64,000 nucleotides of DNA from Opitutia bacterium (GTDB lineage: Bacteria; Verrucomicrobiota; Verrucomicrobiia; Opitutales; Opitutaceae), in the NCBI GenBank assembly GCA_016217545.1, contig JACRHT010000004.1, positions 186,001 to 250,000 on the forward strand, in the 5' to 3' direction. Positions 1-64,000 of this stretch are shown here, piece by piece. Both the position numbers and the translations under genes were made by a program. The notes under the pieces are model-generated. The model was not told where the DNA came from, did not search any database, and worked only from the letters and a program-made list of their open reading frames with translations. Each line of letters starts with the position of its first letter. Position 1 is the stretch's first letter.

Positions 1-69
1 ACGGCGCTGTGCTTTCGTTTCTCCGGTTTTCAGTCCTCCGTCCACTGTCCTCGGTCATCCGTCTTCCGC

Positions 70-1216
70 TTACTCGTCGTCCATCTGGATGTCCTTGTTC
101 CGGTGGCGCGGGCAGCCGGCGCGGAGCCAGGCATAGACGAAGCGATCGAGGTCGCCGTCGAGCACGCCCTGCGTATCGCTGGTGGAAACGCCGGTGCGCA
201 GGTCCTTCACCATCTGGTAGGGCTGCAGCACGTAGCTGCGGATCTGGCTGCCCCACCCGATTTCGCCTTTTTCGCCGTAGAATTTCTCCATCTCGCTGCG
301 CTGCTCGTCCTGCTTCTTTTCGTAGAGGCGAGCTTTGAGGACGTTCATGGCGCTGGCGCGGTTCTTGATCTGCGAACGTTCGTTTTGGCAGACGACGACC
401 AGACCGGTCGGGATGTGCGTGATGCGCACCGCGGAGTCGGTGGTGTTGACACCCTGGCCGCCCTTGCCGGACGAGCGGTAGACGTCCACGCGGATGTCGC
501 TGTCGGGAATTTCGATTTCGATTTCGTCGGTGACTTCGGCGATGACGTCGATGGCGCAGAACGAGGTGTGACGGCGCTTGTTTGCGTCGAACGGGCTGAT
601 GCGCACGAGGCGATGCACGCCGCGCTCGGCCTTGGCGTAGCCGTAGGCGTTCTCGCCCTTGATGAGGAGCGTGGCCTTGGTGATGCCCGCCTGGTCGCCG
701 GCCTGCACGTCCTGCACCTCGACTTCGAAGCCGCGGCGCTCGGCCCAGCGCAGATACATGCGGAAAAGCATGTCGCACCAGTCGTTCGACTCGGTGCCAC
801 CGGCGCCGGACTGGATCGAGAAGATGGCGTTGTTGCGGTCGAACTGGCCCGTGAGGAAGGACGAGATCTCGAGCTTGTCGAGTTCCTCGACCATGGTCGC
901 GACGTTGGCGTCGAGTTCCTTGGCGTAGGCCTCCTGCTCGGCTTTGTCCGCGGACTCGATCAGCTCCACCATGACGGCGGCGTCATCGAGCTTCTTGTTG
1001 AAGGCGACGAGGCCGGCGATGGTCTTCTTGAGGCCGTTGACCTTGGCGATGTGTTTCTGGGCCTTATCGGTATTGTTCCAGAAATCCGGGGCGCCCATCT
1101 GCGCCTCCATCGCTTCTATTTCACGCTGCTTTTGTTCGACGTCAAAGAAACCTCCACAAGTAGCCGGCGCGCTTCTTGATGAGCTCGAGGTGCGAGAAGG
1201 TTTCGGGAGCGATCAT
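70..1216 (-). CDS. prfB: Peptide chain release factor 2 with programmed +1 frameshift
   Basis: RF2 releases finished peptides at UGA and UAA stop codons. The main frame (70-1110) carries the SPF anticodon-like tripeptide in [13 protein letters not shown] and the catalytic GGQ in [10 protein letters not shown]. The frame has no proper start of its own. Upstream on the minus strand a short zero frame begins at ATG 1216 ([15 protein letters not shown]...) and ends after LWRFL at a TGA (1142-1144) inside the slippery site CTTTGAC (1141-1147). A Shine-Dalgarno-like GGAGG (1151-1155) lies just before it. A +1 shift joins 24 residues to [11 protein letters not shown] and the main frame, giving about 381 aa, close to the usual RF2 size. 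It lies 24 nt downstream of the pseudokinase gene and is probably cotranscribed with it. The family is certain. The frameshift rests on the classical site architecture and frame continuity. Confidence 0.96.
1141..1155 (-). promoter_or_regulatory. RF2 autoregulatory frameshift site
   Basis: On the minus strand the order is GGAGG (1155-1151), three bases, then CTTTGAC (1147-1141), whose TGA is the in-frame stop. This is the same order as in the E. coli prfB frameshift window: internal Shine-Dalgarno, CUU slippery codon, UGA, then C. Low RF2 lets the ribosome pause at UGA and slip +1, so RF2 controls its own synthesis. Confidence 0.93.
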
Positions 1217-1240
1217 GTCGGAGCCATGAGCCCAAGAAGC

Positions 1241-3973
1241 TCACGGCTCCGCAAGGGTTTTTTGCAGTTCCGGCAGGCGCGGCGGCTCGCCGAGGTAAAC
1301 GACCCGGCGGTTTCCGAGCCAATACCAGCGCTTCGCCTCGGGCCGGGTCGGCAGGAAAAACGTCCGCACATCGGCCAATTCCCGCTGCGCACTGTCGTAG
1401 AGCACGATGCCCCACCCGGCCTCGCCGCCCGCCGACGTCGGCACCGGCACCGCCAGCGTGACCTTCAAATCCCGCCGCGGATACGGCTCGAGCAACAGCT
1501 CGCCGCCCACGCGCGCGTAGGCCCTTTGCGCCGGCGAAGCGGCCCCCGCCCGCTCGACCCGCAGCGGCTCGGGCGTCGTGGTCGGGACGTCCCACGGACG
1601 CAACGGGCCGCGCGGACGTTTGCCGAAACCGTCGTCGTAGGTTTCGAACAGCGTCCCGTCCTTCGCGACCTCCGCGCCATCCGCGCGCGGCGTGAAATGA
1701 TGCAGGACCGTCGGAGGGCTCGGCCGCGCCGAAAAATCGATCCCGAGCCACGGCAGGACGCAGAGCACGAGCGGGACGAGATTCGCGAGCGTCGCCAGCA
1801 CCCAAAGCTCGGTCAGGCGCGAAGGCGCTTCCGGCTGCGCATCCTTCACGCGCAGCGCCCGCAGGTCCGCACACACTTGGGCGAACTCGGCCGCGAGTTG
1901 CGGCGCGCTTTTCCCGAGCGCCGCGCCGCTCTCTCGGGCCATCCGCACGGCACGGCCCGGGCCATCGCGCCACGTCCAAGGCGCGGAGCCGGGCGCTTCG
2001 TGCTGCCGCGTGGTGTTGAACAACGCTCTCGCGACCCACCGCAACCCGAGCGCGATCGCCGCCAAAACGCCCATCCACACCCAAGCGCGGGCCGCGACCG
2101 CCAACGCGAGAGGAGCCGCCCACACGCCGAGAAACACCGGCCAGCGACCGAGCAAAGCCGGCCCCGCCGAGAGCATGCGCGCCGCTCGTTCCCAGAAAAT
2201 TGCCGCCCGCAAACGCGCCGCCTGCGCGCCGAGTTCCGCGGCGCGGCGGGCGCGCCACTCAGCGTGGGTGACGAAACCGAATTCCTTCGCATGCTCGCCG
2301 ACGAACGCGAGCAGCATCAGCTCGGCGCGCGAAGGCCTCTCCGACGTGAGCAACGCCGCAAGCGCCGGGTCCGCCACGGTCGCGTAGGCGCTGCGCAAGC
2401 GCTCGTGCCGGCTCGCGAGGTCTTTGTCCGATTCGAAGGCGAGCCACAGCAGCCGGACCTGCCCAACCTCGTCCGCCGCAGTCGCCCAGCCGGCGGCGAG
2501 CGCGCGCTGCAGGGCGTCCATGCCCGACTCCGCCAGCAGCGCCAGCGCCCGGCCGGCGCCCGCATCGACGGCCTCGACGGCTCGGCGATACGCGCCGGTG
2601 CTGAGCACGCGGGCGAAAGCCAGCGCCTCGGCCGGCGGCGCGTCGGAGAACATCTCCTGCAGTCCGGCCGAGTCGACCACCCACCGCTGCACCGACAACG
2701 GCCGGGGCGAGTTCGGCGCCAAGGCGCGCCACGCGAGACCGGCGACGGCGGCGCGGCGCGGATTCAACGGCAGCTGCCGCCAGGCGAATGACTCCACGTA
2801 ACCAAGGATCTGCTCGACCTTGTCGTGCTCGGCGCGCAACGCGGGCAGCTCCGCGAGGAATTGCCTCAAGGTCGGCTCGGGCGATTTGGTCGCGGGGAAA
2901 AACTGCTGCACGCCGTCGAAGGCGTTGTCGGCTTGCAGAAAAAATTCCGCTGCTTCCGGCACGGTGAACGCCCGACGACGCCACCAGAACAGCCGCGCGT
3001 CGCGGGGCAGATCGTAGCGGTCCACGGCCGCCTCACGCTGCGTCCAGCGCAACACCTGCTCGCCCTGCCAGCGTCCGTCGCGCGAGCTGGCGAGCAATCC
3101 GCGCAGCAAGAGCCGCACGCGCGGGTGCACGTGATTGGGCAGCAATTCCACGGCGCCAGCGCGCACGCCGGACGGATCGCGTTCCAGCAGGGCGTTCTCG
3201 GCGCGGGCGCGCAGCTCGGGCGGATCGTCGGAGACGTTGCGCTCAAACAAAAGTCCGTAGACGTGGCTGCCGTGCACGATCTCCTGCACGAGACGGCCCA
3301 GCGACCACCAATCCCACGCGCAGAGCGCCGGACCCGGCTTGTGTTTGAAGAGGCCGGCGGCCTCGGGCGGCGCGTAGTAGGGGTTGACGGAGATCGGGAT
3401 CAGGTCCGCCTGCGAGTGGAGCGTGGCGTATTCCCAACCGCCGAGTCGCACGTGCATGCCGCGACTGTCGTCGCCGATGAAGATCGACTGTGGCTGGAGG
3501 CGGAGGTGCACGATGCCCTGCTGGTGCAGCCGGTCCAATTGGGTGGCGACTTGCCGCACGAAGTTCTCGATGTCGGCCAGTTCCGGCTGGTGCGCGGCCA
3601 GCCACTCGCGCAGGGGCACGCCGGCGGGCACCGCGGTCACTTCATAGCGCCAGCCGTTTTCCTCGTGGGCCTCGCGGGGCGCGACGAGCCCGTCCGATTC
3701 CAGGGCCGAGAGACGATCCCATGCCTCGCGATGCGCCGCGGCATCCTCGCCGATGGGTCGCGCGTGCAGGAGCACTTCTTCCATCGAGGTCGCGTCGGCG
3801 GCGAGGAAGCCGGTCCCGTGCGCCTTGGAAATCTGGAAATGCCGCCAGCGCTTCCCCTCGGCCAAGCCGCTGCCACCGCCGTTGCCCGCAGGCAATGGCG
3901 CAGCCGCCGGCGGGGTGCCGCCGGTGGCAACAGGCAGAGCGGAGTCATCCGCTCCGGTTGACGGTTCGGACAT
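1241..3973 (-). CDS. Membrane-anchored protein kinase-like protein, predicted catalytically dead (pseudokinase)
   Basis: 910 aa. After a low-complexity Ala/Gly/Pro N-terminus, residues of about 45-330 follow the layout of a bacterial Hanks-type Ser/Thr kinase, including a C-lobe APE-like YYAPPEAAG and WDWWSLGRLVQEI. The catalytic motifs are lost. The HRDLKPxN loop reads HLRLQPQS with no Asp, the DFG position reads LGGWEYA with no Asp, and I see no VAIK-type lysine. A long helical middle region follows, then hydrophobic segments near residues 615-660 and 735-760 (WPVFLGVWAAPLALAVAARA, then VLATLANLVPLVLCVLPWLG) and a soluble C-terminal domain of unknown fold. The gene ends 24 nt before prfB, so the two probably share a transcript. 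A scaffold or regulatory role is inference. Confidence 0.72.
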   Translation of the reverse strand: MSEPSTGADDSALPVATGGTPPAAAPLPAGNGGGSGLAEGKRWRHFQISKAHGTGFLAADATSMEEVLLHARPIGEDAAAHREAWDRLSALESDGLVAPREAHEENGWRYEVTAVPAGVPLREWLAAHQPELADIENFVRQVATQLDRLHQQGIVHLRLQPQSIFIGDDSRGMHVRLGGWEYATLHSQADLIPISVNPYYAPPEAAGLFKHKPGPALCAWDWWSLGRLVQEIVHGSHVYGLLFERNVSDDPPELRARAENALLERDPSGVRAGAVELLPNHVHPRVRLLLRGLLASSRDGRWQGEQVLRWTQREAAVDRYDLPRDARLFWWRRRAFTVPEAAEFFLQADNAFDGVQQFFPATKSPEPTLRQFLAELPALRAEHDKVEQILGYVESFAWRQLPLNPRRAAVAGLAWRALAPNSPRPLSVQRWVVDSAGLQEMFSDAPPAEALAFARVLSTGAYRRAVEAVDAGAGRALALLAESGMDALQRALAAGWATAADEVGQVRLLWLAFESDKDLASRHERLRSAYATVADPALAALLTSERPSRAELMLLAFVGEHAKEFGFVTHAEWRARRAAELGAQAARLRAAIFWERAARMLSAGPALLGRWPVFLGVWAAPLALAVAARAWVWMGVLAAIALGLRWVARALFNTTRQHEAPGSAPWTWRDGPGRAVRMARESGAALGKSAPQLAAEFAQVCADLRALRVKDAQPEAPSRLTELWVLATLANLVPLVLCVLPWLGIDFSARPSPPTVLHHFTPRADGAEVAKDGTLFETYDDGFGKRPRGPLRPWDVPTTTPEPLRVERAGAASPAQRAYARVGGELLLEPYPRRDLKVTLAVPVPTSAGGEAGWGIVLYDSAQRELADVRTFFLPTRPEAKRWYWLGNRRVVYLGEPPRLPELQKTLAEP

Positions 3974-4062
3974 AAGGGGACCGTGGATGGTGTCCCCTAA
4001 TCGTCACGCGGGCGGGCGGACTTGAGCCGCGACGCGGAGGAGTCCTCCGCACCAATGGTCGT

Positions 4063-5001
4063 TCAGGCGCGGAGCGTGCCGGCGGCTTTTTCCACGAGGA
4101 AGGACGCGTAGGCCTTCGCGACGCCTTCCCGCAGGCCGATGCGCGCCTGCCAGCCCAGACCGGTCAGGCGGGAAACGTCCATGAGCTTGCGCGGCGTGCC
4201 GTCGGGCTTGGAGGTGTCCCACACGATGCGGCCGGTAAATCCGGTCACTTCGGCCACGATTTCAGTCAGCTCCTTGATCGTGACATCCACGCCCGTGCCC
4301 ACGTTGACCCAGTCGGGCGGGTTTTCGAGGCGGAGCAGAAAGGCGCAGGCGTCGGCGAGGTCGTCGACGTGGAGGAATTCGCGCTTGGGCGAACCGGTGC
4401 CCCAAGCCACGACCTCGGCGCGGCCAGCTTCCTTCGCTTCGTGAAACTTGCGGATCAGGGCCGGCATCACGTGCGAGTTCTGCAGGTGGTAGTTGTCCGC
4501 CGGGCCGTAGAGATTGGTCGGCATCGCCGAGTGGTAGAGGACGCCGTGCTGCTTGCGGTAGTATTGCGCGAGCTTGAGGCCGGCGATCTTGGCGATGGCG
4601 TAGGCCTCGTTCGTCGGCTCGAGAGGACTGGTGAGCAGGCAATCCTCGGGCATCGGCTGCGGCGCGTGCTTCGGGTAGATGCACGAGCTGCCGAGGAAGA
4701 GCACGCGCTTCACGCCGGCGGCGTAGGCGCCGTGGATGCAGTTGGCGGCGATGGCGAGATTCTCGAAGAGGAAGTCGGCCGGGTAGGTGTTGTTGGCGTG
4801 GATGCCACCGACCTTGGCGGCGGCGATGATGGCGACGTCGGGTTTCTCGGCGGCGTAGAAGGCGGCGACGGCGGCTTGGTTCGTGAGGTCGAGCCCATCG
4901 CGGCGCGAGCGGAGCAGCAGCGAGACGCCGGGTTCATGCTGGAAACGGCGCACGATGGCGGCGCCGACCATGCCGTGGTGACCTGCGATGAAGATTTTCA
5001 T
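4063..5001 (-). CDS. fcl: GDP-L-fucose synthase
   Basis: 312 aa, a normal length for the family. It performs the epimerase and reductase steps that turn GDP-4-keto-6-deoxy-D-mannose into GDP-L-fucose with NADPH, for surface glycans. The N-terminal Rossmann motif is [14 protein letters not shown], the SDR active-site pair is YAIAK with SSCIYPK upstream, and [19 protein letters not shown] is typical of the family. I chose the ATG at 5001 ([10 protein letters not shown]) because upstream residues would come from a repeat. It follows gmd on the same strand, so the pair forms the complete two-step route from GDP-mannose. The 86-nt gap between them is filled by an inverted repeat. Confidence 0.95.
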
Positions 5002-5008
5002 GAAGGGA

Positions 5009-5080
5009 AAACCAAGAAACACACGAACGACACGAAAGCGATCAGACCGGTCTTTTCGTGTGTTTGGTGTGTTTCGTGGT
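5009..5080. repeat. Intergenic inverted repeat, CACGAA-rich (family E)
   Basis: Two imperfectly complementary arms lie between gmd and fcl. The left arm (about 5009-5036) holds AAACACACGAACGACACGAA; the right arm (about 5053-5080) holds TTTTCGTGTGTTTGG and GTGTTTCGTGGT. Each arm is internally repetitive. The element fills nearly the whole gap and could form a large hairpin in the gmd-fcl transcript. Confidence 0.75.
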
Positions 5081-5087
5081 GATCAAA

Positions 5088-6122
5088 TCAGGCGAACGGT
5101 GCTTTCGAAGGCTGCGGGAGCGCCTCGATCTGCGCCTCGCGCTTGGCGAGTTCGAGGTCGGCCTCGGTCATGATGCGGACGAGCTCCTTGAAGCGGACCT
5201 TCGGCTCCCAACCGAGTTGTTTCTTGGCCTTGGCGGGGTCGCCGATGAGCAGATCGACCTCGGCGGGGCGCTCGTAGCGGGCGTCGTATTTGACGTATTT
5301 CTCCCAATCGAGACCGAGCAGGCCGAAGGTTTCCTCGATGAACTCCTTGACGGTGTGCGTCTCGTTCGTGGCGACCACGTAGTCGTCGGGCTGGTCCTGC
5401 TGGAGCATGACCCACATCATCTCGACGTATTCCTTCGCGTAGCCCCAATCGCGCTTGGCATCGAGGTTGCCCATGAAGAGCGATTCCTGAAGACCGAGTT
5501 TGATGCGCGTGGCGGCACGGGTGATCTTGCGCGTCACGAACGTCTCGCCGCGGCGCGGGCTCTCGTGGTTGAAGAGGATGCCGGACGAAGCGTGGAGATT
5601 GTAGCTCTCGCGGTAGTTCACCGTGAGCCAGTGCGCATACATCTTGGCACAACCGTAGGGCGAGCGCGGCCAGAAGGGCGTGGTTTCCACCTGAGGGACT
5701 TGCTGCACCTTGCCGAACATTTCGGACGAAGACGCCTGGTAATAACGGCACTTCTTCACGAGGCCGGCCTCGCGGATGGCCTCGAGGATGCGCACCGCGC
5801 CCACGCCCGTGACGTCGCCGGTATATTCCGGGATGTCGAACGACACGCGCACGTGCGACTGCGCCGCGAGGTTGTAGATCTCGTCCGGCTGGAGGTTGTA
5901 GAGCAACTTCACCATCTGCACGGAGTCCGCGAGATCGCCGTAGTGGAGGAAGAGCTTCACTCCGTTGATGTGCGGGTCGCGGTAAAGATGATCGATCCGG
6001 CTGGTGTTGAAGGTCGAGGCACGGCGGATGACGCCGTGAACTTCGTAGCCTTTGGCGAGGAGCAATTCAGCAAGATAGGAACCGTCTTGGCCGGTGATGC
6101 CGGTGATGAGAGCCTTTTTCAT
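5088..6122 (-). CDS. gmd: GDP-mannose 4,6-dehydratase
   Basis: 344 aa, the usual size. It converts GDP-D-mannose to GDP-4-keto-6-deoxy-D-mannose, the first step toward GDP-L-fucose. The N-terminus reads [19 protein letters not shown], a textbook Gmd Rossmann motif. The catalytic SSSEMFG and YGCAK (YxxxK) and the family motif [17 protein letters not shown] are all present. The start at 6122 is fixed by homology; the frame stays open upstream but in sequence that reads as the reverse of the neighbouring regulator. It is transcribed ahead of fcl in the same direction. Confidence 0.97.
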
Positions 6123-6208
6123 TCGGGGTGGACGAGCTAGGGGAAGATTCCGAGCGCAGGCAAGCACGCGAATTTGCCGGGGCCCACGCTCCGGATGCCG
6201 GCCGCACC

Positions 6209-6853
6209 CTAATCGCGCGCCAGCCGGTGTTCCACGACGTAGCGCAGCAGGTCCGCCGTGGTGCGCAGTCCGAGCTTTTCCATGATCCGCACGCGATAGG
6301 TGCCGACGGAAGTCACGCTGATCGCCAAGTCCGCGGCGACTTCCTTGTTCGATCGCCCACGCCCAAGTCCGATCAGCACCTCCATCTCGCGTTGCGACAA
6401 ATCCGACAAGGCGCCTCGCCGCTTGCCGGCCCGCTTGACCAGCAAACTCGCCAGCGCCGCACTGCGATAGCCGCGCCCAGCCAGAGTCTCCGCCACCGCC
6501 TCGCCGATCGTCGCCCGGTCGGCCGTCTTGCAGAGGTAGCCGTCCGCTCCAGCGTCCAAGGCAGCCACGCCCATCTTTTCCTCGGGAAACATGGAGAACA
6601 CCAGGATCGGCATCGTCGGCCGCGCGGCCCGCACGCGACGCAAGGTCTCCAGCTCCGATCCGCCCGGCAAGCCAAGGTCGAGCACGACCAGATGCCAAGG
6701 CTCGCGCTCGACCGCCGCGACCGCCGCGGTGGCGGTCCCGACGCACTCGAACCGCGCCCCCGCCACCCGCCGACGTATCGCCGCAGGCAAGGCGTCGCGC
6801 ACCAACACGTGGTCGTCCGCCAACAAAATTCGAGAGACAGGATCTTCCGCCAT
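6209..6853 (-). CDS. LuxR/NarL-family two-component response regulator
   Basis: 214 aa, the classic two-domain NarL size. The N-terminal receiver domain (about 7-125) has the acidic pair LLADDH, the phospho-acceptor Asp59 in [11 protein letters not shown] and the Lys in LCKTADRAT. The C-terminal LuxR-type helix-turn-helix (about 150-205) contains [21 protein letters not shown] chose ATG 6853 (MAEDPVSRI) because a GGGTGAG-like stretch precedes it; ATG 6865 is an alternative. It is divergent from a TPR histidine kinase gene starting 49 nt away, its likely partner. The targets are unknown; the PEP-CTERM and fucose genes nearby are candidates by position only. Confidence 0.9.
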
Positions 6854-6902
6854 CGACTCACCCATCGTCCGGCGCGACACTACACGCATCAATGCAATTT
6901 TG

Positions 6903-8981
6903 ATGACTGTGAGCGTCACAACCCAATCCACTTGCCTCGTTCGTCGTCCCAGCGCGCAGCTCTTGCGCCGTCTAGGCTTGGCGGCCCTCGCGCTGACTTG
7001 GTCCGGTTCCGTGTGGGCCGATCAGCCTACGCCGCGCGAGCCCACTCGCATCGATGCCCTCATGCAACAAGCGCGCGCTCTCGACGCCAACGAGCCCGCC
7101 CGCGCCATCCCCCTTGCTCGCGAAGCCCTCGCCCTCGCGCAAAAAAGCCCGCTGCGCGTCGACGAGATTCGAGCCCGCACCCAGCTCAGCGAGACACTCC
7201 GTCGCAACAGCAACTACGCCGAAGCCCGCCAGATCACCGACGCCGGCCTCGCCCTGCCCCTCGGCCCCACACCTGCCGAGCGCCTTGCCCGCGCCGGGCT
7301 CGTCTACGAATCGGGCCAGATCCACTGGAACCGCGGCGACTATCCCGCCGCCGAAGCCTGCTACCTCGAGGCGCAGCGCACCGCGGAAGAACTCAAGGAC
7401 ACAACTCTACTAGTCCGTTTGCTCAACAGCCGAGGCATCGTCGCGCGTCAACAAAAGCTCTTCGACCAATCCGAACAACTCTACCGATCCGCGCTGGCCC
7501 TCGCCGAGCAAAACGACCTCGACGTTCTCCGGCTCCAAATCCGCAACAATCTCGCGATTCTCCTCTACGACCAGCACCGCTTCGACGACGCGCGACCGCT
7601 CCTGCTCGAAAATCTCCGGATCCATACCGCCGCGAACAACCGCCGCAGCACGGCCGACACGTTCCTCAATCTCGGCGCGCTGGAGAGCCTCGCCGGCAAC
7701 CACGCCGCCGCACTCGACTATAAGCAGAAATCGCTCGCGCTCCGCCGCGAGCTCGGCGTGCCCCGCCATATCGCCACCGCGCACGTCGCCGTCGCCATCA
7801 CGCTCACCAAACTCGATCGGGCCGACGATGCCCTCGCGCAACTCGGCATCGCCGCGCCCATCGCCGAGAAAGTCGGCAGCCACGAACTCCTGGGGCTCCT
7901 CTACAACACATTCAGCGATGCCCACGCCGCCCGCGGCGACTTCCGCGAGGCACTCGATTACCAGCGCAAGGCTCAGAGCGAAAATCAAACGGTCGCGAGC
8001 GAGAACACCGCGAAAACCATCGCCGAACTCCGCGAGCGCTTCGAGGCCGAGAAACGTCAGCGCCAGATCGTCGAACTCAAGGCCACGCAGCAGAAGCAGA
8101 ACGCCGAACTCGCGGCAACGGAACAGGAGCTGAGCCGCACACGCGCCGAGCGCATCGGTTTGGCCGCGCTGCTACTCTTCGGTCTGATCGCCGCGATTGC
8201 GATCATCAGCCGCCAGCGCGCCATCACCCGCTCCGAGCGGCGCATCCTCGCCGAAACGCGCCGCGCACGAGACGCCGCCGAGGAGGCCACCGCCCTCAAA
8301 TCCCGCCTGCTCGACCTCGCCTCGCACGATCTCAAGGCCCCGCTCGTCGGCGCGATGCTCACCGCCGAGACCATCGCCGACGAAAGCGCCGACCGTCCGG
8401 AGATTGCACAGCTCGCGCGCACGCTCCGCGCGGAAAATCATCGCCTCCTCGGATTGGTGCAGGATCTCCTCGATGGCTCCGCCGCCGAGTCCGGCCGCCT
8501 CACGCTCGCGCGCACGTCCGTCGATCTCGCCGCGCTCGTCCGCGAAGTCGCCGCCGCTTTCGCCGACCGCGCCGCGCAAAAACAACAGCGCATCGAGTGC
8601 ACGGCCGACACCAGCGCCGCGCCGCTCATCGTCGACGGCGATGCCGCGCGCCTCCGCCAGGTGATCGAAAATCTCGTCAGCAACGCGCTCAAATTCTCGC
8701 CCGCCGGCACCACCACGCGACTCGCCGTGCGCGGTGTCGACGGCCCTCGCGTGCGTCTCGAAGTGCGCGACGAAGGCCCCGGCCTCACGGCGGAGGACCG
8801 CGCCGGACTCTTCCAGCGTTTCCGCCGCCTCAGCGCCGCGCCCACTGGCGGCGAATCGTCCACGGGCCTCGGCCTCGCGCTCGCCCACGCTTTGGTCGTC
8901 GCCCACGGCGGCCGCCTCGACGTCGAATCGGAGCCCGGAAAGGGCGCGACGTTCTACGCGGAATTTCCGGCATCAGAGTAG
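6903..8981 (+). CDS. TPR-containing sensor histidine kinase
   Basis: 692 aa. A likely signal sequence (about 1-38, RRLGLAALALTWSGSVWA) is followed by a periplasmic region of TPR-type helical repeats (about 45-370), a charged coiled coil, one membrane segment (about 417-440, GLAALLLFGLIAAIAIIS), a HisKA domain with SHDLKAP (His near 473) and a HATPase domain with NLVSNALKFSP, DEGPGL and TGLGLALAHALV. It has no receiver domain, so it must signal to a separate regulator, most simply the divergent LuxR-type regulator. The input is unknown; periplasmic TPR sensors usually bind proteins or peptides. The ATG at 6903 is supported by the signal peptide. Confidence 0.9.
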   Translation: MTVSVTTQSTCLVRRPSAQLLRRLGLAALALTWSGSVWADQPTPREPTRIDALMQQARALDANEPARAIPLAREALALAQKSPLRVDEIRARTQLSETLRRNSNYAEARQITDAGLALPLGPTPAERLARAGLVYESGQIHWNRGDYPAAEACYLEAQRTAEELKDTTLLVRLLNSRGIVARQQKLFDQSEQLYRSALALAEQNDLDVLRLQIRNNLAILLYDQHRFDDARPLLLENLRIHTAANNRRSTADTFLNLGALESLAGNHAAALDYKQKSLALRRELGVPRHIATAHVAVAITLTKLDRADDALAQLGIAAPIAEKVGSHELLGLLYNTFSDAHAARGDFREALDYQRKAQSENQTVASENTAKTIAELRERFEAEKRQRQIVELKATQQKQNAELAATEQELSRTRAERIGLAALLLFGLIAAIAIISRQRAITRSERRILAETRRARDAAEEATALKSRLLDLASHDLKAPLVGAMLTAETIADESADRPEIAQLARTLRAENHRLLGLVQDLLDGSAAESGRLTLARTSVDLAALVREVAAAFADRAAQKQQRIECTADTSAAPLIVDGDAARLRQVIENLVSNALKFSPAGTTTRLAVRGVDGPRVRLEVRDEGPGLTAEDRAGLFQRFRRLSAAPTGGESSTGLGLALAHALVVAHGGRLDVESEPGKGATFYAEFPASE

Positions 8982-9040
8982 CGGGAGTTTCCGCCTCCCG
9001 CGTTTGACCCACGCGCAGAATCGGGAGCTGGAAGCTCCCG
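8981..9040. repeat. Two hairpins after the histidine kinase gene
   Basis: GCGGGAG/CTCCCGC (8981-9001) overlaps the last base of the kinase stop codon. CGGGAGCT/AGCTCCCG (9022-9040) follows. Both stems are perfect (7 and 8 bp) and share the GGGAG core, so they look like copies of one short palindrome. Neither has a T tract. They may serve as a weak or Rho-type end signal. Confidence 0.6.
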
Positions 9041-9046
9041 CCCCCT

Positions 9047-9086
9047 TGAAAAACAAGAACCCCGGCCACGCGAACGTGAGCCGGGG
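9047..9086 (-). terminator. Rho-independent terminator of the first PEP-CTERM gene
   Basis: Stem CCCCGGC (9060-9066) pairs with GCCGGGG (9080-9086) and an inner CACG/CGTG pair closes a CGAA loop. On the minus strand it is followed by TTCTTGTTTTT. It lies 22 nt past the stop of the PEP-CTERM gene ending at 9109. Confidence 0.9.
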
Positions 9087-9108
9087 TCGAATCGGGAGTG
9101 ATCGAAAA

Positions 9109-9849
9109 TCAGTTTTGCATCGCCACCGCGCGACGACGCTGACGAACCACCGCGACGGCCCCAAGCGCGAGAGCGCCAAAAATCGCAGCATAGGTGGAGG
9201 GCTCAGGCACGGCGGAAACCGCCGACACAGAAAACTGGAACGGCGTGGCCGTTGCAGAAAAGGTCGGCAGCACTCCCGCCGTGGTAATGGAGCCGGTGTA
9301 GCCGGAGTTGCCGATGGTCCATCCGGCGCTGCTGGTTTCGGCGGTTGAGGAGGTGTAAGTCGGATGGAAAATCACGCCATTGGTGCTCGATGCGGCGACC
9401 CACCAGTAGGTCGTGTTCGCACTCAATACCGTCGAGCCGGCGGAGGTGTAGGAGAACGTGCCGTTACTCGGCGCCGTCGAACCGGAAAGCGTTTCGATCA
9501 ACGTCCCCGGCTGCGCGCCCGCACTGGAGTAAAGCTTGAGAGAGAATGTCGTGTTGTTGAAATTCATCGTGTCGAAGTTCACGGTGATGCTACTCAGCGT
9601 GCTTTCGGCGGCCCCGGTGGTGAATGTCTCAGCGGCGTAGATGTAGGTGAAATTTCCCGGAGAGCCGGAAACATAAACGCTACCGGAACCCGTCTTGGTC
9701 TCGGCCAGATTCGACAGGAGGACTTGGGCCCGAGCATCACTCGCAGTGCACGCCCAGAGAATCAGGCCACAGAGCAAGAGTGCCGCTTGGTGGCTCACGC
9801 GGGTAAGGCCGGTGCGGGACGCGGTGCGATCAGAGAGATGGATGGACAT
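9109..9849 (-). CDS. PEP-CTERM sorting domain protein (1)
   Basis: 246 aa secreted protein. A long signal peptide (about 1-42, with QAALLLCGLILWACTASDARA) is followed by a Thr/Ser/Gly-rich beta-type domain with the choice-of-anchor style (FTTGAAESTLSSITVNF, TYWWVAAS). The C-terminal sorting signal is VPEPSTYAAIFGALALGAV plus a basic RQRRRA tail. PEP-CTERM tails are recognised by exosortases and link the protein to exopolysaccharide production or the outer surface; no exosortase gene lies in this window. It has its own terminator and shares an upstream promoter-like motif with the second PEP-CTERM gene. The mature function is unknown. Confidence 0.9.
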   Translation of the reverse strand: MSIHLSDRTASRTGLTRVSHQAALLLCGLILWACTASDARAQVLLSNLAETKTGSGSVYVSGSPGNFTYIYAAETFTTGAAESTLSSITVNFDTMNFNNTTFSLKLYSSAGAQPGTLIETLSGSTAPSNGTFSYTSAGSTVLSANTTYWWVAASSTNGVIFHPTYTSSTAETSSAGWTIGNSGYTGSITTAGVLPTFSATATPFQFSVSAVSAVPEPSTYAAIFGALALGAVAVVRQRRRAVAMQN

Positions 9850-9893
9850 GTATTTGTGTGTGCTGCGTTGAGATGTGGGTGACCGAAACGGGG

Positions 9894-9929
9894 AGCCTAA
9901 CAGCTCCGCACCGACCCGTCCTGTCGTTT
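9894..9929 (-). promoter_or_regulatory. Two-block motif upstream of PEP-CTERM gene 1 (putative promoter)
   Basis: Read on the minus strand: AAACGACAGG (9929-9920), 16 bases, then CTGTTAGGCT (9903-9894), 44 nt before the ATG at 9849. The same two blocks with the same 16-nt spacing lie before PEP-CTERM gene 2, with 19 of 20 positions identical while the spacers differ. A -35/-10-like promoter for a dedicated sigma factor, or an operator, fits. The sequence does not match the sigma-54 TGGCAC/TTGC consensus. Confidence 0.6.
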
Positions 9930-10042
9930 ACCGACTACAAGCCGGAGTCGCCGGCCACCGAAACGAATCAGTGCCGCCCGGCGAAGGGGCGGCGTCTTCG
10001 CGAAATTCGCCACGACACTGCAGGAGCGCAGTCGGCCAACGC

Positions 10043-10080
10043 CCCAAAACAAAACCCCGGCCGCGCGCGGCGAGCCGGGG
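10043..10080 (-). terminator. Rho-independent terminator of the second PEP-CTERM gene
   Basis: CCCCGGC (10055-10061) pairs with GCCGGGG (10074-10080) around a GC-rich loop. On the minus strand it is followed by TTTTGTTTTGGGG. The outer stem is identical to that of the terminator after the other PEP-CTERM gene. It lies 22 nt past the stop at 10103. Confidence 0.88.
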
Positions 10081-10102
10081 TGATGCGAAAGGAGGGCGAG
10101 AA

Positions 10103-10789
10103 TCAGTTTAGCACCGCCACCGCGCGACGCCGCTGGCGGATCACCGCGACCGCACCGAGCGCCATCGCGCCAAAGATCGCCGCGTAGGTCGAGGGCTCGG
10201 GCACGGCGGAAACGCCCATCGGCGTGACGTAGCCGTTCGCGTCAATTTGCGCGGCGCCACCCATCGAGTAGCCCGAAAACACGATGTGGCTCAGCTCGGT
10301 CGAAGTCAGCGCCGAGGCGCTGGTGCCGAAGCGAATCACGTCCGAACCTGCCTGGTAATTGGCGACCGTGAAACCTTCGACGTAAAAGTTCGAAAATCCG
10401 CTTCCCACATTGAGGGTCGAATTTCCTCCACCGAAATCAAACGTCGTCACCGCCGAAACGATGAAAGCGTTGTTGGCGACGCTCAGAGTGTTGCCGGCGA
10501 GAGCGAAGTTATACGCCCCGTTCGCAGAGATGTAGAACACGTCCAACGATACATTCTGCGTGAAGGTGAGCGTGCCCCCCGTGTTGGAGCCGAACGTCGC
10601 GGCGTTGCCGGAGAAAGTGTCGGTGTAGGGACCATGCTCGTTCGGGGACCAATTCGCGCTCGTGCTCCAGTTGCCGGAGCCGCCGCCCCAGAAAAGGCTG
10701 GCCGGGCCGGCGTGAGCGGACGCTGCGATCGTCAAAGCCGCCAGCCAACCGGCTGCGGCGCGAATCAAGGTTTGTTTGGACAGGTGCAT
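10103..10789 (-). CDS. PEP-CTERM sorting domain protein (2)
   Basis: 228 aa secreted protein. The signal peptide (about 1-27, LAALTIAASAHA) is followed by a beta-helix-like, Gly/Asn/Thr-rich region resembling the starts of autotransporter-associated repeat proteins (LFWGGGSGNWSTSANWSP). The C-terminal sorting signal VPEPSTYAAIFGAMALGAV plus RQRRRA is nearly identical to that of the neighbouring gene. The bodies of the two proteins are unrelated, so only the sorting tail and expression signals are shared. It is monocistronic, with its own terminator. The function is unknown; a surface or matrix protein is likely. Confidence 0.9.
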   Translation of the reverse strand: MHLSKQTLIRAAAGWLAALTIAASAHAGPASLFWGGGSGNWSTSANWSPNEHGPYTDTFSGNAATFGSNTGGTLTFTQNVSLDVFYISANGAYNFALAGNTLSVANNAFIVSAVTTFDFGGGNSTLNVGSGFSNFYVEGFTVANYQAGSDVIRFGTSASALTSTELSHIVFSGYSMGGAAQIDANGYVTPMGVSAVPEPSTYAAIFGAMALGAVAVIRQRRRAVAVLN

Positions 10790-10847
10790 GGAGTGTGTTC
10801 GCGAGCCGGCCGCGAACCATGAGGGAAGCGGGACTCACTCAGCACTC

Positions 10848-10883
10848 AGCCTATCAGAGCGCCGTGAAGTCAGCCTGTCGTTT
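10848..10883 (-). promoter_or_regulatory. Two-block motif upstream of PEP-CTERM gene 2 (putative promoter)
   Basis: On the minus strand: AAACGACAGG (10883-10874), 16 bases, then CTGATAGGCT (10857-10848), 58 nt before the ATG at 10789. It matches the motif before PEP-CTERM gene 1 in both blocks and spacing. The first block is also one arm of an 8-bp palindrome (10874-10895). Confidence 0.6.
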
Positions 10884-10895
10884 TTCGACGACAGG
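10874..10895. terminator. Palindrome after valS
   Basis: CCTGTCGT (10874-10881) pairs with ACGACAGG (10888-10895) around a 6-nt loop, 24 nt past the valS stop. It has no clear T tract on the minus strand, so termination is uncertain. Because it contains one block of the PEP-CTERM motif, it may instead be an operator. Confidence 0.45.
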
Positions 10896-10918
10896 ATAAA
10901 TGCGACCTGATCGTCGGC

Positions 10919-13738
10919 TCAACCGAGCGCGCCGAGCAGGCGCTGCACCTCGGCTTGCTTGGCCTTGAGGTCGGCGAGTTGCTTGCGCGCGCCTTCGAGG
11001 ACGGCGGGCGGAGCTTTCGAGACGAAGGCTTCGTTGCTCAGGCGCGCTTCGGTGCCGGCGATGTGCTTCGCGAGCGTCTCGTTCTCCTTCGTGAGGCGCG
11101 CCTTCTCGGCGGCGGTGTCGCCGGTGGCGAGCTTGCGAATGAGATTCCACGTGCCGTAGGGCGTGACGCTGGCGGGCGCGTTGGGCGAGAGCTTGCCGCG
11201 CGTGACCGTGGCGGCGCCGAGCATGCGCTTGAGCTTGGCCATGTTCGTCTCGAGCACGGCCCACTGCGCGTCGGCAGCTTCGACGACGAACTCGGAATCC
11301 TTCTTCGCCGCCTCGCCGTTCTCAGCCTTGAAGGCGCGGAGTTGCGAGGTGACTTCCTTCAACCGGCCGACTTCGGCGGCGGCGGCCGAATCGATGCGCA
11401 AGCCACGCGTCGCGAGTTCGGACTCAAGCGCCGCGCCGGTCTCGATGCGCACGTCGCGCATGAGGAACTGCGCATCGGTGCCGTAGCCGAGCAAGTGCCA
11501 GAGTTCCTCGGTGATGAACGGCGTGAACGGATGCAGCAGCAGCAGCGTCTGGCGCAGCACGAGATCCTGAATCGCGAGGCAGTTGGCCTTCGTCGACGCG
11601 TCCTGGAGTTTGGCTTTCGAGACCTCGACATACCAGTCGCAGAAGTCGTTCCAGAAAAATCCGTAGAGCGTCTGCACGGCGTTGCTGAACTCGAAGTTCG
11701 CGAACGCGGCCTCGACGGCGCGGGTCGTGGCGAGCAGGCGCTCGAGGATGGCGTGGTCGTCGGCGTCGAACTTCGCGGGCTCGAGCCGCGCGAGCACGGC
11801 GGCGAGCGAGGAGTTGTCGGCGCTGTCGCCGCTCATCTGGCGGAAGCGGCAGGCGTTCCAGAGTTTGTTGCAGAAATTCTTGCCGCTCTCGATGCGGTCT
11901 TCCTGGAAGCGGATGTCCTGGCCTTGCGGCGCGATGGAGATGATGCCGAAGCGCAGGCCGTCGGCGCCGTAGCTGGCGATGAGATCGAGCGGATCGGGCG
12001 AGTTGCCGAGCGACTTCGACATCTTGCGCCCCTGCTGGTCGCGGATGATGCCGGTGAAGTAGACGTCGCGGAAAGGAATCCGGCGACGCAGCTCCGCTGC
12101 GTCGAGCTGAGAGCTGAGAGCTGAGGGCTGAGAGCCGGAAGTGCCGCTGCCCTGCTCTGAACTCTTGGCTCTGAGCTCTGAGCTACCCGTGTATTCCAGT
12201 CCCGCCATGATCATGCGCGCGACCCAGAAGAAAATGATGTCCGGGCCGGTCACGAGCGTGCTGGTCGGATAGAAATAATCGTAGCCGCGCTCCTGCATCT
12301 TCGCGGCGTCGGGCCAGCCGAGCGTGGCGAACGGCCAGAGCCAAGACGACGCCCACGTGTCGAGCACGTCGTCTTCCTGCACCCAGTTTTCCGGATCGGC
12401 GGGTCCGGCGAGCGAGACGTGGACTTTCGTCGCGTCGCGCAGGTCGGCTTCGGTGAGCTTCTCCTTGTCGAGTCCTTTGCGATACCAGACGGGAATGCGG
12501 TGCCCCCACCAGAGCTGACGGCTGATGCACCAATCCTGGATGTTCTCGAGCCAGTGCAGGTAAACTTTCGACCAGCGCTCCGGGTGGAACTTGATGTGGC
12601 CGTCGCGCACGGCGGCCTTCGCCTCCTCGACGCGCGGATACTTGAGCCACCATTGCCACGTCAGGCGCGGCTCGATCGGCACGTCAGCGCGCTCGGAGAA
12701 GCCGACGTTGTTCTCGTAGGGCTCCTCCTTCACCAGCGCGCCGCGCTCCTTGAGAAGTTCGGCGGCCTTCTTGCGACCGGCGAAGCGATCCATGCCGGCG
12801 AGTTCGGGGCCAGCGAGCTCGTTGAGCGTGCCATCGGCGTTGAGCACGTCGATCGGCGGGAGCTTGTGCCGCTGGCCGATCTCGAAATCGACCTTATCGT
12901 GTGCGGGCGTGATCTTGAGCGCGCCGGAGCCGAATTCCTTGTCCACGGCGCTGTCGGCGATGATCGGGATCTCCGCGGTGGGGCCAAGCGGGCGGCGCAC
13001 CTTCTTGCCGATCCAGCCGGCGTAGCGCGGGTCGTCGGGATGCACCGCGATCGCGACGTCGCCGGGAATCGTCTCGGGGCGCGTCGTCTTGACGGTGATG
13101 AACTCGCCGGGCGCGTCCACGCGCTCGTAGCGAACTTGATAGAGGAAACCCTTCGCGGGTTTCATGATCACTTCCTCGTCGGAGAGCGCCGTGAGCGAGA
13201 CCGGGCACCAGTTCACCATGCGCTTGCCGCGGTAAATGTGGCCCTTGGCGAAGAGATCGACGAACACGTTGAGCACCGCCTGCGAGTAGTGCGGGTCCAT
13301 CGTGAACTGCGTGCGGCTCCAGTCGCACGACGCGCCGAGCGCCTGCAATTGCTGGAGGATGATGCCGCCCTTCTCCTCGCGCCACGACCAGACCTTCTCG
13401 AGGAACTTCTCGCGGCCGAGGTCGCGGCGGTGGAGTTTCTGTTTGCGCAGCTCGCGCTCGACGACGGTCTGCGTCGCGATGCCGGCGTGGTCGGTGCCCG
13501 GGAGCCACATGGCCTCCTTGCCCTCGAGGCGGGCGCGGCGGATGAGGATGTCTTGGATCGTGTTGTTGAGCACGTGGCCCATCGTGAGCACGCCCGTGAC
13601 GTTCGGCGGCGGGATGACGATCGTGTAGGGATCCTTGCCGGGCGTGACGCGACCCGCGAAGGCATCGGCGGCCTGCCAGGCGGCATACCACTTCTTCTCA
13701 ACGTCGCGCGGTTCGTAGCTCTTGGTAATCGAGGCCAT
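10919..13738 (-). CDS. valS: Valyl-tRNA synthetase
   Basis: 939 aa class I aminoacyl-tRNA synthetase charging tRNA-Val. The HIGH-type motif is PPPNVTGVLTMGHVLNN, the KMSKS loop is GRKMSKSLGNSPDP, the editing CP1 domain is intact (TTRPETIPGDVAIAVHP), the anticodon-binding domain starts near residue 640 and the C-terminal coiled-coil arm ends the protein. Between the Rossmann half DIIFFWVARMIMAG and FRDVYFTGIIRDQQG the protein carries about 30 extra residues rich in S, Q, L and A (including SALSSQL). They are encoded by a two-armed inverted repeat at 12104-12187. The reading frame survives, so the enzyme is presumably active with a surface loop. A single-copy essential role is expected. Confidence 0.97.
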   Translation of the reverse strand: MASITKSYEPRDVEKKWYAAWQAADAFAGRVTPGKDPYTIVIPPPNVTGVLTMGHVLNNTIQDILIRRARLEGKEAMWLPGTDHAGIATQTVVERELRKQKLHRRDLGREKFLEKVWSWREEKGGIILQQLQALGASCDWSRTQFTMDPHYSQAVLNVFVDLFAKGHIYRGKRMVNWCPVSLTALSDEEVIMKPAKGFLYQVRYERVDAPGEFITVKTTRPETIPGDVAIAVHPDDPRYAGWIGKKVRRPLGPTAEIPIIADSAVDKEFGSGALKITPAHDKVDFEIGQRHKLPPIDVLNADGTLNELAGPELAGMDRFAGRKKAAELLKERGALVKEEPYENNVGFSERADVPIEPRLTWQWWLKYPRVEEAKAAVRDGHIKFHPERWSKVYLHWLENIQDWCISRQLWWGHRIPVWYRKGLDKEKLTEADLRDATKVHVSLAGPADPENWVQEDDVLDTWASSWLWPFATLGWPDAAKMQERGYDYFYPTSTLVTGPDIIFFWVARMIMAGLEYTGSSELRAKSSEQGSGTSGSQPSALSSQLDAAELRRRIPFRDVYFTGIIRDQQGRKMSKSLGNSPDPLDLIASYGADGLRFGIISIAPQGQDIRFQEDRIESGKNFCNKLWNACRFRQMSGDSADNSSLAAVLARLEPAKFDADDHAILERLLATTRAVEAAFANFEFSNAVQTLYGFFWNDFCDWYVEVSKAKLQDASTKANCLAIQDLVLRQTLLLLHPFTPFITEELWHLLGYGTDAQFLMRDVRIETGAALESELATRGLRIDSAAAAEVGRLKEVTSQLRAFKAENGEAAKKDSEFVVEAADAQWAVLETNMAKLKRMLGAATVTRGKLSPNAPASVTPYGTWNLIRKLATGDTAAEKARLTKENETLAKHIAGTEARLSNEAFVSKAPPAVLEGARKQLADLKAKQAEVQRLLGALG
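12104..12187. repeat. In-frame palindromic element inside valS (family A)
   Basis: The left arm GAGCTGAGAGCTGAGAGCTG starts at 12104. The inverted arm with CTCTGAGCTCTGAGCT ends at 12187, with a unique centre between them. An adjoining GACGCAG/CTGCGTC palindrome sits at 12085-12103. It is translated in frame in valS. Related arms occur in dnaE and in the RsmB-like gene. Confidence 0.8.
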
Positions 13739-13826
13739 GGGAGAAATTTAGCCGGCCAGTGAAAGCCGCCGCCCCGACCCTGACAAGCCCTGTTCCTGTT
13801 CCGCGCCGGCGAAGCCGGGAGGCGAT

Positions 13827-14705
13827 TCAGTTCAACTCTTCCAACTCGAACACCAACTGGTTGCGCGCGCTGACGGGCAGAGGCACGAACCGAGCCTGCG
13901 CCAGCGCCTCGCCGCATTCGTCGCTGAGCAGGAACCGGAGGAACGTCAGCAACCGCGGCGCCGCCTCGCGACGGAACGCGATGTAGAGGGGCAGCCGCCA
14001 CGGGTAACTGCCATCGTGCAACGCCTCGGCCGTCGGCAAGTGCGCCGGGTCCCGCACGCTCGGAGCGAGCGCGATGGCGCGCAATCCCGAGCCGGCCGAT
14101 GGCACCACGGGCACCAGGCCGATGGCGTTTTCGCTCGAGCGGACACGCTCGAGCACGCGTTCAAGCGAAGCGTAACTCGCGAGCGTCTTCATCTCGGCGC
14201 CGTTGAGCGCGAAACGGCGAAAGAGGGGCACGGTCAGCGCCGAGCCGGGAGCAACGGCGTTCACGGCGATCGTGCGCGTGCGCCAGTCGCCCGTCAGGCC
14301 GAGTTCGCCCCACAGGCTGACGCTTTGCGCACCGGTCGCCGCGAAAATGCCCTGCGCCTGCGCCAGGGTGAGTTGCGTGAGCGGCGCGGCTTCGTGAACC
14401 ACGATGACGGCCGGCTGGTAACCGAGCACGCGAACCACAAAGGGATCGCCGGGGGGATTTTCATCCGGCGGCAACGCAAACACGACCACGTCCGCGTCGC
14501 CGGCGCGCAAACGGTCCAGCCCCGGCCGTGTGCCGTCGAGACCGGCGGCGATATGAACGTCGTTTTCGCGGCCGAACTTCTCCAACGCGGACGTCAACGC
14601 GCCGCCGAGCAAATCCGAACCGGCGAGTCTGATTTCTGCGCCGCGCGTCACCAGCGCCAGCAGGCAGGCCCCGAGCAGCATGATCGCGGAACGGATCGAC
14701 TTCAT
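13827..14705 (-). CDS. PstS-like phosphate-family periplasmic binding protein
   Basis: 292 aa with a signal peptide (about 1-22, SAIMLLGACLLALVTRGAE) and a two-lobed type II binding fold. IRLAGSDLLGGALTSALEKF resembles the N-terminal strand and first ligand loop of PstS, and the GSALTVPLFRRFAL and SYPWRLPLYIAF segments match the PstS-like family. It has no lipobox. No pst permease or ATPase genes are nearby. Instead its start lies 2 nt after the stop of the Wzc-like kinase, so it belongs to the polysaccharide operon. A ligand-sensing or accessory role is more likely than phosphate uptake; this is inference. The gap to valS is 88 nt. Confidence 0.75.
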   Translation of the reverse strand: MKSIRSAIMLLGACLLALVTRGAEIRLAGSDLLGGALTSALEKFGRENDVHIAAGLDGTRPGLDRLRAGDADVVVFALPPDENPPGDPFVVRVLGYQPAVIVVHEAAPLTQLTLAQAQGIFAATGAQSVSLWGELGLTGDWRTRTIAVNAVAPGSALTVPLFRRFALNGAEMKTLASYASLERVLERVRSSENAIGLVPVVPSAGSGLRAIALAPSVRDPAHLPTAEALHDGSYPWRLPLYIAFRREAAPRLLTFLRFLLSDECGEALAQARFVPLPVSARNQLVFELEELN

Positions 14706-14707
14706 GG

Positions 14708-16867
14708 TCAGCGGTTCTTCGGGCGATCGGGTTCGGAAAACTGGAGTTTCTCCGTCGCGCGGCCGCGCGAGTCGGCCGGCGCGTCAGCCTTCCCCTCGCC
14801 TTCCGAGTAATAGGAATAGTTGGCCGTGTAGTAGCCGTAATCCTCGCCCGTGCCGGTGGGCACCTGGTTGAGCACGACGCCGATCACGCGCGCTTTCACG
14901 CCGTCGACGATCTGTTTCGCACGCAAGACCATGCTCGCCGGATTGCGCCGGTGCTGGATGAGCAGCACGGTCCCGTCAGTAACGCTGGCGAGCACGGAAG
15001 CGTCGCTGACGCCGATGATGGGCGGCGAATCGAAGAGGATCTTGTCGTAGCGACCCTTGAACTCGGCGATGAGCTCGCGGAGTTTGTTGGCGTAGAGCAG
15101 GCTCAGCGTCACGCCACCGCTCGCGCCGGCTGAAATCAAATCGAGGCCCGCGGCCTGCGGTTTCAGGCACTCCGTCCACGTGGCTTTGTCGAGCAGGACG
15201 TCGGTGAGGCCGGGCTCGCGGCTGACGTTGGCGAGTCGATGCTGGGTGGGGCGGCGCACGTCGGAATCGACGAGGAGAACCTTCTCGCCCGCGAGCGCCA
15301 TGGTCAGGGCGAGCTGGCGCAGCGAGGTGGATTTGCCCTCGCCGGGGCCGGCGGAGAAAATGCTGAGCGCGGTGGGTTGGCCGGCCTTCAGCGCGAGGTT
15401 CAGGTTCGTCTGCAGCACGCGGAACGGCTCCCCTTCGGGCGAGCCGGGTTCGTGCCGGGCGTCGGGCGCGGTTTGAAACGGAATCACGCCCAGGACGGGA
15501 AGCCCGAGCTTCGATTCGACGTCGGCGACGTTGCGGAAGCTGGTGTCGAAGAACTCCACGAGCACGGCGGCACCGACGCCGAGGATCAATCCGCACACCG
15601 TGGCGAAGAGGAGATTGATCGCCCAATTCGGTTTGGAAGCGAAGCGCGCGGGCTCGGCGGTGTTGAGGATCTCGATCGTCTTTTTCGGGACCTGGAAGTC
15701 GATCTCACGCTGGCGGAGCGTGAGCTTGAGCGTGGTGAGGAGGCGTTGCTCGTCCTCGAGTCTCGTCGCGGCCTCCTCGAAGGGGCGCATGCGCTCGCGG
15801 GCGGAGAGGATCTGGTCGACTTTGGCCTGGGCGAGCTGGCGCTCCAATTCGATCACGCGCGCCTCGGATTCCTTGAAGGCCATCTCGAGCGAGCTTTCGT
15901 AGCCGCGGAGCTGGTTGTCGAGTTGCTCCTGGATTTTCGCGCGGGCATCCACGGCGGAAATCAAATCCGGGTGCGCCTCGCCGAGGCGGCCCTTCAGGCG
16001 CGTGAGGTTCTGGTCGGCGACGAGGAAGGCCTGGAGGAGGTTCTGGATGTTGGGATCGGAAATGAGCTCGGAGTTGACGAGGTTGCGGCGGTCGGCGGTC
16101 GGGATGGTGCGGAAGCGCTCCCAACGCGTCTTGCGTCCGATGGCATCGACGCGGAGGGCGATGAGCGAGTTCTGCATCTGGCGCAGGCGCTCGATCTCCA
16201 TGTCGGAGTAGCGCTGGTTCAGATCGACGCCGGAGATGCCGAGGTCCTTGCGCAGTTTCTCCACGCGATCGCGCTGGGTGACGACGACGGTCTCCTGTTT
16301 CTCGAGTTCACCGCGGAGCTTGGCGAGGCCCTCGCGCTGCTCGGAGGTGGCAAGGTCGACGCGGTCGGCGGCGTAGACGCGGGCGATCTCGTTCGCGATG
16401 GCGGCGGCGAGTTGCGGCTCGCGGGCCTGGACGTTCAGCTCGATCAGCGAGGTCGCGCGGCGCGACTCGGGCGTGAACATTTTTTTCGTGAGGAACTGAT
16501 ACGTGATCGCGGACGGCCACGCGGCGCCGTCGCCGAACTGGCGGCCGAACACGTCGTTCAGTTTCAGGTTCTCGATGACGCGATAGAGGATCTTTTCCGA
16601 CTGCAGGATCTCGAATTGGTCCTGGATGAAATAGGGATCGTAGTAGGACGAGTTCTGGTTCTGGAAGAGCTTCACTTCGCTCTCGGGCTTCTCGACGCGG
16701 ATCTTGGCGGTGGCGAGATACCACTTCGGCAGGAGCGCGGTGACGCCGGCCGTGGTCACGAGCACCAAGCCGAACACCAGCAGCACCAAGGTCAGCCGCA
16801 GGCGGAGCAAGCCGACGAAATCAGTCAGTGTCGCGGATCCGTGGCCGGAAGCGGAGGACGATGCCAT
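14708..16867 (-). CDS. Wzc/GumC-type polysaccharide co-polymerase with C-terminal tyrosine autokinase
   Basis: 719 aa, the standard Wzc length. A first membrane segment (about 18-45, LTLVLLVFGLVLVTTAGVTALLP) is followed by a Wzz-type periplasmic domain with long coiled coils (about 60-400) and a second membrane segment (AINLLFATVCGLILGVGAAV). The cytoplasmic BY-kinase has Walker A GPGEGKST, Walker A' LLVDSDVRRP and Walker B ILFDSPP. A tyrosine cluster near the end (GYYTANYSYYSEGEG) fits the phosphorylated tail. It controls chain length and export of a surface polysaccharide. In the operon it follows an outer-membrane barrel (18-nt gap) and precedes the PstS-like protein. No Wza-type export protein lies in the window. 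Confidence 0.93.
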   Translation of the reverse strand: MASSSASGHGSATLTDFVGLLRLRLTLVLLVFGLVLVTTAGVTALLPKWYLATAKIRVEKPESEVKLFQNQNSSYYDPYFIQDQFEILQSEKILYRVIENLKLNDVFGRQFGDGAAWPSAITYQFLTKKMFTPESRRATSLIELNVQAREPQLAAAIANEIARVYAADRVDLATSEQREGLAKLRGELEKQETVVVTQRDRVEKLRKDLGISGVDLNQRYSDMEIERLRQMQNSLIALRVDAIGRKTRWERFRTIPTADRRNLVNSELISDPNIQNLLQAFLVADQNLTRLKGRLGEAHPDLISAVDARAKIQEQLDNQLRGYESSLEMAFKESEARVIELERQLAQAKVDQILSARERMRPFEEAATRLEDEQRLLTTLKLTLRQREIDFQVPKKTIEILNTAEPARFASKPNWAINLLFATVCGLILGVGAAVLVEFFDTSFRNVADVESKLGLPVLGVIPFQTAPDARHEPGSPEGEPFRVLQTNLNLALKAGQPTALSIFSAGPGEGKSTSLRQLALTMALAGEKVLLVDSDVRRPTQHRLANVSREPGLTDVLLDKATWTECLKPQAAGLDLISAGASGGVTLSLLYANKLRELIAEFKGRYDKILFDSPPIIGVSDASVLASVTDGTVLLIQHRRNPASMVLRAKQIVDGVKARVIGVVLNQVPTGTGEDYGYYTANYSYYSEGEGKADAPADSRGRATEKLQFSEPDRPKNR

Positions 16868-16885
16868 TGCGGCGGGGTAAGCCCG

Positions 16886-18061
16886 TCAGAACGAGAAGCG
16901 AGCCGAAACGCCGTAGCGCGTGCGGTCCTGGTCGCGGATCGGGTCGTCCGAAGCGATCTTGTCGGCATCGAGGGTGGCGCTGATCGTCCAGTTCTTCGTG
17001 GGCAACCAGGAGAGCGCGAGACCCACGCGGGTGGTGGTCTCGTCCACGTCGGCCACGCCGGTGCGGCCTTGGAGTTGCGACGGTTCCCAAGTCAGCGAAC
17101 CCGAAGCGGTGACCAACGGCGACAGCCGGTGCTGCACGTTCACGAAGAAGCGGCTCACCTTGGTGTCGGTGAAGCGAACCACGTCGGAGGCCTCTTCGAG
17201 CGTGTAAACGTAGCCGCCGGAGACGAAGGAATTCTGGCCATACGTGTAGCGCGTGCTGAGCTCGGCGTAGGGCCCGGTGGTCGAGGCGGCGCCTTCGCGC
17301 ATGCGGTCTTCGACGCCGCCGCGGAACGTGAGCGTGACCGCCTCGCTGGGATTGTAGTCGACGCCGCCGAGAACGAAGTGCGAGCGCTTGTCCTTCGTGG
17401 CGGAGCCGGCGTCGTAGGCGACGTTCTGGTAACGGTATTCGGCCGCGAGCTTCGTCACGGGCAACGCGGCGAAATTCACCTCCAAGCCCGCCAGCTGCTC
17501 CATGCGATCGAGCTGCGCGGCGAGCGTGCCGAGGTCGTAGGCGTAGTTGATGTTGCGATACTTGATCACCACTCCGGTCTTCGGGTTCGCCGCCGTGGTG
17601 AAGCGCGCGTTGAACTGGTTCATCTTGAACGACTGATCGGTGTTCAAGGTGAGGCCGGCCAGGAGCGACTGCGGGTTCTTCGAGATCTGGTAGCTGTCGC
17701 TGACGTCGATGTTGGTCGACGAGCTGAACGCGTGGGCCACGCGGGCGTTGAGCGCGTGGCTGGTGAGGTTCTTCTTGCCGGGCCGGTCGACGAAGTGGTC
17801 GAGGTTGAGATTGTAGCTCGCGGAAACGAAAGTCTGGTCGTCGACCGACGCGTTGTAAGCCACCGATGGGCTCACCGAATAAACCAAGCTGTCGATCTCA
17901 CCCGTCGCGGCGCCGAAAATGTTCGAGTCCTGATACACCGAAGCGCCCATCTGGAACGACAGCGCCTTGCCCTGTTCCTGCTCGGGAATCGGGGCATAGA
18001 CGGCAAAGCTCAGGGCGGGAAAAAGCACAGCCAACGCGGCCAGGCGAAGCGGAGTGTTCAT
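16886..18061 (-). CDS. Outer-membrane beta-barrel protein of the polysaccharide operon
   Basis: 391 aa. The signal peptide (about 1-20, LAALAVLFPALSFA) is followed by alternating amphipathic strands throughout (FVSASYNLNLDHFVD, RVGLALSWLPTKNWTISATL), ending in YGVSARFSF with a C-terminal Phe, the outer-membrane assembly signal. It resembles the beta-barrel proteins found in Wzx/Wzy and exosortase-linked polysaccharide loci (EpsL/GumB-neighbour type). ATG 18061 gives the signal peptide; ATG 18070 is possible. It is a probable part of the envelope-spanning export path with the Wzc-like kinase. The exact role is unknown. Confidence 0.82.
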   Translation of the reverse strand: MNTPLRLAALAVLFPALSFAVYAPIPEQEQGKALSFQMGASVYQDSNIFGAATGEIDSLVYSVSPSVAYNASVDDQTFVSASYNLNLDHFVDRPGKKNLTSHALNARVAHAFSSSTNIDVSDSYQISKNPQSLLAGLTLNTDQSFKMNQFNARFTTAANPKTGVVIKYRNINYAYDLGTLAAQLDRMEQLAGLEVNFAALPVTKLAAEYRYQNVAYDAGSATKDKRSHFVLGGVDYNPSEAVTLTFRGGVEDRMREGAASTTGPYAELSTRYTYGQNSFVSGGYVYTLEEASDVVRFTDTKVSRFFVNVQHRLSPLVTASGSLTWEPSQLQGRTGVADVDETTTRVGLALSWLPTKNWTISATLDADKIASDDPIRDQDRTRYGVSARFSF

Positions 18062-18120
18062 GGTCAACATCGGTGAAAAACCGATGCGCCAGCAAGCCGC
18101 CCGCCGGAGCCAGACGCAAA

Positions 18121-19893
18121 TCAATTTCCCCTTAGCCGAATGGCGGACGGGTCGATCAAAAGCACCATGTTTTCGGTCAGCCGTTGCGGCGGTCCGGAGA
18201 GCGGAAAATTCGCCGGCATGCGCCGCGTCACCAAGCCGGCATAGACCGGCCCCCAACCACCCGTATCGGACAAGGTGCGGATCGCGTCCTCGCGCCGGGC
18301 CGCCAGCTCCGTGAAGAACGGCCGGTCGAGCGTCGCCGGCGTGAGCAGCAAGGCGCCGATCGGCTGTTGCACCGTGATTTCGTAGAAATCGCGCAAGCGC
18401 TCCGGCTTCGCCCAGACGCGCTGCTGGCCATACCACGCCGTGCCCGCCGGCACGTCGGCGGCGATCGCCACGCCCGGCATGAACCGCGACTGCGCATCGC
18501 GCTTCAGCTCGATGAAGAGATTCGGGTAATACGGCGGGTAATAGAAATGGATTTTCCGCGGCTCCAGGCAGTCGCGCACGAGCGGCAGCGCCTGCAACGC
18601 CAGCAATCCGGCCGCGACCCAACGCCACCGCGGTGCCAGCGCCCCCTGGCTGCCCACCAATACCGAGAAAAAGCCCGCGCCGAACACGATCAACAGCGGC
18701 GCCAGATAATAGGCCGGCAGCCGCGGGCTTTCCCCCGCGCTGAAGAACGGCTGGCCCGCCAGCAGGACCAGCAACGTCGCCGCGAAGCACCACCGCACCC
18801 GATTCGCGGGCGCATGCCGGAACTGATACGCCAGCCCCGCCACGAAAAACGCGGTGAACAGCAACCCGCCGCCCGACCAGATGCGCTCCTTCAGGTTGCG
18901 CTCCATGCCGGTGAGGCCCTTGTTGCCGAGTTTCTTCAGGTCGAGGCCGATGTATTCCACCGTCGCCGTCGTGCGCGCCGCGCTGGGCAAAGCCGTGTTG
19001 TCGTCCGCCTTCAACGCGAGGTTCTGCCACGCCAGCCCGAGCGGGTGGCCAACCACCACGACGTTGCGGACCAACCAAGGCGCAACCAGCAACACGAACG
19101 TCGCCGCGAAAACCCCGAGCGCCGGCCAGCGCGCCGCGCCGCGCAGGCGCCAAGCCAGGTAGGCCACGAGCGGCAACGCCACCAGTCCCGCCGAATACTC
19201 CGCGAGAAACAGCAACGCCGCTCCCGCACCCATCGCCGCCATCCGCCCCGCCAGCGCGCGATTCCAAGCGGGCGTCTCCGCCCAGCCGTCTTCGCCGCCT
19301 GCGAGCACCAGGAAAATCGCCAGCGCCAGCACCATCATCAACGGCATCCCGCTGACTACCACCGTTTGTTGCCACAGCGTCACGGACACCGCCGCGCCCA
19401 GCGTCGCGAGCCACGCGACTGGCGCGTCGAACAACTGCCGCGCGAGTCGCCACACCAGCGCCATGCCGAGCCAGAACAGCGCGAGATTCACCGCCAGCAC
19501 CACGTAGTCCGGCGCCCAGCCGTTCGGCGGTTCCGGCACGTGCGACCAAATGCTCGCTGGCGCGATCTTGAAGGCCGCCGCGAGGACCAGCGGATAGAGC
19601 GGCGCATGCGCGAGCTCAGGATAAAGCTGCGTCTCGCTCAACGGCACGCCGCGCGCCTTCATCACCGCGTAAGTTTGCGGGTAATTCACGCGCGTCGTGA
19701 ACCCCTGCCCTTGCGCGATCTGCCGGCCCAGCTCGGCCTGCTGCAGCGTCCACTCGTTCGGCACGCCGTGAAACTGCTTCCACGAAAACACCGCGGTCAG
19801 CAGCAGCGCGCCGACCGCCAGCGCCACGCCGCGCAACCACCGCGCGCCGGCTCCCTGCTCCAGCCAATGGATGAACTCCTGCGTCGACTTCAT
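18121..19893 (-). CDS. Polytopic membrane protein, GT39/ArnT-like glycosyltransferase candidate
   Basis: 590 aa with about ten hydrophobic segments and a short soluble C-terminal part. The layout (a first TM, a periplasmic loop containing the acidic NEWTLQQAELGRQIAQGQGF and HAPLYPLVLAAAFKI, then many TMs) matches lipid-linked sugar transferases of the PMT/ArnT (GT39/GT83) type, although the DE catalytic motif is not clear. It lies 10 nt downstream of the sigma-54 regulator and 59 nt upstream of the barrel gene, in a polysaccharide operon. Transfer of a sugar from a polyprenyl carrier is the best guess. Confidence 0.65.
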   Translation of the reverse strand: MKSTQEFIHWLEQGAGARWLRGVALAVGALLLTAVFSWKQFHGVPNEWTLQQAELGRQIAQGQGFTTRVNYPQTYAVMKARGVPLSETQLYPELAHAPLYPLVLAAAFKIAPASIWSHVPEPPNGWAPDYVVLAVNLALFWLGMALVWRLARQLFDAPVAWLATLGAAVSVTLWQQTVVVSGMPLMMVLALAIFLVLAGGEDGWAETPAWNRALAGRMAAMGAGAALLFLAEYSAGLVALPLVAYLAWRLRGAARWPALGVFAATFVLLVAPWLVRNVVVVGHPLGLAWQNLALKADDNTALPSAARTTATVEYIGLDLKKLGNKGLTGMERNLKERIWSGGGLLFTAFFVAGLAYQFRHAPANRVRWCFAATLLVLLAGQPFFSAGESPRLPAYYLAPLLIVFGAGFFSVLVGSQGALAPRWRWVAAGLLALQALPLVRDCLEPRKIHFYYPPYYPNLFIELKRDAQSRFMPGVAIAADVPAGTAWYGQQRVWAKPERLRDFYEITVQQPIGALLLTPATLDRPFFTELAARREDAIRTLSDTGGWGPVYAGLVTRRMPANFPLSGPPQRLTENMVLLIDPSAIRLRGN

Positions 19894-19903
19894 CGCGCCG
19901 CGC

Positions 19904-21274
19904 TCAGCGGTCCACCACGTCGAGTTCCGGCCATTGCGCGATCTTGCGATGCAGCGTGCGGCGGCTGATGCCCATCATTTCGGCGGCCTTGGTGCGGTTG
20001 CCGCGCGCCTTGATCAGCGCCTCGCGCAGCAAGCGCTTCTCGTTCTCCTCGACCGAAAGCGGATTCGTCGGCGGATGAGCCGCGAGCGCCGGCGGCATCG
20101 TGGGATCGCCACGGTATTTCGGCTCCAACTCGAACTCGCTCAACGTCCCGCCGCGCTGGAGCACGACGATGTTCTCGGCAAAGTTGCGCAGCTCGCGGAT
20201 GTTGCCCGGCCAGCCGTAGCGCTGGAGATGCTGCATCGCGCCGGGCTCGATCGTGATCGGCTCATAGCCGTTTTCCTTGGCGTAGAGCTTCACGAAATGC
20301 TCGAGCAACACCGGGATGTCGTCGGACCGCTCGCGCAGCGCCGGCGTGGTGATGCGCACGACGTTGAGGCGGAAAAAGAGGTCTTCGCGGAACTTCCCGT
20401 CCTTCACCATCTGTTCGAGGTTGCGGTTGGTCGCGGCCACGAGCCGCACGTCGACCGTCATCGTCTTCGTGCTGCCGATGCGCTCGAAGCTCTTCGTTTC
20501 GAGAAACCGCAACAGCTTCACCTGGATCTCGGGACCGATCTCGCCGATCTCATCGAGGAAAACCGTGCCTCCGTCCGCCGCCTCGAAACGCCCGATGCGC
20601 CGGTCGGTGGCGCCGGTGAAGGCCCCTTTCTCGTGACCGAACAATTCGCTCTCGAGCAACGTCGCCGGCAACGCCGCGCAATGCACCGGCACGAACGCCG
20701 CGCGCGCGCGCGGGCTCGCTTGGTGGATCGCTTGCGCGATCAGTTCCTTGCCCGTGCCGGTCTCGCCTTCGATCAGGATCGTGGCGCGCGAGGGCGCGAC
20801 GAGCTTCACGCGCTCGATCACCTGCGCGAGCCGGGCCGAGTGCCCGACGATGCCCTCCATCGAGAACTTCTCGTCCAGCCGCTCGTGCAGCTGCTTCACC
20901 TCGACCTCGAGCGTCCGCGTCTTGAGCGCACGCTGGATGAGGATTTCGAGCCGCTCGATGTTCACCGGCTTGGTCAGGAAATCCACCGCGCCGCGCTTCA
21001 TCGCCTCGACCGCCGAATCGATGCTGCCGTAGGCGGTCATCATGATCACGGCCGGCTTGTTCGCGAGCGTCAGGGCCTTGTCGATGACCTTCAGGCCGCT
21101 TTTGCCGGGCATGCGGAGATCGGTGACGATCACGTCGAACTCCTGCGCATCCATCAGGTTGAAGCCCTCGTCCGCGCTGGCCGCGACCGACACATCGTAG
21201 TTGTCCTGCAACGCCTGTTGCAGCCCCTCTCGGGTGTGCTTCTCGTCGTCGACGATCAATACACTCGGCACCAT
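19904..21274 (-). CDS. Sigma-54-dependent response regulator (NtrC family)
   Basis: 456 aa with the full three-domain layout. The receiver domain (about 1-120) has phospho-acceptor Asp52 in VIVTDLRMPGKSG. The AAA+ domain (about 140-370) has Walker A GETGTGKE, the sigma-54 contact loop GAFTGA, Walker B GGTVFLDEIGE and the arginine-finger region. The Fis-type helix-turn-helix lies near the end (NRTKAAEMMGISRRTLHRKI). ATG 21274 (MVPSVLIVDDEKH) fits the receiver start. It is first in the polysaccharide operon, so it probably controls that operon or PEP-CTERM-linked matrix genes, as PrsR does in other bacteria. No kinase is adjacent; the NtrB-like kinase at 26639-27811 is a possible partner. Confidence 0.93.
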   Translation of the reverse strand: MVPSVLIVDDEKHTREGLQQALQDNYDVSVAASADEGFNLMDAQEFDVIVTDLRMPGKSGLKVIDKALTLANKPAVIMMTAYGSIDSAVEAMKRGAVDFLTKPVNIERLEILIQRALKTRTLEVEVKQLHERLDEKFSMEGIVGHSARLAQVIERVKLVAPSRATILIEGETGTGKELIAQAIHQASPRARAAFVPVHCAALPATLLESELFGHEKGAFTGATDRRIGRFEAADGGTVFLDEIGEIGPEIQVKLLRFLETKSFERIGSTKTMTVDVRLVAATNRNLEQMVKDGKFREDLFFRLNVVRITTPALRERSDDIPVLLEHFVKLYAKENGYEPITIEPGAMQHLQRYGWPGNIRELRNFAENIVVLQRGGTLSEFELEPKYRGDPTMPPALAAHPPTNPLSVEENEKRLLREALIKARGNRTKAAEMMGISRRTLHRKIAQWPELDVVDR

Positions 21275-21377
21275 GCCGCGATGAAGCCCCCCGCTCCCGA
21301 CCCGGTCAACGGCAATCGAGACGCGATGGCACACCTCCACGCTGGCCAATCGGCCAAGGCCACGCCAAAACCTCGGC

Positions 21378-21992
21378 ATGCCCCACGCCGCCGACCCACG
21401 CATCGACGCCTACCTCGCCAAAGCCGCGCCCTTCGCGCGCCCCATCCTCGCCCACGTCCGTGCCCTCGTGCACCGCGCCGTGCCCGACGCCGCGGAGACC
21501 ATCAAGTGGGGCATGCCTTTCTTCACCGTCGACGGCACGCCACTCTGCAATCTCGCCGCTTTCAAGGCCCACGCCGCGTTCGGTTTCTGGCGTCGCGACA
21601 TCACGGATGAGTTTGAGAAATTGCACGCCAACGGCACCGCCATGGGCGCCGCCGGCCGCATCACGAACCTCGCCGATCTGCCGCCCGACAAAGTCGTCAT
21701 CGCCTTCCTCAAAAAAGCTGCCGAGCGCACGCGCACCGGCCTGCCGCCGCGCCCGAAACGCCAGGTCGCCCCGCGCCGCACGCTGCGCGTGCCCGCCGAT
21801 CTCGCTGCCGCATTGAAGAAAAACAAAGCCGCCGCGACGTGCTGGGAAAATTTCAGTTACAGTCACCGCAAGGAATACCTCGAGTGGATCACCGAGGCGA
21901 AACGCCCCGAGACGCGCGCCAAGCGTATCGCTACCGCGCTCGCCTGGCTGGCCGAAGGCAAGGCGCGTAACTGGAAATACGCGCACTGCTGA
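21378..21992 (+). CDS. YdeI/OmdA-family protein with DUF1801 domain
   Basis: 204 aa. The N-terminal part (about 15-115) is a DUF1801/YdhG-like domain (ETIKWGMPFFTVDGTPLCNLAAFKAH). The C-terminal part (about 135-200) matches the OmdA/YdeI bacteriocin-protection-like region (PADLAAALKKNKAA, FSYSHRKEYLEWITEAKRPETRAKRI). The family is widespread and linked to stress or peptide resistance, but its biochemical role is unclear. It is divergent from the sigma-54 regulator with a 103-nt gap and looks monocistronic. Confidence 0.88.
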   Translation: MPHAADPRIDAYLAKAAPFARPILAHVRALVHRAVPDAAETIKWGMPFFTVDGTPLCNLAAFKAHAAFGFWRRDITDEFEKLHANGTAMGAAGRITNLADLPPDKVVIAFLKKAAERTRTGLPPRPKRQVAPRRTLRVPADLAAALKKNKAAATCWENFSYSHRKEYLEWITEAKRPETRAKRIATALAWLAEGKARNWKYAHC

Positions 21993-22122
21993 AGCCACAC
22001 CGCCCGGTCGACGCCGCGACGGCTCCGGCAAATTCCCGTGCGGCACCGCGGGATTTCCCCGCAATCCAGCCCTCCCCTTTCCCGTGACGGAACGACCCCG
22101 GTCGGCCGGCGTCCCACGCGCC

Positions 22123-22272
22123 ATGACCCGACTGCACCCGTGCCTTCTCCGCTGGCTTGCCTTGGCCGCCACCGCAATTCTGGTCCTGTTGGCCGCCGGT
22201 TGCGCCTCCATGCCCATGAACAGCCCCAGCGCACTCCCGAACGCACAACACGGCACCACCGCGGCGCCCTGA
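22123..22272 (+). CDS. Very small predicted lipoprotein
   Basis: 49 aa. A basic start, a hydrophobic stretch (LALAATAILVLLAAG) and lipobox LAAGC near residue 27 are followed by a short mature tail ending at a TGA. The mature part has about 23 residues with no known domain. It is followed 41 nt later by a second lipoprotein gene. A longer start at 22084 is possible. The clear lipobox supports it as a real gene, but there is no family evidence. Confidence 0.5.
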   Translation: MTRLHPCLLRWLALAATAILVLLAAGCASMPMNSPSALPNAQHGTTAAP

Positions 22273-22313
22273 GCGCGGTTGCGCTTCGGCCGATTTGGGC
22301 GGAAAGTCCCCGC

Positions 22314-23171
22314 ATGGCTCCCCCGCGCGCGCTCCCCGTCCTGCTTCTCGCCAGCGTCGTGTGGCTGGCGTCGTGCTCGACTCCGCCCCCGCCGCGAGTC
22401 GTCAGTCGCGTGGCCCCCCGCGTCAACACCGCGCTGCTCATCACCTCCGACGATGGACAGCTCACCGCTGAACAGCTCGAAGCCAAACGCGGCGAGATCG
22501 TCCGCTACCTCACCGAGCGCGGCCTGCTCTTGCCGGGCGATGTGCTCTTAAGCGATGCGGCGGCCGCCGACCGCATCATCCGCGTCTCCGTCGCGCCCAG
22601 CGGCGGATTCAAGGTCACCGTCTTCAATCCCGGCAACGTCGGCACCGCCTACTCGGCACCGGCGCGCGACTCCGCCGCCTACTCCACCGCGCCACTCTCG
22701 ACGCGCTACGACCCGTTCTTCGATTTCGGCTACTCCTACAGTCCCTGGCCCGAGTTCGGCTACTATCCCTACCGACCGCGCAACGACCTGCGGCCCCACT
22801 ACCCGCCCGATTATCTGAAACCCGTCGAACCGCGCCGGCCTCCGCCACCGCCGGTGGTCGTCACGCCCGTTCCTCCCCCGCCGATTCGCCCGCACCGGCC
22901 GCACGATCGCGATCACCGGCCCGGCGAGCCCGTGCCGCCGCGGCGTCCCGACGCGCATGACCGCAACCACGACGGTGTGCCCGATACGCGCGACCGCGGC
23001 GATCACCCGCGTCCGCATTCGCCGCCCCCGCCGTCATCGCCACCACGTCCCGAAACTCACGTCCCCGTTCCTCCGCCACCGCCGCGCCCGGCGCCGACAC
23101 CTCCGCCCGCGCCCGAACGCAATCGCGACAAGGACGATCCGCGGAACAACACGAGCGACCGCGAACGCTGA
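22314..23171 (+). CDS. Proline- and histidine-rich lipoprotein
   Basis: 285 aa. The signal peptide ends in lipobox WLASC (Cys near 19). Residues of about 35-120 form a compact domain (LLITSDDGQLTAEQLEAKRG, DRIIRVSVAPSGGFKVTVFN). The rest is low complexity, with Tyr/Pro stretches and then long Pro/His/Arg/Asp-rich runs (PHRPHDRDHRPGEPVPPRR). The tail may span or bind the cell wall. I do not recognise a family. Strong C/G codon bias in the tail matches its repetitive make-up. Confidence 0.75.
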   Translation: MAPPRALPVLLLASVVWLASCSTPPPPRVVSRVAPRVNTALLITSDDGQLTAEQLEAKRGEIVRYLTERGLLLPGDVLLSDAAAADRIIRVSVAPSGGFKVTVFNPGNVGTAYSAPARDSAAYSTAPLSTRYDPFFDFGYSYSPWPEFGYYPYRPRNDLRPHYPPDYLKPVEPRRPPPPPVVVTPVPPPPIRPHRPHDRDHRPGEPVPPRRPDAHDRNHDGVPDTRDRGDHPRPHSPPPPSSPPRPETHVPVPPPPPRPAPTPPPAPERNRDKDDPRNNTSDRER

Positions 23172-23190
23172 GCCCCCTCGCCGCACCGGC

Positions 23191-24633
23191 TCACGCCGGC
23201 ACGCGCTGCTCCGTCACCCAGCGGTGGATGCCTTGCGCCGCCTTCCGCCCGTCTCGCACCGCGTGCACGACGAGGCTCGGACCGCGCACTGAGTCGCCGC
23301 CGGCAAACACGCCCGCGACGCTGGTCATCTGGTTACGATCGACCTTCAAGCCGTCCCAGTCGTCCACCTCGATCTGCGCGAACGCGCTGCCCTCGGGCCA
23401 CGGCACCGGATCGAAACCGTAGGCGACGAGCACGATGTCCGCCGCGATCGCGAATTCCGAGTTCGGCACCGCACGCGGCTTGCGCCGGCCGGACGCGTCG
23501 GGCGCACCGAGCTCCATGCGCGTGCACCGCACCTCGATCACGTCGCCGTTCGCATTGCCGACGACTTCCGTCGGGTTGGTGAGAAACAGGAAACGCGCGC
23601 CCTCCTCCGTCGCGTTGGCGTATTCCTTGCGGCTGCCCGGCATGTTCGCGAGGTCGCGGCGATAGACGCACGTCACCTCGCTCGCGCCGCTGCGCAGCGC
23701 CGTCCGCAAACAATCCATCGCCGTGTCGCCGCCACCGAGCACGACCACGCGCTTGCCCGTCACGTCGACCTGCGCGCCTTCCGCGAGCGGCGAGTCGACG
23801 TTCTTCGGAATCAGGAACGGCAGCGCGTCAACGATGCCGTGCAAATTCGCGCCCGGGATATCGAGCGGCTTCGGCTTCTGCGCGCCGACGCCGAGGAAGA
23901 TCGCGTCGAACTTCTCGCGCATTTCCTCCAGCGCAACGTCCCAACCGACGCGCACACCCAGCTTGAATTCCACGCCGCGCCGCACGAGCAGATCGACGCG
24001 GCGCTCGACCACATGCTTCTCGAGCTTGAACGCCGGGATGCCATTCACCAGCAAGCCGCCGGGAATCAACTGCGACTCGAAGACCGTGACGCCGTAGCCG
24101 AGCTTCGCGAGTTCGTCCGCGCACGCGAGTCCGCCCGGGCCGGAGCCGACCACCGCCACCCGCCGGCCGTTCGCGGGCGCCTGCAGGAGTTCGAAACCGC
24201 CGTGCCGGAACGCGTATTCGTTGATGAACCGCTCGACGGCGCCGATCGCCACCGCGTCCGTCTTCGAGGTGAGGATGCACGAACCCTCGCAGAGTTTCTC
24301 CTGCGGACACACGCGGGAGCAGATCTCCGGCATGTTGCTCGTGCTGCGCGACAGCGCGGCCGCCCCGAGAAAATCGCCCGCCGCCGTCAGCGCCAGCCAT
24401 TCGGGGATGCGGTTGTTGAGCGGGCACGCCTGCACGCAGCCGGGCGTCGGACACTGGATGCAACGCGCCGCCTGCGCGCGCACGGTCGCCTCGTCGAACT
24501 CACGGTAGATCTCGTGAAAATCCGCCACACGTTCCTCCGCGGTCCGCTTCGGGGGCGAAGCGCGCCCGATGGTGGACCACGCATACTTGGACGTCTGGGG
24601 TTGGAGCTGCGGCGGCATCGTGGACTCCGGCAT
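23191..24633 (-). CDS. gltD: NADPH-dependent glutamate synthase small subunit (GltD-like)
   Basis: 480 aa, the usual GltD size. The N-terminal Fe-S region has CIQCPTPGCVQACPLNNRIPEW-type cysteines and CSRVCPQEKLCEGSC. The FAD site is VAVVGSGPGGLACADELA and the NADPH site is VVVLGGGDTAMDCLRTAL. It passes electrons from NADPH to the large GltB subunit, which makes glutamate from glutamine and 2-oxoglutarate. No gltB is next to it in this window: upstream is a divergent-pair AraC gene and downstream are convergent lipoproteins. It may pair with a distant GltB or act with another partner. The start 24633 (MPEST) or 24618 is uncertain. Confidence 0.92.
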   Translation of the reverse strand: MPESTMPPQLQPQTSKYAWSTIGRASPPKRTAEERVADFHEIYREFDEATVRAQAARCIQCPTPGCVQACPLNNRIPEWLALTAAGDFLGAAALSRSTSNMPEICSRVCPQEKLCEGSCILTSKTDAVAIGAVERFINEYAFRHGGFELLQAPANGRRVAVVGSGPGGLACADELAKLGYGVTVFESQLIPGGLLVNGIPAFKLEKHVVERRVDLLVRRGVEFKLGVRVGWDVALEEMREKFDAIFLGVGAQKPKPLDIPGANLHGIVDALPFLIPKNVDSPLAEGAQVDVTGKRVVVLGGGDTAMDCLRTALRSGASEVTCVYRRDLANMPGSRKEYANATEEGARFLFLTNPTEVVGNANGDVIEVRCTRMELGAPDASGRRKPRAVPNSEFAIAADIVLVAYGFDPVPWPEGSAFAQIEVDDWDGLKVDRNQMTSVAGVFAGGDSVRGPSLVVHAVRDGRKAAQGIHRWVTEQRVPA

Positions 24634-24782
24634 CGTGATTGTGCCCTGTCGTGGAAGATGTTGCGCCTCGCGGTTTGCGTAAGGCTGCGCACGTCTTGCG
24701 GCGCGGCCGTCACCCCCATCGACACAATCCACCGGCGCTTCACCGCGGACATCGCGCACGCCGCCCGGCGCCGGCGTGCGGA

Positions 24783-25733
24783 TCAAAGGTGCCGCTTGCG
24801 AAACTGCGCGGGCGTGAGCCCGGTTTCCCGCGAAAAGATCGTCCGAAAAAACGCCGGCTGCGAAAACCCGCAACGATCGGCGACTGCGTCAACGGTCAGC
24901 CGTTCGTCGGTTAGCAACTCTTTCGCCTGCTCGATGCGTTTCAACTGCAGGTATTTTCCCGGCGAGACTCCATAGGTTTCGTCGAAGGCGCGATGGAACG
25001 TGCGGACGCTCATGCGGCAGATTTCCGCCATCTCGGGAATCGTCGGCGGCCGGGCCAGTTTCGCCGCGATGACCTTTTCGAGTGCCTCGAATTTCTCCCG
25101 ATTGCGCGGCTGGAGCACCAACGTGGTCGCATAGGCGGATTGCTTCTCGCGGACGCTGTCCGCCAGCAGATGGCGCCCGAGCTCCCGGCAAAACGACCGG
25201 TCGCAATGCCGGCCCACGATGTGCAGCGCGAGATCGACCGCCGACAGCAACCCGCCCGCCGTCACAAACCCGGGCTGCTCGCACAGCAACGCGCGCGGAT
25301 TCCACCGCACCTGCGGAAACCGCTTCGCCGCGAACTCCGCCCAACGCCAGTGCGTCGTCGCCTCGAGCCCGTCGAGGAGCCCGGCCCCCGCTGGCAGGAA
25401 ACTCCCCAGACACGCCGCCGCGATCGTCAGCTCCCGCCGGTGCGCCCCGACGAGGAAGCGCGACTCGCCATCGTCGACCTCGAAGTCGCCCGAGAACCCC
25501 TCCATCGGCGGCACCAGCAGATAGCCCCGCGTAGGGAGCCGGCGCGCCACACGCGGCAACGTTAGCCCGTGCTTGAAACGATAGGGCCCCGCGCGATCCG
25601 CGACAAACTCCGGCGCAAAGACCGCGCGACCGGACAACCGATTCGCCACTTCAAAGACCATTTCCAAGAGCAGCGCGAAGCCGAGCGAACTCCGGCGGTG
25701 CAGATAAATCGAGAGGGGAACGGGTGATGGCAT
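24783..25733 (-). CDS. GlxA-type AraC-family transcriptional regulator
   Basis: 316 aa. The N-terminal DJ-1/PfpI-like domain (about 1-185) contains a nucleophile-elbow-like IAAACLGSFLPAGAGLLDG. The C-terminal AraC domain (about 215-315) has two helix-turn-helix motifs (PPTIPEMAEICRMSVRTFHR and VDAVADRCGFSQPAFFRTIF). GlxA-type regulators sense small metabolites. It is divergent from the metallo-hydrolase gene at 25801 with a 67-nt shared control region, so it probably regulates that gene and itself. The start at 25733 is set by the N-terminal domain and the divergent promoter space. Confidence 0.9.
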   Translation of the reverse strand: MPSPVPLSIYLHRRSSLGFALLLEMVFEVANRLSGRAVFAPEFVADRAGPYRFKHGLTLPRVARRLPTRGYLLVPPMEGFSGDFEVDDGESRFLVGAHRRELTIAAACLGSFLPAGAGLLDGLEATTHWRWAEFAAKRFPQVRWNPRALLCEQPGFVTAGGLLSAVDLALHIVGRHCDRSFCRELGRHLLADSVREKQSAYATTLVLQPRNREKFEALEKVIAAKLARPPTIPEMAEICRMSVRTFHRAFDETYGVSPGKYLQLKRIEQAKELLTDERLTVDAVADRCGFSQPAFFRTIFSRETGLTPAQFRKRHL

Positions 25734-25800
25734 GTTAGGATCCGTGATTGGCAGTTTAATAACTTTGAACGCGATTCTGTCACGCGAAAGATCGAGCCCC

Positions 25801-26616
25801 ATGAACGCCCTCTCCACCTCGATCCTCACCTTCACGCTGATCGGCGGTCCCACGGTCCTGCTCGACTACCACGGGCTGCGCCTGATCACCGATCCGACCT
25901 TCGACGCCTGCGGTTGCGCCTACACGCGCAACCACGTGACCCTGCGCAAGACCAGTTCGCCAGCCTGCACGCCGGCCGAACTCGGACGCATCGACGCCGT
26001 GCTGCTCAGCCACGACCAGCACGCCGACAATCTCGACGACGCTGGCCGCGCCCTGCTCGGCCGCGTGCCGCTCACCTTGACGACGCCGGTGGGCGCCGGC
26101 CGGCTCGGCGGCACGGCGCGCGGTTTGGCGCCTTGGGAGTCGGTGACGCTGACCGCGCCCGACGGGGCCGCCGTGCGGATCACCGCCACGCCGGCACGGC
26201 ACGGTCCCGCCGGCATCGAGCGACTCGCCGGGGATGTGACGGGCTTCATGATCGAGGCGGAGGGCACGCCGGCCGTCTACGTGACCGGCGACACCGTCTA
26301 CTACGAAGGCGTGGCGGAGATCGCGCGTCGGTTTTCCCCGGAGGTGATCCTTGCCTTCGCCGGCGCCGCGCGGCCGCGTGGTCCGATGGACCTGACGATG
26401 TCGGCCAACGACCTGCTCGACACCGCTCAAGCGTTTCCCCGCGCACTCATTCTCCCGGTGCATTCTGAAGGCTGGGAGCACTTCACCCTCCCGGCCGAAG
26501 CGGCGCGACAGGTGTTCGAAAATCTCGGCCAAGGTCCACGCATGGAACTGCTCACGCGCGGACGTCCATTCACTTACCCGAAGCCGCCCACGTCCGAAGC
26601 GCCTGCGTCAGAATAA
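25801..26616 (+). CDS. MBL-fold metallo-hydrolase (UlaG-like)
   Basis: 271 aa metallo-beta-lactamase-fold protein. The metal motif is LSHDQHADNLD (HxxxHxDN form of HxHxDH). Further ligands are expected at ARHGP, VTGDTVYYEG and PVHSEGWEHF. The start of the fold, GGPTVLLDYHGLRLITDPTFD, is typical of UlaG-like hydrolases such as lactonases and phosphodiesterases. The substrate cannot be read from the sequence. It is divergent from a GlxA-type regulator, which suggests metabolite-induced expression, and it is convergent with the NtrB-like kinase (22-nt gap). Confidence 0.85.
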   Translation: MNALSTSILTFTLIGGPTVLLDYHGLRLITDPTFDACGCAYTRNHVTLRKTSSPACTPAELGRIDAVLLSHDQHADNLDDAGRALLGRVPLTLTTPVGAGRLGGTARGLAPWESVTLTAPDGAAVRITATPARHGPAGIERLAGDVTGFMIEAEGTPAVYVTGDTVYYEGVAEIARRFSPEVILAFAGAARPRGPMDLTMSANDLLDTAQAFPRALILPVHSEGWEHFTLPAEAARQVFENLGQGPRMELLTRGRPFTYPKPPTSEAPASE

Positions 26617-26638
26617 CGCTGCGCACCCGGCACCGCCG

Positions 26639-27811
26639 TCACTTCAGCATCCGCACGCGTCGGTGCTTTTGCGGGAATTGCAACGTCACGACCGTGCCGA
26701 CGCCTTCCTTGCTCTCGATGCCGACGTGACCGCCGTGATCGCGCAGGATGCGCTGCACGATCATGAGGCCGAGACCGTGGCCGCTCGGTTTCGTCGTGTG
26801 GTAAGGCGAAAAAAGTTTCGCCATGTCCGCCGCCTTGATGCCGCTGCCGGTGTCCGCGAAGGCCACGAAAACCGAGTCGTCGTCCGTGCGCACGCGCACG
26901 CTCAGCCGCCCGCCGGGCGACATCGCCTCCATCGCGTTCTTCACGAGATTGAAGAACACCTGCTTCAACTGGTCGCGATCCGCCATGATCACCGGCGTGC
27001 TCGCGGGCAACTCCCCGTCGACGCGGATGCCGCGATCGGCGAGTTCGCGCGACTGGAAGCGCAGCACGTCCTCGATCACCTCCACGAGATTGACGTCCGA
27101 GAGATCCGGCGGACGCGGCCGGATGGCCTCGAGGAAGTTCTTGATGATGCCGTCGAGCCGCGCGACCTCGTCCGAGCACACCCGCACCGACTCGGCAAGC
27201 GCGTCGCCGTCCTTCGTGCCGCGGAGTTTCTTCAGCCGCCGCTCGATCAATTGCAGGTGGATAGTGAGCGAGTTGAGCGGATTGCCGAGCTCGTGCGCCA
27301 CGCCGGCGGCGAGCAACAGGATCGACGAGACGCGCTCGTTCTCGATCAGCTCCTCGGTGGTCTTCTTCTCGCTCGTGATGTCGGTCAGGATGATCGCGTA
27401 GCGCATCCCACCGTTGGCGCCCTCGTGGAACGGCACGCGATAGAGCCGAACCACGCGTGGCTGCGGATAATTCAGTTCGAATTCGCGCGTGACGAGCGGC
27501 GAGCCGCTGCCCCCTGCGTCGTCCGCCTCTCCTCCGCCGAGCGAAGCGCGCAGTCCCGGCACCAACCGCCAAAGCGAGGCGCCCGTCGCGCCCTCCTTCA
27601 AGCCGATCAGCCGCATCGCCGCTTCGTTCGCGTAGTCGATTTCGCCATCGGCATCGATCACCAGCACGCCTTCCTGCAGCGTGTTGAACACCGACTCGAG
27701 CAGCGCGCGCTCACGCACGAGCCGCTGCACGAGATTCTGCAGGTTGGCCTGGTCGAGTTGATCGAGCCGGCCGAGAACCTTGTCGAGGGAGCTGTGCTTC
27801 TTGCCTGCCAT
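26639..27811 (-). CDS. NtrB-like PAS histidine kinase (soluble)
   Basis: 390 aa, no membrane segment. The N-terminal coiled helix (about 1-35) is followed by a PAS domain (about 36-150, TLQEGVLVIDADGEIDYANE), a HisKA domain with His173 in GVAHELGNPLNSL and a HATPase domain (NLVKNAMEAM, FADTGSGI, GHGLGLMIVQRIL). This is the NtrB/AtoS layout, whose partners are sigma-54 response regulators. The only such regulator in the window is at 19904-21274, so pairing is plausible but not shown. It is followed by nothing on its strand; upstream lies rnhB, separated by an 84-nt gap that contains a repeat. Confidence 0.9.
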   Translation of the reverse strand: MAGKKHSSLDKVLGRLDQLDQANLQNLVQRLVRERALLESVFNTLQEGVLVIDADGEIDYANEAAMRLIGLKEGATGASLWRLVPGLRASLGGGEADDAGGSGSPLVTREFELNYPQPRVVRLYRVPFHEGANGGMRYAIILTDITSEKKTTEELIENERVSSILLLAAGVAHELGNPLNSLTIHLQLIERRLKKLRGTKDGDALAESVRVCSDEVARLDGIIKNFLEAIRPRPPDLSDVNLVEVIEDVLRFQSRELADRGIRVDGELPASTPVIMADRDQLKQVFFNLVKNAMEAMSPGGRLSVRVRTDDDSVFVAFADTGSGIKAADMAKLFSPYHTTKPSGHGLGLMIVQRILRDHGGHVGIESKEGVGTVVTLQFPQKHRRVRMLK

Positions 27812-27855
27812 GCGGACGCGTTCGCTAATCAGCACGCCCCGGCGCGGGGCGTCAA

Positions 27856-27900
27856 GGTAGGGCGCGGACTCCCGGCGGCGAAGGGACTCGCCGCCCTACC
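27856..27900. repeat. Inverted repeat over the rnhB stop codon (family B)
   Basis: GGTAGGGCG (27856-27864) and CGCCCTACC (27892-27900) are perfect inverted arms. The right arm supplies the TAG stop of rnhB (27896-27898). Longer relatives occur at 32478, 51539 and 55439. Confidence 0.7.
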
Positions 27901-28681
27901 CTTTGTCCTCCACCGCCTCCTCGCCGAAGAAAGTCAGCTGCCCTTCCAGGTCGCGCGGCTGCGCGAAGAGCTTGCGGAGGAAGCTGTCGCGGTGCGCGAC
28001 GCAGCGTCCGAGCTTCAGCACCGCCTCGCGATGCTCCTCCGTGCCGTAGCCCTTGTGCTGCGCGAAGCCGTAGGCGTCGTGCACCTTGTCGAGCTCGTCC
28101 ATCATCCGATCGCGCGTCACCTTCGCGATGATCGACGCCATCGCGATGCACAGCGAACGCGCATCTCCGTTCACGAGCCCCTCGTGCGGATACGGGAAAT
28201 GCCGCAGCGGCAGGCCGTCGACGAGCACCTTGCACGAGACTGTCGGCTGAAACGCCGCGCGCTCCGCTTCGCTCGCGAAAAGATCCGGCTCCGTCTTCCG
28301 CTCGAACGCCATCGGCGGATAAATCTGCTCGAGTGCGCGGCGCATCGCGAGCTTCGTGGCGCCGAGGATGTTCAGCGTCTCGATCTCCGCGACGCTCGCC
28401 ACGCCGAACGTCGCGTGGATTTGCCCGGCGCGAGCCAGTTCGTCGAACTCCGTCCAAAGCTCCGCGCGTTCCTCCGCGCTGAGCTGCTTCGAGTCGTTCA
28501 CGCGCCCGCTCTTCGCGACGGCCCATTTCCCCTCGAGAAATTCCCGCGACACCAGCACCGCGCCGGCCACGACCGGGCCCGCCAGCGCGCCGCGCCCGGC
28601 TTCGTCGACGCCGATCAGCCCCTCGAAGCCGTAAATCTGCTTGAGGTCGAACGCGCGGAGTTGTCGGCGTTTCACCGCCAT
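27896..28681 (-). CDS. rnhB: Ribonuclease HII
   Basis: 261 aa, slightly longer than E. coli RNase HII (about 200). It removes RNA from RNA-DNA hybrids, including single ribonucleotides. The active-site start GVDEAGRGALAGPVVAGAVL is intact, and SKQLS, DGLPLRHFPY and ASIIAKVTRDRMMDEL provide the other conserved residues. The last residues run into a family-B repeat that provides the stop. On the same strand, 112 nt upstream, lies rnhC with a perfect 23-bp inverted repeat between them. Confidence 0.95.
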   Translation of the reverse strand: MAVKRRQLRAFDLKQIYGFEGLIGVDEAGRGALAGPVVAGAVLVSREFLEGKWAVAKSGRVNDSKQLSAEERAELWTEFDELARAGQIHATFGVASVAEIETLNILGATKLAMRRALEQIYPPMAFERKTEPDLFASEAERAAFQPTVSCKVLVDGLPLRHFPYPHEGLVNGDARSLCIAMASIIAKVTRDRMMDELDKVHDAYGFAQHKGYGTEEHREAVLKLGRCVAHRDSFLRKLFAQPRDLEGQLTFFGEEAVEDKG

Positions 28682-28690
28682 GGCTTTCCC

Positions 28691-28748
28691 GTGGGAGCGA
28701 GCTTGCTCGCGACGGCGGCGCGTGGGTCGCGAGCAAGCTCGCTCCCAC
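28691..28748. repeat. Perfect 23-bp inverted repeat between rnhC and rnhB (family D)
   Basis: The arms 28691-28713 and 28726-28748 are exact reverse complements with a 12-nt spacer. The left arm starts GTGGGAGCGAGCTTGCTCGC. It closely resembles the GTGGGAGC-type REP element known from Pseudomonas. It could form a very strong hairpin in the rnhC-rnhB transcript. Confidence 0.9.
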
Positions 28749-28793
28749 AGTCTCGTCCGTTTCGTTCGGATTGGGAAAACATCGCCGCTCGCA

Positions 28794-29804
28794 TCACCGG
28801 CGCCACTCCGTCTTCTCCTTCGGCTCCTTCAGCGGCAGCTCGTCGAGCTTGCCCGCGGCGGAGACGACCTCGTAGCTCGTGCGGAAGTGCAGCTTGGCGA
28901 ACCGCGGCAGCGTCCGCGCGCCCAGCCGCTCCACGATCGCCGCGGCCTGCGCCTTGGCCTGCGCGCCGGCGCCGAATTGCAATTTCTCGCCGAACTCGCG
29001 CGCCAAGTCCCGCATCTGCCGCACGAACTCCGCGCGAGCCACGACCGACGCCGCAGCCACCACCGGGTCCGACTCGGCCTTGGTGCGCATCTCGAGGTTG
29101 AAGCGCTCGAGTCCACGCTTCTTCAGCTCGCGCTGCACGAGCGGTTCCTTGGAAAACTGGTCGAGCAGGCCGCGCGGCACCCATTTTTTCTGCAACGCCG
29201 CCTCGAGCGCCCGCGCGTGCTGCCACGCGAGCAGGCGGTTCAGGTTCGCGGCGGGCTTCAGCATGAGCTCGTTGTATTTCGCCATGCTGCAGTAGACCAC
29301 TTCCACGACCGCGCCCGGCGTGCCGCGGATGAGTTCGTCGAGCTTCAGGATTTGCGAATCCTCGATGCTCTTCGAGTCGCGCACGCCGGCGGCGCGCCAC
29401 GCTTCAATCTGCGGGCGCTCGGCGATGACGGTCGCGGCCACGACCGGCCCGAAGAGGTCGCCCTTGCCCGATTCGTCGAGGCCCGCGTGCGGCTCGAACC
29501 ACTCGGGGTGATGCACGTCGTCGTAGCCGAGTTGGGCGAGGCCGGTGACCTCGGCCTCGATCACGTTCTGCACGAAATCCTCCGTCTCCTTGCCCGCGAC
29601 GACGACCTTCCCGCTCGTGTAGGCCGTCACGTTGACCTTCGGGCCCTTGAACGCGAACCGCGCATACGGCACCTCGACCTCCTCCCAATACTTCTTCGCC
29701 ACGGCGGCGCGCAGTTTTTCCATCTGCGCATCGTCGAGCTTGATCGTGTAAGTGGTCAGCGCCTTCGGCTTTTCTTCCGCGGCGTCGTCGAACCGTTTCG
29801 GCAT
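28794..29804 (-). CDS. rnhC: Ribonuclease HIII
   Basis: 336 aa, typical of RNase HIII. The N-terminal DUF3378/TBP-like substrate-binding domain (about 15-90, TYTIKLDDAQMEKLRAAVAK) is followed by the type 2 RNase H core starting HAGLDESGKGDLFGPVVAA, where the GDESGKGD-like motif marks HIII rather than HII. DSKSIED and SDPVVAAASVVARAEF complete the active site. Few bacteria carry HII and HIII genes side by side. The start at 29804 lies at the edge of a repeat shared with the divergent mutY gene. Confidence 0.94.
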   Translation of the reverse strand: MPKRFDDAAEEKPKALTTYTIKLDDAQMEKLRAAVAKKYWEEVEVPYARFAFKGPKVNVTAYTSGKVVVAGKETEDFVQNVIEAEVTGLAQLGYDDVHHPEWFEPHAGLDESGKGDLFGPVVAATVIAERPQIEAWRAAGVRDSKSIEDSQILKLDELIRGTPGAVVEVVYCSMAKYNELMLKPAANLNRLLAWQHARALEAALQKKWVPRGLLDQFSKEPLVQRELKKRGLERFNLEMRTKAESDPVVAAASVVARAEFVRQMRDLAREFGEKLQFGAGAQAKAQAAAIVERLGARTLPRFAKLHFRTSYEVVSAAGKLDELPLKEPKEKTEWRR

Positions 29805-29813
29805 GGGAAAAGA

Positions 29814-29917
29814 GGGCCACAAAAGCCGCAAAAAGCGCAAAGGGAAAATGCCGTTTTGCGTCACGATATCCCTTCCCATTCCTCCGGCTTTTGTGCTTTC
29901 TGCGCCTTCTGTGGCCC
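29814..29917. repeat. Inverted repeat spanning the mutY start (family E-like)
   Basis: The left arm (29814-29848) contains GGGCCACAAAAGCCGCAAAA. The right arm (about 29871-29917) contains GGCTTTTGTGCTTTCTGC and CTTCTGTGGCCCC. The arms are imperfect complements. The mutY ATG at 29848 lies at the inner edge of the left arm, and the right arm is translated as the start of MutY. Confidence 0.7.
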
Positions 29918-30954
29918 CCAGCTCCGTTTCCGCGCAACTCATCGCTCGCCGCGCCGATTTCCAAGCCGCCCTCCACGGCTGGTATCGCGTCCACCAGCGC
30001 CGGCTGCCGTGGCGCGAAGCCCCGTCGCTCTACAAGACGGTCGTCTCGGAGTTCATGCTGCAACAGACGCAGGTCGCGACCGTGTTGCCCTACTTCGATC
30101 GGTGGCTGCGCGAGCTGCCGGATTTCGCCGCGCTGGCCGCCGCGCCGGAGACGAAGGTGATGAAACTCTGGGAAGGCCTCGGCTACTACTCGCGCGCGCG
30201 CAACCTCCACAAACTCGCGCAGGCCGTCGTCGCGAGGCCCACGCCGCCGCGCGCGCCCGCCGACTGGCGCGAGTTGCCGGGCATCGGTCCCTACACTTCC
30301 GCCGCGATCACGAGCATCGCATTCGGCGAACCCGCCGCGTGCGTCGACGGCAACGTCGTGCGCATCCTCGCCCGCCTCACCGGCGAGACGAAGCGCTTTG
30401 CCACGGGCGTCGACGCCGCGAAGCACTTCACGGCGCTCGCCGACGCGCTCATCGTCGGCGCGGATCCGGGCACGCACAACCAGGCGATGATGGAACTCGG
30501 CGCGACCGTCTGCTTCCGCGCCAAGCCGCTCTGCCTCACGTGCCCCGTCGCCGACTTCTGCGCCGCCCGTCGCGCGGGCAACCAGGACACGCTGCCGCGT
30601 TTCGCGCCGAAGCAGATCGAGCAGAAATCCGTGACGCGCATCTTCGTCCTCGATCGCGACCGCCTGCTCCTGCGCCGCGGCGGCGCCCAGGCGAAACGCC
30701 TCGCCGGCGTGCACGAGTTGCCGGAGGCACACGATCTCGGCATCAAACCCGACGCCGCCACTCTGCTCGCGACGAAGCGCCGCACGATCACGCGCTTTCA
30801 GATCACGGAGCAGATCCACGCCATCAAAGCCGACGCCTCGCTCCGCAAACGCATCGCCGCCGACGGCGCACTCGAGTGGGTCGCACGCAGCGAGCTCGAC
30901 CGCGTCACGCTTTCCGGTCCGCACAAGCGCTGGATCGCGGAGTTGCTCGGGTGA
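29848..30954 (+). CDS. mutY: A/G-specific adenine glycosylase
   Basis: 368 aa base-excision repair enzyme that removes A mispaired with 8-oxoG. The catalytic Glu lies in VVSEFMLQQTQV, the helix-hairpin-helix is LPGIGPYTSAAI and the catalytic Asp lies in CVDGNVVRIL. The 4Fe-4S cluster motif Cx6Cx2Cx5C is CFRAKPLCLTCPVADFC, and a NUDIX-like 8-oxoG recognition domain ends the protein. A good AAAGGGA lies before ATG 29848, but residues of about 8-24 are encoded by a repeat arm. GTG codons at 29893 or 29911 are possible true starts. It is divergent from rnhC. Confidence 0.94.
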   Translation: MPFCVTISLPIPPAFVLSAPSVAPSSVSAQLIARRADFQAALHGWYRVHQRRLPWREAPSLYKTVVSEFMLQQTQVATVLPYFDRWLRELPDFAALAAAPETKVMKLWEGLGYYSRARNLHKLAQAVVARPTPPRAPADWRELPGIGPYTSAAITSIAFGEPAACVDGNVVRILARLTGETKRFATGVDAAKHFTALADALIVGADPGTHNQAMMELGATVCFRAKPLCLTCPVADFCAARRAGNQDTLPRFAPKQIEQKSVTRIFVLDRDRLLLRRGGAQAKRLAGVHELPEAHDLGIKPDAATLLATKRRTITRFQITEQIHAIKADASLRKRIAADGALEWVARSELDRVTLSGPHKRWIAELLG

Positions 30955-30958
30955 CGCG

Positions 30959-31042
30959 AGGTGGAACGCGTTGACCGCAACGCGTTCGGGAATTTTCGCC
31001 CCGGACGCGCACAGAGCGCGTTGGGGTCAACGCGCTCCACCC
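30959..31042. repeat. Inverted repeat, GGTGGAACGCGTTGACC type (family C, copy 1)
   Basis: The left arm GGTGGAACGCGTTGACC and the right arm GGTCAACGCGCTCCACC enclose a variable centre, total about 84 bp. It lies between the convergent mutY and the TIM-barrel gene. A second copy with the same termini and another centre is at 50858-50943. Confidence 0.85.
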
Positions 31043-31104
31043 ACGGCGTTCGCCCACGCTCAGCGCGCCGAGACGACTTGCGCGGCCGGCCCAGCGATCC
31101 GGTC

Positions 31105-32058
31105 CTACCCGCCAAACCGATTCCGAATCAGCAGCTCCGCACGCTGCTTTGAGACGAGCACATCCTCGACGGTCAGACGCGGGCTGAATTCGAGCACGAG
31201 CGTGTGGTCGGGCCGCCAGAACTCGCTCACCATTGCGAAGTCGATCTTGCCCGAGCCGATCGCTTGATGATCGTGGCCGTCGTCGCTCACGTCATGCAAA
31301 TGGAAGCCGATGGCGCGCGGTGCGTTCTTCGTGAGGTGCTCGCGATGATTGATGACGCCGAGGCTCTCCTTGATGTGCGCGTGGCCGGTGTCGTGCCAGT
31401 AACCGGCAAGCAGTTCCGGCGGCAGCGACTCGACGTATTGCGCGTAATCGTCGTCGAGCGGCAGCTCCTCGAGCTTCTCGCGATTTTCGAGGGCCAGCGC
31501 CACGCCGTTCTTCGTCGCGTAGGGCAACAGCTCCGCGATGCTCGCGCGCGTGTTGTCCCAGAAAATCTGTTTTTGCGCCCGCAGCTTGCTCATAACGCCC
31601 GCGAGGAGTTTCTGATAGGCGGCGTCTTTCGTGACATCCTCGCCAGTATACGCCTCGACGTAGCGCTCGATCTTCCGCACGGGATTCAGCCAGAAGAACT
31701 CGAAATTGCCGAGGTGCAGCACGAGTTTCTTCGCGCCGACCTGCGCGGCGAACTCCACGGAGCGTTTGCTGTGGCGGAGCCACTGCTCGCGTTCGCGGCG
31801 GTCCTTCGCGCTCGGCACGTAGAGATTCGGCGCCGCGTGCGTGATGCCGGTCGGGAGCGGGCAGAAATTGTGGCACGAGGAAATCTTGATCACACCCTCC
31901 TCCACCGCGCGCAGGATGCCGGGCACAAGCGTGATCCGGACACCGTGGCTGAGCTCCGCCCACTCGAACCCGAGTGAGGCCATTTCCTTGAGCATCTCGT
32001 AGCCGTCCTGATGCCGCTGCGAGAGCCAGCAAGAGGACAGCGAAAGGATGGGCTTCAT
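31105..32058 (-). CDS. Sugar phosphate isomerase/epimerase-like TIM-barrel protein
   Basis: 317 aa xylose isomerase-like (AP endonuclease 2) TIM barrel. Metal-binding candidates follow the family order: KLVLHLGNFEFF, the Glu in GVALALENREKL, the Asp/His pair in GYWHDTGHAHI, HLHDVSDDGHDH and a Glu near the end (TLVLEFSPRL). There is no signal peptide. Members isomerise or epimerise sugars or act on inositols; the substrate is unknown. ATG 32058 (MKPILSL) starts the first strand. It is convergent with mutY and upstream of nothing on its strand. Confidence 0.85.
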   Translation of the reverse strand: MKPILSLSSCWLSQRHQDGYEMLKEMASLGFEWAELSHGVRITLVPGILRAVEEGVIKISSCHNFCPLPTGITHAAPNLYVPSAKDRREREQWLRHSKRSVEFAAQVGAKKLVLHLGNFEFFWLNPVRKIERYVEAYTGEDVTKDAAYQKLLAGVMSKLRAQKQIFWDNTRASIAELLPYATKNGVALALENREKLEELPLDDDYAQYVESLPPELLAGYWHDTGHAHIKESLGVINHREHLTKNAPRAIGFHLHDVSDDGHDHQAIGSGKIDFAMVSEFWRPDHTLVLEFSPRLTVEDVLVSKQRAELLIRNRFGG

Positions 32059-32134
32059 GAGTGAGCTATCACTAGGACAAGAGTTTGCGCCTGATGCAAG
32101 CAACGTGCTGCCGGCTGGACGCGGGCCATTCGGC

Positions 32135-32173
32135 CAATAAAAAACCGGCCACGCGCACTAGGCAGCGGCCGGT
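32135..32173 (-). terminator. Rho-independent terminator of rpsU
   Basis: AACCGGCC pairs with GGCCGGTT (about 32143-32150 with 32166-32173) around a loop and is followed on the minus strand by TTTTTTATT. It is 26 nt past the rpsU stop. Confidence 0.88.
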
Positions 32174-32198
32174 TCGGAAAACGGGAGCGACGCGGAAC

Positions 32199-32396
32199 TC
32201 AGTTGGCGTAGCGGGCGCGGAGCATCGCGGTGAAGGCCGCGACCTTATCCTTGCGGCGGCGCTTCTCGCACGGCTTTTCGTAGTAACGCTTCGCGCGCAC
32301 GTCTTTGATGATGTTCTCGCGGTCGAGCTTCTTCTTCATGCGGCGCAGCGCACGGTCGATCGGCTCGTTTTTGCGCATTTTGATCTCGATGGACAT
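32199..32396 (-). CDS. rpsU: 30S ribosomal protein S21
   Basis: 65 aa, highly basic. MRKNEPIDRALRRMKKKLDR and DVRAKRYYEKPCEKRRRK are the S21 signature, and S21 takes part in translation initiation near the 16S anti-Shine-Dalgarno region. It is monocistronic with a strong terminator. I see no clear Shine-Dalgarno before its ATG. Confidence 0.97.
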   Translation of the reverse strand: MSIEIKMRKNEPIDRALRRMKKKLDRENIIKDVRAKRYYEKPCEKRRRKDKVAAFTAMLRARYAN

Positions 32397-32477
32397 GGGA
32401 AAGGGAGTGGGTGGAAGGTGTCGAAAGGTCCAGAAAGAAGCCGGGGGCCTTCGAGCGCGTCAACAGCTATTTTTAAA

Positions 32478-32549
32478 GGTAGGGCGGGACCGCTGGGCCC
32501 GCCGTTCCGATGAACGTCCTGGCGGCGGGTCCAGCGGCTCCGCCCTACC
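32478..32549. repeat. Two-armed inverted repeat, GGTAGGGCGGGACCGC type (family B, copy 2)
   Basis: The left arm 32478-32503 starts GGTAGGGCGGGACCGCTGGG. The right arm 32524-32549 ends CGGCTCCGCCCTACC. It lies between divergent rpsU and dnaE and contains an ATG (32510) that stays open into dnaE but should not be its start. Confidence 0.85.
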
Positions 32550-32644
32550 CCACGTTCGCGGCAAACCCTTTCAATTCCACGAGTTTTCCACATCCCCATG
32601 AATCGCCTTGCGACACCCCACCCGCAGGCTTCCGATGCCTCCCC

Positions 32645-35600
32645 GTGGCCGCCGCAGACACCAATTTCATCCATCTTCACGTCCACACCGACTACAGCCT
32701 GCTCGACGGTGCCTGCCGCATCGACCGCCTAATGGGCCGCGCCAAAGCCCTCGGGATGACCGCCCTCGCGCTCACCGACCACGGCAACATGTATGGCGCG
32801 ATCGAGTTCTTCAACGCCGCCAAATCCAACGGCATCAAGCCGCTCATCGGCTGCGAAATCTACCTGACCGAAACGTCCGCGCTGGAAAAGACCGGCCGCT
32901 CCGAAGACGGCAAGAGCTACTACCACATGGGCCTGCTCGCGCGGAATCTGCAGGGCTACCAAAACCTCCTCAAACTCGTCTCCTACGCGCACCTCAAGGG
33001 CTTTTACTACAAGCCGCGCGCCGACATGGAGACGCTCGCGAAATACTCCGGCGGCCTCATCGGCTTCACCGGTTGCCTCGCCGCCATCGTGCCGCAGCAC
33101 CTGCTCCACGACCGCTACGAACAGGCGCGCCAAGCCTGCGGGCGCTTCGTCGAGATCTTCGGCCGCGAGAACTTCTTCGTCGAAATCCAGGACCACGGCA
33201 TCCCCGAGCAGCGCAAAATCATCCCCGGCCTGCTCAAGCTCGGCGAGGAGTTCGGCCTGAAGGTCATCTGCACAAACGACGTCCACTACGTGAACCACGA
33301 GGACGCCGGCCCGCACGACTCGCTCCTCTGCATCCAGACCGGCGCGAAAGTCGCCGAGACGGACCGCATGAAATTCGACGGCACGCAGTTCTACCTGAAG
33401 TCGCGCGCCGAGATGGAAAAAATCTTCGGCGAAGTCCCCGAATCCATCACCAACACCCAAGGCGTCGCCGAAATGTGCGACGTCGCGATCCCGTTCCCCA
33501 AAGGCTCCGAGCGCTACCCGAAATATCCGCTCCCGGTCGAAATCAGGGACCAGCTCACGCCCGGCGAATACCTCGAGCAGCTCTGTCACGAAGGCCTCAA
33601 GAAGCGCTACAACTTCGCCTACGACGACGTCGCCTCGCGCCCCGCCGTCGCCGAGCGCCTCGCAAAACTCACCAACCTTCCCGCCGGCCAGAAGCCCGTC
33701 GCGCCCGACTACAACGGCCTGCCGCTCGAAGAGGAACTCGTCGTGCGCCTCGCCTTCGAGCTCTCGATCATCCGCGTCACGGGTTTCATCGACTACTTCC
33801 TCGTCGTTTGGGATTTCATCCACTGGGCGAAAGAAAAGGCCATCCCCGTCGGCCCCGGCCGCGGCTCCGGCGCCGGCTGTCTCGTCGCCTACGTGCTCGG
33901 GATCACCAACCTCGACCCGATCCGCTTCAAGCTGCTCTTCGAGCGCTTCCTCAACCCCGAGCGCGTCTCGCCGCCGGACTTCGACATCGACTTCTGCATG
34001 CGCCGCCGCGGCGAAGTCATCGACTACGTCCGCCAGAAATACGGCAACGACTGCGTCGCCAACATCATCACCTACGGCACGCTCGGCGCGAAGATGGTCG
34101 TGCGCGACGTCTCGCGCGTCCACGATCTGCCCTTCGCCGAAGCCGACCGCCTCGCCAAGATGATCCCCGACGAGCTCAACATCGAGCTCAAGGCCGCCAT
34201 CGAAAAATCCGCCGAGCTCCGCACGGAATACGAAAAAAACCCCGTCGCGAAGAAGATCCTCGATCAAGGCCTCGTCCTCGAGGGCATGGTGCGCAACACC
34301 GGCAAGCACGCCGCCGGCATCATCATCACCGACAAGCCGCTCGACGAGTTCGTCCCGCTCACGCTCCAGGAAGGCGACGTGACGGTGCAATACGACATGA
34401 ACGCCGTCGGCAAACTCGGCCTGCTGAAGATGGACTTCCTCGGCCTGAAGACGCTGACCGTCATCGCCGACGCCGTCGCCAACGTCCGCCGCACCGCCAA
34501 TCCCACCTTCGACATCGAGACCATCCCGCTCGACGACCCGAAGACCTACGTGATGCTCAACGCCGGCAAGACCGTCGGCGTGTTCCAGCTCGAATCCGGC
34601 GGCATGCAGAACGCCTGCAAGCAGGTCGGCGTGACCGACATCAACGACATCAACGCCATCTGCGCCCTCTACCGCCCGGGCCCGATGCAGTTCATCCCCG
34701 ACTACGCGCGCGGCAAACGCGACCCGTCGACCGTCGCTTACCCGCACCAACTTCTCGAACAGTCGCTCAAGGAAACCTACGGCATCATCGTTTACCAAGA
34801 GCAGGTCATGGAGTGCGCGAAGATCATCGCCGGTTACACGCTCGGCGGCGCCGACATGCTCCGCCGCGCGATGGGCAAGAAGGACGCCGAAGCGATGGCG
34901 AAGGAGCGCATCAAGTTCGTCGAAGGCGCGAAGCGCGTGAACAACATCGGCGAAGCCAAAGCCAACGAAATCTTCGACCTGCTGAACAAGTTCGCGAACT
35001 ACGGCTTCAACAAATCGCACTCCGCGTCCTACGCGCTCGTCAGCTACCAGACGGCGTATCTCAAGGCGAACTACCCGGTCGAGTTCATGGCCGCCGTGCT
35101 GACCGCCGAACTCGGCAACGCGGAAAAAGTTTCCCACTTCATCGCCGAAGCCGAAGCGATGGGCATTCAGGTGCTGGGCCCGGACGTGAATGAATCGCGT
35201 GGAGATTTCACGCCGGTGGTGAAGAAAGCTGAGAGCTCAGAGTCTAGAGCTCAGAGCAAGAAAGACGGTTCGACACTCTCAGCTCTAGACTCTCAGCTCT
35301 CAGCTGCGAATGGCTCCGGAGGCGCCATTCGCTTCGGCCTCGCCGGCATCAAGGGCGTGGGCGAACTCGCCGCGGCCAAGATCATCGAGGAGCGCGAAGC
35401 CAACGGCCCGTTCGCGGACTTCGCCGACTTCGTTCGTCGCGTCGACGGCCGCGCGATCAACAAGCGCGTGCTCGAGCACCTCGTTAAGACCGGCGCGTTC
35501 GACTACAGCCACGCGCCGCGCAAGCCGCTCTTCGACGGCATCGACGCCGCCCTCGCCGGCGCCGCCGCGCACGCCCGCGACAAAGCCGCTGGCCAGCACA

Positions 35601-36397
35601 GCTTCATGGACATGCTCGCGGACGAAGCGCCGAAAAAGAAATCGTCCAAAGCTCTCAGCTCTCAGCCCTCCGCTCTCGGCTCGCCGGATTCCGCCACCGA
35701 CTTCACCTCGCAAGAGCGCCTCCAGTTCGAGAAGGAACTCCTCGGCTTCTACGTCTCCGGCCACCCGCTCAACGCCTACGCCGGCCTCGCCGAGGCGCTC
35801 AGCACGCACACCGAGGAGACCGTTCTCCTCGAAGGCGATCGCGTCGAGTTCCGCCTCGCCGGCCTGATGAGCGGCATCACCAAGCGCCTCTCGAAACGCG
35901 ATAACCGCCCGTGGGCCTTCTTCAACCTCGCGAGCCGCCGCGCGACGATCTCGGTCAACATGTATGCCGACGCCTACGAGACCTACGGCAAGATCCTCGC
36001 GGAAAATTTGCCCGTCGTCCTCCTCGGATCCGTGATGAAAGGTAACGACGGAGCGCGTCTGAACATCAAAGAGGTCTACCACCTCGACGCCTACGTCCCG
36101 AACAACATCCGCAAGGTCACGTGGCTCCTTAAGCCCGACCACCCGGGCGTCACCGATTTCCTGCCGAAACTCCGCAAAGCCATCGACGCCGCCAACGGCG
36201 ACACGAAGGTCGAGATCGCCTTCCTCTTCGAAGGTCGCGTCGCACCGATCGCGGAAACCTCGTTCGCCCTCAAGTGGCGCGTGACCGGCACCGCGTTCCA
36301 GAGCCTGCGCAGCCACCCCGCCGTCGTCGGCGCCCTGATCGAAGCCCGCGCTCCCGAGCTGAAGGAAGTCCGCCGCTGGGGCAAACGCAGCGGCTGA
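32645..36397 (+). CDS. dnaE: DNA polymerase III subunit alpha
   Basis: About 1250 aa replicative polymerase. The PHP domain starts FIHLHVHTDYSLLDG with TDHGNMYG. The catalytic core has GRGSGAGCLVAYVLGI and PDFDIDFCMRRRGEVIDY, the tandem HhH region is AAKIIEEREANGPFADFADF and an OB fold lies near the C-terminus. I prefer the GTG at 32645 (MAAADTNFIHLHVH), since upstream codons to ATG 32510 lie partly in a repeat and look non-native. Two in-frame family-A inserts sit between conserved blocks: 35226-35305 (LSALDSQLSA) and 35649-35680 (ALSSQPSAL), both in linker regions. The polymerase core is intact. Confidence 0.95.
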   Translation: MAAADTNFIHLHVHTDYSLLDGACRIDRLMGRAKALGMTALALTDHGNMYGAIEFFNAAKSNGIKPLIGCEIYLTETSALEKTGRSEDGKSYYHMGLLARNLQGYQNLLKLVSYAHLKGFYYKPRADMETLAKYSGGLIGFTGCLAAIVPQHLLHDRYEQARQACGRFVEIFGRENFFVEIQDHGIPEQRKIIPGLLKLGEEFGLKVICTNDVHYVNHEDAGPHDSLLCIQTGAKVAETDRMKFDGTQFYLKSRAEMEKIFGEVPESITNTQGVAEMCDVAIPFPKGSERYPKYPLPVEIRDQLTPGEYLEQLCHEGLKKRYNFAYDDVASRPAVAERLAKLTNLPAGQKPVAPDYNGLPLEEELVVRLAFELSIIRVTGFIDYFLVVWDFIHWAKEKAIPVGPGRGSGAGCLVAYVLGITNLDPIRFKLLFERFLNPERVSPPDFDIDFCMRRRGEVIDYVRQKYGNDCVANIITYGTLGAKMVVRDVSRVHDLPFAEADRLAKMIPDELNIELKAAIEKSAELRTEYEKNPVAKKILDQGLVLEGMVRNTGKHAAGIIITDKPLDEFVPLTLQEGDVTVQYDMNAVGKLGLLKMDFLGLKTLTVIADAVANVRRTANPTFDIETIPLDDPKTYVMLNAGKTVGVFQLESGGMQNACKQVGVTDINDINAICALYRPGPMQFIPDYARGKRDPSTVAYPHQLLEQSLKETYGIIVYQEQVMECAKIIAGYTLGGADMLRRAMGKKDAEAMAKERIKFVEGAKRVNNIGEAKANEIFDLLNKFANYGFNKSHSASYALVSYQTAYLKANYPVEFMAAVLTAELGNAEKVSHFIAEAEAMGIQVLGPDVNESRGDFTPVVKKAESSESRAQSKKDGSTLSALDSQLSAANGSGGAIRFGLAGIKGVGELAAAKIIEEREANGPFADFADFVRRVDGRAINKRVLEHLVKTGAFDYSHAPRKPLFDGIDAALAGAAAHARDKAAGQHSFMDMLADEAPKKKSSKALSSQPSALGSPDSATDFTSQERLQFEKELLGFYVSGHPLNAYAGLAEALSTHTEETVLLEGDRVEFRLAGLMSGITKRLSKRDNRPWAFFNLASRRATISVNMYADAYETYGKILAENLPVVLLGSVMKGNDGARLNIKEVYHLDAYVPNNIRKVTWLLKPDHPGVTDFLPKLRKAIDAANGDTKVEIAFLFEGRVAPIAETSFALKWRVTGTAFQSLRSHPAVVGALIEARAPELKEVRRWGKRSG
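35226..35305. repeat. In-frame palindromic element inside dnaE (family A, copy 2)
   Basis: The left arm AGCTGAGAGCTCAGAGTCTA (from 35228) and the inverted right arm ending CTCTCAGCTCTCAGCT flank a short unique centre. It is about 80 bp, like the element in valS, and is translated without breaking the frame. Confidence 0.85.
35649..35680. repeat. Single-arm family-A repeat inside dnaE
   Basis: AAGCTCTCAGCTCTCAGCCC begins at 35649 with no inverted partner nearby. It is translated as ALSSQPSAL in a linker before DFTSQERLQFEKEL. Confidence 0.75.
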
Positions 36398-36801
36398 TCC
36401 GGCAACGCTTCAAGGTCCCGCCGAAGACTTGGCGAAGGCCGCTGAGGCAAACGCCACCGCGTCCGCTGTCGCCCGCCAAAACCGTCGCGCACGCCGCCGC
36501 GTAGCGCGACTGACCTTCCCATTCCGCAGCCGCATCCCGCGTGCAACGAAACCTGCGCAACCCTTGTGAAGTTCACGGCGTTTCTTGCCGATCCAGAGGT
36601 CCCCTCTGGTCGCGCCCCGTTAAGTTCTGCCATCGTGAGACGATCCATTCAGCACCCGCTGATTTGGCCAACTCATCGGAATCGTCCAAGCGCCCCCCGA
36701 GTTTGAACGCGACCCGATGAGTCGGCTCGATCGGGAATAGCGCGCGGCGCGCGTGGATTTCACGCGGGAAAATTCTCCCACTCCAACTTCCTTCCCGCCC
36801 G
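36398..36801. other. 404-nt intergenic region before the sensor operon
   Basis: No gene is supported here. It contains a perfect 7-bp hairpin CCAGAGG/CCTCTGG (36593-36609, 3-nt loop) and must hold the promoter of the TolC-PhnD-kinase operon. I could not assign -35/-10 boxes with confidence. Confidence 0.5.
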
Positions 36802-38334
36802 ATGCCCACTTCCTCAGTCAATCGTTTCAGCCGACCACTTTCGTGTCTGGCGCTGCTCGCGCTGCTGATCCCCTTCCTCGCGGCCGCCGAGAACCCCGCC
36901 GCTCCTGCGCGCCAACTCACGCTCGAGCAATGTCTCGCCGAAGCCCAGCGCAACAATCATCGCGCTCCCGCCTCCCGCTTCGCCGTCGCCGCCGCCGAGG
37001 CGCAACACCGTCAGGCGCTGTCCGCCTATTGGCCGCAAGTGAACCTCTCGGGCGGCGTCCAACGCCTGGACGAGCCGCCGAATTTCGTCTTCCCCGCCGG
37101 CTACATGGGCGTGCCCGGCCAAAGCGTCACCGTCCCCGCGAGCACCGCGCTGATCACCGTTCCCGCCGGCGTGCTCGGACCGACCGCGGTGCAACTCCCC
37201 GTCGCCGTCCCCGCGCAAACCGTCGCGACCGCGCCGCAAATTTTCCCCATCCCCGCCCAGGACGTGCAACTCATGCAACGCGACAGCACCACCGCCTTGC
37301 TCGACGCGAAGTGGCTGCTCTTCGACGGCGGCATGCGCCGCGGCTTCACCGAGCAAACGCAGGCCGCCATCGCCGCCATGAAGGAGGAGGCGCGCCGCAC
37401 CGACCTCGAAGTCGCCGACACCGTCCACCGCTACTACTACGGCGCCATCCTCGCCCGCGCGCTCAGCCAGCTCGGCCGCGACACGCTCGTCCGCATGGAG
37501 ACGACGCTCAGCCTCACCGAGACGATGTTCCAAGGCGGCAGCACGCGCGTCACGAAAGCCGACTACCTCGACAACAAAATCATGGTCGAGTCCATCCGCG
37601 CGCTCGTCGCTTCACTCGAGAAAAACGAAGCCATGGCCCAAGCCGCGCTGGCCAACGCCATCGGTCTCTCTTGGCGCGACAACGTCGTCCCCACCGATCA
37701 GGAAATTCCACTCGTCCCGTTCAACGGCGACCTCGAGCAACTCGTCGGCACCGCCTACCGCTTCAGCCCCGACTGGAACCGCTATGAAGCCGGCGTCCGC
37801 GCCGCCGAGGGCGCCGTGCGCACCGCGCGCAGCGGCTACGCCCCGAAAATCGCGCTCACCGGCACCGTCCATCGTTGGTGGAACAGCGCCGACGGCGGCC
37901 TCTCCACCGATCGCAACCGCGACGGCTGGACGCTCGGCCTCGGTTTCGAGCTGCCCGTCTTCGACGGCATGCGCACCAAGGCCAAGGTCGCCGAAACCAA
38001 GGCGCGCCTCGAGCAGCTGCGCGAGCAAGGCTTCCTCCTCCGCGAGGGCATCGGCCTGCAGGTGAAAGACATCTTCCTCGGCCTCACCGCCGCGTCGAAG
38101 TCCTGCGCCGCCACCCAATCCGCCATGCAAGCCGCGGTGGAAAACCGCGATCTCAACACCCGCGCCTACCAACAAGAGCTCGTCGACACCGAGAAAGTCA
38201 TCCGCGCCCAGCTCATGGAAGCGCTCATGACCGCCCAGCACCTCAAGGCGCGCTACGATCTCGTCGCCCTGCAATCCAGCCTCTCGCTCGTGATCGGCAC
38301 CGAGGTGTTGCGACAAATCCAAGCCTCACCTTAG
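36802..38334 (+). CDS. TolC-family outer-membrane channel protein
   Basis: 510 aa. The signal peptide (about 1-29, LALLALLIPFLAAAE) is followed by two outer-membrane efflux domains with long coiled helices (LTLEQCLAEAQRNNHRAPAS; AKVAETKARLEQLREQGFLL). Residues of about 75-150 hold an unusual Pro/Val/Ala-rich loop (TVPASTALITVPAGVLGPTA). TolC proteins form the outer-membrane duct of efflux and type I export systems. No inner-membrane pump or adaptor is encoded nearby. It is first in an operon, 10 nt ahead of the PhnD-like genes, which suggests a role with that sensing system or simple co-control. Confidence 0.9.
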   Translation: MPTSSVNRFSRPLSCLALLALLIPFLAAAENPAAPARQLTLEQCLAEAQRNNHRAPASRFAVAAAEAQHRQALSAYWPQVNLSGGVQRLDEPPNFVFPAGYMGVPGQSVTVPASTALITVPAGVLGPTAVQLPVAVPAQTVATAPQIFPIPAQDVQLMQRDSTTALLDAKWLLFDGGMRRGFTEQTQAAIAAMKEEARRTDLEVADTVHRYYYGAILARALSQLGRDTLVRMETTLSLTETMFQGGSTRVTKADYLDNKIMVESIRALVASLEKNEAMAQAALANAIGLSWRDNVVPTDQEIPLVPFNGDLEQLVGTAYRFSPDWNRYEAGVRAAEGAVRTARSGYAPKIALTGTVHRWWNSADGGLSTDRNRDGWTLGLGFELPVFDGMRTKAKVAETKARLEQLREQGFLLREGIGLQVKDIFLGLTAASKSCAATQSAMQAAVENRDLNTRAYQQELVDTEKVIRAQLMEALMTAQHLKARYDLVALQSSLSLVIGTEVLRQIQASP

Positions 38335-38344
38335 CGCCCATGTC

Positions 38345-39343
38345 GTGACAATTTCCCGCGCCACCTTCCGCGACTCCCGCGCCGAAAGAACCCTCTTTCG
38401 GCGCTTCGCGTTGGGCGTGCTCGCGGGCCTCGCGCTCGCCCTCGTCGCCGCCGCCAAGCCGCCGGACCTGTTTCGCCTCGGCTTCTGCTCCTCCATGTTG
38501 GCCGGCGTGAACGACAACGATGCCCGCGCCTCCCTGCGCGCGCTGTCGTCCGTCGTGTCCCGCGAGCGCGGCATCAAGGCCGACCCCGAGCCCGTCCTGC
38601 TCAGCGGCGCCGACGCGCTGGCGGACGCTCTCGTCTCGGCCGAGGTCGATGCGGTCGCGACGACCGTCGACGAATACTGGGCCTCCGCCGGCCGCGTCCG
38701 GTTCGATCGCTTCCTCATGGGCACGCACAACGGCGACCCCGCCGAACGCTACGTCCTGCTCGTCCGGCGCGACACCGGCTTTGCCGAGCCGACCGCCTTG
38801 CGCGGCCACAGCCTCGCGCTTCACAGCGCGCCGCGAATGCGCCTCGGTTACTTGTGGCTCGAAGTCGTGCTCGCTCGCGCCGATGCCTCGCCGGTCACCG
38901 ATTTTTTCTCCCGTCTCGATCGGACGCCGAAACTTTCCAAGGCGGTGCTCGACGTGTTTTTCAAACGGATCGACGCCTGCCTCGTCACGCAACGGGCGTT
39001 CGCCGCCGTCGCGGAGATGAATCCGCAGGTCGGCAAGGAACTCGCGCCCATCGCGACCTCGCCGGATTTGGTGCCGAGCTTCTTCGGCTTCCGCTCCGGC
39101 ATGGACCCGGCGTTCCTCGAAAAAGTGGTCCGCGAGCTCGGCAGCGTGCACCACACTCCCGCCGGCAAGCAGGCGATCACGATCTTCCAAGTCGGCGACC
39201 TCGGCGAATTCGGCGCCGAGTCCCTCGCCCCCGCCCTCGCGCTGCTCGACGAGTATCGCGCCCGCCGGCCCGATGAAGCCGCGCGACTCATCGCGAGCCT
39301 GCGCACCAGCGGCGCCGGCCCGCTCGCGGAGGCCGTGCCATGA
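38345..39343 (+). CDS. PhnD-like periplasmic binding protein 1
   Basis: 332 aa from GTG 38345 (an ATG at 38340 hits a stop). A hydrophobic signal (about 19-37, RFALGVLAGLALALVAAA) is followed by a PhnD/phosphonate-type binding fold: GFCSSMLAGVNDNDARASLRA-type N-terminus, VDAVATTVDEYW, LVRRDTGF, and the family motif VFFKRIDACLVTQRAF followed by MNPQVGKEL. It is the first of four paralogues in a row. It ends with a 4-nt ATGA overlap with the next. Membership in the PhnD family is clear; the ligand is unknown, and no ABC permease or ATPase is encoded with it. Confidence 0.88.
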   Translation: MTISRATFRDSRAERTLFRRFALGVLAGLALALVAAAKPPDLFRLGFCSSMLAGVNDNDARASLRALSSVVSRERGIKADPEPVLLSGADALADALVSAEVDAVATTVDEYWASAGRVRFDRFLMGTHNGDPAERYVLLVRRDTGFAEPTALRGHSLALHSAPRMRLGYLWLEVVLARADASPVTDFFSRLDRTPKLSKAVLDVFFKRIDACLVTQRAFAAVAEMNPQVGKELAPIATSPDLVPSFFGFRSGMDPAFLEKVVRELGSVHHTPAGKQAITIFQVGDLGEFGAESLAPALALLDEYRARRPDEAARLIASLRTSGAGPLAEAVP

Positions 39344-40263
39344 GTCGCACGCGCCCGCTCCTTTTTCTTCTGCTGCTCGCCGCGGCCGCGCTGGCCCACG
39401 CCGCGCCGTCGCCCGACTCGGTCGCCCCTCTTCTCGTCCGCGGCGCCCTCCTCCGCTCCGGGCTTTCGCCACTGAATGAGAACGACGCCCGGGCCGCCAT
39501 CAACGCGCTCACCCAGAAAATCTGCGCCACGCTCGGCTACGCGGTCCAGACTCGCGTCGAGGTTTTCCCGACCCGCGCCGACCTGAAGGCGGCGCTCGAA
39601 GCCCAGCGCATCCAAGTCGTCCTCATCGGGCCGTGGGACCTCCTCGCCTTGCAAATGCGCAATCGCATCGACACCGGCTACACCACCGTCATCGGCGGCC
39701 ACACCTCCACGCGCTGGCTCCTGCTCGCGCGCGCGGAGCGCTCGTTCCACGGCCTCGCCGACCTGCGCGGCAAGAATGTGCTGGTCCTGCACAACCTCAC
39801 CTCGCTGCTCGGCACGGCGTGGACCGAGACGCGATTGCTCGAACTCCACGCCGCCCCGCCGCCCCAGTTTTTTTCCAACTACGCCGTGGTCGAAAAACCC
39901 TCCGCCGCCGTGCTGCCCGTGTTTTTCGGCAAGGCCGACGCCTGCATCGTCGACGAGGATTCCTTCGCCGTCCTGCGCAACCTGAACCCGCAAATCGGCC
40001 GCCACCTCGTCGCCATCGAGATCTCCGAACCGTTCCTCAACCCGGTCATCGCCCTGACGCGCGACGGCTGGGCGAGCGAGCGCCTGCGCACCGACGTGCT
40101 CTCCAAGTTCGCCACGCTCGGCGACGAGCCCGCCGGCCGCCAGCTGCTGACCCTTTTCAAATGCGACCGGCTCACCCCGATCCAACCCGGAGCCTTCGAC
40201 ACCGTCGAGGCACTGTTCCGCCGCAACCTCGAACTGCGCGCCAAGGAGTTCGTCCCGCAATGA
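39340..40263 (+). CDS. PhnD-like periplasmic binding protein 2
   Basis: 307 aa with a clean signal peptide (LLFLLLLAAAALAHAA). It shares the paralogue motifs LNENDARAAINAL, VVLIGPWDLLALQ, FHGLADLRGKNVLVLHN and VLPVFFGKADACIVDEDSF followed by LNPQIGRHL. Its start overlaps the previous stop and its stop overlaps the next start by 4 nt (ATGA), so translation is coupled. It has clearly diverged from its neighbours outside the motifs, which points to a different ligand or partner rather than simple gene dosage. Confidence 0.88.
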   Translation: MSRTRPLLFLLLLAAAALAHAAPSPDSVAPLLVRGALLRSGLSPLNENDARAAINALTQKICATLGYAVQTRVEVFPTRADLKAALEAQRIQVVLIGPWDLLALQMRNRIDTGYTTVIGGHTSTRWLLLARAERSFHGLADLRGKNVLVLHNLTSLLGTAWTETRLLELHAAPPPQFFSNYAVVEKPSAAVLPVFFGKADACIVDEDSFAVLRNLNPQIGRHLVAIEISEPFLNPVIALTRDGWASERLRTDVLSKFATLGDEPAGRQLLTLFKCDRLTPIQPGAFDTVEALFRRNLELRAKEFVPQ

Positions 40264-41168
40264 AACGCGCCCTCCCGCTTCTGGCCCTGCTCGCGCTTCT
40301 CGCCGTCCCCGCGCGCACGCAACCGCCCACCGGCGAGGTCCCCGACCTGCGCGCCCGCGTGGCCTACACCCGCACCATCCTGCGCACCACAAACGAGAAC
40401 GATTTCCGCACCGCGATGCGCGCCTACACGAAGGTCATCGCCGACAATTTCCACATCATCACCGTCCCCGACGAATTGATCTACGATACGAGCGCGCAAC
40501 TGGAGGACGCGCTGCGGCGCGGCACCATCGAGGTGGTCGCCGGCACCGCCCGCGAGGTTCTCGCCGTCGATCCCGCCCTCCTCGACACCCCGTATTTCGC
40601 TTCGCATCGGTCCGGCGCGGTCGGCAGCCACTACGTGATCGTCGTGCACGCGCAGAGCAACATTGCGCAACTCGCCGACCTGTCCGGCTGCCGCGTCGCT
40701 GTCTTCGACGGCCCCCAAGGCTGCCTGGCCCGCCCGTGGCTCGAGGTCGCCTGCGCGCAAGCCTCCCTGCCCGCGCTTCCGGCTTCCCTGCGCGAACTCC
40801 GCCTCGTCGCCAAGCCCTCCCAGGCCGTGCTGCCCGTCTTCTTCCGACAGATCGAGGCGTGCATCACCACGCGGGAAAGCCTCGCGGTCCTCGCCGAACT
40901 CAATCCGCAAATCTCCCGCCAGCTGCGCATCATCGCCACCTCGCCCCGCCTCGTTCCCGTCCTCACCGCCTTGCGCCACGGCATCGATCCGGCCCTGCAC
41001 GCCCGCGTGATCGAGGCGATCACCACCGTCGACTCGCTGCCGGCCGGGCGACAAGTGCTCACCCTTTTCCAAACCGAGGAAGTGCATCCCGTCGATGAGG
41101 ACACCCTCGCCGGCACCCGCCAACTCCTCGCCGACCACGCCCGACTCGCCGCCCGCGCCAAACCGTGA
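40260..41168 (+). CDS. PhnD-like periplasmic binding protein 3
   Basis: 302 aa. The signal peptide (about 1-20, LPLLALLALLAVPARTQ) is followed by the paralogue motifs TNENDFRTAMRAY, IEVVAGTAREVLAV, YVIVVHAQSNIAQLADLSG and VLPVFFRQIEACITTRESL followed by LNPQISRQL. It has more cysteines than the others (SGCRV, GCLARPW, VACAQ, EACIT). Both ends are 4-nt overlaps. ATG 40260 is fixed by the overlap and the signal peptide. Confidence 0.88.
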   Translation: MKRALPLLALLALLAVPARTQPPTGEVPDLRARVAYTRTILRTTNENDFRTAMRAYTKVIADNFHIITVPDELIYDTSAQLEDALRRGTIEVVAGTAREVLAVDPALLDTPYFASHRSGAVGSHYVIVVHAQSNIAQLADLSGCRVAVFDGPQGCLARPWLEVACAQASLPALPASLRELRLVAKPSQAVLPVFFRQIEACITTRESLAVLAELNPQISRQLRIIATSPRLVPVLTALRHGIDPALHARVIEAITTVDSLPAGRQVLTLFQTEEVHPVDEDTLAGTRQLLADHARLAARAKP

Positions 41169-42211
41169 ACTCCTTCCGCCCACCCTGTCGTCCCGCCGGC
41201 CCGTCCGGCCGCGCGCGCCGGACACGCTCCCCCGGCCGCCTCGGCGCGACGCTGCTCGCCGCGTGCGGGATCGCCTTCCTCTCGCCGCTTGTTCACGCCG
41301 CCTCCTACGCGCCGCTCGTTTCGCGCGGCGGCTACTCGCGCAAACTCGCCCCGCAAGTCGACGGCGCCGATCTCCGCAACACCCTCGCCGTCTACTCGCG
41401 ACTGATTTCCGACGCCAACAAGCTCGTCGCCGACCCCAGCCAGCCCGTCTACGACTCCGCCGCCGAGATGGCGCGCTCGCTCCAAGCCGGCGAAGTCGAC
41501 GTGATTGTCGGCCCGGCCGAGGAAGTCCTTTCGATTCCTCCGCCGTTGAGCGAACCGCCTGTTCTCGTCACGGCCCAACGCGGCCGAACCGGCGTCGAAT
41601 ACGTCCTGCTCGTGCACGTCGACGGGCCCGTCCACACGCTCGCCGATCTCCGCGGCGCCCGGCTCAACCTCGTCGACAGCCCCACCGGCAGTCTGGCTCC
41701 GGTCTGGCTCGACGACCTGCTCGCCAGCCGCGGCCTCCCCACCACCGAGCAGTGCAAGGAAGTCCGCCGCTACCCCAAACCCACGCTCGCCGCCCTGCCG
41801 GTTTTTTTCCGCCAAGCCGATGCCTGCGTGCTGCCGCGCGCCACGTTCGAGGTGCTGTGCGAGCTGAACCCCGCGCTCCACCGCTCCCTGCGCCCCATCG
41901 CGGAGTCGCCCAAGCTCTTTCCGCTGGTCGCCGTCTTCCGCAACGCCCTGCCGGTGAAACTGAAGTCATCCATCCTACAGGCCATCGCCACGCTGCCCGC
42001 CAACGAAACCGGCCGCCAGCTGCTCACGCTGCTCCAAGTCGACCGCGTCGAGCCCTGCGACGAGACCTCCATCGCCGCCACCCGCCAGCTGCTCGCGCGC
42101 CACGCCACGCGGCACCCCTCGGTCGGCGGCCCCGGCTTCACCCGCGCGCCTCGGGGCGCCCCGCCCGCCGCCATCGCCCGTGTTTCCCCTGTCAATCCAC
42201 TCGTTCCATGA
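41165..42211 (+). CDS. PhnD-like periplasmic binding protein 4 (most divergent)
   Basis: 348 aa from GTG 41165 (GTGA overlap). A long basic N-terminus precedes a signal segment (LGATLLAACGIAFLSPLVHA). The fold motifs are kept (VDVIVGPAEEVLSI, VLLVHVDGPVHTLADLRGA, LPVFFRQADACVLPRATF followed by LNPALHRSL), but the N-terminal NENDAR motif of its paralogues reads QVDGADLRNTL. It also has a Pro/Ala-rich tail of about 35 residues not seen in the others. It overlaps the kinase gene by 4 nt. It may bind a different ligand or act as a kinase adaptor. Confidence 0.85.
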   Translation: MNSFRPPCRPAGPSGRARRTRSPGRLGATLLAACGIAFLSPLVHAASYAPLVSRGGYSRKLAPQVDGADLRNTLAVYSRLISDANKLVADPSQPVYDSAAEMARSLQAGEVDVIVGPAEEVLSIPPPLSEPPVLVTAQRGRTGVEYVLLVHVDGPVHTLADLRGARLNLVDSPTGSLAPVWLDDLLASRGLPTTEQCKEVRRYPKPTLAALPVFFRQADACVLPRATFEVLCELNPALHRSLRPIAESPKLFPLVAVFRNALPVKLKSSILQAIATLPANETGRQLLTLLQVDRVEPCDETSIAATRQLLARHATRHPSVGGPGFTRAPRGAPPAAIARVSPVNPLVP

Positions 42212-43914
42212 GCAGTGACACTTCCCCCGGCCTCACCGTCTCGCGCCTCGGCATCACCCTGCGCACCGCTCTGCTCGCCTGGCTCATCGCCCTGATCACC
42301 CTCACGGTGTTCGTCCTGTCGGTCGTCCCGCGCCAGAAACAGACCTTCATCGAGAACCTCCGCTCGAAGGCCTACGGCTCCGCCGTTTCTCTCGGCGAAA
42401 TCGCCGCCACCGCCGTCGTGAACGAGGACTACAGCAGCGTCGTCGACTACTGCATGGAGATGCTCAAGCGCGATCCGGCCGTCGACTACATCGTCATCAC
42501 CCGCAACGACGGCTTCTCGCTCGTCCACGATCGCTCCTCCTGGGAGACCCGCAATCTCACCGGCCGCTGGGTGCCCGCCACCCGCGTCGCCTTCGGCGGC
42601 ATCGAAAAGACACCCGTGTTCGACCGCCGCGTTTACGCCTACTCGCACCCCTTCTCCTACTCCGGCATCGAGTGGGGCTGGATTCATGTCGGCCTGAAAC
42701 TCGACGCTTACGACCAGAGCATCGCCGAGCTCTACCGCCGCACCGCGCTCGTCGCCGCCTTCTGCCTCGTTTTCAGCCTCGTCGCCTCGTTCCTCTACGC
42801 GCGCCACATCGTCAGCCCCGTCCTGAAACTCCAGGGCGTCGTCCGTCGCGTCGCCTCCGGCGACCTCTCCGCCCGCGCCACCGTGGACCGCACCGACGAG
42901 ATCGGCGAACTCGCCCGGTCCGTCAACGCCATGACCGAGGCCATCCTCGTCCGCGATCGCACGCTGCAGGAAACCAATCTCCGCCTCGAGGAACGCACCC
43001 GCGAGCTCCGCGCCCAGAAGGAAGCCGCCGAACGCGCCCACGCCGAACTCGTCGAAACCCAGCGCCGCCTCTTCGAAGCCTCGCGGATGGCCGGCATGGC
43101 GCAGGTCGCCACCGGCATCCTCCACAACGTCGGCAACGTCCTCAACTCGGTCAACATCTCCACCAACATCCTGCGCGACGAACTCTCCTCCAACGCCCAC
43201 CTCAGCCTGCTCCAGCGCACCGCCGACCTGCTCCGCGACCAGGGCGACGCCGCCCCGCGCTTCATCGGCGAGGACTCGCGCGGCCGCCACATCCCGGAAC
43301 TCATCGTCGAAATCGGCCAGGGCGTCTCCCAATGCCGCGCCAACCTCGGCCGCGAGCTCGCCTCGCTCGCCGAGAACGTCGACCACATCAAGCAGATCGT
43401 CGCCGTCCAGCAAAGCTACGCCAAGGCCGGCGGCCTCCTCCAAACCTTCGACCCCACCGATTTGTTCAACGACGCCGTCCGCGTCGCCCACGCCTCGCTG
43501 CACCGCCACCACGTGCAGATCCACACCGACTACGCCACCGAACGCCCGTCGATCCAGACCGACCGCCACCTCGCCCTCCAAATCCTCGTCAACCTCGTCC
43601 AGAACGCCATCGCCGCTGTGAAAGTGCGCCAGCACGACGACCGCCACATCACCCTCCAGCTCCGCGTCGAAGGCCAGAAACTCCAGTTCGTCGTCGCCGA
43701 CAACGGCGTCGGCATCGCTCCCGAGGACCGGCAGCGCCTCTTCCAACACGGCTTCACCACGCGCAAGGACGGCCACGGCTTCGGCCTGCACTCCGGCGCG
43801 CTCGCCGCCACCAATCTCGGCGGCGCCCTCGGCGTCGCCAGCGACGGCCTCGATCGCGGCGCCATCTTCACCCTCGAACTGCCGGTCACCAACCCCGCGT
43901 TGCCCGTCGCATGA
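42208..43914 (+). CDS. Membrane sensor histidine kinase of the PhnD-like operon
   Basis: 568 aa. TM1 (about 18-40, TALLAWLIALITLTVFVLSV) is followed by a periplasmic domain of about 135 residues, TM2 (about 178-198), HAMP (about 198-250), a coiled coil and a HisKA-type domain of the HNxGN kind with His306 in GILHNVGNVLNSVNIS. The HATPase has Asn466 in LVNLVQNAIAAV, DNGVGI and GHGFGLHSGAL. It has no receiver or DNA-binding domain. It is translationally coupled to four PhnD-like proteins before it and a hybrid kinase after it. The AioX-AioS system, where a PhnD-like protein reports to a kinase, is the nearest described model. Confidence 0.9.
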   Translation: MSSDTSPGLTVSRLGITLRTALLAWLIALITLTVFVLSVVPRQKQTFIENLRSKAYGSAVSLGEIAATAVVNEDYSSVVDYCMEMLKRDPAVDYIVITRNDGFSLVHDRSSWETRNLTGRWVPATRVAFGGIEKTPVFDRRVYAYSHPFSYSGIEWGWIHVGLKLDAYDQSIAELYRRTALVAAFCLVFSLVASFLYARHIVSPVLKLQGVVRRVASGDLSARATVDRTDEIGELARSVNAMTEAILVRDRTLQETNLRLEERTRELRAQKEAAERAHAELVETQRRLFEASRMAGMAQVATGILHNVGNVLNSVNISTNILRDELSSNAHLSLLQRTADLLRDQGDAAPRFIGEDSRGRHIPELIVEIGQGVSQCRANLGRELASLAENVDHIKQIVAVQQSYAKAGGLLQTFDPTDLFNDAVRVAHASLHRHHVQIHTDYATERPSIQTDRHLALQILVNLVQNAIAAVKVRQHDDRHITLQLRVEGQKLQFVVADNGVGIAPEDRQRLFQHGFTTRKDGHGFGLHSGALAATNLGGALGVASDGLDRGAIFTLELPVTNPALPVA

Positions 43915-46025
43915 AATCTTCCGTCCCACCCGTCTATCGGGTCCTCATCGTCGACGACACTGCGTCGATCCACCAGGACTTCACCAAGGTGCTCGCCACT
44001 CCGGCGGCTCCGTCGCGCACTACTCTCGACGACCTCGCCGGCGCCGTGTTCGGCGACGCCCCGCCCACGCCCGCGAAGGGGCCCTATCCCACCTTCGAGC
44101 TGCACTCCGCCTTCCAAGGCGCCGAGGCGCTCCAACTCGTCCGCCGCGCCGTCGCCGAAGACCGTCCATACTCCCTCGCCTTCGTCGACATGCGCATGCC
44201 GCCCGGCTGGGACGGACTCGAGACCACCAGCCAGCTCTGGTCTGTCGATCCCGACATTCAGGTGGTCATCTGCACCGCCTACTCCGACCACAGCTGGGCC
44301 TCGATCAGCGAGCGCCTCGGTCGCTCCCACAATCTCCTCATCCTCAAGAAACCCTTCGACCACGTCGAAGCGCTCCAGCTCGCCCACGCCCTCACGCACA
44401 AGTGGGAACTCACCCGCGCCCAGCGCGCGCAGGTGGCTGAGCTCGATCGCATGGTCAACGAGCGCACCCACCAGCTCGCCACCGCGGAACAGCGCTTCGC
44501 CGAGGCCTTCAACGCCACACCCATTCCGCAGGCAATCGTGGCGCACGAACCCGCGTTCGAAGTCCTCGCCGTCAACGACGCCTTCCGGCGCGAGCTCCGG
44601 CTTTCCCTCGAAGACTGCGTCCACGCCACTCCCGAAACCTTCGGCCGCGGCCTCGATCCGGCCCGCTGGCGCAACCTCCTCGCTCGCGTCGTCGCCGGCG
44701 AGCACGTCGACGACTACGCTTTCCTCTACCACCCGCAGCCCGGCGTCGAACGCCACCTCCGCTGCTCCGCGCGCGCCACCACCATCGACGGCCGCCGCTG
44801 CTCCATCTGGCTCCTGCGCGACGTCACGCATCAACTCGAGACCGAGCAACAGCTCCGCCAGTCGCAGAAGCTCGAAGCCGTCGGCCAGCTCTCAGCCGGC
44901 GTCGCCCACGATTTCAACAACCTGCTCACCGTCATCCACGGCTACACCTCCGAACTTCTGGCCACCGACCCCAGCAAGGAAGTCCGGCGCATGCTCGAAC
45001 CCGTGCAAACGGCCGCCTCGCGCGCCGCCTCGCTCACCCGACAGCTCCTCGTCTTCAGCCGCAAACAGGTCACGCAACCCGAGCTCGTCAGCCCCAACGA
45101 CATCCTCGACGAACTCCGCCCGCTCCTCCGCCGCCTCATCGGCACCGACATCGATTTCCAATGGGACATCGCTCCGTCGCTCCCGCCCATCATGGCCGAC
45201 CCGGCCAGCATCGAGCAGATCGTCGTCAACCTCGTCGTGAACGCGCGCGACGCCATGCCCAACGGCGGACGCATCCACGTCTCCGCCTCCCGCGTCACCG
45301 TCGGCCCCGAGATGATCGCCCGCCAGATCGACGCGCGCCCCGGCGAATTCATCCAAGTCTCCATCGCCGACACCGGCACCGGCATCCCGCCGGAAATTCT
45401 CCCGCGCATCTTCGAGCCGTTCTTCACCACCAAGGATGCCGGCAAAGGCACCGGCCTCGGCCTTTCCACGGTCTACTCCATCATCCACCAACACGGCGGC
45501 TGGATCACCGTCCAAAGCCAGCGCGGAGCCGGCACCACGTTCACCTTCTTCCATCCCACCGTGGCGGTTCCCGCTCCCGACGTGCCGACCGAGCACGCGC
45601 CGGCCGCCGCAGCCCTTTCGTCCGCGCCGCGCTCCATCCGCCGCATCCTCGTGGCTGAGGACGACCCCGTGGTCCACGAACTCCTCTCCGCGGTCTTCGC
45701 TCGCAAAGGCATCGCCTGCGACATCGCCATGGACGGCGTCGCCGCCCTCGCCTACTGGCGCAGCCGGCCCGACGACTACGATCTCGTCGTCAGCGACATG
45801 GTCATGCCCAAAGGCGTCTCCGGCCTGCGTCTCATCCGCGAGATTCGCAACCAGCGCCCGAAACTCCCGGCCATTCTCATGTCCGGCTACTCCGCCGTCC
45901 TCGCCGATCCCACCGCACTCGACGACGTCCCGGGCGGCCCGCCCAAGCTGCTCCTCAAGCCGTTTTTCCCGAACGATCTCCTCTCCGCGATGAACGAGGT
46001 CCTCGCCGCCGCCCCGACGGACTGA
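43911..46025 (+). CDS. Cytoplasmic hybrid kinase, REC-PAS-HisKA-HATPase-REC
   Basis: 704 aa, no membrane segment. An N-terminal receiver ([14 protein letters not shown], Asp93 in [14 protein letters not shown]) has an insertion of about 30 residues after the first helix ([19 protein letters not shown]). A PAS-like domain (about 195-310) is followed by HisKA with His333 in [15 protein letters not shown], a HATPase ([33 protein letters not shown]) and a C-terminal receiver ([27 protein letters not shown]). It overlaps the membrane kinase gene by 4 nt. A relay from the membrane kinase to the first receiver is likely. No output domain is present, so a further protein must act. Confidence 0.92.
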
Positions 46026-46212
46026 TTCTCACGTCGACCGCCGACCGACGACGAAAAGTTTGACGCCCCTGCGCACGCCGCGCAGGTTCCGCGCGTGCGC
46101 TTCGGGCGCCGGCAGATCCGCGCAAAGGGCTGAGCCCACCTCTCACTACTCGGTTCACTGCACGTTTCCTCGTGCTGCTGCTTGCGGATCGCAGCGATAG
46201 CATGAAGGTCAC

Positions 46213-47790
46213 ATGATAACGCAGTTACCCGCGCGACCCGATCTCGCGCAGCTCAAGAAGCAGGCCAAGGACCTGCTCTCCGCCGCCCGCACCGTGCAAC
46301 CCGCCGCCCTCGCCCGCTTCCGCGCGCTCCCGGCGTTCGCCGCGCACACCAACGCGCAGCTCGCCGCGCTCCGCTTCGCCCTCCACGACGCCCAATCCGT
46401 CATCGCCCGCGAACACGGCTTCCCCTCCTGGACCGCCCTTCGCGAACGCGTCGAGGAACTCACCCTCGCCTCCGACCAAGCCGTCGCCCAATTCACCCGC
46501 GCCTCCGTCGAGCAACGCCTCGGCCGCGCCGAGCGCCTGCTCGCGCTCTACCCTGAACTCGTCGCGCGCGACTTCCACGCCGCACTCGTTTTCGGCGACA
46601 CCGCGAGCGTGCAACGCCACCTCGCCGCCCAGCCCGCGCTCGCCACCCGCCGCGGCGGCCCCCTCGACTGGGAACCGCTCCTCTACGTCGCCCACTCGCG
46701 CTGGGCCGCGAAAAACCCCGACGCCCTCACCGCCACCGCGCAACTCCTCCTCGCCCACGGCGCCGACGCCAACACGCACTCCTTCCACAACGGCAACCCA
46801 CACGAACCGCTCAGCGCCCTCTGGGCCGCGAGCTGCCACTCGCGCAATCTCGCGCTCACGCGCCTCCTCCTCGCGCACGGCGCCAAACCCGACGACGGCG
46901 AATCCGTCTACCACGCCGCCGAACACGGCGACCTCGAAATGCTCGACCTCCTCGCCGCGCACGGTGCCCAGTCCGACGGCGGCGCTGGCAACGCCCGTTG
47001 GACCAACACGCCGCTCTACTTCATCCTCGGCCACTACGCCGGCCTCGCCTTCGACGAGAAAGCCCGCCGCGGCGCCCGCTGGTTGCTCGAGCACGGCGCG
47101 AATCCGAATCGCGTCTGCTACCCGGACAAATCCGGCGAGACGCCGCTCCACGCCGCCGCACGCCACTGGGACGCCGCGATGATCGACCTGCTCCTCGCCC
47201 ACGGCGCCGATCTCCACGCTCGCCGCCGCGACGGCCGCACCGCCCTCACGCTCGCGCTGCTCCACGGTCGCACCGCCGCCGCCGACGCCCTCCGCGCCGC
47301 CGGCGCCGACGCGCAGCTGAGCGACGCCGAGCAATTCCTCGCCGCCTGCATGCGCGGCGACCGCGCGGAGGCCATTCGCCTGCGCCATCCCGCCGTCATC
47401 GCCGCCCACCCCAACCTCCTCGCCGAGGCCGGCCCCGCCGCCACCGAAGCCATGCTCGACGCCGGCTTCGACGTCGCCGCCACCGGCGGCATGGGCGAGA
47501 CCGCGCTCCACTGGGCCTGTTTCACCGGCAACCTCGCGAAGGCCAAGATTCTCATCGCCCGCGGCGCCCCGCTCGATCTCCGCGACCGCCAATACCGCTC
47601 GCTCCCGCTCGGCTGGTGCCACTACGCCTTCGTCAACCAGCCCGCGCCCGACGGCGACTACCTCGGCGTCGCCCGGGCGCTCCTCGAAGCCGGCGCCACG
47701 CCGCCGACCGACACGGAACTCGAAGACTGGATTGGCGGCGACGAAATCATCGGCGTGATCGCCGACTTCACGCGCCAGCACGGCGCCTGA
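46213..47790 (+). CDS. Ankyrin-repeat protein
   Basis: 525 aa, no signal peptide. The N-terminal part (about 1-85) is a helical domain often found before ankyrin repeats (LAQLKKQAKDLL, HGFPSWTALRERVEE). At least seven ankyrin-type units follow (AQLLLAHGADANTHSFHNG, GETPLHAAARHWDAAMIDLL, GETALHWACFTGNLAKAKIL). It probably binds another protein in the cytoplasm; no catalytic domain is visible. AAGG precedes ATG 46213. A 45-nt gap separates it from the RsmB-like gene, so they may be cotranscribed. Confidence 0.87.
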   Translation: MITQLPARPDLAQLKKQAKDLLSAARTVQPAALARFRALPAFAAHTNAQLAALRFALHDAQSVIAREHGFPSWTALRERVEELTLASDQAVAQFTRASVEQRLGRAERLLALYPELVARDFHAALVFGDTASVQRHLAAQPALATRRGGPLDWEPLLYVAHSRWAAKNPDALTATAQLLLAHGADANTHSFHNGNPHEPLSALWAASCHSRNLALTRLLLAHGAKPDDGESVYHAAEHGDLEMLDLLAAHGAQSDGGAGNARWTNTPLYFILGHYAGLAFDEKARRGARWLLEHGANPNRVCYPDKSGETPLHAAARHWDAAMIDLLLAHGADLHARRRDGRTALTLALLHGRTAAADALRAAGADAQLSDAEQFLAACMRGDRAEAIRLRHPAVIAAHPNLLAEAGPAATEAMLDAGFDVAATGGMGETALHWACFTGNLAKAKILIARGAPLDLRDRQYRSLPLGWCHYAFVNQPAPDGDYLGVARALLEAGATPPTDTELEDWIGGDEIIGVIADFTRQHGA

Positions 47791-47834
47791 TTCTTCCCTT
47801 CCTTTTTGGCCGTCGCCGCTCTTTCGTAGCGGCG

Positions 47835-48983
47835 ATGGCCGACTCCGCCCTCCTCAACGAAACCGCCCGCGTCCTGAAGCTCGTCCAAGCGGGCACGCCC
47901 GCCGACGCCGCCCTGCGCGAGACGCTCGGCCGCACGCGCCACAGCTCCGCGCCCGCGCTCCGCCGCGCCGTCAGCCGCGCCGTGTTCGCCTATTTCCGCT
48001 GGCTGCGCTGGCTCGAACCGAAGCAGTCGCTGCAAAAACAGGCGCAAGCCGCGCTCGATCTCCAAGCCCGCTTCGACCGCGCCCCCGACTCCTTCAAACC
48101 CGAAGCCCTCGCCGCCCGCGCCGTCCCCGACTGGCTCAAGAGCGAGATGGACGTCCCGCCCGACTGGCTCCGCCAACTCCAGCGCGAACCCATCCTCTGG
48201 CTCCGCGCGAAGGCGAATGACTCGCTCGCCGGCTCATCCATTGCCGAGCATCTAGTGACAGTTTCGCTCTCCGACTACCGCGCGGAAAGCTCCCTCACCG
48301 CTGGAATTTATCTTGGTCAGCGCGACCTCTTCCTCACCGACGAATTCCGCGACGGCCGCTTCGAGATTCAGGACCTCGCCTCCCAACTCGTCGGCCACGC
48401 CTGCGCGCCGCAGCCCGGCCAGACGTGGTGGGACGCCTGCGCCGGCGAAGGCGGCAAGACCCTGCACCTCTCCGACCTGATGCAGAACAAGGGCCTGCTT
48501 TGGGCCAGCGACCGCTCCCTCCGCCGCCTCGATCATCTCAAGAAACGCGCCTCGCGCGCCGGCGCCTTCAACTACCGCGCCGCCCCGTGGGACGGCTCCG
48601 CCAAGCTCCCGACGAAAACCAAATTCGACGGCGTCCTCGTCGACGCGCCGTGCAGCGGCATCGGCACCTGGCAGCGCAACCCGCACGCGCGCTGGACCAC
48701 GCAGCCGTCCGACATCCACGAACTCGCCGCCGTGCAAGCCAAGCTGCTCGACCACGTCGCCGGCTCGCTCAAACCCGGCGGCCGCCTCGTCTACGCCGTC
48801 TGCACGCTCGCCCGCGCCGAGACCACCGCCATCGCCGAAGCCTTCACCGCCGCCCACGCCGACTTCGAGCCCGCGCCCGTGTTTTCCAGCTCTCAGCTCT
48901 CAGCCCTCAGCTCTCAGCTTTTCCTTCACCCCCACGAGCTGAACGCAAACGGCATGTTCATCGCCGCATGGCGCCGCAAGTGA
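47835..48983 (+). CDS. RsmB/NSUN-family RNA m5C methyltransferase-like protein
   Basis: 382 aa. The N-terminal helical region (about 1-115) is NusB-like in character, and the SAM-dependent methyltransferase domain (about 170-382) has WDACAGEGGKTLHL for SAM binding, VDAPCSGIGTWQRNP (motif IV, Cys) and YAVCTLARAET (motif VI, catalytic Cys). These are the two cysteines of RNA m5C methyltransferases. Close to the C-terminus a single family-A repeat arm (48886-48920) is translated as SSQLSALSSQL without breaking the frame. The target RNA cannot be told; 16S rRNA is likely. It overlaps the next methyltransferase gene by 4 or 16 nt. Confidence 0.9.
   Translation: MADSALLNETARVLKLVQAGTPADAALRETLGRTRHSSAPALRRAVSRAVFAYFRWLRWLEPKQSLQKQAQAALDLQARFDRAPDSFKPEALAARAVPDWLKSEMDVPPDWLRQLQREPILWLRAKANDSLAGSSIAEHLVTVSLSDYRAESSLTAGIYLGQRDLFLTDEFRDGRFEIQDLASQLVGHACAPQPGQTWWDACAGEGGKTLHLSDLMQNKGLLWASDRSLRRLDHLKKRASRAGAFNYRAAPWDGSAKLPTKTKFDGVLVDAPCSGIGTWQRNPHARWTTQPSDIHELAAVQAKLLDHVAGSLKPGGRLVYAVCTLARAETTAIAEAFTAAHADFEPAPVFSSSQLSALSSQLFLHPHELNANGMFIAAWRRK
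48886..48920. repeat. Single-arm family-A repeat inside the RsmB-like gene
   Basis: CCAGCTCTCAGCTCTCAGCC begins at 48887 and continues as CTCAGCTCTCAGCTT. It is the same repeat unit as in valS and dnaE, with no inverted partner here. Confidence 0.8.
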
Positions 48984-49840
48984 CCAAAATCACCGGCGCC
49001 ACCGTCCGCGCCGACTTCAACGCCGTCGAATCGGTCGTGCATTACTCGCGCGCCGCCGAACGGCTCGGCCTCTGGGCCTCCGAGCGCAAGCTGATCGATC
49101 AGCACTTTCCCGACCGCCGCGCCCCGCTGCTCGAAGCCGGCTGCGGCACCGGCCGCGTGACGCTCGCTCTCGCCGAACTCGGCTACACCAAGCTCACCGC
49201 CTTCGACTTCGCCGAGGAACTCCTCGACCAAGCCCGCCACTTCGCACGCGAGAAAAAACTCACCCGCCGTATCCGCTTCCTTCACGCCGACGCCACGCAA
49301 CTCCCCCTCTCCGGTAACCTAATAGGTGACCGCTCTCCCTCACCGCAGAGTGAAAAGAAGCCCACACGCCAACCGAAGAGTAACCTATTAGGTTACTCGG
49401 CCGAGGGCGGCCACGCCGGCTTTGCCGGCGCGCTGTTCCTCTTCAACGGCCTCATGCAAATCCCCGGCCGCGAGAATCGCCGCGCGGCGCTGCGCGGACT
49501 GCTCGCGCTCGTTCGGCCGGGCGCGCCGCTGCTGTTCACAACGCATGACCGCGACGACGAACCCGCGGAACGCCGCCACTGGGCGCGGCACGCCGAACTC
49601 TGGGCGCAGGGCAAACAGGACCCGGCGCTCGTCGAATTCGGCGACCGCTACTTCGTCGACGACGACCACTACCGCGTCTTCATGCATTTGCCCGACCGCA
49701 CCGAGATCCTCGAAGATCTCGCGGCCACCGGTTGGAAACACGAGTGGGACGAGATGCGCCGGCGCGTCGCGATGGAGTCGGCCGCCGTAAAGGATTTCTC
49801 CGACGAGTGCCGCTTCTGGCTCGCGCGCAAGCCGACATAG
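48968..49840 (+). CDS. Class I SAM-dependent methyltransferase with palindromic insert
   Basis: 290 aa. The SAM motif I is LLEAGCGTGRVTLALAE, motif II follows as LTAFDFAEELLDQA and RFLHADATQLPL marks the adenine contact. Directly after it, about 28-37 foreign residues (starting SGNLIGDRSPSPQ) are encoded by a two-armed inverted repeat (49314-49396). The normal protein resumes with ALFLFNGLMQIPGRENR. The insert sits where the family usually has a short loop before the acidic motif IV region, so activity may be affected. ATG 48968 is used here; GTG 48980 would give a GTGA overlap. The substrate is unknown. Confidence 0.82.
   Translation: MAPQVTKITGATVRADFNAVESVVHYSRAAERLGLWASERKLIDQHFPDRRAPLLEAGCGTGRVTLALAELGYTKLTAFDFAEELLDQARHFAREKKLTRRIRFLHADATQLPLSGNLIGDRSPSPQSEKKPTRQPKSNLLGYSAEGGHAGFAGALFLFNGLMQIPGRENRRAALRGLLALVRPGAPLLFTTHDRDDEPAERRHWARHAELWAQGKQDPALVEFGDRYFVDDDHYRVFMHLPDRTEILEDLAATGWKHEWDEMRRRVAMESAAVKDFSDECRFWLARKPT
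49314..49396. repeat. Inverted repeat inside a methyltransferase gene (family F)
   Basis: GTAACCTAATAGGTGAC (49314-49330) and GTAACCTATTAGGTTAC (49380-49396) are inverted with one mismatch. The centre is AT-richer than the surrounding gene. It is translated in frame. Confidence 0.88.
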
Positions 49841-49950
49841 TTTCGCAACCCCGCGCCCGAAGGTCGCGGGCCGCCTCGCTCCGATCTGATTCGCACAAGA
49901 AATCAAGCGCCGCCCCCACCCGCTGTGTTAGAGTCATCCCGTCGCCCCTC

Positions 49951-50841
49951 ATGGATCACTACCGCCAAGCCGTCATCCGCGCCGCCGACACGATCGAACG
50001 CCACTTGCGCGAGCCGATCTCCCTCGACGCCATCGCGCGCCGCGCCGGCTTCTCGCTCTGGCATTTCCACCGCATCTTCGCCGAGATGACCGGCGACTCG
50101 CTCGGCTCCTACATCCGCAAGCGCCGGCTCACCGCCGCGGCCGATGAACTGCGCCAAACTCGCCGTCCCATCCTCGAACTCGCGCTCGATTTCCAATTCG
50201 AATCACACGAGGCCTTCACGCGCGCCTTCCGCGCCGCCTTCGACGTCACGCCGAGCGAGTTCCGCCGCCGCGGCGGCCTCGCGTGGAACCGCACGCGTCC
50301 GCGCCTCACGCTGCGCCGCCTCAAACGACTCCCCCGCCAGACCACCATGGAACCCACTCTCATCGAACTGCCCCCCCTCAATCTGCTCGGCCTCACCGCC
50401 CGCTTCATCGGCCCGATGTCGCCTGACGCCGACAACACCGACGTGGTGCCGAAACTCTACGGCCGCTTTTGCCCGCAGATCGCCCGCCTCCAACCGCAGG
50501 TCGACCAATACGTCTACGGCGCCGTGCGCTGTCCCGCCGACGGTGACCGCCGCCATCCCGACGAGTTGGAATATCTCGCCGCCATCAACGTCGCCCCGGC
50601 GCGCGAAGCGGCCCCGCCGTTCGCGCTCTGGCGCATCCGCGCCGGCACCTACGCGTGCTTCACGCACCGCGGGCCCGTCGCGAAACTGGGCGAGACGATC
50701 AACTACGCGTTCGGCTCCTGGCTCCCGCGCTCGAAGTTCATCCACAGCGGCGGACCGAATCTCGACCGGCAGGACGAGCGCTTCGGCGACGGCGGCGCCA
50801 CGTGCGAGTTCGATTTCCTCGTCCCGATTCGCGCGAAGTGA
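49951..50841 (+). CDS. AraC-family regulator with GyrI-like effector domain
   Basis: 296 aa. The N-terminal AraC domain (about 8-108) has two helix-turn-helix motifs (SLDAIARRAGFSLWHFHRIF and LELALDFQFESHEAFTRAF). The C-terminal GyrI/Rob-like small-molecule domain (about 135-296) includes WRIRAGTYACFTHRGP and SKFIHSGGPNLDRQD. This is the Rob/MarA-plus-GyrI layout linked to drug or toxin response. ATG 49951 gives the full first helix. The gene ends just before a family-C repeat. Confidence 0.92.
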   Translation: MDHYRQAVIRAADTIERHLREPISLDAIARRAGFSLWHFHRIFAEMTGDSLGSYIRKRRLTAAADELRQTRRPILELALDFQFESHEAFTRAFRAAFDVTPSEFRRRGGLAWNRTRPRLTLRRLKRLPRQTTMEPTLIELPPLNLLGLTARFIGPMSPDADNTDVVPKLYGRFCPQIARLQPQVDQYVYGAVRCPADGDRRHPDELEYLAAINVAPAREAAPPFALWRIRAGTYACFTHRGPVAKLGETINYAFGSWLPRSKFIHSGGPNLDRQDERFGDGGATCEFDFLVPIRAK

Positions 50842-50857
50842 AAGGTGGCTTTCGGCG

Positions 50858-50943
50858 AGGTGGAACGCGTTGACCTCAACGCGTTCGAAGCTCTCGCTGC
50901 AAATCGCACGCTCGAGCGCGTTGGGGGTCAACGCGCTCCACCC
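50858..50943. repeat. Inverted repeat, GGTGGAACGCGTTGACC type (family C, copy 2)
   Basis: The arm cores GGTGGAACGCGTTGACC and GGTCAACGCGCTCCACC are the same as in the copy at 30959-31042, with a different centre, total about 86 bp. It lies between the AraC-GyrI and thioredoxin-like genes. Confidence 0.85.
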
Positions 50944-50991
50944 TTGATCCGCAGACTCGACGCACGGCGGTTCGCCACTACGCTGCGCGTC

Positions 50992-51477
50992 ATGCGCAAA
51001 GCTATCTTCTGCCTCGTCCTCCTCGCCGCCACCGCGCTCCGCGCCGAACCGGAATACCCCAAGGCCGGCCCCGACATCTACGACACCCAAGCCGACGGCT
51101 CGGCGCTGGTCACCGAGGCCGTCAGCCTCGCCAAGCGCGACCAGAAGCACGTGATCCTCGTGTTCGGCGCAAACTGGTGCATCTGGTGCCGCCGCCTGCA
51201 TGAGCTTTTCGAAAACAACAGCGCCGTGCGCCGCGAGTTGAAGGCTCACTACGTCGTCGCGTGGATCGACGTGAACCACCGCGACGGCAAGAAGCGCAAC
51301 GACAAGGTCAACGAGAACTACGGCAACCCCATCCAGCACGGCCTGCCGGTGATCGTCGTGCTCGACCGCAACGGCCACATGCTCACGACGCAGGAGACCG
51401 GCGCGCTCGAAGACGGCAAATCCGCCCACGATCCGGACAAGGTCGTCGCGTTCCTCCGTCAGTGGATGCCGGAGTGA
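50992..51477 (+). CDS. Exported thioredoxin-like protein
   Basis: 161 aa. The signal peptide (about 1-18, AIFCLVLLAATALRAE) is followed by a thioredoxin fold with redox motif CIWC in VFGANWCIWCRRLHELF and cis-proline region GLPVIVVLDRNGH. It is close to thioredoxin-like proteins of the DUF255/thioredoxin_7 type. It probably reduces or isomerises disulfides of exported proteins, or acts in cytochrome or stress functions; the partner is unknown. ATG 50992 follows the family-C repeat. Confidence 0.88.
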   Translation: MRKAIFCLVLLAATALRAEPEYPKAGPDIYDTQADGSALVTEAVSLAKRDQKHVILVFGANWCIWCRRLHELFENNSAVRRELKAHYVVAWIDVNHRDGKKRNDKVNENYGNPIQHGLPVIVVLDRNGHMLTTQETGALEDGKSAHDPDKVVAFLRQWMPE

Positions 51478-51538
51478 AGCGGGCGACCCGCTGGTGGTTT
51501 GAGCCAAACGACACTGGCGCTGAACGCGCGTAGCGTGC

Positions 51539-51564
51539 GGTAGGGCGGGACCGCTGGGCCCGCC
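51539..51564. repeat. Single arm of the family-B repeat
   Basis: It begins GGTAGGGCGGGACCGCTGGG and matches the left arm at 32478-32503 exactly over 26 bases. No inverted partner is visible. It lies in the 269-nt gap between the thioredoxin-like and GDSL autotransporter genes, which otherwise holds only a terminator. Confidence 0.8.
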
Positions 51565-51689
51565 GTCACGCGCTCGCGGCTCACCCCGCAGTCGCGTCCG
51601 ACCAGCGATGCCAGCTTCGTCGCTTCGTCAGGCGCTCTGCGACAAATCCGCCGCGCCGTCCGCTCCGGCGGCTCACGTTTCGGCAAAGA

Positions 51690-51725
51690 AAAAGGCCGCG
51701 CTTCACGCGCGGCCTTCGTTTTTGA
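51690..51725. terminator. Bidirectional Rho-independent terminator
   Basis: GGCCGCGC (51695-51702) pairs with GCGCGGCC (51708-51715) around TTCAC. Plus-strand tail TTCGTTTTT, minus-strand tail TTTTTCTTT. It ends the GDSL autotransporter gene (minus) and can serve the plus side too. Confidence 0.9.
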
Positions 51726-51746
51726 ATCGGTCTGGCGGACGTCGGC

Positions 51747-53597
51747 TCAGAAACCGGTGTGGAGCGAGAGCGAGTATTGGTTCGCCGTTTCGCCGTTCTT
51801 GCGGAAGTCCGCGAGATAGCCGACGGACCAGCCCCAGTTCTTGCTCACCGCGCCGCTGACGCGCGCGCCGAGCTTGAAGGTCTCGCCGAGGCCGTCGTCG
51901 ACGGTCGTCGTGCCGGTGGCAGCCACCGTGTCGGCGAGGCGGCCGGAGAGGCTGCGAGTGTTTTCATTCACGTCCTTCTGATAGACCGCGGTCCCGCTGA
52001 GGACGAACGGCTGCTCGTTGAAGCGCACGGTATAGTCGACATTCGCGCCGAGCTGCGCGTCGAACGACTTCGCGTTCTGACCGCCGAAGACGAAGTTCAG
52101 TCCGGGCACGCCGCTCTCGGTGTAGCCGTCGAGCTTGGCCTTCGCGTAACGCAGGCCCGCGAACGGCGTGAAGCGCCACGCATCGGAAACGAGATCCCAG
52201 CCCACGCGAACGTGCGCCGCGGTGCGATCGCCGTCACTCTTCGCGGTGGTCGCCATGCCGCCGAGGGCGGTCGTGCGCTTCACGTCCTTGAAGTCCTGCG
52301 TGCCCACGCCGACGGATCCGTCGGCGAAGAAGCTGCCGGACTTCCATTGCGCGAACGCCGTCACCATCTGGCCGCGCATCACGGAGGAACCGGCGGCGCC
52401 GTCCAGATCGGTTTCGAGGTTCTCCGCCGAGACGGCGAGGCCGACCAGCAGGTTGGACGCGAGGCTGTAGTCGAAGCCAGCGGTCACGGCGTTGCCGGAA
52501 TAGTCGAAGCCCGCCTGATAGCCGGCGGCCTTGAACGAACCCGACTTCGACGAGAAACTCACGAAGCCGTCGGCCTGATGGCGGGCGACTCCGAGGCGCG
52601 AGGCATCGAGGCGCGACTGCAGGGAGTCGGCCGAAAGATCGGTCGCCACGAGCGCCGTGGTGCCGCGCGCGGCGAAGGTGCCGAGCACGAACTCGGGATT
52701 GAGCACTTCGGTGAGCACGGCGGCGAAGAGCGCGTGGGTCTTCGTCGTCGGGTGAATGCCATCCCAGAACACGTAGCGGCTGATGTCACCCGGATTGCCG
52801 CCAGCGGTCATGATGTCGATCGGGTCTTGGTTCGCGATGGAGAACCCGAACGTCTGCGGGTTGTTGACGATCGTCTGGAAGATGGAGCCGAGGTCGAACA
52901 CGGTGACATTCACGCCGGAGAGGCTGCTCAGGCCCGCGATGCGGGTCTTGATGTCGCCGTTGAACGCGTAGGACGCGGTCTGCATCAGCGACGCGGCGGA
53001 GGCACCCGAGCCCGTCGTGAAGCGCGGGGTCTTCGAGATGTCGGGCAGGTTCAGCACGAGGATGTTTTTCGCCCCGAGGCCGGCGAGCGACTGCACGGCG
53101 TTGGCGACGGCGGTGGACGCGGCGATCGCGGTGTTGGTCATCGCGTTGGCGTTCTGATTGGCCGGGACCTGCACGGCGTTGAGCAGGTCGTTCGCGCCGG
53201 CGAGCAGGACGTAGAGGCCATTCGCGTTCGCGGTGATGCCGCGCGCCTGATACATCGCGACCTGTTGCGAGAGGTTCGGCACGGCGCTGCCGGTGGCGGC
53301 GGTGGCGCCGGCGAAGGCGAAGTTCAGCTTCGCGGCGTTCGACGAGGTGGTCGCCGCGGCGGCGAGGCCGGGAGCGAGATACTCGGCATAGGTGATGCCG
53401 TTCGAAACGCGGCCGGCGAAATACGGCGCGGGCGGCGAGCCGGTCAGGGCGAAGGTGTTGCCGCTGTCGGTGAGGCTGTCGCCGAAGAAGTAGTAGTTCG
53501 AAAACGTCCGGTTAGCCGGGACGGATTGAGCAAGGGCGGTGGCAGTGAGGCCGAGGGCGGCCAAGCCAGCGAGGATGCGCGAGCGCAGGTCGTTCAT
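51747..53597 (-). CDS. GDSL esterase/lipase autotransporter
   Basis: 616 aa. The signal peptide (about 1-23) is followed by an SGNH/GDSL esterase passenger (about 30-330) with catalytic Ser in FFGDSLTDSGN, the Asn of GANDLL and the Asp/His of WDGIHPTTKTH. A C-terminal autotransporter beta-barrel (about 345-616) ends in YSLSLHTGF with a terminal Phe. It resembles EstA-type cell-surface esterases that hydrolyse short esters or glycerides. ATG 53597 starts a good signal peptide. It is monocistronic with a strong terminator. Confidence 0.95.
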   Translation of the reverse strand: MNDLRSRILAGLAALGLTATALAQSVPANRTFSNYYFFGDSLTDSGNTFALTGSPPAPYFAGRVSNGITYAEYLAPGLAAAATTSSNAAKLNFAFAGATAATGSAVPNLSQQVAMYQARGITANANGLYVLLAGANDLLNAVQVPANQNANAMTNTAIAASTAVANAVQSLAGLGAKNILVLNLPDISKTPRFTTGSGASAASLMQTASYAFNGDIKTRIAGLSSLSGVNVTVFDLGSIFQTIVNNPQTFGFSIANQDPIDIMTAGGNPGDISRYVFWDGIHPTTKTHALFAAVLTEVLNPEFVLGTFAARGTTALVATDLSADSLQSRLDASRLGVARHQADGFVSFSSKSGSFKAAGYQAGFDYSGNAVTAGFDYSLASNLLVGLAVSAENLETDLDGAAGSSVMRGQMVTAFAQWKSGSFFADGSVGVGTQDFKDVKRTTALGGMATTAKSDGDRTAAHVRVGWDLVSDAWRFTPFAGLRYAKAKLDGYTESGVPGLNFVFGGQNAKSFDAQLGANVDYTVRFNEQPFVLSGTAVYQKDVNENTRSLSGRLADTVAATGTTTVDDGLGETFKLGARVSGAVSKNWGWSVGYLADFRKNGETANQYSLSLHTGF

Positions 53598-53685
53598 AGG
53601 GGTGTTGGGTTGATAGGCCGGCGGAATCGAGGCAACGCCCAGCGCGCTCGGCAAGCGCTATATCCGCCCCCCTGCCCCGGAGAAA

Positions 53686-54282
53686 TCACCGGGCCAGCAT
53701 GGCTTCGAGGCGCGCCCGATTCGCCGGCCAGTCCTCCGCGATCAGCGAAAACATGGCCGTGTTGCGGACGTAGCCGTCGAAGCGCGCCTGGTATTTGCGC
53801 AGGATGCCTTCGAACTGCCCGCCGATGCGCGCGATGGCGCGGCGCGAGGCCTCGTTGCGCTCGTCGGTCTTCAATTGCACGCGCACGGCACCGAGCGACT
53901 CGAACGCGTGGCGGAGCAGCAGGTATTTCGCCTCCGTGTTGATCGCGCTGCGCTGCGCCTCGCGGGCATACCAGGTGTTGCCGATCTCCAGACCGCGATT
54001 CGCGCGCCGGATGTCGAGGTAGCGCGTCGAGCCTACGATCTTGCCGTCGCTGCGGCGCACGACCGCCCACGCCACATCCGTCCCGACGGCGCTGTTGCGC
54101 AGGCCGTCGTCGAACCACGGGTGAAACACCGCGGGCTTCGCCAGCGTGTCGGTCAGAAACCACTGGAACACGTCCGGCAGTTGCTGCGCCGTGGCGAGCA
54201 TCGGCGCGCGGTGGCGCTCATCGAGCGGTTCGAGGCGGACGTGCTGGCCTTCGAGGAGAATCGGACGCGGATCGAATGACAT
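53686..54282 (-). CDS. GNAT acetyltransferase (RimJ/RimL-like)
   Basis: 198 aa. Acceptor-side strand GQHVRLEPLDERHRAPML, acetyl-CoA region YLDIRRANRGLEIGNTWYAR and C-terminal VRVQLKTDERNEASRRAIARIGGQ are typical of Acetyltransf_3 family members. These acetylate protein N-termini or small molecules; the target is unknown. ATG 54282 (MSFDPRPILLEG) starts the domain. It is divergent from the exported EEP gene with a 113-nt gap. Confidence 0.9.
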   Translation of the reverse strand: MSFDPRPILLEGQHVRLEPLDERHRAPMLATAQQLPDVFQWFLTDTLAKPAVFHPWFDDGLRNSAVGTDVAWAVVRRSDGKIVGSTRYLDIRRANRGLEIGNTWYAREAQRSAINTEAKYLLLRHAFESLGAVRVQLKTDERNEASRRAIARIGGQFEGILRKYQARFDGYVRNTAMFSLIAEDWPANRARLEAMLAR

Positions 54283-54395
54283 GGAGCGTTTTGTGCGCGA
54301 AGCGCCGCGCCGCCTCAAGTGCGCTCCGGCCACGCACCAGCACAGCGCGCGAGAAATCGCTTCGCGACGACGCCTCGCGCCGCCATGCTGCGGGC

Positions 54396-55256
54396 ATGCA
54401 CCTGTCCCTCGCCCGCCTTCTCGCGCTCGCCGCCGTCCTGCTCGGCTCGCTGTCCGCCGCCGAAAAGCCAGCCCCGCTGACGCTGCGCGTGATGACGTTC
54501 AACCTGCGCTTCGCCAGCGCGCAGCCGCCGCACGCCTGGCCCGAGCGTCGTCCGATCATGCAGCGCCTGATCGCGCGCGAGGCGCCCGATGTCATCGGCA
54601 CGCAAGAAGGGCTCTACGGCCAGCTGCGCGACATGGCGGCCGACCTGCCGGCCTACGAATGGATCGGGCTCGGCCGCGAGGGCGGCAGTCGCGGCGAGTT
54701 CATGGCCGTGTTCTACCGCCGCGAAAAACTCGAGCCGGTCGCCTTCGATCATTTCTGGCTTTCGGACACACCCAACGTGATTGGCTCCGCCACGTGGGGC
54801 AATCGCTTCAAGCGCATGGTCACGTGGGTGCGTTTCCGCGAGCGCGCCACCGGGCGTGAGTTCGAGTTCTGGAACACGCATTTCGATCACGAAATCGAAG
54901 CCGCGCGCACCAAATCCGCCGCACTCATCGCCGAGCGTCTCTCCCGTGTCGACCACGCGACACCGTTGCTCCTCGTCGGCGATTTCAACTGCCTCGCTGG
55001 CGCGTGCGAACCCTACACCGTGCTCACCACGCGCGCGGGGTTGACCGACGCCTGGCTGGCGGCGGCGCACCGCACGAACGAAGGCTTGAACACCTTCCAC
55101 GGCTACGAGCCGCCGAAACGGGACGGCGAGCGCATCGATTGGATCCTCGCCCGCGCACCCGCGGCCGTGACCGAAGCGGCCATTCTCGACTACGCCGAGA
55201 ACGGCCAAACCCCGAGCGATCACTTTCCAGTGACCGCGACGGTGCGCTTCGACTAA
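54396..55256 (+). CDS. Exported endonuclease/exonuclease/phosphatase-family protein
   Basis: 286 aa. The signal peptide (about 1-22, LLALAAVLLGSLSAAE) is followed by a full EEP fold: RVMTFNLRFA, PDVIGTQEGLY (metal Glu), FWNTHFDHEI, LLVGDFNCLAG (metal Asp/Asn) and QTPSDHFPVTATV (catalytic Asp-His). It lacks a clear DNA-binding feature and may act on phosphodiesters, sphingolipids or sugar phosphates outside the cytoplasm. It is followed by a 340-nt gap packed with repeats. Confidence 0.92.
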   Translation: MHLSLARLLALAAVLLGSLSAAEKPAPLTLRVMTFNLRFASAQPPHAWPERRPIMQRLIAREAPDVIGTQEGLYGQLRDMAADLPAYEWIGLGREGGSRGEFMAVFYRREKLEPVAFDHFWLSDTPNVIGSATWGNRFKRMVTWVRFRERATGREFEFWNTHFDHEIEAARTKSAALIAERLSRVDHATPLLLVGDFNCLAGACEPYTVLTTRAGLTDAWLAAAHRTNEGLNTFHGYEPPKRDGERIDWILARAPAAVTEAAILDYAENGQTPSDHFPVTATVRFD

Positions 55257-55301
55257 CCGCTCGAAACATCAGGCAAACGACGCGGCGCGATCGCAGCGAA
55301 T

Positions 55302-55387
55302 GGTGGTCGTCGCCGTCCCCGGCGACGACGAAGGCTCTCGTGGCCGCCGTCGCGTTCGAGTCGCCGCCGGGGACGGCGGCGACCACC
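55302..55387. repeat. Inverted repeat, GGTGGTCG type (family G)
   Basis: The left arm contains GGTGGTCGTCGCCGTCCCC (55302-55320). The right arm contains GGGGACGGCGGCGACCACC (55369-55387). The arms are near-perfect inverted copies flanking a variable centre. Confidence 0.8.
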
Positions 55388-55438
55388 TGGAGCAACGAGT
55401 GAGGATTTCCCGGAAGAAGTGACGAGGACGGCACCACC

Positions 55439-55512
55439 GGTAGGGCGCGACCGCTGGGCGCGCCGCGAACGGGACGCCGCCCGCGCGGCGGGCCCAGCGG
55501 TCCCGCCCTACC
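55439..55512. repeat. Two-armed family-B repeat (copy 4)
   Basis: The left arm GGTAGGGCGCGACCGCTGGG (55439-55458) and the right arm ending CCCAGCGGTCCCGCCCTACC (55493-55512) enclose a short GC-rich centre. Together with family G it fills most of the 55257-55596 gap, in which I see no gene. Confidence 0.85.
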
Positions 55513-55596
55513 GCCCGCTTCGTCACTTCTTCAGGAAATCCTCGATAAGCAGGCCGCCATCGAGTCCGCGCTGCACTCGCGCCGTCGCCTTTTTTT

Positions 55597-56082
55597 TCAG
55601 ATCCGCTGCGCCAGGGCCTCGAGCTGTTGCGTCGCGATGCCCCAACCTTGGTGGAAGCCCATTTTCTCGTGCGCCTCGCGGTCGGCCACCGACCAATGGC
55701 GCACGCGCGCCGTGTAGAGCGTCCGCCCGTCGCCCGCGTCCTCGAACGTGATGATGCCGACGATGAACGCCTTCTCCGACGGCTCCCACGCACCGACAAA
55801 CGCGTCCGTCCACACGAGCCGCTCGTTCGGGATCACTTCGAGATAGACGCCGCGATTCGGGAATTCCTGCCCTTCCGGCGACTGCATCACGATGTTGCTC
55901 GCGCCACCCGCGCGCAGGTCGGTCGTGGCGCGCACGGTCTTCCACGGCGGCGGCGTGAACCACTGCACAATGAGCGCGGGTTCGGTCCAGCAACGGTAGA
56001 GTTTCTCGCGCGGCGCGTTGAGCGTGCGCTGGAGAAAGAGTTCGCGATCGGCGATCGGCGTGGGAGTCGGGTTGGTTTCCAT
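55597..56082 (-). CDS. SRPBCC/AHSA1-domain protein
   Basis: 161 aa START-like fold. The domain (about 12-155) opens with FLQRTLNAPREKLYRCWTEP and includes TFEDAGDGRTLYTARVRHW and GWGIATQQLEALAQ near the end. AHSA1-like proteins bind hydrophobic ligands or act as stress accessories; this one has no partner gene. It is 73 nt downstream of the FKBP gene on the same strand. Two more SRPBCC genes occur at 60008-61009. Confidence 0.9.
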   Translation of the reverse strand: METNPTPTPIADRELFLQRTLNAPREKLYRCWTEPALIVQWFTPPPWKTVRATTDLRAGGASNIVMQSPEGQEFPNRGVYLEVIPNERLVWTDAFVGAWEPSEKAFIVGIITFEDAGDGRTLYTARVRHWSVADREAHEKMGFHQGWGIATQQLEALAQRI

Positions 56083-56155
56083 GTGGCGACTGATGATTGA
56101 GGTTCGCTCAATCGACGAAACACCCGCGCCGTTCCGGACACCGACGTTCCGCCGT

Positions 56156-56647
56156 TCAGCTCTTCGGATTCAGCTCGAGCACCTCGATCTCGAAGATCAG
56201 CGCGGAATTCGGCGGCACCTTGCCGGCGCGAATGCCGCCGTAGCCGAGATGCGGCGGGATGTAGACGAACGCCTTCCCTCCCGCGCGCATCGTCCCGACG
56301 CCGGCGGCGAGACCCGTGACGAGTTCCTGCACGCGAAACACCGCGGGCTTGTCCGGCGCCGAGCGATCGAACTCCGTGCCGTCGACCAGCCGTCCGACGT
56401 AGATCACGCGCACCTTGTCCATGCGCTGCGGCAACGCGCCCTCGCCCTCCTTCAGCGTCTTGATCCCCAGCCCGCTGTCGCGCCACGCGATGCCCGGCTC
56501 GGTGGCGATCTTCGCGCCGAACCAATTCTCGCGCCGCTGCTCCGCGACCGATTTTTCCGGCTGCGCCGGCGCTTCCGCTTCCTTCGGGCCGCAACCGGCA
56601 AGCGCGAGCACGAGGATGGAGAACAGGAGGGAGAGCGAACGCTTCAT
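56156..56647 (-). CDS. FKBP-type peptidyl-prolyl isomerase lipoprotein
   Basis: 163 aa. The signal peptide ends in lipobox LALAGC (Cys near 19). The FKBP domain (about 75-160) has VRVIYVGRLVDGTEFDRS, ELVTGLAAGVGTMRAGGKAF and IPPHLGYGGIRAGKVPPNSA, covering the proline pocket. It catalyses cis-trans prolyl isomerisation and assists folding in the periplasm. It lies upstream of the SRPBCC gene and is divergent from the archaemetzincin gene. Confidence 0.94.
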   Translation of the reverse strand: MKRSLSLLFSILVLALAGCGPKEAEAPAQPEKSVAEQRRENWFGAKIATEPGIAWRDSGLGIKTLKEGEGALPQRMDKVRVIYVGRLVDGTEFDRSAPDKPAVFRVQELVTGLAAGVGTMRAGGKAFVYIPPHLGYGGIRAGKVPPNSALIFEIEVLELNPKS

Positions 56648-56748
56648 GCGCGGAGGTTGAGCCAACCCGCCCCCGAAATCAGCCCGAATTTCTCGCGCCG
56701 CGCGGCTCCGCGATTGAGTCCATCCCCGCGTCCGCGCAATCTCGCGGC

Positions 56749-57738
56749 ATGGCTTGGGGACCACGTCGAGTTTTGTTCGTCTTCTTCCTGCTGCTGATTG
56801 CGAACGGCGCGGCGGCGGTGCGCGGCGCCTTTCAACGCCCGTCCGAGAACGAGCGCCTCGCCGCCCTCGGCAATCTCTACGAGGAGCCGGAGCTCACCCG
56901 CGAACTCTTCCGACCCGACGCGGACTTTCCGCCCATCGCCACACCGACGCGCGGCGACTGGCGGCTCTTCCACCGCGAGCCCGGCCAGAGTTTCGACGAG
57001 TTCCGCGCGAGCGAGCCACACCGCGCCGACGACCAACGCCGTGTGATCTACCTGCTGCCGCTTGGCGAATTTCCCGCGGACGATGCGCCCTCGCTCGCGC
57101 TGCTCCGCGAATACGCCGCCGTGTTCTTCCAGCTCGAGGTGAAAATCCTGCCCGCGTATTTCCCGCACGACCTCGAATTCGACCCACGCCAAAACGAGTT
57201 CACCCACAAGCGCCAGCGGCTCACGCGCGCGATCCTCGGCTGGCTGCACACGCGCCTGCCCGCCGACGCATTCTGCCTGCTCGCCGTCACGATGGACGAC
57301 CTCTACCCGGACAAGGATTGGAACTTCGTCTTCGGCCAGGCCTCTCTCGAGGACCGCGTCGGCGTCTACAGTTTCGCGCGCTACGATCCGGCCTATTTCG
57401 ACGAGAAGCGCGGCCCCGCGTGGCGTGACATCGCGCTGCGCCGCGCCTGCAAGATCCTAACCCACGAGACCGGCCACATGTTCGGGCTGTATCACTGCAT
57501 CCATTTCGACTGCGTGATGAACGGCGCCAACTCGCTCGAGGAATCCGACCGCCAACCGCTGCACGCGTGTCCGGTTTGCCTCCGAAAACTGAAGTTCGGC
57601 GCGCGTTTCAATCCCATCACGCGCTACGAACAGCTTCGCGCCTACTACCGCGCCCGTGAGTGGTTCGACGACGCCGACTGGGTCGCGCGACAGCTGAAAC
57701 GCGCGCCCACACCGCTCCCCGCTGCCGCGGCCAACTGA
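56749..57738 (+). CDS. Archaemetzincin-family zinc peptidase, membrane-anchored or exported
   Basis: 329 aa. The N-terminal hydrophobic segment (about 7-26, RVLFVFFLLLIANGAAAVRG) is followed by a long domain. The catalytic core (about 235-290) reads HETGHMFGLYHCIHFDCVM and later CPVCLRKL, matching the archaemetzincin pattern HExxHxxGxxHC-x4-C-x-M...CxxC, which includes a structural zinc. Archaemetzincins are mostly archaeal and eukaryotic, with scattered bacterial members. The substrate is unknown. The export signal is unusual for the family. It is convergent with the MCP gene. Confidence 0.92.
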   Translation: MAWGPRRVLFVFFLLLIANGAAAVRGAFQRPSENERLAALGNLYEEPELTRELFRPDADFPPIATPTRGDWRLFHREPGQSFDEFRASEPHRADDQRRVIYLLPLGEFPADDAPSLALLREYAAVFFQLEVKILPAYFPHDLEFDPRQNEFTHKRQRLTRAILGWLHTRLPADAFCLLAVTMDDLYPDKDWNFVFGQASLEDRVGVYSFARYDPAYFDEKRGPAWRDIALRRACKILTHETGHMFGLYHCIHFDCVMNGANSLEESDRQPLHACPVCLRKLKFGARFNPITRYEQLRAYYRAREWFDDADWVARQLKRAPTPLPAAAAN

Positions 57739-57809
57739 GCGCGCGAGCTGCGCGTCGCCGCGCGAAAACGTCCGATCGTTTCGGTCGCAACCGAATGTCG
57801 CCGGCGAGT

Positions 57810-59381
57810 TCAGCCGTGGCGGCGGTCCGCCATCGCGCGTGCCGGAATCTTGGGCCGCACGACGGCGGGCGACGGAGCTTGCTGCGCGAGGTGCGCCTCG
57901 TCCTGCTCCCGGCGTCCGCCGGAGAGCGTTTCGCCGAGTTGCGCGCCGCGATCGCCGGAACGGCGGCCGCCGACGAGCGACATCATGCCGCCGACGAGTT
58001 CCTGCACTCGCGCCGCTTGCTCGTCCAAACGCCGCGCCGCTTCCGCCGCTTGCTGCGCGGCGGCGGCGTTCGATTGCGTGCCGCGATCGAGCTGCGTGAT
58101 GGAATTGTTGATCTGGTCGACGCCCTCGTGCTGTTGCCGCGACGAGGTGGTGATTTCGACGATGAATCCGTCCAAGCCTTTCACGCGCTCGCCCAACGTG
58201 GCGAGACACGCGACGACTTCCTCGCTCACGCGGATGCCCTCGTCGCTGCGGTGCAGCGCGGTCTCGATCTTGTCCGCTGTCTCGCGCGCGGCCGCCGCGC
58301 TGCGCTGGGCGAGTGCGCGGACTTCCTCGGCGACGACGGCGAAACCGGCGCCCGCCTCGCCCGCGCGCGCCGCTTCCACGGCGGCGTTCAATGCGAGCAA
58401 ATTGGTCTGAAAGGCGATTTCGTCGATCGACTTCATGATTTGCGCAACCTCGTGACTCGAGGCGCGCATCTCGCCCATCGACGCGCTGAGCTTCGCCGCG
58501 GCCTGCGCGCCGGTATCGGCGGCCTCGCGGGCGCGCTTGGCGCCTTCGCTCGCCTCGCGGGCGCGATCGGCGTTTTGCCGCGTGGTAGCGGTCAACTCCG
58601 CCGTCGTGGCGCTCGTCTCCTCGATCGCGGCAGCCTGTTGCGCGGCGCCGTCAGCAAGACCTTGCGCCGCCGCCGCCACCTGCGTCGAGGCGACAGCCAC
58701 TTGGTGCGAGCCGCCCATGAGCGCATCCGCGAGGTCGCGCAACTGCTGCCCCAGCGACCGCGACACGATCAACCCGATCACGAGAGACGCCACCGTCGCG
58801 CCAACGATGCAGCCGACGAGCACGCGCACGCCCAGCGTGGCTTGGGCGCGCACGCGTTGGTTCAATTGCTCGAGTCGGTCGACATTCGCGCGGGACAGCG
58901 CATCGAGGCCCGCGTTTTCGGCCTCGTAGGCGGGCAGCAGACGAGCCGTGCGCCACTCGCGGACTGCGCCCGGCGAGGCGCCCCCTTGCTGCAACTGCAC
59001 GAACTCCCGCCACGTCGCCTCCCAAGTCTTGTGTCGTTCCTCGAACGCGCCGAATTCCTTCGCTTGCGGCGAGTCCTTCAAGCGCTCGCGACAATGCGCC
59101 ACCAATCCCTCGATCTCGGCCGCGTTGGCCCGGATCCGTTGCTCGGTCTGCGACCGCGTCGCGGGGTCGTCGAGCGAGTGGCAAAGCCCGAAGGTCTCCT
59201 TCACCGCCTGCTGGATCCGCATGACCTGAAGCGCATCCGGCAGCGCCCGCTCGCCCATTTCCGCCGTCAGGCCGTTGATTGCCAGGTAGGCGTTGAACGA
59301 GCCTCCACCCACCACGCCCGCGATGGCCATGACGCAGGCGAAACCCAGCCCGACGCGACGCGTGACAGTCCAGTTCTTCAT
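57810..59381 (-). CDS. Methyl-accepting chemotaxis protein
   Basis: 523 aa. TM1 (about 11-33, [20 protein letters not shown]) is followed by a periplasmic four-helix-bundle sensor (about 34-190), TM2 ([20 protein letters not shown]), a short or degenerate HAMP and a signalling domain with the conserved hairpin tip [21 protein letters not shown]. The tail is Gly/Arg/Gln-rich with no CheR-docking pentapeptide. It feeds CheA; no che genes are in the window. Start 59381 ([14 protein letters not shown]) is set by TM1. Confidence 0.95.
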
Positions 59382-59654
59382 CGCAGGGGAGTGTGTCGCT
59401 GGTCGCGGCGGCAGCTGGCCCGCAGCGAGAGGCAGGTAACGAAAGACACGAGGGAAACGGCAAGTGGCATGGCTAAAGGCGCGTCGGCAGACCCAGCCGA
59501 CGACTCGAAGTCTGGCGCTGTTTGAGGGCGCCTTAGCCCCATATCGGCGCAGCATGGCAGCACTTGAGTCCGCTTGGGCTCACAACGACGCGCACGATAT
59601 CCGTTAGCAATCGTTGGCGTGAATGCGTGTTGCTCTTATTTTCCTCCTTGCTTA

Positions 59655-59672
59655 ATTAAGTCATTACTTAAT
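59655..59672. promoter_or_regulatory. Palindromic operator candidate before arsR-like gene
   Basis: ATTAAGT (59655-59661), four bases, ACTTAAT (59666-59672): a perfect 7-bp inverted repeat, AT-rich in a GC-rich genome, 9 nt before the ATG at 59682. Size and place fit an ArsR-family operator for autorepression. The rest of the 300-nt gap from 59382 holds nothing else I recognise. Confidence 0.7.
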
Positions 59673-59681
59673 CGTAGTGTC

Positions 59682-60011
59682 ATGCAAAGCCTCGAAGCCA
59701 TCGCCGATCCCACCCGGCGCCGCATCGTCGAACTGCTCGCGGAGCGCGAGCGCACGACCGGGGAAATCGTCGCCGAGTTCGACATCAGCGCCCCAGCCAT
59801 CTCCCAACACCTGAACGTCCTTCGCGACGCGGGCCTCATCACGACCCGCGCGGAGGGCCAGACTCGCATCCAATCGCTCAACGGCGACGGACTCGACGAT
59901 CTGGCCAGCTGGCTCGAACGCACCCGCAGCGCCTGGAGCCGCCGGCTCGACGCGCTCGAACGCGAGCTGCGCGCCGACGACGAACGCAAAAAGAAATCCT
60001 CCTCCAAATGA
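59682..60011 (+). CDS. ArsR-family transcriptional regulator
   Basis: 109 aa winged helix. The domain (about 5-85) has LEAIADPTRRRIVELLAERE and the recognition helix region FDISAPAISQHLNVLRDAGL. It lacks the ELCVCDL metal motif of classical ArsR, so it is of the metal-independent type that commonly precedes SRPBCC/AHSA1 genes. It overlaps the next SRPBCC gene by 4 nt (ATGA). A palindrome just upstream suggests autoregulation of the whole cluster. Confidence 0.93.
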   Translation: MQSLEAIADPTRRRIVELLAERERTTGEIVAEFDISAPAISQHLNVLRDAGLITTRAEGQTRIQSLNGDGLDDLASWLERTRSAWSRRLDALERELRADDERKKKSSSK

Positions 60012-60556
60012 CCACGCCCATCCCCAACGACCCCTACGCCCAGTTCCCCGCCCGCGGCGAGCTCCGCATCGTCCGCCTCCTGCCCGGCTCCGTCGAGCGG
60101 GTCTGGGAATTCCTCACCGACCCGGAAAAACGCGCCCGCTGGATCTGCGGCGGCGTCACCGAGCCCAAGGCCGGCGGCAAGGTGGAGTTCGCGATGCACC
60201 ACTCCAAGCTCTCACCGAGCGAGACGCCGCCGGAAAAATGGGCGCACGTCCACGAGCCCGGCGTCACTTTCGAAGGCCGCGTCCTCCGCTACGAGCCGCC
60301 GCGCGTCCTCAGCTACACGTTCGGCGCGGACGATTCCGTCGTCACTTTCGAACTCACGCCCCAAGGCGATCAGGTCCTCCTCGTGCTCACCCATCGCTCC
60401 ACGGGTGAGGACATCCCCGAGCAGAAGAACTACGCCGCCGGCTGGCACACGCACCTCGCGTTCCTCGTCGCGATCCTCGAAGGCCAGCCCACGCCCAAGC
60501 TCTGGGCGATGCACGCCCGCCTGCGCGCGCACTACGACGAGGCCGCCCCGCTCTGA
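60008..60556 (+). CDS. SRPBCC/AHSA1-domain protein, ArsR-coupled
   Basis: 182 aa. The domain (about 15-150) has RIVRLLPGSVERVWEFLTDP, KWAHVHEPGVTFEGRVLRYE and WHTHLAFLVAILEG. Its start overlaps the ArsR stop by 4 nt. ArsR-AHSA1 pairs are very common and thought to bind an unknown hydrophobic ligand. The next SRPBCC gene follows after 9 nt. Confidence 0.93.
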   Translation: MTTPIPNDPYAQFPARGELRIVRLLPGSVERVWEFLTDPEKRARWICGGVTEPKAGGKVEFAMHHSKLSPSETPPEKWAHVHEPGVTFEGRVLRYEPPRVLSYTFGADDSVVTFELTPQGDQVLLVLTHRSTGEDIPEQKNYAAGWHTHLAFLVAILEGQPTPKLWAMHARLRAHYDEAAPL

Positions 60557-60565
60557 TTGACCGCC

Positions 60566-61009
60566 ATGTCCGCGCCCGCCACCGCAAGCATCAGCAAGCG
60601 CTTCGCCGCGTCCGCCGAACGCGTCTTCGACGCGTGGCTCGATCCCCACTGGCTCGGGCGCTGGATGTTCGGTCCGGCCGTGCGCGACGAGCAGATTGTC
60701 CGCCTCACGGCTGATGCGCGCGTCGGCGGGCAATTTTCCTTCGTGGTCGACCGCGGCGGAACCATCGTCGACCACGTCGGCGAATACCTCGCGCTCGAAC
60801 GCCCGCGCCGCCTCGTCTTCACGTGGGCCACGCGCGACACCCTGCCGGCCACCAGCAAAGTCACCGTCCTGATCGAACCCTTGGGCGAAACCGCCTGCCA
60901 CCTCACGCTCCACCATGAAATGGCGCCCGAGTGGGCCGCCTTCGCCGATCGCGCCGCCGCCTCCTGGCAGAAAATGGCCGACGCGCTCGAACGCGCCCTG
61001 AGTTCCTAG
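60566..61009 (+). CDS. SRPBCC/AHSA1-domain protein
   Basis: 147 aa. The domain starts SISKRFAASAERVFDAWLDP and ends with HEMAPEWAAFADRAAASWQK. ATG 60566 is 9 nt after the previous gene; a TTG at 60557 could extend it by three codons. Second SRPBCC member of the ArsR-controlled cluster. The two copies differ strongly, so they are not a recent duplication. Confidence 0.92.
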   Translation: MSAPATASISKRFAASAERVFDAWLDPHWLGRWMFGPAVRDEQIVRLTADARVGGQFSFVVDRGGTIVDHVGEYLALERPRRLVFTWATRDTLPATSKVTVLIEPLGETACHLTLHHEMAPEWAAFADRAAASWQKMADALERALSS

Positions 61010-61088
61010 CCGGAAACTCCCACGCGCTTCTTCCTCCTTTCCGACGTGCCGCCGCACGCCGCCGCCACCGCTTTGTCCGATTTTTCCC

Positions 61089-61829
61089 ATGAAAACCCAA
61101 ACCACGCCTGCTCCCCGCATCGCCTCACCCGCCGAGTGGCTCGCCGCCCGGCTCGAACTGCTCCGTGCTGAAAAAGAACTCACCCGCCAGCGCGACGCGC
61201 TCGCCGCGCGCCGTCGCTCGCTCCCGTGGGTGCGCGTGGCGCAGCCCTACACCTTCGCCACGCCCGACGGCCCCGCGACACTCGCCGATCTGTTCGGCTC
61301 GCGCCGTCAGCTGATCGTCTATCACTTCATGTTCGGCCCCGGCTGGGGCGAGGGCTGCAAGAGCTGCTCGTTCGTCTCCGATCACTTCGACGCCATGCTG
61401 CCTCACCTCGCCGCGCGAGACATCGCTCTCGCCGCCGTCTCGCACGCGCCACTCGCGGAACTCCTGCCGTTCAAGCAGCGGATGGGCTGGCTCTTTCCGT
61501 GGGTGTCGTCGCACGGCGGCACCTTCAACGCCGACTTCCGCGTCTCCTTCACGCCCGAAGAACTCGCTTCCGGGCGCATCCGCTACAACTACGCCGAGCT
61601 GCCGGAGTTTCCCTTCGAGGAGGCGCCGGGACTCAGCGTCTTCGTGCGGGACGACGCGGGCGGAGTTTTCCACTCTTACTCCACCTACGGACGCGGGCTC
61701 GATCAGTTGATGAACACCTACAACTTTATCGATCTCACGCCGAAGGGACGCGACGAGGGCGCACTTGAATTTCCGATGGCATGGGTGCGCTACCACGACG
61801 CCTATGAATCCACCGCGGTCACGGCCTGA
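61089..61829 (+). CDS. DUF899 thioredoxin-like protein
   Basis: 246 aa. The family-defining region is LIVYHFMFGPGWGEGCKSCS, followed by GWLFPWVSSHGGTFNADFRV and DQLMNTYNFIDLTPKGRDEG. DUF899 proteins have a thioredoxin-like fold with the CKSC-type pair and are often found with SRPBCC and ArsR genes. The function is not established. It lies 79 nt after the SRPBCC gene and overlaps the next membrane gene by 26 nt. Confidence 0.93.
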   Translation: MKTQTTPAPRIASPAEWLAARLELLRAEKELTRQRDALAARRRSLPWVRVAQPYTFATPDGPATLADLFGSRRQLIVYHFMFGPGWGEGCKSCSFVSDHFDAMLPHLAARDIALAAVSHAPLAELLPFKQRMGWLFPWVSSHGGTFNADFRVSFTPEELASGRIRYNYAELPEFPFEEAPGLSVFVRDDAGGVFHSYSTYGRGLDQLMNTYNFIDLTPKGRDEGALEFPMAWVRYHDAYESTAVTA

Positions 61830-62625
61830 ACGCGGCTGGCGCGAGCGCGTCCGGCGGGCCGCACCGCTCGCGCTCTTCGCGCTCGCCCCGAAAGGAGTGT
61901 GCTGCCTCGCCGCCTACGCGGCGGGCGGCGCGCTCTTCGGGCGCGAGCTTTGCGGAGCGAGCGAGCCGACGGGAGCCGTCGCACTTGCGCCGTGGCTCGG
62001 CGGGATCGCCGGCAGCGCTGCGTGGGGGTTGTGGCGGGCCCGCGCCGCCTTGACGTTCTCGGGCGTTGCGCCACCTACGCGCGCGCCGCAAGGTCGCACC
62101 ATGCCCGCCGCGCCCCGCTCCGCCAACCCGCTCACTACGCCGCTCGCCCGCGCGATCCTCTGGTCCGGCCTCGCCGCCGGCGCCCTCGATCTCGCCTATG
62201 TGTGCACACTGGTGACGCTCCGCCACGGCAACGTCGTCGCGATGCTCCAAGGCATCGCCGCCGCGCTCTTCGGTCCCGCCGCGCGCAATCCGGTCGACTG
62301 GGGCTACGCCATCGTCGGCGTGCTGCTGCACTTTGCCGTCGCGTTCACGGTCGCCGCGCTTTTCTGCGTCGCCGCCAAATTCCGCCCGTATCTCGTGCGC
62401 CAGCCGGGCATCGTCGGTCCGCTCTACGGCGTTGCAGTGTGGCTCGTGATGCAACTCGTCGTCCTGCCGATGACCCGCACGCCGCCGAAGGCCTTCCCGC
62501 CGGCCAATTGGGAGCCCGTTTTCCTCGCGCACCTGCTGTGCGTCGGCCTGCCGATCGCGCTGATCGCCGCCAAATTCCTCGCCGTGCCCGCCGCTCAGCC
62601 GCCCGCGGAATCCGGCGCCGCCTGA
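61804..62625 (+). CDS. Membrane protein, possible fusion of two small proteins
   Basis: One open frame of 273 aa. The first part (about 1-90) is a small membrane protein with CCLAAYAAGGALFGRELCGA, resembling the short membrane proteins found after DUF899 genes. The second part (about 100-273) begins with an internal ATG (62101, MPAAPRSANPLTT) and has four hydrophobic segments (ILWSGLAAGALDLAYVCTLV; LYGVAVWLVMQLVVLPMTRT), similar in layout to YagU/DUF1440 proteins. The joint (VAPPTRAPQGRT) looks non-native. Two separate genes that lost a stop, or a real fusion, both fit. The end overlaps the convergent DTW gene by 31 nt. Confidence 0.65.
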   Translation: MNPPRSRPERGWRERVRRAAPLALFALAPKGVCCLAAYAAGGALFGRELCGASEPTGAVALAPWLGGIAGSAAWGLWRARAALTFSGVAPPTRAPQGRTMPAAPRSANPLTTPLARAILWSGLAAGALDLAYVCTLVTLRHGNVVAMLQGIAAALFGPAARNPVDWGYAIVGVLLHFAVAFTVAALFCVAAKFRPYLVRQPGIVGPLYGVAVWLVMQLVVLPMTRTPPKAFPPANWEPVFLAHLLCVGLPIALIAAKFLAVPAAQPPAESGAA

Positions 62626-63290
62626 AGGTTCGGGCGCCGCTCGTCGAGCCGCGCCAGCAATTCCGGGAACGCCTCGCGGATCGGCGACGTCGCCAGATAC
62701 GCAGCGGCCTTTTCCTTGAAACCCCGCGCCCGCAGCGTCGCGTAGACATGCAGCTCGAACTGCGCGCGCAGCGCCGCGTGCGCCTCGCCCAAGCCCAGCG
62801 CCTCCATGAGAAACAGCAGCGCCTCGATCGTGGAGAACCGTCCCTCGCCTGACTGCGTGCGCAACCAGTAGCGGCTCTCCCCCTGCATCGGCAGCCGCAC
62901 ACGGCGGCCCCACGCGCCGACTTGCTGGGCCATCGCCGTCGCCTGCGTCCACGTGCCGTCGAGCAACAAGACCTGCAACCGCGCCACGTCGGGCGCGGCG
63001 GGCAACTCCTCGCCTTGCGGGTGGAGGATCCACAGCTCGCGGCCCGGTTGCGCGACGTCCTCCCGGCGCAGCGGCGCCTGCTTGCGGAACAGATGCTGCC
63101 CCGACGCGGGCATCACGCGCTTGATCAAATGCCCGGTGCTGCTCGGCCGGTAGCTCTCCATGAAATGCAGCAGCACATCCACGCGCAGCGGCGACTCCAC
63201 GAGCCGCTCGCCCGCGCAAATGCACCAGCGCGGCGGCAACTGGCAGTGCGCGCAGCGCGGAGTTTCGCGGAGGACGACGGAACGGGACAT
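62595..63290 (-). CDS. DTW-domain tRNA-uridine aminocarboxypropyltransferase
   Basis: 231 aa. The zinc-binding N-terminus is CAHCQLPPRWCIC, and the DTW-type active-site region is LLLDGTWTQATAM with GLGEAHAAL further on. The family (TapT/TuaA) transfers a 3-amino-3-carboxypropyl group from SAM to uridine in tRNA. ATG 63290 (MSRSVVLRETPRCAHC) fits the family start. It is convergent with and overlaps the membrane gene by 31 nt. Confidence 0.92.
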   Translation of the reverse strand: MSRSVVLRETPRCAHCQLPPRWCICAGERLVESPLRVDVLLHFMESYRPSSTGHLIKRVMPASGQHLFRKQAPLRREDVAQPGRELWILHPQGEELPAAPDVARLQVLLLDGTWTQATAMAQQVGAWGRRVRLPMQGESRYWLRTQSGEGRFSTIEALLFLMEALGLGEAHAALRAQFELHVYATLRARGFKEKAAAYLATSPIREAFPELLARLDERRPNLQAAPDSAGG

Positions 63291-63477
63291 CGCTGCAGCC
63301 CGCCGCAAACGCCGCGCCCGGTCAATCTTCCGATATCACACCGAGCGGCGCATCGGAGAACTCCCCCTTTTGGCCCCGGGGAACGCACGCCGGCGCCGGG
63401 CCGTGGTCGGAACCCGCACACCCGACCACGCCAAGTGGCGCTACGGCCGGGCCACGTCCACCCGCCCTGTCCATCCC

Positions 63478-63909
63478 ATGAAGATCCTTGCTCCCCTCCT
63501 CCTCGTCGCCGCGCTCGCATTCACCGCGTGTGGCCGCAACTCCGCCTCCACCGATTCCGACGCGCGCAACGCCGACTCCTCGGCCACTCAATCCACCGCC
63601 GACACGTGGACCGAATTGCGCACGTATGCCTACGAGAAACGCGGCGACTTCAACTCCCGCCTCAGCGCCATCACCGCCCGACTCGACGCCGAACTCAGCC
63701 AACTCGAAGCCGACGCCTCCGCCGCCAAGGCCTCGCAATCGCGCAAGGACGCACTCGCCGCCGTGAAAAGCGACAAGGCCGCCTTCGACGAGAAGACCGC
63801 CGCGCTCGCTCGCGCCTCGCAAGACACCTGGAACCAAGCGCGAGACGAAGCGGCCGCCGCGTGGGACAAACTGCAAGCCACGCTCGCCAAGGCGCGCGCC
63901 GAACACTGA
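63478..63909 (+). CDS. Predicted lipoprotein with helical coiled-coil domain
   Basis: 143 aa. The signal peptide ends in lipobox ALAFTAC (Cys near 18). The mature part is a Ser/Thr/Asp linker followed by an Ala/Lys/Glu-rich helical region (AAKASQSRKDALAAVKSDKA) of coiled-coil character with no catalytic motif. It is monocistronic with a very strong terminator. The function is unknown. Confidence 0.78.
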   Translation: MKILAPLLLVAALAFTACGRNSASTDSDARNADSSATQSTADTWTELRTYAYEKRGDFNSRLSAITARLDAELSQLEADASAAKASQSRKDALAAVKSDKAAFDEKTAALARASQDTWNQARDEAAAAWDKLQATLAKARAEH

Positions 63910-63941
63910 TCCGTCCGTCGATTCTCCCCGCTCAATTCCCC

Positions 63942-63977
63942 GGAGTCGGACGCGCTCGCCGTCCGACTCCTATTTTT
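63942..63977 (+). terminator. Rho-independent terminator
   Basis: GGAGTCGGAC (63942-63951) pairs perfectly with GTCCGACTCC (63961-63970) and is followed by TATTTTT. It ends the lipoprotein gene. Confidence 0.93.
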
Positions 63978-64000
63978 GCGGGGCGGAAAACCCACAGGTG

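Follow-up and report, generated by a model that had tools for sequence, protein, structure and literature searches.

Positions 36802-46025 of the window, the 64,000-nucleotide stretch of Opitutia bacterium DNA analysed here, hold one run of seven genes: a TolC-family gene, four PF12974 genes (B1-B4), a membrane histidine kinase (HK) gene, and a REC-PAS-HK-REC gene. The genes and three short motifs within them are:

36802-38334, plus strand: TolC/OEP-family outer-membrane protein, cassette subfamily (Pfam OEP, 137 bits)
37534-37569, plus strand: TolC periplasmic tip 1 (GGSTRVTKADYL), with a two-residue insertion, a K-x-D-[YFW] motif and the tip Gly kept
38167-38190, plus strand: TolC periplasmic tip 2 (YQQELVDT), with the canonical tip Gly changed to Glu
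38345-39343, plus strand: B1, binding protein of predicted PhnD/ArrX fold, GTG start (PF12974, 57 bits)
39340-40263, plus strand: B2, binding protein of predicted PhnD/ArrX fold (PF12974, 74 bits)
40260-41168, plus strand: B3, binding protein of predicted PhnD/ArrX fold (PF12974, 61 bits)
41165-42211, plus strand: B4, binding protein of predicted PhnD/ArrX fold, GTG start (PF12974, 71 bits)
42208-43914, plus strand: HK, membrane histidine kinase (Pfam HAMP and HATPase_c)
42664-42687, plus strand: GIEWGWIH motif in the last strand of the predicted periplasmic Cache domain (W156, G157 and H160 invariant)
43911-46025, plus strand: soluble REC-PAS-HisKA-HATPase-REC hybrid kinase (Pfam)

A 10-nt gap separates the TolC gene from B1, and five 4-nt overlaps follow (ATGA at 39340, 40260, 42208, and 43911; GTGA at 41165). 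Gene calls and Pfam searches confirmed the gene content, the gap, and the overlaps described in the first-pass annotation, together with its observation that the run has no transporter gene: no permease, ATPase, or DNA-binding gene was found by Pfam among the seven. A scan of positions 36300-46300 detected no promoter-like site; of terminator-like sites, 6.2 were expected and one was detected, on the minus strand.

The periplasmic domain of the kinase recurs in loci of the form TolC-(binding protein)n-kinase, with n = 1-6, in relatives that belong to six phyla according to their record titles, and chance adjacency was rejected because of this recurrence. Across 28 loci with the kinase periplasmic domain, a cassette TolC is present in 23 and at least one binding protein in 27; locus L100 has the kinase alone. 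Fourteen of the 28 derive from a scan with GIEWGWIH among its patterns, and the 13 loci found by profile with no motif requirement (L060-L063, L095-L103) contain the TolC in 10 cases and a binding protein in 12. Eight of the 23 motif-scan loci (L022-L029), with short or weak matches, were set aside, and L021, on a contig of 3.4 kb and outside the 28-locus table, carries two binding proteins, one of them cut, plus the kinase. Four of the five loci without the TolC carry a cassette TolC elsewhere in the genome, and in three genomes (G1408, G1405, and G397) binding-protein genes directly follow this distant TolC; no cassette-type TolC was found in the genome G1369. Where TolC and kinase are both present, binding-protein genes fill the interval between them. 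Uncovered stretches there do not exceed 295 bases, which leaves no place for an adaptor or a pump gene in any of the 23 loci. Gene calling was rough in the GC-rich loci.

Among 297 Desulfobacterota genomes, the two with strong kinase matches contain all four binding-protein matches that score 285-328 bits, and the remaining binding-protein matches reach at most 90 bits; these counts are lower bounds, with only part of the candidates scored in many genomes. HK and TolC distances are correlated (r = 0.93 over 22 loci; none of 2000 permutations as high), a value to which shared descent contributes. No description of a TolC-binding-protein-kinase module was found in the literature searched, and the conserved module looks like an undescribed form of envelope-wide sensing of the surroundings.

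Variation is also found in the kinases and in the genes next to them. The HK comprises TM1, a predicted periplasmic single-Cache domain, TM2, HAMP, an HNVGN core, and HATPase. In its structure model (pLDDT 87.5, pTM 0.63), the periplasmic domain resembles the sensor domains of CitA, DcuS, and WalK (Z 13.6 over 117-134 residues), and Pfam sCache_3_2 gives only 17 bits against a cut-off of 28. W-G-x-[IL]-H is kept in all 28 aligned HK sequences, including that of the window. The HNxGN core, by which the first-pass annotation had characterized the kinase, falls outside the conserved module, the kinase core differing between lineages. A LapD-like domain was rejected, as the match to the LapD-type 4u64 is not significant (E 0.13) and the motif here is WGWIH, not GWxQ. 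Seven loci with distant Cache relatives (L104-L110; 36-45 bits) were taken as outside the family; WGTIRIGLSL is found in the three with fully read alignments, none of the seven has a cassette TolC, and weak PF12974-like matches lie near two. The plasmids and phages searched gave no match to the periplasmic part of the kinase. The hybrid kinase has candidate receiver Asp residues in FVDMRMP (44181-44201) and VSDMVMP (45789-45809), and its N-terminal REC region is shared with L012/L122 (50%) and with a GGDEF-EAL regulator in L007/L113 (38%).

The neighbouring outputs vary between loci, and receiver proteins with c-di-GMP domains lie beside the cassette, or beside its TolC-binding-protein part, in 10 of the 28. 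Of 151 flanking ORFs listed, 126 were used (the other 25, which had a previous scan or belonged to the longest, were omitted) and 49 of the 126 were scanned singly. Neither ABC_tran nor BPD_transp_1 is found in the 25 commonest families of the 126, a ranking that can miss families with only one or two members. Individual scans of 70 proteins, almost all encoded by neighbouring genes, showed no PhnC/PhnE-type gene; the ABC-related genes among them are ftsX (L117) and mlaD (L103). Among these commonest families and the 70 proteins, no adjoining phnC/phnE-type transporter was found in the relatives, in keeping with the transporter-free system first proposed. An ordinary ABC transporter fragment was rejected because no PhnC/PhnE-type gene was seen in the run, the 25 commonest flanking families, or the single scans. 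HlyD-family adaptors account for three of the 126 flanking ORFs; one of these was located in the single scans, in L099, on the strand of the kinase and ~2.3 kb after it.

All four binding proteins exceed the cut-off of PF12974 (Phosphonate-bd; 57-74 bits vs. 27), so that the relationship to PhnD suggested earlier holds. Against NCBIfam models they score 22-28 bits for TIGR01098 (cut-off 112), and one matches the PhnD equivalog TIGR03431 with 20 bits (cut-off 261). As these scores are below the cut-offs, B1-B4 are assigned to the PhnD fold but not to PhnD itself. Their mutual identity is 28%-36%, and a hydrophobic region at the N terminus of B1 is taken to be a signal peptide. From 72 open frames matching the binding-protein profile, 66 long matches were kept. 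The binding-protein tree combines old slots with recent tandem duplications: B1 groups with slot 1 of L111 (support 100/100), B2 falls in a clade with the last, kinase-proximal binding protein of L060, L061, L062, and L121 (100/97), and B3 and B4 are sisters (98/89). The AlphaFold2 model of B3 (pLDDT 91.8, pTM 0.86) has ArrX (6x8w) as its top Foldseek match (E 1.4e-17, TM 0.67/0.77), and ArrX is also the nearest solved structure by sequence (71 bits).

At the pocket positions, assigned via sequence alignment to a control from the same genome and not via structure, the canonical His is present in 2 of the 66 binding proteins, and the third Ser/Thr position is a Leu in 39. The three Ser/Thr positions read M/R/L in B1, S/L/L in B2, G/C/L in B3, and G/S/L in B4, a single Ser/Thr being retained in some binding proteins (one each in B2 and B4). 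The His position is occupied by Leu in B1 and by Pro in B2-B4, and the Asp position by Asp in B1, B2, and B4 and by Glu in B3. Phosphonate, phosphite, and arsenite had been named as candidate ligands, but of the pocket residues common to PhnD, AioX, and ArrX, the His and the majority of the Ser/Thr are replaced, and an oxyanion ligand is therefore unsupported. An oxyanion sensor was rejected on the basis of this mostly lost pocket, and, judging from these residues, the solutes of B1-B4 are probably not phosphate-like oxyanions.

The window TolC is similar to E. coli TolC and OprM, and matches a profile of the cassette-type TolCs with 711 bits, whereas the second-best protein of the same genome reaches 95 bits. 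Its tips were compared in an alignment of 23 cassette TolCs with eight of the genome's nine other OEP proteins; the ninth, C12_289, was omitted as it has no TolC-profile match, and an alignment shows Gly at its tip 2 as well. The tip-1 Gly is present in the window protein, in 22/23 cassette TolCs, and in 7/8 of the other TolC-family proteins; in the cassette TolCs it precedes the two-residue insertion, which is absent from the other TolCs of the genome. At tip 2, all eight other proteins have Gly, whereas the cassette TolCs have E (n = 17), D (n = 4), A (n = 1), or G (n = 1, L113). In MdsC, analyses of tip-glycine mutants supported tip-to-tip docking of the adaptor (passages of PMC4069162), and a search of the review PMC8277102 for tip motifs yielded no passage. 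A longer extracellular loop 1 in the cassette TolCs was not retained as a distinguishing feature, being only suggestive given the overlapping ranges (67-119 residues between anchors in the 22 cassette TolCs that are complete in this region, i.e. all but the truncated L063, vs. 37-84 in the eight others). The window TolC belongs to a special subfamily and is among the core components of the module. The subfamily and core status of the TolC and the c-di-GMP outputs in many relatives were absent from the first-pass annotation.

With moderate confidence, we interpret the run as a TolC-linked, multi-input binding-protein/kinase sensor, i.e. a transporter-free sensory module spanning the envelope. 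A dedicated TolC-family channel would partner with dedicated periplasmic binding proteins (four here) and not with an ordinary efflux adaptor, and would admit or sample solutes for them rather than export these. Each binding protein may recognize its own solute or a related one, probably of a kind other than phosphate-like oxyanions. One common histidine kinase would receive the loaded binding proteins at its small Cache domain, perhaps near the invariant WGWIH strand, and several inputs would converge there, although the Cache domain could also bind a ligand itself. The kinase would then drive a co-encoded receiver protein with an exchangeable output, which is the hybrid kinase here and may be a c-di-GMP enzyme in many relatives.

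This sensor interpretation is suggested by the TolC and binding-protein genes around the kinase domain, the absence of any space between TolC and kinase where an adaptor or a pump could be encoded, the joint occurrence of TolC and binding proteins elsewhere in three genomes, and the confinement of strong binding-protein matches to two kinase-bearing Desulfobacterota genomes. The correlated HK and TolC distances, partly due to shared descent, also agree with it, as do the tip-2 change in light of the MdsC glycines, the altered pocket residues, the c-di-GMP receivers, and the old slots and recent duplications in the binding-protein tree. It is weakened by the single Ser/Thr kept in some binding proteins, by G1369 and L100, and by the half of the loci that come from a motif-using scan, and the retained tip-1 Gly, the tip-2 Gly of L113, and the flanking HlyD genes indicate that an adaptor could still dock. 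Of the sensing system originally proposed, the binding-protein/kinase module has stood, as it is conserved and its binding-protein subfamily co-occurs with the kinase, but the oxyanion inputs have not. A further-reaching reading, in which the TolC with its changed tips docks the binding proteins and admits solutes or reports on the outside, forming a parallel-input relay from the outer membrane to the kinase, is put forward tentatively, as we consider it rather doubtful.

Other explanations would assign the components to separate tasks. One TolC commonly serves several pumps, and the TolC here might be an ordinary exit duct whose adaptor and pump genes lie elsewhere, with the exported compound sensed by the binding proteins and kinase, which would regulate it. 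The Pfam OEP match, the similarity to E. coli TolC and OprM, the tip-1 Gly in 22/23, and the HlyD-family genes, including that near the cassette in L099, are consistent with such a duct; it is nevertheless unlikely, as the tip-2 Gly is missing in 22/23, the stretch between TolC and kinase leaves no space for an adaptor or pump gene in 23/23 loci, and TolC and binding proteins remain together when the kinase is elsewhere.

Alternatively, the binding proteins could be a trans-periplasmic shuttle that ferries a hydrophobic compound between TolC and the inner membrane, similar to BstB, with the kinase only regulating the operon. The structure 7t1m, titled a bacterial sterol transporter and presumably BstB, has the same fold and a VNxxDA stretch in common with the family profile. 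BstB binds sterols in M. capsulatus (passages of PMC10942540), and the polar pocket residues are mostly lost in the binding proteins. Yet the cassette lacks an inner-membrane transporter, the kinase is the regular partner, and a soluble shuttle would leave up to six paralogues beside one kinase unexplained, which makes this option distinctly improbable. PF12974 proteins are classically components of ABC transporters, and Cache domains often bind ligands directly, so the binding proteins might serve an ABC transporter encoded elsewhere while the kinase senses independently. Adjacency alone is weak evidence (abstract of PMC11113362), which favours this separation. Against it, permease and ATPase families are outside the 25 commonest of the 126 flanking ORFs, strong binding proteins occur only in kinase-bearing genomes of the 297-genome sample, and the transport-type pocket is mostly gone, which makes this reading distinctly improbable as well.

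TolC proteins have been treated as exit ducts. The conserved subfamily described here would give TolC a sensory role, given its association with binding proteins and a kinase, its loss of one of the residues for adaptor docking, and an operon that lacks a pump. The sensor would also offer a test case for one kinase integrating several periplasmic binding proteins whose paralogues are encoded side by side, and the c-di-GMP outputs in relatives suggest that the inputs control attachment or motility. If the relay reading were true, the module would be an envelope-spanning receptor of a new class and would contain, to our knowledge, the first TolC with a signalling job.

In NspS-MbaA and YfiBNR, a periplasmic protein (in YfiBNR together with an outer-membrane partner) likewise controls an inner-membrane c-di-GMP enzyme, but we know of no TolC, PhnD-fold set, or histidine kinase core in these systems. 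LapD-LapG is comparable in its periplasmic domain, in which a Trp-bearing loop docks a periplasmic partner, and in its link to c-di-GMP (passages of PMC4359373), but differs in signalling inside-out to a protease. The abstract of PMC11113362 reports that in P. aeruginosa binding-protein genes lie near the AgtS and AruS kinase genes, two of them near agtS, and that no binding of the AgtS and AruS sensor domains to the neighbouring binding proteins was found; nearby binding-protein and kinase genes are thus not always linked, which also speaks against the sensor interpretation. It mentions no TolC, a difference from the module. Kinases with a built-in PhnD-like domain use it for sensing and not for uptake (passages of PMC5408782), although there the domain lies inside the kinase, separate paralogues are absent, and the regulators act on reductase promoters. 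Also close to the module are the three-component systems of AioXSR, ArrX, and ArxX, in which a membrane kinase and a response regulator accompany a PhnD-fold binding protein. The AioX/ArrX-type pocket (Tyr, Cys, Tyr, Ser, Ser, His, Asp; passages of PMC5908839) is largely lost in the binding proteins of the module, and the described clusters contain one binding protein and no TolC and regulate arsenic enzymes.

The seven-gene run that the first-pass annotation placed at 36802-46025 of the window was borne out: a TolC-family gene is followed, after a 10-nt gap, by four genes for PhnD-fold binding proteins (B1-B4, in gene order), a membrane histidine kinase (HK) with a periplasmic Cache domain, and a REC-PAS-HK-REC hybrid kinase, each confirmed by Pfam, with 4-nt overlaps at 39340, 40260, 41165, 42208, and 43911. 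B1-B4 are PF12974 members, yet fall well short of the cut-offs that NCBIfam sets for its transporter-type models, and their mutual identity is only 28-36%. Elsewhere in the genome, a different contig carries one further strong PF12974 gene (150 bits) and a weak match (21 bits). The gene upstream of the operon, read by eye from the sequence, is presumably dnaE. No final effector was seen in the window, and a signal from the hybrid kinase would have to exit via partners encoded elsewhere.

A kinase-based scan of genomes yielded 23 loci. By their record titles, the 15 best all come from metagenome-assembled genomes, assigned to Verrucomicrobia, Acidobacteria, Desulfobacteraceae and Desulfonatronum, Nitrospiraceae, Campylobacterales, and Methylomonas/Methylococcaceae; tblastn detected binding-protein genes in every one of them and a TolC gene in 12, the other three (L011, L012, L021) being contigs of 3.4-6.2 kb. 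Because this first scan had GIEWGWIH among its patterns, profiles of the periplasmic region were built with (A1) and without (A2) the HAMP domain, and further genomes were searched. Counting in each case the genome that served as search centre, strong full-length kinase matches were found in 5/387 genomes of the window's own phylum (A1, 273-358 bits; remaining A1 matches at most 74 bits and mostly in the HAMP part), and in 2/297, 1/398, and 1/199 genomes of the phyla of the Desulfobacteraceae (214 and 256 bits; six more at 36-45 bits), Methylococcaceae, and one of the Acidobacteria loci, respectively. At the order level, 4/199 genomes had strong matches for the Campylobacterales locus (119-223 bits) and 6/121 for the Methylomonas locus (180-234 bits; one more at 37 bits). 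The sample includes two further genomes of the window's genus, and neither gave a full-length match. The module is widespread but rare.

Across the combined table of 28 loci, TolC is present in 23 and at least one binding protein in 27 (one to six where any); for the 13 loci found by profile alone, the counts are 10 and 12. The genes usually run from TolC through the binding proteins to the kinase, with a binding protein ahead of TolC in L060, L096, and L118 and behind the kinase in L098 and L114. Where TolC and kinase occur together (23 loci), at most 295 consecutive bases between them lack binding-protein cover. For the five TolC-less loci, a profile search located a cassette-type TolC elsewhere in genomes G1408, G1405, G388, and G397 (584-696 bits; other TolCs at most 132 bits) and found none in G1369. 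This distant TolC directly precedes one binding protein in G1408, two in G1405, and three in G397; in G388 the next gene after it is the start of a kinase, and two binding proteins lie ~4 kb upstream. The contigs of the G388 and G397 loci are short, and these loci may be split. As the distant TolC is directly adjoined by binding proteins in three of these genomes, the TolC-binding-protein pair is a unit in itself. The binding-protein profile (1e-15) matched in 42 of 297 Desulfobacterota genomes, exceeding 285 bits in only two (four proteins), both with a strong kinase match; the best score elsewhere was 90 bits. Pairwise HK and TolC distances over 22 loci correlate with r = 0.93 (as high in 0/2000 permutations), a value to which common descent contributes. 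The module is conserved and real.

The model of kinase residues 1-278 (pLDDT 87.5, pTM 0.63) runs from a long TM1 helix through a Cache domain to TM2 and HAMP; its leading structural matches are the sensor domains of WalK, CitA, and DcuS and the chemoreceptor Tlp3. Across 28 kinase sequences, D74, W112, W156, G157, H160, and Y168 (window numbering) never vary, and a Cache strand follows the pattern W-G-x-[IL]-H throughout. The cytoplasmic core carries HNxGN in 10, HQWRQP in 11, HExRTP in five, and no motif in two that are cut by contig ends. Conservation tracks the periplasmic part of the kinase rather than its catalytic type. Solely by analogy with LapD, whose periplasmic domain docks its periplasmic partner through a Trp loop (PMC4359373, excerpt), the WGWIH strand is a candidate docking site.

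The best solved-structure matches of the cassette TolC profile are E. coli TolC-type chains. A study of MdsC (PMC4069162, excerpts) mutated Gly220 and Gly433, which lie in the two tip repeats; its authors count the tip glycines as part of an invariant V/T-G-V motif of TolC, OprM, and CusC, and regard the mutants as evidence for tip-to-tip adaptor docking. The tip 1 glycine is kept in 22/23 cassette TolCs and in 7/8 of the other OEP proteins of the window's genome, and is followed in the cassette TolCs by a two-residue insertion and K-x-D-[YFW] (K in 22/23, D and the aromatic residue in 23/23). The tip 2 position is E (17), D (4), A (1), or G (1) in the cassette TolCs, against G in 8/8 of the genome's other OEP proteins. 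We read these tips as a probable changed docking surface. In L099, an HlyD-family adaptor gene (L099:2997-4328) lies on the kinase's strand as the third gene after it, ~2.3 kb beyond; the 126 flanking ORFs compared in relatives include two more HlyD matches.

The binding-protein profile is nearest to ArrX among solved sequences (71 bits), followed by PtxB (41), a phosphate-binding protein (40), MCA1014 (38), AioX (30), and PhnD (27). The B3 model (pLDDT 91.8, pTM 0.86) likewise retrieved ArrX at the top in Foldseek, then XAC2383, PA3383, AioX, PtxB, and PhnD. Pockets were compared using AioX residues from PMC5908839 (excerpt) and a PhnD-like protein of the window's own genome, which reads PGSTTG and GSHAKAL. 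Aligned to this control, with some uncertainty near gaps, most cassette proteins lack the Ser/Thr loop (third position Leu in 39/66, second position Ser in 15/66), the pocket His is present in 2/66, and the Asp is mostly kept (47/66). Their family signature is F198 (66/66), N218 (66/66), P219 (64/66), and Q268 (63/66). The same fold can hold sterols, as BstB shows (PMC10942540, excerpt). The tree of the 66 proteins contains old slots, e.g. B2 with the kinase-proximal proteins of L060, L061, L062, and L121 (support 100/97) and three slots matching between L116 and L117, as well as local duplications (L060 1-3, L111 2-4, B3 with B4), a pattern that is compatible with, but no proof of, diversification of inputs.

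Genes for c-di-GMP receiver enzymes adjoin the cassette or its TolC-binding-protein part in 10/28 loci, as REC-PAS-HD-GYP (L096, L097, L099, L101, L102, L117, G1408) or REC-PAS-GGDEF-EAL (L112, L113, L115), and additional GGDEF genes lie near L097, L099, L102, L112, L116, and L117. REC-kinase proteins like the window's occur in L060, L063, L119, and L122; in the remaining loci no output gene was found beside the cassette, the contig ends, or the kinase has its own receiver. Two tandem chemoreceptor genes (L111:2212-5455) lie upstream of the cassette with six binding proteins. In L009, a further chemoreceptor gene lies upstream and a CheW-REC gene downstream, and a DisA-type diadenylate-cyclase-domain gene (L009:10942-12396; DACND-DACNH-DAC) comes after the kinase on the opposite strand. 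One Desulfobacterota genome has a gene for an MtrC/MtrF-like outer-membrane multihaem cytochrome (L095:4871-6595) upstream of its cassette TolC. In one genome of the window's family, the cassette has a phage-integrase-family gene upstream (L061:4447-5646), which would be consistent with a genomic island. A 706-aa open frame near a distant relative of the Cache kinase (L110:12222-14339) is PF12974-like in its C-terminal part and may encode a fused binding-protein receptor.

An excerpt of PMC11113362 cautions that a kinase gene and the binding-protein genes near it may have no link; a link is still favoured here because the arrangement is conserved across phyla. No description of such a module was found in the titles and abstract openings of the open-licence literature, and as far as this search reached it is undescribed. 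There is a chance that the role of TolC makes it a new kind of system. The module probably works like the AioX type of binding-protein/kinase system, with a dedicated TolC and several binding proteins in addition; in these proteins the oxyanion pocket has mostly been dropped.
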